Source of the DNA: a virus
Direction: 5' to 3' (one strand)
DNA: 24,525 nt
IMG/VR virus record: IMGVR_UViG_3300050821_004764
Location: 1-24,525 of that record
In this document: positions 1 to 24,525 of the stretch, in pieces
How positions within the stretch are numbered: the first letter of the stretch is position 1
Layout: the number at the start of each line of letters is the position of its first letter
Notes under the pieces: generated by a model
What the model saw: the letters and a program-made list of their open reading frames with translations, nothing else
The model's database searches: none
What the model was told of the DNA's origin: nothing
Translations under genes and position numbers: made by a program

Positions 1-278
1 CCGAAGCCGACGAGAAGCTCGCGATCAAGCGCACGCGCGGGGAGGCGCTACGCACCATCGACGAGCTCACCAAGCAGATGATCCGCGTGGTGGACGGAGT
101 GAAGTCCGACTGGACCGGCGTAACCGGCGCCGGCTCCGTGTCGAACTTCTGGACGGAGATCGGCGGGAAGTGCCGCCAGCTCCTCAAGAACATCTACCTC
201 AAGAACCACTCGCTGGCGCCGGAGGAGACCGCCGATTTTTTCGGGCACTGTATCGCAGCCAAGACCGTCGATGGCTAG
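1..278 (+). CDS. Tail assembly chaperone (gpG-like), 5' partial
   Basis: The first full codon is at 3 and the reading frame stays open to TAG at 276-278. The start lies outside the window, and 91 residues are visible. The protein is hydrophilic and rich in Lys, Glu and Asp, with one Trp-containing segment (SDWTGV). No domain can be named from sequence alone. The call rests on context: it sits two reading units upstream of the tape measure gene, and it runs into a second open frame at -1 through a slippery run at 236-242. This is the arrangement of the lambda G/GT-type chaperone pairs that bind the tape measure during tail assembly and are absent from the mature virion. The unshifted product would end 12 residues after the slip. 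Confidence 0.75.
   Translation, partial: EADEKLAIKRTRGEALRTIDELTKQMIRVVDGVKSDWTGVTGAGSVSNFWTEIGGKCRQLLKNIYLKNHSLAPEETADFFGHCIAAKTVDG
236..242 (+). promoter_or_regulatory. -1 ribosomal frameshift (slippery) site T_TTT_TTC
   Basis: In the frame of the upstream gene the bases read GAT TTT TTC GGG, so the heptamer is T TTT TTC, an X XXY YYZ slippery site. Slipping back one base lets both tRNAs re-pair on TTT TTT. Reading then continues at 242 (CGG) in the frame that is open to 574. The zero-frame stop is 33 bases downstream of the site. I found no convincing strong hairpin or pseudoknot just downstream, so the stimulator, if any, is unidentified. Confidence 0.82.
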
Positions 279-574
279 GCCGCGTCTGGCGCACCTTCCC
301 GCTCGACCCTGACGTCGCGCTCGAGCGCCTGAACCGGCTGATCTACAAGAGTGAAGGCTACGTCGACGCGTACTGGGACCTGCTCTACGTGGAGGACCCG
401 GAGAAGCTTTTGGAGGCCCGCACCAAGCAGAAGATGTACCTTGCTAGGTATGGCCGCGTCTCTCCGTTCGAGTGGGAGGACCGGGACCTTGGAGAGCTGC
501 GCGGGCACTTCGAGGCGCTGGTGGACTTGATCAAGGCGGAAGCGGGCACGATGCGCAACCCTGAGGATCTGTAG
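236..574 (+). CDS. Tail assembly chaperone frameshift extension (gpT-like part of gpGT)
   Basis: This -1 frame has no plausible start of its own: the only nearby in-frame ATG (170) lies inside the upstream gene and would give an atypical Pro/Arg-rich leader. It is best read as the C-terminal part of a fusion made by slipping at 236-242, giving about 110 extra residues (RALYRSQ... to ...RNPEDL) joined to the upstream protein. The segment is acidic and Trp/Tyr-containing (DAYWDLLYVEDPEKLLEA, FEWEDRDLG). The TAG stop is followed two bases later by the tape measure ATG, as expected for a GT-type chaperone that recruits the tape measure protein. The protein itself shows no recognisable motif, so the function is inferred from arrangement. 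Confidence 0.8.
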   Translation, partial: FFRALYRSQDRRWLGRVWRTFPLDPDVALERLNRLIYKSEGYVDAYWDLLYVEDPEKLLEARTKQKMYLARYGRVSPFEWEDRDLGELRGHFEALVDLIKAEAGTMRNPEDL

Positions 575-576
575 CG

Positions 577-2622
577 ATGGCCGAAGACGTAACGATTGGC
601 GCAAAACTAAAGCTCGACGACCACGCGTCCGAGGCCCTCGAGCACATCAAGGAGGGGTTCGAAAGCGCCAAGGAGAAGCTGGAGCCGCTGCAGGAGAAGA
701 TTCACGAGGTCGGCCACGAGATCATGGACATGGCGAAGCAGGCCGTCGCCGTCGCCGCCGGCTTCCAGATGTCCGGTGCCATCGAGTCGATCAAGGAGCT
801 GGGGCACGAGGTCTTCGAGGCTGGGCAGGAGGTCGAGGACACGAACAAGGAGCTAGCCGGCCTCATGTCGATCACCGACAAGGGCGGGAGCTCGTTCGAG
901 GAGCTGACCGAGAAAGCCAACGAGCTCCGCGAGGGGCTCGACAACATGGCGATCACCTCCGGCGTTGCGAAGAAGGACGTGATGGACGCGTTCGAGATGA
1001 TCGCGCTCCGCTCCAAGAAGCCGGCCGAGGAGATCCAGGGCATGGTCGGCGAGATGACGCAGGCCTCCAAGGCGCTCCCCGGCGGCATGACACGGATGGC
1101 TGAGGGCTGGCGCGACTTGGAGTCGGGCTTCGTGCGGCCGCGCAACGCGCTCGTCCAGCTCATTCGCCAGACCGACACGGCGAAGGGCAGCGCGCGCGAC
1201 ATCGCGAAGGCGCTTACGAAGGACATCCAAGAGGGGCACCCGGAGAAGGCCTTCGAGCTGGCCGAGGAAGCCATCAAGAAGATGAGCGCGCGCATGAAGG
1301 ACGCGCCGCCGACGTTCGGCCAGCTGGTGACGTCGCTGAAGGACATTCGCTCATCTCTGTTCGAGGCGATGGGAGTGCCCATCCTCAAAGCGCTCGTGCC
1401 CCCGCTCGAGCGCCTCAAGGGGTACCTCGTCGACAACAAGGACAAGATCGACGAATTCGCCCACACCATCGGGGACAAGGTTGGGAAGTGGGCGAACGAA
1501 GCCGCCGACAAGATTCAGAAGGGGTTCCAGTACATCCAGGACCACGCCGACCAGATCGAGTCGGCGATCTCCACGGCAGTCGGCGTCGCCAAGTCCGTCA
1601 TCGATTACATCATCGCGCACAAGGAGGAGATCGCGCTCGCGTTCGGAGCTAAGACGGCGCTCAACATCGGGACGGCGGCGGCAGGTGCACTCCCTGGGGC
1701 CTACAGCGGCATCGCCGGCGTTGGGGCGCTGCTCGGTATCGGGGGAGAGCACAAGGAAGGCAAGGGGCACGGGGGTGTGGGGCACGGAGCGTCCGCCGCC
1801 GCGACGGCGGAGAAGGAGGCCGTAGCGGCTACGCAGCTGGAGCGCGAAGTGGCTGCGGTCGCGCACGCTGAGAAGGAGGCCGCGTCGGCGACCCGCGTCG
1901 CCACGGCCGCGGTGAAGGAAGGCACGATCGCTGAGAAGGCCCTGGCCGAAGGCGCTGCTGGACTCGGCGACGCAGCCCCCGCCGCCGAGGGGGTGATGGA
2001 GGCGCTCATGGGGGGTCCGGCAGGGTGGGCTGTCATCGCAGGCCTTGCCGCCGTCGCCGCCGTTACGATCTTCGCCGTGGCGGGGGCCGTGTCCGCGCTG
2101 ACCGACGAGATGAGCCCGTTCCACAAGCACGCCCTCGCGCTCTGGCACATGATCGTGTTCAACCTCGGCGAAGCATTCCAGGAGCTGAAACAGGACGGGT
2201 CGGAGCTCTGGACCGCCGTGAAACCCCTCGCGGAGGTCATGGGGGTCATGCTCCTGATGGGCATCAAGAGCGCCACCGAGGGGCTCCTCATGCTCGTGCG
2301 CGTGCTCGAGAAGGTGGGGCCGGCGCTCACGTACCCCATCTCCATCCTGGCGTCGCTCGCGGGCCCGGGCGGCAAGGGCACCTCCGTCCCGTACCACCCC
2401 GAGGGTGGGGCCATGAAGGCGAGCTTCAAGGCGGCTGGCTTGGCCGCCGCGGCCCAGGGCGCCGCCCCGCTCATCCACATGTCGGGTGGCCAGACGTTCA
2501 ACATTCACCAAGACTACCGGGACCAGGATCCGGACCGGATGATGCTCATTTTCCGCCGGGATATTGCGCGGAACGCGGTCGCATCTGCCTCCGCCCGCAC
2601 TGCGCTCCCGTTGGGCCTTTGA
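577..2622 (+). CDS. Tail tape measure protein
   Basis: This 681-residue protein sets tail length and is threaded through the tail tube. The N-terminal third is charged and helical with Lys/Glu heptad-like stretches (about residues 10-75 and 95-160), typical of coiled coil. A Gly/His-rich then Ala/Glu-rich section spans about 385-470. A strongly hydrophobic Ala/Val/Ile segment (about 480-508) matches the membrane-spanning patches common in tape measures. Its place directly after the frameshifted chaperone pair and before baseplate genes supports the call. By the usual rule of about 0.15 nm per residue, the tail would be roughly 100 nm, which is an inference only. It starts two bases after the preceding stop. 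Confidence 0.88.
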   Translation: MAEDVTIGAKLKLDDHASEALEHIKEGFESAKEKLEPLQEKIHEVGHEIMDMAKQAVAVAAGFQMSGAIESIKELGHEVFEAGQEVEDTNKELAGLMSITDKGGSSFEELTEKANELREGLDNMAITSGVAKKDVMDAFEMIALRSKKPAEEIQGMVGEMTQASKALPGGMTRMAEGWRDLESGFVRPRNALVQLIRQTDTAKGSARDIAKALTKDIQEGHPEKAFELAEEAIKKMSARMKDAPPTFGQLVTSLKDIRSSLFEAMGVPILKALVPPLERLKGYLVDNKDKIDEFAHTIGDKVGKWANEAADKIQKGFQYIQDHADQIESAISTAVGVAKSVIDYIIAHKEEIALAFGAKTALNIGTAAAGALPGAYSGIAGVGALLGIGGEHKEGKGHGGVGHGASAAATAEKEAVAATQLEREVAAVAHAEKEAASATRVATAAVKEGTIAEKALAEGAAGLGDAAPAAEGVMEALMGGPAGWAVIAGLAAVAAVTIFAVAGAVSALTDEMSPFHKHALALWHMIVFNLGEAFQELKQDGSELWTAVKPLAEVMGVMLLMGIKSATEGLLMLVRVLEKVGPALTYPISILASLAGPGGKGTSVPYHPEGGAMKASFKAAGLAAAAQGAAPLIHMSGGQTFNIHQDYRDQDPDRMMLIFRRDIARNAVASASARTALPLGL

Positions 2623-2667
2623 TGCGGATGTGGTAAGCGGTACCATTCACTGCGAGGAGACTCTGCG

Positions 2668-2847
2668 ATGGCCTTCCCCCCGAAAAAGAAGACTGCAACC
2701 GCATCCGACGAAAGCTCGTCCACGGCGACGGATACCGCCTCTCCCGGCGCGGCGTCCGCCTCTTCGTCCACGGCGACGGACACGTCGAGCTCCGACACCG
2801 AGTCCCCGTTGGCCAAGTGGGCAAAGCGGCGCAGTAGCAGCAAGTAG
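2668..2847 (+). CDS. Small Ser/Thr/Ala-rich protein
   Basis: A 59-residue frame begins with ATG at 2668 preceded by a good ribosome binding site, GAGGAGA at 2654-2660. It starts MAFPPKKKTA, continues as a low-complexity Ser/Thr/Ala/Asp stretch, and ends with a basic tail (AKWAKRRSSSK). The stretch SSSTATDT occurs twice, encoded by a 17-base exact direct repeat (2716-2732 and 2764-2780). It fills the gap between the tape measure and the LysM protein in the same orientation. No function is recognised. A disordered linker or tail-associated peptide is possible. Confidence 0.55.
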   Translation: MAFPPKKKTATASDESSSTATDTASPGAASASSSTATDTSSSDTESPLAKWAKRRSSSK

Positions 2848-2876
2848 CCCGCTCGAGCGGCATGAGGTGACGCCGC

Positions 2877-4055
2877 GTGAGCTACTCCAGCTCGGTAACC
2901 ATCGTGGAGCTCTCCCCCGACGGGGCGAGCATTCAGCTCCAGGGGGCATCGCTGCCCTTCATGGGCGCGGAGTGGGGCGGCGAGAACCGCCTCACCACGA
3001 CGTGGTACCCGGGCAACCCTGACGAGGCCACCCAACAGGTACTGGGCCCGCGCGAGCTCCCGACGCACTGGGAGGGCGAGTGGAACCGCACACGCATGGG
3101 CCGTGACGATTCCCTCGCAACCATCGTCGACTCGTCAGGGACGAATCGCGCCAAGGACCCGTTCGTGCTGCGCGACGCGCTTGAGAACATGTTCCGGCGG
3201 GGGCATCGGCTGGCCGTCTCGTGGATCGTGCGCGGCGACGACTTCAGCCAGAACAATACCCTGTACCGAGAGGGGCGCGCGAAGTCGTGGAAGTTCAAGT
3301 ACACGCGGCTTCAGGACATCGAGTGGGAGGTGGAGCTCGAGTGGATAGGCCGTGGCAAGTCCGTCCAGCGCGTCGTATCCACGCGCGACGACAGTGCGAC
3401 CAACGCATTCAGCCCGCTCAACGCCGACACCATCAAGGCGTTGGCCGCGTGGGAGAACGCCAAGAACGCTCTGGACTTCAAAAAGCAGATCGGGTCGCTG
3501 TCCAAGATATCGCAAGCGTTCTCGGGCATCGACAGCCTCACGCGCGGCATCCAGGCGAGCGTTAGCCAGATCCAGAACGCGATCGACGTGGGGCTGAAGA
3601 CGGCCACGCTCCCCCTCTCCGTAGCGAACCAGCTCGTCGACCTCGCGCGCAACACCATCGCCGTGGCGCACAACATCGAAGCGCAGATATCGCGCATCCC
3701 GGCCGAGATCGCGGTCGTCAACAGGAAGGCGTCGGCCGTGGCCAAGGCCGCCAAGCACTTGGGAACCGTGGGGGACGCCACCGGCCTCGTCTCGCGCAGC
3801 GCGCAAACGATGAACGACAAGGTCACGACCATCGTTCCTACCGGCCCCAACGCCAACGCGCGTTCGAGCGACGTGCTGGCCATCTACATCACCAAGGCCG
3901 GCGACACGCCGCAGAACGTCTCGATCCTCTTCTACAAGACCGCGGACCACGGCGTCGACATCCTCAAGGCGAATCGTCTACCCTGGTACCAGCCCACGTT
4001 CCCGCAAGGAACCGTGTTGGTGATCCCGGTTCTGCAGACCATCAAGAAGGCATGA
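2877..4055 (+). CDS. LysM-domain tail/baseplate protein
   Basis: This 392-residue protein starts with GTG at 2877, with GAGGTGA at 2864-2870 upstream. The N-terminal part (about 1-165) is a beta-rich domain with several Trp-containing motifs (WGGENRLTTTWYPG, HWEGEWNRT, IEWEVELEW), resembling the tail proteins that follow the tape measure in PBSX- and Mu-type tails. The middle (about 180-310) is helical. The last 60 residues fit a LysM fold: GDT...ILFYKTADHGVDILKANRL...GTVLVIP. In contractile phages LysM proteins at this position link tube initiation or baseplate to the hub, and may contact peptidoglycan. The downstream hub gene starts 7 bases after the stop. I am fairly sure of the LysM domain and less sure of the exact structural role. 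Confidence 0.72.
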   Translation: MSYSSSVTIVELSPDGASIQLQGASLPFMGAEWGGENRLTTTWYPGNPDEATQQVLGPRELPTHWEGEWNRTRMGRDDSLATIVDSSGTNRAKDPFVLRDALENMFRRGHRLAVSWIVRGDDFSQNNTLYREGRAKSWKFKYTRLQDIEWEVELEWIGRGKSVQRVVSTRDDSATNAFSPLNADTIKALAAWENAKNALDFKKQIGSLSKISQAFSGIDSLTRGIQASVSQIQNAIDVGLKTATLPLSVANQLVDLARNTIAVAHNIEAQISRIPAEIAVVNRKASAVAKAAKHLGTVGDATGLVSRSAQTMNDKVTTIVPTGPNANARSSDVLAIYITKAGDTPQNVSILFYKTADHGVDILKANRLPWYQPTFPQGTVLVIPVLQTIKKA

Positions 4056-4062
4056 GGCGCAC

Positions 4063-5811
4063 GTGCCCGTCGACTACCCGGAGCAGTCCTACTACCCATC
4101 CGCCAAGCTGCGCCTGATCATCCGCTTCGACGAATTCGGTGACCAGCAGCTGAAGGCCAAGGTCCCGAAGAAGCCGATCAAAAACGTCTCCGGGGTCAAG
4201 GACGAGCGCAACGATCTGATCGTCATCGCCGACCCGTTGGCGCCTCCCGGGGTGAACAGGCTGCTGGTCGTGGGGTCGGGCAACGTGCCCGCCAGCGGCC
4301 CCGCGCAGGTGCAAGCGCGCTCAAGCGACGGGCTCACGTTCGAGGTCGGCGCGATCATTCCGCACAACGCCGAGTGGAACCAGAACGGGATTCGCATTGC
4401 GGACACGGCGAACTTCCACATCCGCTACGTGGACCTTCCCATCGACCCACGTACAGTGCGCGCGTGCGCAGTAGAATATTACCTGGGTACCGTCACCGCA
4501 GACGAGTTTGCCCGCGGTAACGCGGGAGCGCAGCGGACGACGTCGACGCTCGGGGCGGACAGCAACGCGGCCGAGCCTCTGAACGTCGTCCCCGACACGT
4601 ACACGGACGCGAACGGAGTGGCGCGCACGAACCTACGCTTTCAGGGCTGGGTTGATCGCTGGCAAGTCGAGTGGCTCGAGAACGCCGAGCCCATGATCAA
4701 GATCGAATGCCGCGACAACACCAGCCTCATCATCGGTACCCAGATGCCGAGCGACTTGAACCTCTCCACCACCGACCCAATCGACAAGGCGGTGGCGCTG
4801 CTCCTTGCGCAGTTCCCCGCGTTCGAGGGGATCAGCGTGGAGTATCGACCCGCTGCCGAAACACCCCCCAAGCTGTCGGACCTCATGGGCAAGGCAGCCA
4901 TCGCTCCGGGGCGCGGGGTGCACCAAGCGAAGGGCGGTGGCGCGGAGCACTTCTCGGTCTGGGACTTCCTGACCGACGTCATGGGGTCGATCGGGCACGG
5001 GGTTCGTGTCGAGGGCACGACGGTCGTCATCCAGCGCACGCGCTCGCTCACGACCTCCGCCGCCATCCGGCGAGAAGACGACCCTTTCCAGGGGCGCACG
5101 CTGCAGGGTAGCGGGGAGGTACTGCAGTACCGACGCATGTTGTACGGGCGCAACGTGTTGGAGATGAGGGTGGCGCGGCTCTACGCGCGCAATGCCCCAG
5201 CCAACATCGAGGTGGTCAGCTATGACGTGGCCGGCAAGCGCGTAGTTAGCGGGCGCTTCCCTCTCCCCGAGGACAGGCAGATATACGCGCTGCCCGGCGA
5301 CGCGCGCCCCGACCAGAAGTGGGAAGTGAAGAGGATCTCAGGGCTCGTTAGCGATGTGCAGGCGCGCATCGTGGCGCAGGAGTACTACGAGAACCAGTTT
5401 CGGCAGGAGCTGACGGTCGACGTACGCACGAAGAACCTCGCCAGCTTCGGTGGAGACAACGAGGACCCGGACCTGCTCGACCTGAAGCCAGGCGATACGC
5501 TGGAGATCCTCGTCACGCGCGACGACGAGGAGTTTTCGACGCTCAACAAGATCGAGCAGGCGCTCCTGATCCGCGGCAAGGCGCAGGACTTCCTGCAGGC
5601 CATCGGCTTCAGCCAGGACTTCGCCGCCGCTTACGCGAAGGCGTACGAGGACGCCAATTACGTGACTGCGTTTCGCGTGCGTGGAAGCAAGTTCATGTGG
5701 GGCGTGGACGACGGCATCACGATGACCGTCCAGTGCGTGAACTACATTGAGATCAAGGCTGACGCTTCCCTCGCCCCAGGCGAGGAGCCGAAGACCGGAG
5801 GCGTGAAGTAA
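4063..5811 (+). CDS. Baseplate hub protein (gpD/gp44-like)
   Basis: This 582-residue protein starts at GTG 4063, with a weak GAGG-type signal at the preceding stop. It is beta-rich with no membrane segment. Its place between the LysM protein and the OB-fold spike gene matches the hub (P2 gpD, Mu gp44) that caps the tube and holds the spike. The central part has the sequence pattern of hub proteins: FRFQGWVDRW..., a region of short beta-strands that binds the tube, and GHGVRVEGTTVVIQRTRSL. The C-terminal section includes LKPGDTLEILVTRDDEE, like hub proteins that handle coordinate-shifted beta-barrels. The stop TAA shares its last base with the next gene's ATG, indicating translational coupling. 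The call is by synteny and overall pattern. Confidence 0.62.
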   Translation: MPVDYPEQSYYPSAKLRLIIRFDEFGDQQLKAKVPKKPIKNVSGVKDERNDLIVIADPLAPPGVNRLLVVGSGNVPASGPAQVQARSSDGLTFEVGAIIPHNAEWNQNGIRIADTANFHIRYVDLPIDPRTVRACAVEYYLGTVTADEFARGNAGAQRTTSTLGADSNAAEPLNVVPDTYTDANGVARTNLRFQGWVDRWQVEWLENAEPMIKIECRDNTSLIIGTQMPSDLNLSTTDPIDKAVALLLAQFPAFEGISVEYRPAAETPPKLSDLMGKAAIAPGRGVHQAKGGGAEHFSVWDFLTDVMGSIGHGVRVEGTTVVIQRTRSLTTSAAIRREDDPFQGRTLQGSGEVLQYRRMLYGRNVLEMRVARLYARNAPANIEVVSYDVAGKRVVSGRFPLPEDRQIYALPGDARPDQKWEVKRISGLVSDVQARIVAQEYYENQFRQELTVDVRTKNLASFGGDNEDPDLLDLKPGDTLEILVTRDDEEFSTLNKIEQALLIRGKAQDFLQAIGFSQDFAAAYAKAYEDANYVTAFRVRGSKFMWGVDDGITMTVQCVNYIEIKADASLAPGEEPKTGGVK

Positions 5812-6821
5812 TGGCACTCGACATGGGAGGCGGGGAGTTCCAACCGTTCGACAGGACGACAGTGCGCGCAGCGCTGGCCGGCCCCGGGATGGACACGCGC
5901 GCGTGGGTCGGCTTCGGCCTCGTGGCTGCCGAGACCGACCAGCAAAAAAGCGTCTACTTTCAGGACGACAACGGGGGCGCGCTCCCGTTCCCCGTCGTGC
6001 TCGTCCAGCTGATGCCGTCGCGCCAGACGGTACCGTGTCGCGTCGCGAGCAGCATCGCGGGGACGGGCGAGGGCGAGTGGACTCCGTTCGTCGCTGGCGA
6101 CGAGGTCATCGTTGCGATCGTGGACGGGGATGAACGCTCGGGCTGCACGATCATCGGGCGCCTCAACCAGTCGCTCGATACGTTCCCCAGCCTCGTTGCT
6201 GGAATGGACCCCACGCAGAACAGCATCGCCTTCCGACGCCTGCGTACCCCGTTCGTCTTCGAAACGCAGAACGCGTGGATGGTTCACAACGCCACGACCA
6301 ACTCATTCCTCGGCATCGACCAGACCGGGCAGGTTACGGCGGCGAATGGCGATCAGCACGCGCTCCACGTGGGGCACGACTTCTGCGGCATCCTGCTCGG
6401 CGACAACAGCGCGACCGTACAGCTGCTCCCTGCCGACTCCACGTTCAACTCCCGCGCGTTCCTCCAGGCCAACGCGCTCCAACTCATGCTCGACGACACC
6501 GCCGCGAGCCTGCTCACACCGGGAACCGTAACGTTTACGACGTCGGGTGGGGGGTATCAGAACGGCCACGCCATCACGACGGAGCAGGCGGTGGCGCTCA
6601 TCTTCGGTGTCCTTACGGCAGTGGGCACGGTCATCCCAGGCCCCCTTGTGGGGGCTGCGTTCTCGGCTGCCGTTACGGGCTTCCTCTCGACGGGGATCCC
6701 CCTCGCGAGCGTTGCGACCATCGCACCGTTCGAGGCGTTGCTCGCGGCGGCCTTCGCTTCTTTTCTCCCCGACCCGACGGGGCTGAAGCCGGGCATCGGC
6801 ACTCCTGGGTTTCTGATCTAG
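5811..6821 (+). CDS. Baseplate spike protein (gpV/gp45-like, OB-fold)
   Basis: This 336-residue protein has an N-terminal OB-fold-like segment containing FVAGDEVIVAIVDGDERSG and CTIIGRLNQ (about residues 90-120), the pattern of gpV/gp5 spike proteins. These form the trimeric needle that pierces the outer membrane. A repeat-like beta region follows (about 150-235). The C-terminal section from about 250 is unusually hydrophobic and alanine-rich (VALIFGVLTAVGTVIPGPLVGAAF, PFEALLAAAFASFLP), which is not typical of a spike and may be a membrane-active or packing element. It overlaps the hub gene's stop by one base and is followed after a short gap by a Pro/Phe-rich protein that could sit at the tip. 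Confidence 0.7.
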   Translation: MALDMGGGEFQPFDRTTVRAALAGPGMDTRAWVGFGLVAAETDQQKSVYFQDDNGGALPFPVVLVQLMPSRQTVPCRVASSIAGTGEGEWTPFVAGDEVIVAIVDGDERSGCTIIGRLNQSLDTFPSLVAGMDPTQNSIAFRRLRTPFVFETQNAWMVHNATTNSFLGIDQTGQVTAANGDQHALHVGHDFCGILLGDNSATVQLLPADSTFNSRAFLQANALQLMLDDTAASLLTPGTVTFTTSGGGYQNGHAITTEQAVALIFGVLTAVGTVIPGPLVGAAFSAAVTGFLSTGIPLASVATIAPFEALLAAAFASFLPDPTGLKPGIGTPGFLI

Positions 6822-6834
6822 GATTAGGTGAACC

Positions 6835-7137
6835 GTGGCGAACGCACCTCCCAACAACTTCCCGCCCGTCGTGACGGGAGGGGTGCAGGCCGGGTTCCCA
6901 CCCGGGCCGACCGTGTCGGACTTGTGCAAGTTCAAGATCCCGTTCCTGAGGTTCAGCTTTGGGTTCAAGCTGCCGTTCACCTTCCCGCCGAAGATCCCCA
7001 TCCCGTTCCTGATGCTCGGGATCAACTGCTCGCTCAACAACCCTCTCAACGTCGCGGCGGGCATCAAGCCGGGCGGGGGGCGCGTGGCCAACACACCGCC
7101 TGACCCGCAGCTAACCGAGACCTCGAGCACGCCATGA
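6835..7137 (+). CDS. Hypothetical Pro/Phe-rich baseplate-associated protein
   Basis: This 100-residue protein starts at GTG 6835, with TTAGGTGA just upstream. It is rich in Pro, Phe and Gly (FKIPFLRFSFGFKLPFTFPPKIPIPFLM), with two Cys (C31 and C62). No domain is recognised, and it lacks the PAAR repeat that would identify a spike tip. The hydrophobic central stretch resembles neither a clean helix nor a signal peptide. Its stop overlaps the start of the gp25-like gene (ATGA), and it lies between the spike and a wedge gene, so a small baseplate or tip component is the likely role. This is inferred from position only. Confidence 0.6.
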   Translation: MANAPPNNFPPVVTGGVQAGFPPGPTVSDLCKFKIPFLRFSFGFKLPFTFPPKIPIPFLMLGINCSLNNPLNVAAGIKPGGGRVANTPPDPQLTETSSTP

Positions 7138-8033
7138 ACGGGAACCTTGGCTGGGGCGGCGCTCCTTGGGGCGGCGGGGGCTGGGGCGGCGCGGGCGCCG
7201 GGCCGCTACAGGTGTCGGCGGTGCTCGCGGTGGCCGAGAACATCCTGCGCCTCACGCTCACGCGTCAGGTCTACTTCTCCACGCTTCTCGACCCCCTCGA
7301 CGCGAGCGACCCTACCCACTACGCAGTCGCGATCGTAGCGGGGACGAGCGGCTTGGACGGCACCCCCGTGCGCCCCGTCGTCGTCGTGCACGTCGACCCC
7401 TCCCCCACGTTCGCGCTCATCGGCACGCAGCTGGACCTCACGCTGGATCGCCCGATGACGGCCTTCCCGGCCCAGTACGTGCTCACCGTGAGCAACCTCA
7501 TCGCCGCTGACCTCGTCACGACCCTCGACCCGCCACCCTTCAACGCGGCGCAGACGTTCGCGGTCTTCAAGCTCATCGCCCAGCCGCGCATCGACCAGCC
7601 GACGCCATCGCGCGACTTCGGAAACCCGCAGCTTCGGTCGGCGATGCTCGATCCGCTCCCGAACCCGGGCAACGCGCTGAACCTCGGCGTGTACACTGTG
7701 GACGACTCGGGGGACTACGCGTTTGATGAGGGGTTGACGGGGTACAAGAAACGCATCCTGCGGCGGCTCATCACGATGCCTGGCGGCTTCGCGCACTTGC
7801 CTGCCTACGGCGTGGGCATCACGTCGCACGGAAAGCAGCTGGTCAGGGCGTCGGTGCTCGAGGGGCTCGCGCAGGAGGCGCAGAAGCAGATATTCCTCGA
7901 GCCCGAGACGTCCAGCGCCAGCGTCCACGCGGCGATGGACCCGAGCGTGCCGGGGCTCGTGCGCTTCCAAGTGCGCGCGCAGACCAAGACCGGGCAGTCT
8001 CTGCGGTTCTCCGCTAGAGTGCCTACCCCGTGA
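7134..8033 (+). CDS. Baseplate wedge protein (gp25/gpW-like) with N-terminal Ig-like domain
   Basis: This 299-residue protein begins with a Gly/Trp-rich leader (GWGGAPWGGGGWGG). A beta-sandwich-like section follows (about 25-150; alternating hydrophobic strands with DPTHYAVAI, LDLTLDRPMT and QYVLTVSNLIA), resembling bacterial Ig-like or SwmB domains. The C-terminal third (about 190-299) has the gp25-like pattern: DYAFDEGLTGYKKRILRRLITMPGGFAHLPAYG and a closing beta section RFQVRAQTKTG. gp25 proteins are the wedge component that links sheath to baseplate and are usually about 110-140 residues long, so this is an enlarged fusion. It overlaps the preceding stop by four bases (ATGA). Confidence 0.75.
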   Translation: MNGNLGWGGAPWGGGGWGGAGAGPLQVSAVLAVAENILRLTLTRQVYFSTLLDPLDASDPTHYAVAIVAGTSGLDGTPVRPVVVVHVDPSPTFALIGTQLDLTLDRPMTAFPAQYVLTVSNLIAADLVTTLDPPPFNAAQTFAVFKLIAQPRIDQPTPSRDFGNPQLRSAMLDPLPNPGNALNLGVYTVDDSGDYAFDEGLTGYKKRILRRLITMPGGFAHLPAYGVGITSHGKQLVRASVLEGLAQEAQKQIFLEPETSSASVHAAMDPSVPGLVRFQVRAQTKTGQSLRFSARVPTP

Positions 8034-8042
8034 GGTGATGCA

Positions 8043-9152
8043 GTGGCCGATTTCCCGACCCGTCTTGACCTCTTCGCTCTGGGCCGTGACTACATCACCC
8101 AGCGCGCCAAGAAGCTCGACCCCTCGCAAGTCAACGTGGACGGGTCCGACGCCAACATCTTCGTCGGGTCCAACAGCGTCATCGGCAACGCCATCGTCAA
8201 CCAGCTCGCGTTCTCGTTCAACCGGCTCCTGCTCGATGGCGCAGATGGGGACGATCTCGACCGCTACGCGTTCGACCGCTACGGGCTCACGCGCAAGGGG
8301 GCCAGCGCAGCGCTGGGGGCGGCGCGCATCTTTCGCCAGACCATCGCGGGGGGTGCCGGCACTGTCCTCTCGGGCACCAAGCTCGTTACGCTGACGGGGG
8401 TCGAGTACGTCACCACGACCAACGCGTCCTTCGGCGCCGGGGACTTCACCAGCACTGCGAACGTGCGCGCGGTCCAAGCCGGCAAGGCGACGCAGGTGGG
8501 GGCGAACGCGATCACGCGCTTCTCCGCACCCGGCGCGCTCTTCGACAACTCTCTCCAGGTCAACAATGATGCGCCCACGGCCGGCGGCGAGGACGCGGAG
8601 GACGACGAGACGTTCCGCGGCCGTATCCGCGACTTCTGGAACACGGCGCGACGCGGCGTCCTCGCGGCCATCGAGTTTGGCGCGCGCTCGGTCCCCGGCG
8701 TAGTCAGCGCGAAGGCCGTGGAAGCGCTAGCCCCGGGCAACACCCCCGCGCGCGTCGTCAACCTGTTCATCGCCGACTCCAGCGGCGTGGCGTCGGACGC
8801 GCTCGGGCAGTCGGTGCGCGTGGCGCTCGACGACTTCCGCGCCGCCGGCATCGCGGTCATCGTGTTCACCAGCCTGCCACTCATCGTTCAGATCCAGCTG
8901 CACCTCACCTTCCGCGCGAACGTGGACACGGTCACGCTCACCGACAACATCCGCGCCGCCCTCGTCTCGTTCGTCAATTCGTTGCCCGTCAACGGCACGC
9001 TCCTCCTCTCCGACATCTTCTCGCAGCTACAGCAGTTCTCGGGCGACGGGCTCATCGTGAACCAAGGCACCGTCATCCTTCCGACCGGCGACTTGGTGCC
9101 GGCGGTAGGCCAGACGATTCGCACGACATTGGATCAGATTACTGTTACTTAG
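8043..9152 (+). CDS. Baseplate J-like wedge protein (first copy)
   Basis: This 369-residue protein starts at GTG 8043, with GAGGTGA overlapping the upstream stop. It fits the baseplate J / gp47 family. It has the N-terminal LD...DGSDANIF...NQLAFSFNRLLLDGADGDDLDRYAFDRYGL motif. In the middle is the hallmark acidic GGEDAEDDETFRGRIRDFW segment (about residues 181-199), followed by a beta section and the ending LPTGDLVPAVGQTIR. J proteins form the wedge dimers that link the central hub to the periphery of the contractile baseplate. The gene directly downstream (9172) is an endonuclease-like insertion, after which a second J-like gene follows. Confidence 0.85.
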   Translation: MADFPTRLDLFALGRDYITQRAKKLDPSQVNVDGSDANIFVGSNSVIGNAIVNQLAFSFNRLLLDGADGDDLDRYAFDRYGLTRKGASAALGAARIFRQTIAGGAGTVLSGTKLVTLTGVEYVTTTNASFGAGDFTSTANVRAVQAGKATQVGANAITRFSAPGALFDNSLQVNNDAPTAGGEDAEDDETFRGRIRDFWNTARRGVLAAIEFGARSVPGVVSAKAVEALAPGNTPARVVNLFIADSSGVASDALGQSVRVALDDFRAAGIAVIVFTSLPLIVQIQLHLTFRANVDTVTLTDNIRAALVSFVNSLPVNGTLLLSDIFSQLQQFSGDGLIVNQGTVILPTGDLVPAVGQTIRTTLDQITVT

Positions 9153-9159
9153 TTTCTGC

Positions 9160-9167
9160 TATAACAG
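9160..9167 (+). promoter_or_regulatory. Possible -10-like promoter of the endonuclease gene
   Basis: The sequence TATAACAG lies 4 bases before the ATG of the EndoVII-like gene and is similar to the TAGAACAG motif at 22,073. There is no clear -35 box at a normal distance, although TTACTG (9139-9144) sits 15 bases upstream. If it were active the transcript would be nearly leaderless, so I hold this weakly. Confidence 0.2.
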
Positions 9168-9171
9168 GCGT

Positions 9172-9723
9172 ATGAAGGGTAGGATTAGGAAGTGCTCCTG
9201 TGGGGTCTGCAAGCGCTGCAAGCATCGGGAGTACATGCGCCAGTGGTACGCCAACAACTTATCCAAGGTGCGCGCCGATCGGCGCGCCAAGTACGCGAAG
9301 AACCGCAGCGGAATTCGTGCCCAGCAACGCAAGTGGCGTGCGCGCAACCCGGAGGTGGCCAAGGAGTACTGCCGGCGCCACTACGAGAAAAGCAAGCACA
9401 CCACGCGCCCTGCTTATTTTCAGCGTACGGTCGCGCAGCGCTTGTGGTGGCGAAACAACTGGGATGCCAAGCGCAAGGGTTTCGCGCCGTTGGCAATGAC
9501 CTGCGAAGAGTTCGCGGCCTGGTACAAGATCGAAACGGCCAAGGGCAAGCATTGCAGGTGCTGCGGTAAGATCGAATCGAAGTTAGCCGTCGACCACGAC
9601 CACGAGACCGGGAAGGTTAGGGACTTGATCTGTAAGGCCTGCAACATGATCGAAGGCCTCGCGCGAGATGTGGCCCACCTCGGCGCGGTAGCAACGTATA
9701 TGCGCCACCACAAAGCTTCGTAG
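9172..9723 (+). CDS. HNH / endonuclease VII-like nuclease
   Basis: This 183-residue protein has a basic Arg/Lys-rich N-terminal part with Cys pairs (CSCGVCKRC). The C-terminal zinc and catalytic pattern is CRCCG...LAVDHDHETGKVRDLICKACNMIEG, the signature of the Endonuclease VII (recombination nuclease) branch of HNH enzymes: DHDH followed by a CxxCN zinc site. It cleaves branched or double-stranded DNA. Unlike its neighbours it is not structural and sits between two baseplate J-like genes. It has lower GC than the flanking genes and no clear ribosome binding site. It is most likely a freestanding homing-type insertion, and less likely a phage resolvase. The next gene begins 5 bases after its stop. 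Confidence 0.82.
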   Translation: MKGRIRKCSCGVCKRCKHREYMRQWYANNLSKVRADRRAKYAKNRSGIRAQQRKWRARNPEVAKEYCRRHYEKSKHTTRPAYFQRTVAQRLWWRNNWDAKRKGFAPLAMTCEEFAAWYKIETAKGKHCRCCGKIESKLAVDHDHETGKVRDLICKACNMIEGLARDVAHLGAVATYMRHHKAS

Positions 9724-9727
9724 GCCA

Positions 9728-11635
9728 ATGCCCGACTACTCGAAAACCGGCCCGCTCACGATCGCCGACCTGACGGCGATCTGGACGAAGGCCGTGGACC
9801 CGAGCTACGGGCAGCCGTTCCTCGACGTCGGCGAAGGCGGTGGGCTCGAGGTCTACACGCAGGCGTTTGCGCAGTACGAGCGCGTGTCCAAAGCCGTCGA
9901 CACGAGCATGGGCGCGCTGTTCATTCGGTCGTGGAGCGGCCAGTCCGCACTCCCCGCGGCAGGCGCGCAGAAGGCCACCGTCCAACTGACGTTCGCACGT
10001 TCGGGCCCGCTTATGAACGCGCCGCTGGTGCTTGCGGCGGGGAGCACGTTCGTGGAAGAGCAGCAGACCGACTCCGGCGACCCCGAGGGGGTTGCGGTGC
10101 TGACTGGGCGGCGCTTCGTGCTCACGCAGCCGCTGGTCTTCGAGCCCGGCGACCAGGGGCCGTTTACCGTGACCGCCATCGCTGAGTTTGCGGGGTACGG
10201 GTACAACAACCCGCGTCCCGGGTCCCTGAACTTCGTTGACCAGCCGGGCACGCACTTCTACCACCCGCGCGCGAACGTCACGGTGGTGCCGCCTGCGCCA
10301 CCCACCCCCACTCCCCCCAACGCGAGCGCTCAGATCGTGACGCCGAATGAGGTGGACACGTTCATTCCCGACCACGTGGGCCAGTATGTGCGGTTCGGCC
10401 CCACGGGGCCCAACCTCGGGCTTGTCGCGCGCATCGTGGGCTTCCAACCGCCGGACCTCACTGTTCCTCGCGGGAGTGTCGTGTCGCTGGGGATGGACTT
10501 GGCGTTCGAGGCGTTCACGCACGCGGGAACGTTCCAAGCCGGCGAGCCGGTCACGTTCAAAAGCGGCGTGACAGTGAAGGGCACGGGCATCCTGCTCGGC
10601 TCAAACCCGAACGGCTCTCACTTGCGCGTGACGCTGCTCGTCCTCACGCTCGACCCCGGGGCCGCCGTCACCACGTACACGCTCAGCGGGAACCTGAGCG
10701 GGGCAACAGCCAACATCGACTTCGTCCTTTACAACGTCGCCCAGACCATCCTCCCCGACACGCTCGAAACGTCGGCGTGGGTCGTGCTCGATTGGGCAAC
10801 GGACTGGGGGCTCACGGTCACGAACGTCTCGCAGCCGACAGGCGGCGTGCTGGGCATGCTCGACGCGCTCGGGGAGGAGCGCAACATCGCGCGCGGCCCC
10901 AACGAAACCGACGATAGCTATCGCTCACGCGTCGCCGAGATCGCCGACGTCGTCACTCCCAACGCCGTGCGTCGCGCGCTTACGCGCGTCATGAACGGCC
11001 AGCCGTTTTGCTTCCGCGAGGTAGGGAGCACGCTACTTCCCGGCTTCTACTTCGACATCCCCGACACGCCCGGAGCCTTCTTCTCCCCCGACTTCTACGA
11101 CACGGACGTGGTCATATTCAACGGCGCGCTCGCGTCAGGCGTGTTCCTCGCCAACGAGCGCGTCTCGTATCAGGACTCGTCGGCGAACGAGAAAGCGCAT
11201 GGGTGGTTCGGGCGGCTCGACATGGGCAACACCCGCCTGACCATGATCCGCACCGGGCTCAACAAGCCCAAGCCGGCCGGCGTGGCGGCAGGCGACGTCG
11301 TCGTGGGGCTGTCGAGCGGGGCCGTGTTCAACGTGGCGTCCATCACGGCCTACACCGACCTTCGCCGCTTCCGCGAGTACCTCGATTACGTGCAGTTCCG
11401 CGCCTTCTTCCTCGTTGGGGTCCCGCAGCTGGGCACGGGGGAGTTCGGATTCGCGTACGACACGTACCCCACGGGGGCCTACGACCTGCCCCCGCCGTTC
11501 ATGGACTTTTACGATGGATTCCCGTACCTCGCGGCCCAGTTCTACCTGCGTGTGTTCCAGGCCGTGGACCGCGTCCGCGCGGGCGGCGTGACGTTCGACT
11601 TGTACCTCACGGCGCCGGGCGAGACCTGCACCTGA
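9728..11635 (+). CDS. Baseplate J-like wedge protein (second, larger copy)
   Basis: This 635-residue protein carries the J-type motif GEERNIARGPNETDDSYRSRVAEIADVVTPNAVRRALTRVMN at about residues 380-420. An N-terminal section has the general J pattern, followed by a proline-rich linker (about 188-198, PPAPPTPTPP). The region between the linker and the J motif is a beta-rich insertion of about 180 residues (QYVRFGPTGPNLGLVARIV...). The C-terminal region has a Phe/Tyr-rich section (SFFSPDFYDTD, PPFMDFYDGFPYLAAQFYLRVFQ) near the end. It may form a second wedge position, or a peripheral part that carries fibres. No strong ribosome binding site is seen upstream of the ATG at 9728. Confidence 0.7.
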   Translation: MPDYSKTGPLTIADLTAIWTKAVDPSYGQPFLDVGEGGGLEVYTQAFAQYERVSKAVDTSMGALFIRSWSGQSALPAAGAQKATVQLTFARSGPLMNAPLVLAAGSTFVEEQQTDSGDPEGVAVLTGRRFVLTQPLVFEPGDQGPFTVTAIAEFAGYGYNNPRPGSLNFVDQPGTHFYHPRANVTVVPPAPPTPTPPNASAQIVTPNEVDTFIPDHVGQYVRFGPTGPNLGLVARIVGFQPPDLTVPRGSVVSLGMDLAFEAFTHAGTFQAGEPVTFKSGVTVKGTGILLGSNPNGSHLRVTLLVLTLDPGAAVTTYTLSGNLSGATANIDFVLYNVAQTILPDTLETSAWVVLDWATDWGLTVTNVSQPTGGVLGMLDALGEERNIARGPNETDDSYRSRVAEIADVVTPNAVRRALTRVMNGQPFCFREVGSTLLPGFYFDIPDTPGAFFSPDFYDTDVVIFNGALASGVFLANERVSYQDSSANEKAHGWFGRLDMGNTRLTMIRTGLNKPKPAGVAAGDVVVGLSSGAVFNVASITAYTDLRRFREYLDYVQFRAFFLVGVPQLGTGEFGFAYDTYPTGAYDLPPPFMDFYDGFPYLAAQFYLRVFQAVDRVRAGGVTFDLYLTAPGETCT

Positions 11636-11659
11636 GGAATCTGCTAGAAAGGAAACACC

Positions 11660-13312
11660 ATGGCCGGCGGCATGAAGGAGATGGTCATCAACACCCAGGA
11701 GAGGGCGATCTCTCCCGACATCAACCGGCTACAGAAGTTCAAGGGGTCCGACGTCGCGGAGCTCCTGCGCTACCTGATGAACGTGACTGGCAACGACGAC
11801 CTCGACGCCGCTGGCGTCATCGTCGAGCCCAACACGATCGCGACCCCGCTGCTCGCCGAGATCATCAACGGGCTTCTGGTGCGCCCCGTCGCCGGCACGC
11901 TGAACCTGCTCGTGGACCCCGGCGTCGTGCTCGCGATGGCCCCCGACGCGGCCCCCGACGACTCCAACTACAAGTACATCCACGACCCCGGGGTGACGGT
12001 CGCGGGCAACCTCGTCATGACCGCAGGCGCGGGCGCGACTCGCATCGACGTCGTGGAGTGCCAGGTCACCAACATCGTGACGGAGACGGATAACCGTGAC
12101 ATCTTCGACCCCACCACGGGGCTCTTCACGGCCACCAGTGTGACGAAGGCGCGTCAGGACACGGTCACGAACAACGGTGCCGGCGCGCCCAACATTCGAG
12201 TGCGCGCGGGGGCGCCCGGGGGTGGGTATCCTGCCGCCGTCGCTGGGTGGCTCCCGCTTGCCGTGGTCTCTGTTCCTGCCGCCGCGGCCAGCGTGGACGT
12301 GATGACGTTCTGGGACGTGCGACCGCTCGTGAACGACCGCGTCCTCGCGCCGTCCGCGCTCACGCGCCAGCTGTCCGACCCCGGCATGCGCGTGCTCGGC
12401 TACGTCGACGAATTCACCGACGTGACCAAGGCGACGTTCAAGGGCTCGGTGGAGTGGAGCGTCGGTAATCGGCGACTGGGCGGGCGGCTGCATCGTGGCT
12501 CCCCCGGCACGGACGCGGAGGGGGTGGACCTGCGCGACGCCGCGAACCAGTCCAGCGGGTTCGCCGTTCCGGCCCAGGGCAACTTCGTCTACGTCTACTT
12601 GTGCCAACCGTTCGGGCTCCCGCGCTGGGCACGCTACACGGACGGCCCGGCGAATCGTGTTCCCCGCTCGCCGCGGGGCATCCCGATCGTGACGACCGTT
12701 GCGCCCCTCGCCATCACGGGCGCGCCGTCGGCTGTCATTCCTCTGCCCGTCAGCACCGGGCTCGGCGGCTCGGTCCAGACTACCGAGGGAGTTTGCGTCG
12801 CTTCGCTCATCACCAACATCGGCCCTGTCATCTCGGGCGGGGTCGCAGAGGGCGACTGGTTCTTCCCCAACGCGCCCCCTCCGGGGCTCCTCGCGCTCGG
12901 CGGGGCGACGGTGAGCGTGGCCAAGTACACGCTTGTGCCCGGCACGCACTTCCCAGCGCACGCACGCGTGGTGCGGGCCCTCATCTCCATCACCGCGAGC
13001 GTGAACGCGACGCACAAGTACCAGTATGGGGGGTTCGCCGCCCTTTACCACCCCGGCTCGGTCACGCAGAACACTGCCATCCTGTACCCCGCTGCGGGCG
13101 GCGTCGGGAACAACGAGGCTTCGCTCGATAACGGGGACACGCTGAGCATGGGGTTCATCTACGACATTCCCATCACGCAGCAGTTCCCGCCCGGCGGCCC
13201 GGTGTCTGCCATCAGCATCGAATTCGCCCCCGCTCCGACCAACTCCGGCTCGCTCACGCTGGCCATCAACGGCGCCGCGCTGCAGGTGATCGGCTGGAAG
13301 CACGTGCCGTGA
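11660..13312 (+). CDS. Tail fibre / baseplate peripheral protein, probable
   Basis: This 550-residue protein has a clear Shine-Dalgarno (AGGAAAC) before ATG 11660. Small residues, Gly, Ala and Asp/Asn dominate. The N-terminal part (MKEMVINTQERAISPDINRLQKFKGSDVAELLRYLMN) is helical and might attach to the wedge. The rest is beta-rich, ending in a lectin- or jelly-roll-like pattern (SLTLAINGAALQVIGWKHVP). Position after the J genes and before lysis genes matches tail fibre or receptor-binding proteins. No collagen repeats, chaperone or autoprotease domain are seen. Its stop overlaps the GTG/ATG of the next gene. Confidence 0.55.
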   Translation: MAGGMKEMVINTQERAISPDINRLQKFKGSDVAELLRYLMNVTGNDDLDAAGVIVEPNTIATPLLAEIINGLLVRPVAGTLNLLVDPGVVLAMAPDAAPDDSNYKYIHDPGVTVAGNLVMTAGAGATRIDVVECQVTNIVTETDNRDIFDPTTGLFTATSVTKARQDTVTNNGAGAPNIRVRAGAPGGGYPAAVAGWLPLAVVSVPAAAASVDVMTFWDVRPLVNDRVLAPSALTRQLSDPGMRVLGYVDEFTDVTKATFKGSVEWSVGNRRLGGRLHRGSPGTDAEGVDLRDAANQSSGFAVPAQGNFVYVYLCQPFGLPRWARYTDGPANRVPRSPRGIPIVTTVAPLAITGAPSAVIPLPVSTGLGGSVQTTEGVCVASLITNIGPVISGGVAEGDWFFPNAPPPGLLALGGATVSVAKYTLVPGTHFPAHARVVRALISITASVNATHKYQYGGFAALYHPGSVTQNTAILYPAAGGVGNNEASLDNGDTLSMGFIYDIPITQQFPPGGPVSAISIEFAPAPTNSGSLTLAINGAALQVIGWKHVP

Positions 13313-13734
13313 TGTCAACGGCGGAGTGGCTGTCGGTCATCGGGGCGCTGCTCGGCATCTTGATATCCGTCGGCTTGACCGTCTACATGTCCCTCCAGAA
13401 GTACGCGACGACGACGCGCGACGGCGAGATCAACCGGCGCCTCAGTCTCGTGGAGCAGGGGCTGACCAACCACGAGCAGCGCCTCCACACCGACGAGCTG
13501 GCGACGGTAAAGCTCGGGGGCGACGTCGCGCTGGTGAAGCAGGCGCATGATACCTTCGACGACACCATCGCCAAGATCGAGGCGGCCATGGTCCCGCGTA
13601 CCGAGTGGGAGTCGCGAATGGCAGGGCTCGAGCGCCAGCTCCAGCAGATCCTCGCGGAGTTGCGCGCCCGGGGCTCTGGGCGCTACGCTCAATCCGGGGA
13701 GAGCGGCCTAGGCACTCCCGTCGTCAAGAAGTGA
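13309..13734 (+). CDS. Membrane protein with coiled coil (spanin- or holin-like)
   Basis: A 141-residue frame begins at GTG 13309 (overlapping the fibre gene's stop) or ATG 13312. Residues about 6-28 form a transmembrane helix (WLSVIGALLGILISVGLTVYM). A long hydrophilic helical region with heptad-like spacing follows (INRRLSLVEQGLTNHEQRL; IAKIEAAMVP; WESRMAGLERQLQQILAEL). This is the layout of inner-membrane spanins and of some small holins. The next gene encodes a multi-pass membrane protein, as in lysis cassettes. No outer-membrane partner spanin lipoprotein lies adjacent; the one in this window is far away at 21,445. Confidence 0.6.
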   Translation: MMSTAEWLSVIGALLGILISVGLTVYMSLQKYATTTRDGEINRRLSLVEQGLTNHEQRLHTDELATVKLGGDVALVKQAHDTFDDTIAKIEAAMVPRTEWESRMAGLERQLQQILAELRARGSGRYAQSGESGLGTPVVKK

Positions 13735-13748
13735 AAGGACCAGAAACT

Positions 13749-14150
13749 ATGCCTCCCGTCATGCCTGCCGGCGGCCTCACGTGGGCCGTCATCATCGCGA
13801 CTCTGGTCCCGCTCCTGGTGGGGCTTGCCAACGCTGTCGTGCAGTCTGGGAAGTTGGGGCCGCTCGCGGTCCCGGCCAAGGTGCTCCCCTGGGTGACCAT
13901 CGTGGGCTCCTTCCTCACGGGCGTGGGCAGCTACATCTCGTCGGCACCTGCACCGTTCGTGCTGAACAGCATGGCGCTGTTCATGATGCTGGTCGCGGGG
14001 GGGTACTCGCTCATCGCTGGGATGACCCCGGGCGTCGTCGCTCACCACTTCGGGTGGCAAGTGAACTGGAAGCGCCCGGCGGCGAGTGCGGCTCCGGCGC
14101 AAACAGCCACTTCTATCCATCCGCCCCCGCTCCCTCCCGCAGCCAACTAA
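13749..14150 (+). CDS. Holin-like multi-pass membrane protein
   Basis: This 133-residue protein starts at ATG 13749, with AAAGGA at 13734-13739. An in-frame upstream ATG at 13605 would add an implausible Arg/Pro-rich leader inside the previous gene. Three hydrophobic helices are visible: about 11-31 (WAVIIATLVPLLVGLANAVV), 43-62 (LPWVTIVGSFLTGVGSYI) and 70-90 (LNSMALFMMLVAGGYSLIAG). A hydrophilic Pro/Ala tail follows. Size and topology suit a class I holin that releases endolysin to the periplasm. No endolysin is seen in the window, so the role is inferred from topology and neighbours. Confidence 0.55.
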   Translation: MPPVMPAGGLTWAVIIATLVPLLVGLANAVVQSGKLGPLAVPAKVLPWVTIVGSFLTGVGSYISSAPAPFVLNSMALFMMLVAGGYSLIAGMTPGVVAHHFGWQVNWKRPAASAAPAQTATSIHPPPLPPAAN

Positions 14151-14156
14151 GCGCCC

Positions 14157-15104
14157 GTGGCGCAGTCCGTAGCGCTCGACCGCGTCTCCCGGCTCGACCA
14201 CGACTGCGTGGTCCTCACGGTCGTCGCGCGCGCGTACAAGCGTCTGGGGCTCACGCTCCCCGACGGCGAGTGGGTGTCGCCGATCGAGAAGGCGCGCGTG
14301 CTCGAGACGTACTTCCTTACCCACACCCAGCCAGACAAGCTCGCGACGTGCGACAACTGCCACGGCCAAAGTGACGTCGCGTACCCGGGGTGCCCCTTCT
14401 GCGGCGACGCGGACACTGGAGGGCTGGTCCCTGCGACGCTCGAGCAGGTCGACGCGCTGGACGAGGCGCTGAAGGCAATCGCCGCGTACAGGTACGAGAT
14501 CGCCACGTCCATGTGGGCACTCGGGATGCTCCTCTTGCGCGTGCGCAACACGCGCCTGTACCGCGTGCGCCGCGACGAGAACGGGAAGCAGAAGTACCGC
14601 TCCTTCGGGGAGTGGGTGAAGCGCGAAGCGAAGATGGCGATCGGGTGGGCGTACGAGCTGATGGAGACCGCGCAGCACTTCGCGGAGGCGGACGTGCGCA
14701 GCATCGGGCCCTCCAAGCTGAGTCGCATCCTGCGCGCCCCCAAGGAGGCTCGAGAGGAGCTGACAGCGCTGGCGCGCGCGGGGGCGACGCGGAGGGAGCT
14801 CGACGCGCGGGGGCGTCTGGCGAAGGCCGAGCTCCCGCCCAAGCCACGCTCCCGGATCGTCCACTTCGACATGCCCCGGGACGTGGTCTACTCGGTACCG
14901 CTGATGGCTCGTCACGCCCCCAAGGAACGCGCGCACGCGCTTCACCAGCTTCCCGTGGGGGTGCTGAAGCTGCCGGGCGACTCGTGCCTGTTCGTCCAGG
15001 TGCACAAGGGGGCAGATGGGGCGCTCACGGCATCCGTGCGCGCGGGGACGATCGGCGAGAAGCCTAATCTCCCAGCAAGTACGCGGCCTCCAACGCGGGC
15101 GTGA
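14157..15104 (+). CDS. Zinc-ribbon protein with possible DNA-binding helical domain
   Basis: This 315-residue protein starts at GTG 14157 without a clear Shine-Dalgarno. It contains a zinc ribbon: Cys65, Cys68, Cys79 and Cys82 (CDNC...CPFC). A helical section follows (about 100-215: YRYEIATSMWALGMLLLRVRN, SFGEWVKREAKMAIGWAYELMETAQHF, SKLSRILRAPKEAREELTAL), similar in layout to ParB/KorB-associated helix-turn-helix proteins found in delta-proteobacteria. The C-terminal part is basic and beta-rich. It is the last + strand gene before a strand switch and overlaps the convergent RuvC-like gene by 41 bases. A regulator or DNA-binding factor is likely; a named function is not supported. Confidence 0.5.
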   Translation: MAQSVALDRVSRLDHDCVVLTVVARAYKRLGLTLPDGEWVSPIEKARVLETYFLTHTQPDKLATCDNCHGQSDVAYPGCPFCGDADTGGLVPATLEQVDALDEALKAIAAYRYEIATSMWALGMLLLRVRNTRLYRVRRDENGKQKYRSFGEWVKREAKMAIGWAYELMETAQHFAEADVRSIGPSKLSRILRAPKEAREELTALARAGATRRELDARGRLAKAELPPKPRSRIVHFDMPRDVVYSVPLMARHAPKERAHALHQLPVGVLKLPGDSCLFVQVHKGADGALTASVRAGTIGEKPNLPASTRPPTRA

Positions 15105-15615
15105 GCGCGTCCGTCACGGCCTGCATCCCCAGCTCCGAGCGCCCCGCGTTCGCCACGACCCACGCGTCGCCCTCGTCGGCGGTCTTGAAGCAGGTACCCA
15201 GCGCCTTGATCGCGCGGTGGGTCAGCATGGCGCGGTCCTTCTGCGGAAGCTTCCCCAGGAACAGCTTGCGGGCGGTGCTCTGGTTCATCGGGCGCGCGGT
15301 CACTTTGCAATCGGTGTAGAGACGAGCCTTCACGGCACCTCCAAGCTCGGCCAGCTGCAGCATAGACGCCGACCCCGCCATCATCCCGTACGCGTAGTCC
15401 TCCACGAATACGGCGCAGTCACCCCACCGACGTACGAACATTGCGATGCCTTCCGCGATGTAGGCGAGGCGTTGGGGGCCCTTCTCGTCGGCGCGGCACA
15501 CGAACGTTTGCGAGCGCAGCACGCTCCATCGCCCGAACGTCCAGCGCGGCGGCACGTAGACGGCTGCAGAGCAGCGCAAGCTGAGGTCCAGTCCGACTAC
15601 TCCGATTCGCGTCAT
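15064..15615 (-). CDS. RuvC-like Holliday junction resolvase
   Basis: This 183-residue protein has an RNase H-like fold pattern: GLDLS with Asp10, then VFVEDYAYG with Glu72, and the C-terminal DEGDAWVVAN with Asp147 and Asp150. These supply the four acidic residues of RuvC-type resolvases. The SMLQLAELGGAVKARLY segment is typical of phage RuvC relatives. It cuts four-way junctions during phage DNA recombination or before packaging. It is the only minus-strand gene in the window. ATG is at 15615, and no strong ribosome binding site is visible. A motif TTACAGC-N5-TAGAACAG lies about 40 bases upstream on its strand. Confidence 0.85.
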   Translation of the reverse strand: MTRIGVVGLDLSLRCSAAVYVPPRWTFGRWSVLRSQTFVCRADEKGPQRLAYIAEGIAMFVRRWGDCAVFVEDYAYGMMAGSASMLQLAELGGAVKARLYTDCKVTARPMNQSTARKLFLGKLPQKDRAMLTHRAIKALGTCFKTADEGDAWVVANAGRSELGMQAVTDALTPALEAAYLLGD

Positions 15616-15655
15616 GTCAAGCGCTCGACTTGTCGCGAGCGTACGCCACTTTTGG

Positions 15656-15675
15656 CTGTTCTACCTACGCTGTAA
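15656..15675 (-). promoter_or_regulatory. Conserved motif TTACAGC-N5-TAGAACAG upstream of the resolvase gene
   Basis: On the minus strand the bases read TTACAGC GTAGG TAGAACAG, ending 40 bases before the resolvase ATG. The same two halves with the same five-base gap occur at 22061-22080 on the + strand before another operon. No ordinary -35 box is found at the right distance. A promoter or operator is inferred from the recurrence. Confidence 0.4.
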
Positions 15676-15912
15676 GCGGTTCGCGCGCCAAAACAGGGCG
15701 TTACGAGAGGCGAAAAAAGTTGGCTGAAAGGGGCATGTGATGCTTGTGACGCATGAGAGGAGTGATAGACTTGTGACTGTAGTGATGATGATTCTAGAGC
15801 AGAGCGGGGAGCGACGAAACGACGCGGGCGAGGAGCTCGTGCACGTCTGTCGCACTGCGAGTCACGCGGAGCGCCTCGTTGCGACAAGCGTGCAAACTCG
15901 ACCCGAGACAAC

Positions 15913-15936
15913 GTGCGAGCGCGCTGCGACTCGCAC
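15913..15936. repeat. Inverted repeat, 7-bp arms GTGCGAG / CTCGCAC
   Basis: Perfect arms at 15913-15919 and 15930-15936 enclose a 10-base loop. It is the first in a run of hairpins between the resolvase gene and the gene at 16266. Confidence 0.65.
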
Positions 15937-15938
15937 GA

Positions 15939-15954
15939 GCACGATCGATCGTGC
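15939..15954. repeat. 16-bp perfect palindrome GCACGATCGATCGTGC
   Basis: The full 16 bases are self-complementary with no central spacer, so the site looks more like a protein-binding operator for a dimer than an RNA hairpin. Confidence 0.7.
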
Positions 15955-16017
15955 GACGTCGCGTCACTCTCTCTAGTTGACTCGTCTCGTTCTCTGACAA
16001 TTCGACTTGCTACTGCG

Positions 16018-16033
16018 CGCGCTGCGAAGCGCG
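16018..16033. repeat. Hairpin with GCGA tetraloop
   Basis: Arms CGCGCT (16018-16023) and AGCGCG (16028-16033) flank the loop GCGA, a stable GNRA-class tetraloop if transcribed rightwards. Confidence 0.65.
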
Positions 16034-16047
16034 TTGCTCGCAAGCAA
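16034..16047. repeat. Hairpin TTGCT / AGCAA
   Basis: Perfect 5-bp arms with loop CGCA abut the preceding hairpin directly. Confidence 0.55.
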
Positions 16048-16050
16048 TCA

Positions 16051-16068
16051 AACGCGCGCTCGCGCGTT
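16051..16068. repeat. Hairpin AACGCGC / GCGCGTT
   Basis: Perfect 7-bp arms with loop GCTC begin three bases after the preceding hairpin. Confidence 0.6.
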
Positions 16069-16162
16069 CGGTGGTGGCCCCTGCGAATACGTCGCGCATG
16101 ACTGCACGACTAGCGCGCGCCCCTCAGTTACCTGAGTCAACATCGAACGCACGACGCGCACA

Positions 16163-16198
16163 CGAGACGCGCTCTCTCGAAAGGGGGAGCGCGTCTCG
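16163..16198 (+). repeat. Strong hairpin, 12-bp perfect stem extended to a GAAA tetraloop
   Basis: Arms CGAGACGCGCTC (16163-16174) and GAGCGCGTCTCG (16187-16198) are fully complementary. The inner bases TCTC and GGGG can continue the stem, with G-T wobble pairs, up to a GAAA loop at 16179-16182. No T-run follows, so it is not a standard terminator. It lies about 70 bases before the ATG at 16266 and is probably in the transcribed leader. Confidence 0.75.
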
Positions 16199-16202
16199 CG
16201 CG

Positions 16203-16225
16203 AGCGCTCTACTAGATAGAGCGTT
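16203..16225 (+). repeat. Second leader hairpin, CGCTCTA / TAGAGCG
   Basis: Perfect 7-bp arms (16205-16211 and 16217-16223) enclose a 5-base loop CTAGA. The stem extends outward by a G-T and an A-T pair. It is four bases after the strong hairpin. Confidence 0.65.
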
Positions 16226-16229
16226 CACG

Positions 16230-16247
16230 CGAGACGAAAGGGTCTCG
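16230..16247 (+). repeat. Third leader hairpin, CGAGAC / GTCTCG
   Basis: Perfect 6-bp arms have a GAAAGG loop. The left arm and loop echo the outer stem and GAAA loop of the hairpin at 16163. It ends two bases before the AGGAG ribosome binding site at 16250-16254, so it could influence translation of the gene at 16266. Confidence 0.6.
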
Positions 16248-16265
16248 AGAGGAGCGATTAGACAC

Positions 16266-16577
16266 ATGATGGGTATCTACGAGATTACGAAGGACGACGT
16301 TATGAGCGTGTACGCGGGCCAGGCGGGCAAGTGCATGTGCGGGTGCAAGGGGAAGCACACTTACAATTCGGACTACGTCGCGGCGGCGTCGAAGGACCGA
16401 GGGTACGAAGTCACGCAGGACGAGGTGAACGACGCGGTGGTCTTGCGCACGTTGCACATGGTCAAGGCGTACGAGGAGGATTGCGAAGTCGACGGCAACA
16501 TTGTGAGCGTGGACGTGGGCCGAAAGACCTACGTGCTGTACCTCGTGGGTTCGATCGAGGCGAAGGTGTCGGCATGA
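16266..16577 (+). CDS. Hypothetical small Cys-containing protein
   Basis: This 103-residue frame starts at ATG 16266 (or 16269) behind AGGAG at 16250-16254. An upstream in-frame start at 16071 would read through the hairpins and is rejected. The protein has a compact Cys cluster, GKCMCGCKGKH (about residues 22-31), then a helical acidic section (TQDEVNDAVVLRTLHMVKAYEED) and a beta-like end (IVSVDVGRKTYVLYLVGSIEAKV). The Cys cluster may bind a metal. No family is recognised. It is the first gene of the accessory operon and overlaps the next small frame by four bases. Confidence 0.75.
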   Translation: MMGIYEITKDDVMSVYAGQAGKCMCGCKGKHTYNSDYVAAASKDRGYEVTQDEVNDAVVLRTLHMVKAYEEDCEVDGNIVSVDVGRKTYVLYLVGSIEAKVSA

Positions 16578-16654
16578 CCACGAACGTGTACGAGGCGATC
16601 AAGTACCTGTCCCTCGCGAAGGTGTTGGAGCTTTCAGTGTGGGGGCTCTCGTGA
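16574..16654 (+). CDS. Tiny hypothetical protein (26 aa)
   Basis: The ATG overlaps the preceding stop (ATGA), and its own TGA overlaps a following GTG. It reads MTTNVYEAIKYLSLAKVLEL then SVWGLS. The two tight couplings are the only support. It could be a real leader-like or coupling peptide or chance. Confidence 0.4.
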   Translation: MTTNVYEAIKYLSLAKVLELSVWGLS

Positions 16655-16830
16655 CGGCGCGCGCCAAGCTCGCTCTGCTTTGCGCTCGTCTGTACGACTC
16701 GCGCACGCCCGACCGCGTGCGCCGACGTCTCTCGTTTGAAGTCTCTGTCCTGCGCAGTGCGCTCGCAGGCGGCGACCCGCTCGACATGATGCAGCGCGCG
16801 TCCGTTGGAGAGGAGGAGTGCGATGGCTGA
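16651..16830 (+). CDS. Small Arg/Leu-rich hypothetical protein
   Basis: A 59-residue frame starts at GTG 16651 (overlapping the previous TGA). An alternative GTG at 16639 is in frame. The protein is helical and basic (RAKLALLCARLYDSR, RVRRRLSFEVSVLRSALAGG) with an acidic end. It overlaps the start of the next gene by eight bases. No family is recognised. Confidence 0.5.
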   Translation: MTARAKLALLCARLYDSRTPDRVRRRLSFEVSVLRSALAGGDPLDMMQRASVGEEECDG

Positions 16831-17101
16831 TTCACTGTTCCATAGCGCCGACACATTGCCGGCGTCGGTCGAGGTCCCAGTGGTGAAAGACTGCTCGTGC
16901 GGACGAGCGTACACGGCGCGTCAGTTTGACGAACTCCCGACGCCCCCCGGTGGCGGGCTGATGGACATGGGTGATGGGTACGTCGTCGTGCTGCGAAACT
17001 GCGCATGCGGCAGCACGTTGGGGATCGAAGTCGCGCCGGACGCCCCGTCGTACTGCCTAGCGTGCGAGCACACGCACAACCTTTGCGTCTGCACCGACTG
17101 A
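16823..17101 (+). CDS. Small Cys-rich, zinc-binding-like protein
   Basis: This 92-residue protein starts at ATG 16823, with GAGGAGG just upstream. The in-frame GTG at 16805 would bury that signal. Cys motifs are spread along it: CSCGRAY, CACGS, CLACEH and CVC near the end. These are consistent with one or two zinc ribbons, with a Gly-rich loop (PTPPGGGLMDMGDGY) between. No family is recognised. Confidence 0.7.
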   Translation: MADSLFHSADTLPASVEVPVVKDCSCGRAYTARQFDELPTPPGGGLMDMGDGYVVVLRNCACGSTLGIEVAPDAPSYCLACEHTHNLCVCTD

Positions 17102-17111
17102 CGTTGACGAA

Positions 17112-17138
17112 CGACGCGCGAGCTTGTCTCGTGCGTCG
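17112..17138 (+). repeat. Intergenic hairpin CGACGCGCGAG / CTCGTGCGTCG
   Basis: Arms at 17112-17122 and 17128-17138 pair over 11 bases, with one G-T wobble and loop CTTGT. It lies between the stop of the Cys-rich gene (17101) and the start at 17182. There is no T-run. It may attenuate transcription or define an mRNA end. Confidence 0.55.
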
Positions 17139-17181
17139 AGGTCAGCGCCACTCGAGGCGACTGAACTACAGGAGCACTCAC

Positions 17182-17838
17182 ATGACCAAGATCCAACACG
17201 TCCCGTCGAATTCCAAGCAAACCAGCAAGACCGACCAAGTGCGCGCGATGCGCGAGGAGAAAGCCATGAAAGCAGAGCAGGCAGCCAAGAAGTCCACGAA
17301 CGTTGCGAACGCGTCGAACACCGAGAGCAGCGAGGCGCCCAAGGCGCCGAAGGCGAAGAAGGAGAAGAAGGACCGACCCAGCGCCGCGTTGCGCGTCGCC
17401 GTCCCGCTGAACCGTCTGCAGGTGCGTATCGCGAAGCTCGCGGCGAAGGTCGGCAAGTGGGACGCGCCGCGCGTCGCGGGCCCCGATGGCGGGGAGCGCG
17501 TTTCGGATGTCGTGGTGTGCGCGGGGCGACTCGAGCAGGCCGTCGCCATTCTCGACGGCGTCGGTACGATGCTGCGCCAGCTCCCGGCCGACTTCACGGG
17601 CAAGGCGCCCAAGGCTGCGAAAGAGAAAGCGGCGGCGAAGGTCGAGCTTGGGCCGGGCGCGATCGTCGGTCTGCGTGACAGCGCGCGCAAGGACTACGAG
17701 GACATCCTGGAGCCTGGGGAGTTTGATGAGCTCACGGTCAAGCGCTCGAACGGGAAGAAGGTCATCGTGCGCACGCTCGCGGGCAACGTGCTCGTGTTGC
17801 GTCGAGGGGACCTCATCCTGAAGACGGCCCAGGGCTGA
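17182..17838 (+). CDS. Lys/Ala-rich hypothetical protein with possible SH3-like C-terminus
   Basis: This 218-residue protein starts at ATG 17182 behind CAGGAGC (17169-17175). The longer in-frame start at 17005 lies inside the previous gene. Residues 1-70 are low-complexity and basic (AEQAAKKSTN, APKAPKAKKEKKD). A helical domain follows (about 72-140), with a second Lys/Ala linker near 145-155 (GKAPKAAKEKAAAK). The last 60 residues are beta-rich (GPGAIVGLRDSARKD, LTVKRSNGKKVIVRTLAGNVLVLRRGDLI), which may be an SH3-like barrel. Basic linkers suggest nucleic-acid contact. It stands just before the MoxR gene, separated by a hairpin. Confidence 0.65.
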   Translation: MTKIQHVPSNSKQTSKTDQVRAMREEKAMKAEQAAKKSTNVANASNTESSEAPKAPKAKKEKKDRPSAALRVAVPLNRLQVRIAKLAAKVGKWDAPRVAGPDGGERVSDVVVCAGRLEQAVAILDGVGTMLRQLPADFTGKAPKAAKEKAAAKVELGPGAIVGLRDSARKDYEDILEPGEFDELTVKRSNGKKVIVRTLAGNVLVLRRGDLILKTAQG

Positions 17839-17850
17839 CAAGTCGAGCCA

Positions 17851-17898
17851 ACGGTAGGGGGTCGCGAGCGCGCGAGCGTTCGCGTCGCCCCCTGCCGT
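17851..17898 (+). terminator. Terminator-like hairpin before the MoxR gene
   Basis: Outer arms ACGGTAGGGGG (17851-17861) and CCCCCTGCCGT (17888-17898) pair over 11 bases with one G-T pair. Inside, CGCGA (17863-17867) and TCGCG (17880-17884) can pair too. No T-run follows, so it may be an intrinsic terminator of the GC-rich type, a pause or a processing site. Confidence 0.4.
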
Positions 17899-17953
17899 GT
17901 GTTCGACAGTCGTTCACACGCTACAGTCACTCAACCCGATTCGGAGGCGCACC

Positions 17954-19102
17954 ATGAGCGTTGCCAACATCATTCACGCGGCCTACTTCAGCAAGGGCAT
18001 CAACGGTCTCTGGGGACTGCCCATCTTCTTCGTTGGCGAGCCGGGCATCGGCAAGTCGAGCATCCTCTCCGCGTTCACGCGCAAGTGGGACATCCCGCTC
18101 AAGGTGCTCTCCCCCGCACTGCACGGCGAAGGCGCGTTCGGCGTCATCCCGGTGCCGGGCAAAGACGGGCTCGACCATCCCGCCCCCACGTGGACGCGGG
18201 AGTTCACTGACGGCGGACTCGTCTTCGTTGACGAGCCGAACGCGGCCGGCCCGGCCCTTCAGCCCCCCATCATGGGCCTCGTGTGCGACCGACGCATCGG
18301 GGACCACTTCTTGGGTGAGCGCACGCGAACGCTCATGGCCATGAACCCCGTCGAGGTCGCCGCGAATGGACACGACCTGAGCGCCCCGCTCGCGAATCGA
18401 GGCGGGTGGGTGAAGTGGGACCCGCAGGCGGTCGAGACGTTCGTCCAGTTCCTCATGGGTGAGGGGCAGGGGGAAAAGATCGAGGTGCAGGACGCGAAGA
18501 AGGAAGAGGCCCGCGTCGAGAAGGCGTGGCCCGAGGCGTACGCGCGCTCGGTCGGTCTCATCTCGTCGTTCCTGATGTCCCATCCCGACCTCAAAAACAA
18601 GTGCCCGAAGGCAGGCGACCCCGCAGCGTCGGGCGCGTGGCCGTCGGATCGCTCGTGGGACATGGCGCTGCGCGCGCTGGCGGGCACGTTCGTTCATTCG
18701 ATGACGGACGCGGACAAGGACTCGTTCGTCGCGGGCTTCATCGGGCCCGTTGCCTACGAGGCCCTCTCGACTTTCATCGAACAGGCCGACATGCCGCACA
18801 TCCCCGACGTCGCCGACGGCAAAGTCGCGTTCGAATGGAACGCCAAGCGCCTCGACCGTTGCGCTGCGATCCTCAGCGCGTGCGTCGCGCTCGTGGTTCC
18901 GAGCGCAGCTGACCGACGAGTCGAGCGCGCGGCGCGCATCTGGACGTTCCTCGGTAACGCGGGGGCGTACGACATCACGGTGCCTGCCGCCCAGGCGCTC
19001 GTGAAGGCCGGGCTGCACCTCTCCAAGGAGGCGGCGCCGGTGCTCACCAAGATCCACCCCGCGCTTCGCGCTGCGGGCATCCGTGCAGGGGAGGCAATCT
19101 GA
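17954..19102 (+). CDS. MoxR-type AAA+ ATPase
   Basis: This 382-residue protein starts at ATG 17954 with CGGAGG upstream. Walker A is GEPGIGKS (28-35). Walker B is LVFVDE (89-94). Sensor 1 is at Asn131 (RTLMAMNP), and the LANR motif carrying an arginine (Arg149) follows. This is the core of MoxR-family AAA+ proteins, which act as hexameric chaperones that load or remodel protein complexes, normally with a VWA-domain partner encoded next door. Here that partner begins at the stop codon (TGATG), so the two are translationally coupled. The C-terminal helical part (about 150-382) is longer than in minimal MoxR proteins. The insert VQDAKKEEARVEKAW is charged. The target is unknown. Confidence 0.85.
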   Translation: MSVANIIHAAYFSKGINGLWGLPIFFVGEPGIGKSSILSAFTRKWDIPLKVLSPALHGEGAFGVIPVPGKDGLDHPAPTWTREFTDGGLVFVDEPNAAGPALQPPIMGLVCDRRIGDHFLGERTRTLMAMNPVEVAANGHDLSAPLANRGGWVKWDPQAVETFVQFLMGEGQGEKIEVQDAKKEEARVEKAWPEAYARSVGLISSFLMSHPDLKNKCPKAGDPAASGAWPSDRSWDMALRALAGTFVHSMTDADKDSFVAGFIGPVAYEALSTFIEQADMPHIPDVADGKVAFEWNAKRLDRCAAILSACVALVVPSAADRRVERAARIWTFLGNAGAYDITVPAAQALVKAGLHLSKEAAPVLTKIHPALRAAGIRAGEAI

Positions 19103-20370
19103 TGGCCATGACGGCTGAAGAAGTCCTGGGTCAGGCTCGCCTGATCGTTAGGAAGAAGACTCCGTACTTTCGAGCCGCTCTCGTCGCGCTCATCCCCCGC
19201 CCGCTCGAAGGGCTTGGGACGATCGGCGTTGCGAGCGGGATGGACCACAAGGTCCAGTTGAGTCTCTCGCGCAGCGCGATCCTCGTCTACGACCCGGCCT
19301 GGCTCGCCGAGAAGACCCCCGAGCAAGTGGCGGGGCTGCTCGCGCACGAGATCCTGCACTTGCTCAACAGGCACGGGGAGCGATGCCAAGCTCGCGACCC
19401 GCGTCTGTTCAACGCGGCGGGGGACCTCGCGATCAACCCGACCGTGCGCGAGATGGGGTTCCAACTGCCCAACCAGAAAGACCAGGCCGGGCTCTGGCCC
19501 AAGGACTTCGGTTGGGAGGAGGGCCTGACTGCCGAGGAGTACTACAGGCGGCTCTTGGAGAAGCAGGAGCAAAACAAGGGCGGGGGCGGCGGCGCCGACG
19601 AAGGCGGGGTCGCTAACGGGAACTGCGGGTCGTGCGCGACGCACGACCCGAACGAGCAGAAGAAAGACGGCGACCAGGAGACGGACGGCAGCGGCCGCAC
19701 CGATCGCGAGATGGAGCGCATGTGCAAGCGCGTGGCGGAGGCGATTCAGGACGCCGCCAAGCAGCGAGGCACGCTCCCCGCCGGGCTCAAACGATGGGCC
19801 GAGCTGACACTCGTCCCCCCCAAGGTCCCCTGGCAGCAAAAGCTCGCGCACGCGATCCGTCGAGTGTGCGCGTACAGGCCGGGGGCGGTGGTCACGCGCT
19901 ACGACATGCCGAGCCGCCGTCAGGCGGGCATAGGCTACGGCATTGGCAAACCGATGCTCCCTCGACTTCGCTCCCCCGTGCCCAACGTCGCGATCGTGGT
20001 CGACACGTCGGGCAGCATGGGGAGAAGCGAGCTAACTGCGTGCCTACGCGAGTCGAGCGGCGTGCTACGCGCAGTGGGCGCGGGCGTGACGTTCCTCTCA
20101 TGCGACGCGGCTGTCCACGTGCTGCAGCAGGTCGACGACCCGCGCGAGCTGGTGAAGCTGCTCAAGGGCGGAGGCGGAACGGACTTCCGACCACCGTTCG
20201 AGGAGCTGGAGAAGCGCAAGACCCGCCCTGAAGTCTTGATCTTCATGACGGACGGGTGCGGCCCGGCCCCCGCGGTCGAGCCTAGCTGGTGCCGCACGAT
20301 CTGGTTGATCGTCGGCAAGGGCAATCGAGCGCCGTGCGACTGGGGCACGGCAATTCACGTGGAGGACTGA
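19102..20370 (+). CDS. VWA-domain protein with HExxH metallopeptidase-like N-terminal domain
   Basis: This 422-residue protein fits the DUF2201 (putative metallopeptidase) plus VWA-like architecture. The N-terminal domain (about 1-150) has HEILH at 82-86 and the conserved NAAGDLAIN (104-112), matching the family's zinc-site layout. A flexible Gly/Asp-rich stretch follows (about 155-205, with CGSC). The C-terminal VWA domain has the metal-ion adhesion motif DTSGS at 301-305, GGGGTDF, and MTDG at 382-385. All key residues are present, so it looks intact. It likely works with the MoxR ATPase just upstream, which would move or activate it on a substrate. Whether the peptidase is active is not shown. 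Confidence 0.85.
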   Translation: MAMTAEEVLGQARLIVRKKTPYFRAALVALIPRPLEGLGTIGVASGMDHKVQLSLSRSAILVYDPAWLAEKTPEQVAGLLAHEILHLLNRHGERCQARDPRLFNAAGDLAINPTVREMGFQLPNQKDQAGLWPKDFGWEEGLTAEEYYRRLLEKQEQNKGGGGGADEGGVANGNCGSCATHDPNEQKKDGDQETDGSGRTDREMERMCKRVAEAIQDAAKQRGTLPAGLKRWAELTLVPPKVPWQQKLAHAIRRVCAYRPGAVVTRYDMPSRRQAGIGYGIGKPMLPRLRSPVPNVAIVVDTSGSMGRSELTACLRESSGVLRAVGAGVTFLSCDAAVHVLQQVDDPRELVKLLKGGGGTDFRPPFEELEKRKTRPEVLIFMTDGCGPAPAVEPSWCRTIWLIVGKGNRAPCDWGTAIHVED

Positions 20371-20372
20371 CG

Positions 20373-20588
20373 ATGGACCTGGGACTACTCGTACAGTGGA
20401 AGATGGTCCTGTCGTCTTCCGAGTTGCGCCTCGTACAGAAGGGACTGCGGGGTGTGCTCAAGGAAGAGGAGAAAGCGGACGCGCTCGCACTGCAGGAGAA
20501 GATCATGCGCGAGCGCGCGCGCCAAGCAGAACAGATGGCCGACGAGGCCGCAAAGGCAGTTGCCAACATCGAGGAGCGGAACCAATGA
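20373..20588 (+). CDS. Small coiled-coil hypothetical protein
   Basis: This 71-residue protein starts at ATG 20373 with GGAGGA at 20361-20366. The rest is one long charged helix (KEEEKADALALQEKIMRERARQAEQMADEAAKA), likely coiled coil. Its stop overlaps the next ATG (ATGA). No family is recognised. It may be an adaptor to the MoxR-VWA pair, which is an inference from position. Confidence 0.7.
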   Translation: MDLGLLVQWKMVLSSSELRLVQKGLRGVLKEEEKADALALQEKIMRERARQAEQMADEAAKAVANIEERNQ

Positions 20589-21448
20589 GCAAGGACATGC
20601 AGGACACGGGGTACATGGTCGTCGAACGCCCGGTGGAAGAAGCGGGCGCGATGGTCTTCTGGCGCTTGAGCGGCTCGCTCGACTTGGCGAAGCTCAAGGC
20701 AGCGTGGGCGACGGAGGGGCTCGAGGAGAAGCTCCTCCCCGATCCGCCAAGCGAGCAGGTGGCTCTGAAGAGAGCCATCCGCGACTTCGCCGAATCGCGT
20801 CGACTCGTGCGCCCCCTCGAGCACCGAGCTGGGTGGAGCATCGTGGTGGAGACGGCGAAGGGGGACGCGTTGGAGTACTCGCAAGCGCTGACCGTCAAGT
20901 TGAACGGGGCCGGACAGCCCGTTTGCGACCCGGCAGAGCACCCGGCCGCGGGCGCAATCGAGGCCGCGTACACGCACAACCTCGACAACGTCTCGCAAGG
21001 CGACGTGTCGGGGTGGCTCTGCAGGCTGATGGACCGAGTGGACGCCGTCTCGCTCCGAGACACGGGCGGCGTCTACTTCGTCCCGAGGCACTGCCTGGAC
21101 CGATGGCGCGCGATGGTGCGCGCCATTCGCAGTGCGAGCGCGCATGCCGTGTTCGGCGTCCCCGCGATGCCAGCCGACGAGACGGTCGCGGCGGTGCTCG
21201 ACGCAATCACGAACGAGGCAATGGCCGACGTCACGGCGCTCGCCGACCAGCTCGCGAAGGGCGAGCTAGGGGAGCGAGCGATGGAGTCGCGACTCACGAA
21301 GACCAACTCCATCGAGCTGAAACTCGGGCGCTACGAGGCGCTTCTCGGCACCAAGCTAGAGGACGTGCGCGCGAAGCTCGACGCGGTTCGGCAGAACCTG
21401 ACGGTCGCGATCCTCACTGCGAGCCCGCAAGCTAAGATGGCGGTGTGA
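20585..21448 (+). CDS. Hypothetical phage protein, possibly DUF6744-like
   Basis: This 287-residue protein starts at ATG 20585, overlapping the previous stop. An N-terminal section (AMVFWRLSGSLDLAKLKAAWATEGLEEKLLPDPPSEQVALKRAI) has the pattern I associate with the DUF6744 phage family, but I could not check it. The central part (about 75-190) is mixed alpha/beta with Trp and Gly motifs (SGWLCRLMDRVDAVSLRDTGGVYFVP). The C-terminal third is helical with heptad-like repeats (LKLGRYEALLGTKLEDVRAKLDAVRQNL). It shares an operon with the MoxR-VWA pair. Function is unknown. Confidence 0.65.
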   Translation: MSKDMQDTGYMVVERPVEEAGAMVFWRLSGSLDLAKLKAAWATEGLEEKLLPDPPSEQVALKRAIRDFAESRRLVRPLEHRAGWSIVVETAKGDALEYSQALTVKLNGAGQPVCDPAEHPAAGAIEAAYTHNLDNVSQGDVSGWLCRLMDRVDAVSLRDTGGVYFVPRHCLDRWRAMVRAIRSASAHAVFGVPAMPADETVAAVLDAITNEAMADVTALADQLAKGELGERAMESRLTKTNSIELKLGRYEALLGTKLEDVRAKLDAVRQNLTVAILTASPQAKMAV

Positions 21449-21873
21449 CCATGAAACACCTCATCTTGATCGCGTGCCTCTTCGCCGCCGCCGGATGCAC
21501 GTTCGGCGGCGCGACGGTCGACCAGCCGATCCCCCAACCCCCCGCGTGCGACGCGGGGGCGCAGGTCGTGGCTGACGCGGGGGTCGCCGACGCGGCCCTC
21601 GCGCGCTGCGATGCTCCCCGCGGGGAGTCCGACTGCCCCCACTACAGGAACCTCTGCTGGAGCGTCACGTGCTCCTTCTCGGGGGTGTGCGAGGAGCGTC
21701 CGTACGCCGCAGGTTCGTCACTCCCGGTGGAGCCCGCCGGCGCCTGCGAGGTGCTCACGTGCGACGGCGCGGGCAACGTTCTCAGCTCGTGGGTCCCGGC
21801 GGGGACCCCCTGCACCCTCGGGGGCGATGCGGGCCGTGGGACCTGCAACGCGAACGGCGTCTGCCTGCCGTAG
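21445..21873 (+). CDS. Cys-rich lipoprotein
   Basis: This 142-residue protein starts at GTG 21445 (overlapping the previous stop) or ATG 21451. The N-terminus is a signal peptide (MKHLILIACLFAAAGC) ending in a lipobox-like AAGC, so the Cys would be lipidated. The mature part is Cys-rich, with many regularly spaced cysteines (CDAG, CDAPRGESDC, LCWSVTC, GVCEERP, CEVLTCDG, CTLGG, CNANGVCLP) and Asp-Ala-Gly motifs, a style common in Myxococcota surface lipoproteins. In a phage it may act in superinfection exclusion, as an outer-membrane spanin, or as cargo. This is unclear. It ends the accessory operon. Confidence 0.75.
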   Translation: MTMKHLILIACLFAAAGCTFGGATVDQPIPQPPACDAGAQVVADAGVADAALARCDAPRGESDCPHYRNLCWSVTCSFSGVCEERPYAAGSSLPVEPAGACEVLTCDGAGNVLSSWVPAGTPCTLGGDAGRGTCNANGVCLP

Positions 21874-21920
21874 ACGAGCGCGAGCGACGCTTAGCACACA
21901 CTAACTTACACGGCCTAAAA

Positions 21921-21951
21921 CGCTCGTAGACGCGTTCGCGCGCTACGAGCG
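21921..21951 (+). terminator. Strong hairpin downstream of the lipoprotein gene
   Basis: Perfect 9-bp arms CGCTCGTAG (21921-21929) and CTACGAGCG (21943-21951) enclose a 13-base loop that itself holds CGCG TT CGCG. It lies 47 bases after the lipoprotein stop with no T-run. A GC-rich terminator or operon boundary is plausible. Confidence 0.45.
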
Positions 21952-21953
21952 CG
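21938..21953. repeat. 16-bp direct repeat, copy 1 (hairpin GCGCGCTACGAGCGCG)
   Basis: This unit is itself a near palindrome: CGCGCT / AGCGCG around ACG. The identical 16 bases recur at 21980-21995, 42 bases downstream. Confidence 0.6.
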
Positions 21954-21979
21954 CACGTGTAGACGGGGGCCCCGGAAAC

Positions 21980-21995
21980 GCGCGCTACGAGCGCG
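21980..21995. repeat. 16-bp direct repeat, copy 2
   Basis: This copy is identical to 21938-21953. It lies between the lipoprotein gene and the zinc-finger operon. Paired operators are one reading. Confidence 0.6.
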
Positions 21996-22046
21996 TATCG
22001 CGAGCGCGCAGCGACGTCACGCGCGTCTGTCGAACGCGTCTCAGCG

Positions 22047-22060
22047 CTCGCGCGCGCGAG
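22047..22060. repeat. 14-bp perfect palindrome CTCGCGCGCGCGAG
   Basis: The alternating CG core is self-complementary and directly abuts TTACAGC at 22061, so it could be an operator overlapping the putative promoter. Confidence 0.6.
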
Positions 22061-22080
22061 TTACAGCAACGCTAGAACAG
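22061..22080 (+). promoter_or_regulatory. Conserved motif TTACAGC-N5-TAGAACAG before the zinc-finger operon
   Basis: The bases are TTACAGC AACGC TAGAACAG, ending 12 bases before ATG 22093 and touching the AGGAGAG signal. The same halves and gap precede the resolvase on the opposite strand (15656-15675). The spacing is not that of a sigma-70 -35/-10 pair. Confidence 0.4.
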
Positions 22081-22092
22081 GAGAGAAAAGCC

Positions 22093-22812
22093 ATGAACGA
22101 GTCGAGCGATACGAGGTTCGAGGATGAGGACGTTACGTGCGAGCGCTGTGGCGAAGCGCGCGTGCTGATACGGGGGCTCGCGGCGCACCAGCGCGGGGTC
22201 GTGTGCGAGGTCAATTGGGCGCAGCGCAAGGCGACGCGCCGAGGCTTGGTGCGGACTCACATTCACGTCAGCAGGCTGCGCGACCTAGGCATCGAGGTGG
22301 CGTCGGTGCCCGAGTTCAAGCACGGACGCCGAAGCGCCAAGAACCGAAAAAACGTCGTCTACGAGAACTGGGTCCAGAAGTGGGTCAACGACGCGTGGGG
22401 CGTCGTGCACGATGTCACGCGCAGCGTGGGCGACACGGGGGCCGAGCTGGCGTACCCGACCCTCGTCTTCATGCTGAAGGCCTCTACCCGCTACAACCGG
22501 CGTGACTCGCTCGCGGAGATGGTGATGGACCGCATCGTGAAGGTGGACAGGTCGCTCGGGGAGGCCCTCGCCTACGTGATGCTGCTCTCGTACGAGCACA
22601 AGGAGGACATGGGGTCGCACCCCGGCCTCGTGTACCTCGAGCATTACTTCTCCGAGGACCTCTCGCGCGCCGCAACGCAGCGAGGCGAGTGCGCGCTCTG
22701 TTGCGGGGAGAGCGTGACGCTCATGGCGCGCCTGCGCTCGAACCCACTCGCGAAAGTGTGCGTGGGGTGCTGCGCGAACGCGCGCCTGAAGACGATCGCG
22801 CTGGAGGTGTGA
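22093..22812 (+). CDS. Zinc-finger protein, paralog of the next gene
   Basis: This 239-residue protein has an N-terminal zinc finger: Cys16, Cys19, His32 and Cys38 (CERCG...RGLAAHQRGVVC). A helical body carries NWVQKW and, after a gap, YPTLVFM (about 94-135). The C-terminal Cys cluster (ECALCCGES ... VCVGCC) could form a second zinc site. The finger, WVQK, YPTL and a later LAE motif recur in the same order in the following gene, so the two descend from a duplication. It starts the coupled operon behind AGGAGAG, and its function is unknown. DNA or RNA binding is plausible. Confidence 0.75.
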   Translation: MNESSDTRFEDEDVTCERCGEARVLIRGLAAHQRGVVCEVNWAQRKATRRGLVRTHIHVSRLRDLGIEVASVPEFKHGRRSAKNRKNVVYENWVQKWVNDAWGVVHDVTRSVGDTGAELAYPTLVFMLKASTRYNRRDSLAEMVMDRIVKVDRSLGEALAYVMLLSYEHKEDMGSHPGLVYLEHYFSEDLSRAATQRGECALCCGESVTLMARLRSNPLAKVCVGCCANARLKTIALEV

Positions 22813-22813
22813 G

Positions 22814-23326
22814 GTGGCAGAGGCGACCTACGTCACCTGCGAATGCGGCCACGTGTGCAAGCAACGCGGCCTCGCCACGCACCGGCGCGGGCGTATTCAC
22901 GAGTCGCGCTTGGGCTCGAAGTGGCTGAAGGACAACGACTGGACCCCCGGCAACCCGGCTTGGAAGAAACTCGTGCCGTCCAAGTTCATCATGTATCGGG
23001 TGGAGCTGGACCAGAAGGGCGAGCCGGGCGAGATCAGGAAGGACTGGTGCTACCCGTCCTGGGTCCAGAAGATCATGGCGGCGCAATCGAAAGCGCGCGC
23101 GGCGATCATCGCGTTTCAGGGCGCGAAGTACCCCACGCTATGGAAGCTCTGCATCCATTCGCAGTTGGGGCTTGCGGAGAAGCTGCGGGCGGCGGTCGCG
23201 CATCGCGCGATCGTAGACGAAGCTTGGCGCGCCTCGTTCCTCAGCGTGCACGCGCTCACGAACGATCAGGGAGCGCTGGCCGAGTACTTGGAAGCGACGC
23301 TCTGGGGCGTAGGGAGGATGTCGTGA
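22814..23326 (+). CDS. Zinc-finger protein, shorter paralog
   Basis: This 170-residue protein starts at GTG 22814, right after the preceding stop with GGAGGTG upstream. The finger is CECGHVCKQRGLATHRRGRIH (about 9-29), with Cys11/Cys15 and His23/His29 as ligands. The body has PSWVQKI and KYPTLWKL, matching the paralog upstream. It lacks the paralog's C-terminal Cys cluster. Aromatic and basic residues are frequent (WKKLVPSKFIMYRVELDQK). Its stop overlaps the next GTG. Confidence 0.75.
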   Translation: MAEATYVTCECGHVCKQRGLATHRRGRIHESRLGSKWLKDNDWTPGNPAWKKLVPSKFIMYRVELDQKGEPGEIRKDWCYPSWVQKIMAAQSKARAAIIAFQGAKYPTLWKLCIHSQLGLAEKLRAAVAHRAIVDEAWRASFLSVHALTNDQGALAEYLEATLWGVGRMS

Positions 23327-23511
23327 GCGGGCGCGTGGTCGACTTCGCTTGGGTGTTTTGGGCAGAGGCCGTGGACCAGGGGATGCTGACGCACGCCGAC
23401 AACGTGGCGCTAGCACAAGCGGTGCTGGCACTACGGAACCTGGGCGCGAACAAGGAAAAGGTCGCGCTGTTCATTCAGTCTTGGATCAAGGCGAGGAGGC
23501 AGTCGCAATGA
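23323..23511 (+). CDS. Small hypothetical protein
   Basis: This 62-residue protein starts at GTG 23323, overlapping the previous stop (GTGA). It is mostly helical (VVDFAWVFWAEAVDQGMLTH; ALAQAVLALRNLG; VALFIQSWIKARRQ). Its stop overlaps the sigma-like gene's ATG. No family is recognised. Tight coupling on both sides supports it. Confidence 0.7.
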   Translation: MSGRVVDFAWVFWAEAVDQGMLTHADNVALAQAVLALRNLGANKEKVALFIQSWIKARRQSQ

Positions 23512-24071
23512 ACCAAAAGCAGATCGACAAGGTCGTGTGCTCGGTCGCAGCACGCTACGCGAGGCGATGCTGGTGGGTCGACAAGGAGGACTTGCAGCAG
23601 GTGGGCTGGGAGGCAGCGCTCAAGGCCCTCCGCACGTGGGATCCGCAGGTGGGCGTCCCCGCCGCCGCCTACTTGTGGCGCGCGTGCTCGTTCGCGATGC
23701 GCCGATACCTCTGGCTCGAGTCTTCCCCGGTCTCGGGCGGCATGAACGACCCGAAGCGCTGCCGCACCCAGCACCGCGCGTCGCTCGAACACCCCGCCGT
23801 GGTCCACCTGAGCGACCTCACGCCTCCGCCAGACGCGCTGCTGGATGAGAAGCGATGGACGGAGGAAGTGCTACGCGGGCTCATTCGGCTGCACGACGAC
23901 GACGCCGTGCGGACGGGCATGCGCGTGCTCTTCGACGAGGCCCCCAAGGAAGTAGCGCTCGACACGGGATTGGAACGCGCGAGCGTGTACCGATCCGCGG
24001 CGAAGGCGCGAAACGAGGTAGCGTTCGACCAAGACCTATGGGCTCTGGCCCGCAGAAAGGATACGCCATGA
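23508..24071 (+). CDS. Sigma-70-like factor (phage-encoded)
   Basis: This 187-residue protein starts at ATG 23508 with GAGGAGG upstream. The in-frame start at 23349 is inside the previous gene. The section VDKEDLQQVGWEAALKALRTWDPQVGVPAAAYLWRACSFAMRRYL (about 25-70) matches sigma region 2, which binds RNA polymerase and the -10 element. The C-terminus has a helix-turn-helix-like stretch (KEVALDTGLERASVYRSAAKARNEV), as in region 4. The linker between them is Pro/Asp-rich. It resembles small extracytoplasmic-type or phage sigma factors, and may redirect transcription to phage promoters such as the TTACAGC-N5-TAGAACAG sites. That link is speculative. Confidence 0.72.
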   Translation: MNQKQIDKVVCSVAARYARRCWWVDKEDLQQVGWEAALKALRTWDPQVGVPAAAYLWRACSFAMRRYLWLESSPVSGGMNDPKRCRTQHRASLEHPAVVHLSDLTPPPDALLDEKRWTEEVLRGLIRLHDDDAVRTGMRVLFDEAPKEVALDTGLERASVYRSAAKARNEVAFDQDLWALARRKDTP

Positions 24072-24268
24072 TGTTCCTGGTGAAAGTGACCGACATCGAC
24101 GAGGACGAGCTACTCAACACGCACGTGGTGGAGTCGAGCGCGGTCATCCTGACTGTTGCCGACGTGAAGGGAAGGCTCGAGAAGGCTCTGGAGGGCCGTG
24201 ACCTTCGCGTCGACGTGCACGAGGTTCGGCCCGAGACCATCGGGCAGATCGTGAGGCAGTACCGATGA
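24068..24268 (+). CDS. Small hypothetical protein
   Basis: This 66-residue protein starts at ATG 24068 (or 24071), overlapping the previous stop. It is acidic, with beta then helix content (MMFLVKVTDIDEDELLNTH; VADVKGRLEKALEGRDLRVDVHEVRPE). No family is recognised. Its stop overlaps the next ATG. Confidence 0.65.
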   Translation: MMFLVKVTDIDEDELLNTHVVESSAVILTVADVKGRLEKALEGRDLRVDVHEVRPETIGQIVRQYR

Positions 24269-24525
24269 AGGACGTACAGGTGAAGCTGGTCGCCCTACGT
24301 GACCTGGTCAACGCGCCCAAGAACCCCAACGTCATGCCGCAGGAGAAGCAGGAAGCGCTCGCGCACGCGATGACCGTCCTCGGCCCCAACCTGCAACCCC
24401 CTCTCGTGCGCCCCTCCGGCACGCGCGGAGCGTACATCATCGTGGACGGGCATCATCGCGTCGCGGCCGCTCTGGGGGCGGGGCACGAGGCAATGCTGGT
24501 CGTTGTCGCGGACATGAACGCGGAG
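24265..24525 (+). CDS. ParB-like nuclease-domain protein, 3' partial
   Basis: The frame opens at ATG 24265, overlapping the previous stop, and runs off the window, giving 87 residues. The section VALRDLVNAPKNPNVMPQEKQEALAHAM is followed by the signature VDGHHRVAAAL, the GHHR motif of ParB/Srx N-terminal domains that bind or hydrolyse nucleotides. In phages such proteins are often DNA-binding or nickase-like. The C-terminal part needed to tell which lies outside the window. Confidence 0.82.
   Translation, partial: MKDVQVKLVALRDLVNAPKNPNVMPQEKQEALAHAMTVLGPNLQPPLVRPSGTRGAYIIVDGHHRVAAALGAGHEAMLVVVADMNAE

Follow-up and report, generated by a model that had tools for sequence, protein, structure and literature searches.

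A tail assembly chaperone gene at the start of an uncultivated phage contig is very probably decoded in two ways, yielding a short frame-0 form and a minority -1 fusion. The DNA analysed here (the window) is a 24,525-base virus contig fragment of metagenomic origin (IMG/VR IMGVR_UViG_3300050821_004764). A programmed -1 frameshift in a tail-chaperone pair had been predicted for it from the letters alone, and this prediction is supported by a -1 arrangement in all 24 close lineages, by a T6 site in nearly all of them, by the lack of a workable start for the extension in several relatives, and by a chaperone-like predicted fold. A function can be proposed in this way for two previously unannotated protein domains across uncultivated contractile-tailed phages, together with a second chaperone product that is missed by ordinary gene callers.

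Reading frames and predicted gene products

The frame-0 chaperone ORF occupies positions 3-278 of the plus strand. Its 5' end is cut by the contig edge, and its product terminates in ..EETADFFGHCIAAKTVDG*. The codons GAT (234-236), TTT (237-239), TTC (240-242), and GGG (243-245) are read in this frame on the plus strand, with letters and phase as originally predicted. They hold the slippery heptamer T_TTT_TTC at 236-242 (plus strand), which is conserved across relatives, and the frame-0 stop TAG (276-278, plus strand) follows 11 codons past it. The -1 frame had been described as open from before the site to position 574; we found it open from 2 to 574, ending two bases short of the tail tape measure protein gene (577-2622, plus strand; phrog_167, E 1.1e-7), which lies directly downstream. 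The -1 extension of the chaperone (239-574, plus strand; stop TAG at 572-574) carries a LARYGR..W motif. After a slip the predicted junction is ..ADFF, FF|RALYRS.., and the roughly 110 residues that the fusion was expected to add come to exactly 110 after ..ADFF. The accompanying statement that the non-overlapping part of the -1 frame has no start of its own holds only in part: GTG (389), TTG (410), and ATG (434) are present there, but all three lie inside the conserved -1 domain, and initiation at any of them in the window would truncate it.

Most ribosomes would stay in frame 0, terminate at 276-278, and release the short chaperone. A minority would slip back one base on T_TTT_TTC, with two Phe-tRNAs re-pairing in tandem to TTT TTT, and would go on in the -1 frame to 572-574, giving the fusion with its 110 extra residues. 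If the pair acts as gpG/gpGT do in lambda, the tape measure protein may be coated by the short form, with tail tube subunits recruited through the extension and the two forms made in a ratio that is low and fixed.

Neither the frame-0 nor the -1 half matched Pfam or PHROGs. The model of the frame-0 protein has a mean pLDDT of 76, with most of its core near or above 90, and a fold search with it against viral models retrieved several that are annotated as tail assembly chaperones. In PDB, 2ob9, the tail assembly chaperone of HK97, ranked first (E 0.43, with a TM-score of 0.54 when normalised by target length), and YqbN was also among the PDB matches. The predicted fold, at moderate scores, combined with the gene order, makes a persuasive case for the frame-0 protein as a tail assembly chaperone. 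The -1 domain is all-helical in its predicted model. Genes upstream of the chaperone fall outside the window, and the gene order there was read in one relative, L018, in which the two ORFs before the chaperone are sheath-like (Pfam Gp18_domIII_N, E 0.012, below the cutoff) and tube-like (no clear match). The sheath-like ORF of L018 (1146-4085) encodes 979 aa, seemingly long for a tail sheath, and its identification is weak.

Slippery site and entry into the -1 frame

Relatives were drawn from IMG/VR plus one Armatimonadetes MAG contig. They form 24 distinct close lineages (the window counted) and 8 distant ones, 32 in all, the distant group having a hub protein identity of about 26-28%. L003 was found via its baseplate J protein (60% identity to the window), and its two chaperone halves match by tblastn in frames -1 apart that meet at the heptamer TTTTTTC; the other lineages came from scans that used alignments of the baseplate and hub proteins. 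Nearest-neighbour identity of the frame-0 protein was 43-69% among 21 close lineages, with one pair at 90%. Single-sequence scans with the fusion and with the tape measure protein gave no matches, tblastn searches of the phage collection with the hub and the fusion gave no relative, and a nine-way chaperone alignment was too divergent for use as a scan query. Weak fusion matches in large Xanthomonas/Stenotrophomonas phages and in Microviridae were at chance level. A match in Rhodobacter phage RcZahn (E 0.1) was rejected, as it sits among recombination genes and not tail genes. The genome collection yielded no matches in a baseplate protein scan and one contig, in an Armatimonadetes MAG, in a hub scan. 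The close relative L026 (PMZA01000011.1) lies in a contig that was assigned to an Armatimonadetes MAG of fen origin, and this binning gives Armatimonadetes as a possible host lead. Two loci (L044 and L045) had no clear chaperone match and are uninformative either way.

In every relative scored (profiles A8 and A9; 24 close and 8 distant) the two domains are offset by -1, as an overlapping pair of ORFs; in the window this pair immediately precedes the tape measure gene. Comparison of the heptamer in related phages had been proposed as a check, and a T6 slippery site in the usual phase, T_TTT_TTN, was found in 23 of the 24 close lineages: T_TTT_TTC in 18, T_TTT_TTA in three (L048, L062, L071), and T_TTT_TTT in two (L023, L070). 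The sole off-phase close lineage, L051, has GAG TTT TTT CTG. TTTTTT is the only long invariant block of a nine-way DNA alignment. The codon that gives the first T may be GAT, CAT, TAT, ACT, GCT, CGT, or TTT, its third-base T being constant while the amino acid varies. The TTT codon is kept in 9/9 divergent lineages (multiplying the TTT fractions of the individual phages gives 2.7e-8, independence assumed), and the T ahead of it is kept in the same nine (product of T-ending codon fractions 2.2e-7, again assuming independence). No further in-frame T_TTT_TTY occurs among the window genes compared. A point against the frameshift reading is that, in E. coli, U_UUU_UUA and U_UUU_UUU are reported to be far less shifty than A_AAA_AAG (PMC5009743). 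In the distant group (n=8), two lineages have T_TTT_TTG, as in P2; five (L036, L038, L039, L041, L042) have T_TTT followed by C and keep the -1 chaperone arrangement; and L043 has CAT TTC CTC.

It is very unlikely that the -1 frame forms an overlapping gene of its own, started internally either at a CTG, GTG, or TTG at heptamer +12 or at a GTG farther upstream. In most relatives the -1 codon at heptamer +12 is indeed an NTG (CTG in the window, GTG in L022, TTG in L018); this NTG, however, owes its presence to a Cys (TGY) conserved in frame 0, it is replaced by TCA in L057, and no SD stands 5-10 nt before it in the window, where the SD-like element is ~20 nt off. A GTG at codon -22, present in several relatives as a potential start of a -1 gene, fares no better, the upstream GTGs being blocked by -1 stops 0-4 codons ahead of the site in eight lineages (L016, L018, L020, L021, L022, L028, L031, L058). 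The -1 stop lies directly 5' of the heptamer in L020, L021, L022, L028, and L058, so in these phages the -1 extension can be reached only from the site itself or from a point 3' of it. In L021 no ATG, GTG, or TTG is found ahead of the conserved motif, the first one lying 171 nt downstream. Because of the 5' stops in several relatives and the missing start in L021, separate genes fail to explain the family. Homologs having the two frames as separate genes would have spoken against the original prediction; what was found is that a workable own start for the extension is missing in several relatives, a feature of the family that is clearest in L021. The conserved -1 residues start right at the site (FFR.L.R).

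Transcriptional slippage, in which RNA polymerase would drop one base on the T run and leave some mRNA in-frame for the fusion, is an exceedingly improbable source of the second product. A run of at least six T in nearly all close relatives, longer than six in L023, L062, and L070, would fit such an event, but in bacteria efficient slippage is reported with nine consecutive A or T (PMC5009743), and six is short. Moreover, the T_TTT_TTN phase is held in 23/24 close lineages although TTT TTT plus another base would give an equal run length, and in most distant lineages the site is reduced to T_TTT_C. A decayed or mis-assembled gene, with an artefactual frameshift or a pseudogene, is conceivable in a metagenomic virus contig fragment but is contradicted by a -1 arrangement common to 32 distinct lineages, and its probability is negligible.

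Possible stimulatory signals around the site

No obvious stimulatory hairpin had been noticed downstream in the window, and RNA folding agrees (z = +0.3). A conserved downstream hairpin was also rejected, the mean z being -0.5 over 21 lineages. A stable hairpin shortly 3' of the heptamer was found only in the clade of L015, L023, and L048 (z -2.7 to -3.8), and L020, L021, and L052 have longer-range structure. The L015, L023, and L048 clade also has a longer frame-0 tail.

Upstream of the site, the window contains an SD-like GGAGGAG (221-227, plus strand) 8-9 nt 5' of the heptamer, a candidate stimulator. The original prediction overlooked this element, which is probably a substitute for the hairpin that it had sought. 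Anti-SD pairing upstream of the site in the close group averages -7.3 kcal/mol, compared with -4.5 kcal/mol at other coding positions (P<5e-5, relatedness ignored), and is strongest with the end of the element 9-10 nt before the heptamer. Recoding by synonymous codons, chosen according to the usage of each phage, gave -5.9 (P=0.0015, relatedness ignored); since recoding reaches only this value, conserved Glu-Glu codons account for part, not all, of the signal. Pairing in the distant group has a mean of -9.5 over a background of -4.2, with a peak at 10-13 nt and a synonymous P of 0.03 (relatedness ignored). L020 lacks the element, and those of L051 and L043 are weak.

SD stimulation of -1 shifts is reported to operate at a spacing of 9-14 nt (PMC5009743). 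This spacing is seen at the family level, where the signal peaks at about 9-12 nt, and the 8-9 nt of the window is at its short edge. It is fairly likely that the SD-like element 5' of the site, GGAGGAG in the window, stimulates the slip in place of a downstream hairpin. As in dnaX, base pairing of the element to 16S rRNA in the translating ribosome would promote slipping. The site ranges from tandem-slip T_TTT_TTC to bare T_TTT plus C in the distant group, where the five lineages with the reduced site have a strong SD-like element beside it; from this range it follows, as a tentative and rather doubtful extension, that the internal SD-like element could be the steadiest control signal across the family, compared with heptamer and hairpin, and the main driver of the chaperone ratio, with a single P-site tRNA slip being enough in some members. 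If the element does stimulate, the family is a natural series of sites for learning how 16S rRNA pairing, not a hairpin, would set the chaperone ratio.

Known systems and other genes of the window

The slippery sequence of lambda G/GT differs from the T_TTT_TTC of the window. The likeness to lambda lies in gene order and logic: in lambda too, the genes ahead of that for the tape measure yield a short chaperone and, rarely, a -1 fusion (PMC5009743). P2 E/E+E' (Peduoviridae) is similar in several respects: the phage has a contractile tail, the -1 shift takes place at a T6 heptamer close to where the upstream gene ends, the extension ends at the tape measure gene, and no downstream hairpin is involved (PMC3931495, PMC3091744). 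The P2 shift site, between E and E', is T6G (T_TTT_TTG; PMC3931495, PMC3091744), and T7C variants have been reported in Xanthomonas and Stenotrophomonas prophages. In contrast to P2, the heptamer of the window ends in C and relatives have TTA or TTT, an SD-like element lies upstream, and the upstream protein is larger. Homology to P2 gpE was rejected (hhalign probability 0.4%).

The HK97 chaperone 2ob9 is the best PDB fold match to the frame-0 model, with a weak score, and no sequence similarity of the frame-0 protein to the HK97 tail assembly chaperone was found. For two HK97-like chaperone genes a frameshift efficiency of 6-7% has been measured (PMC3711429). E. coli dnaX is comparable in its SD-like stimulator, placed at the spacing reported for -1 shifting (PMC5009743); it differs in using A_AAA_AAG and a downstream hairpin (PMC3711429), whereas the family of the window has T_TTT_TTC and no conserved hairpin. 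The frameshift device itself is known in phages and, judged by sequence comparison, almost certainly works in this chaperone family as it does in P2 and lambda. The SD pattern may be the part that goes beyond these parallels.

Several other genes of the window were observed. An Endonuclease VII-like ORF (9172-9723, plus strand; Pfam Endonuclease_7, E 3.4e-14) lies between two baseplate-region genes, a placement that resembles a homing endonuclease insertion. A RuvC-like Holliday junction resolvase (15064-15615, minus strand; phrog_159, E 5.3e-16) is encoded on the strand opposite to its neighbours. At 17897-20370 (plus strand) an ATPase (phrog_1297) adjoins a DUF2201 metallopeptidase/VWA protein, for which the PHROGs label 'HNH endonuclease' (phrog_1314) is at odds with Pfam. 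A Sigma-70 region 2 protein (23529-24071, plus strand; Pfam E 1.4e-7) suggests phage-encoded transcription control, and the next ORF, at 24265, is ParB_N-like.
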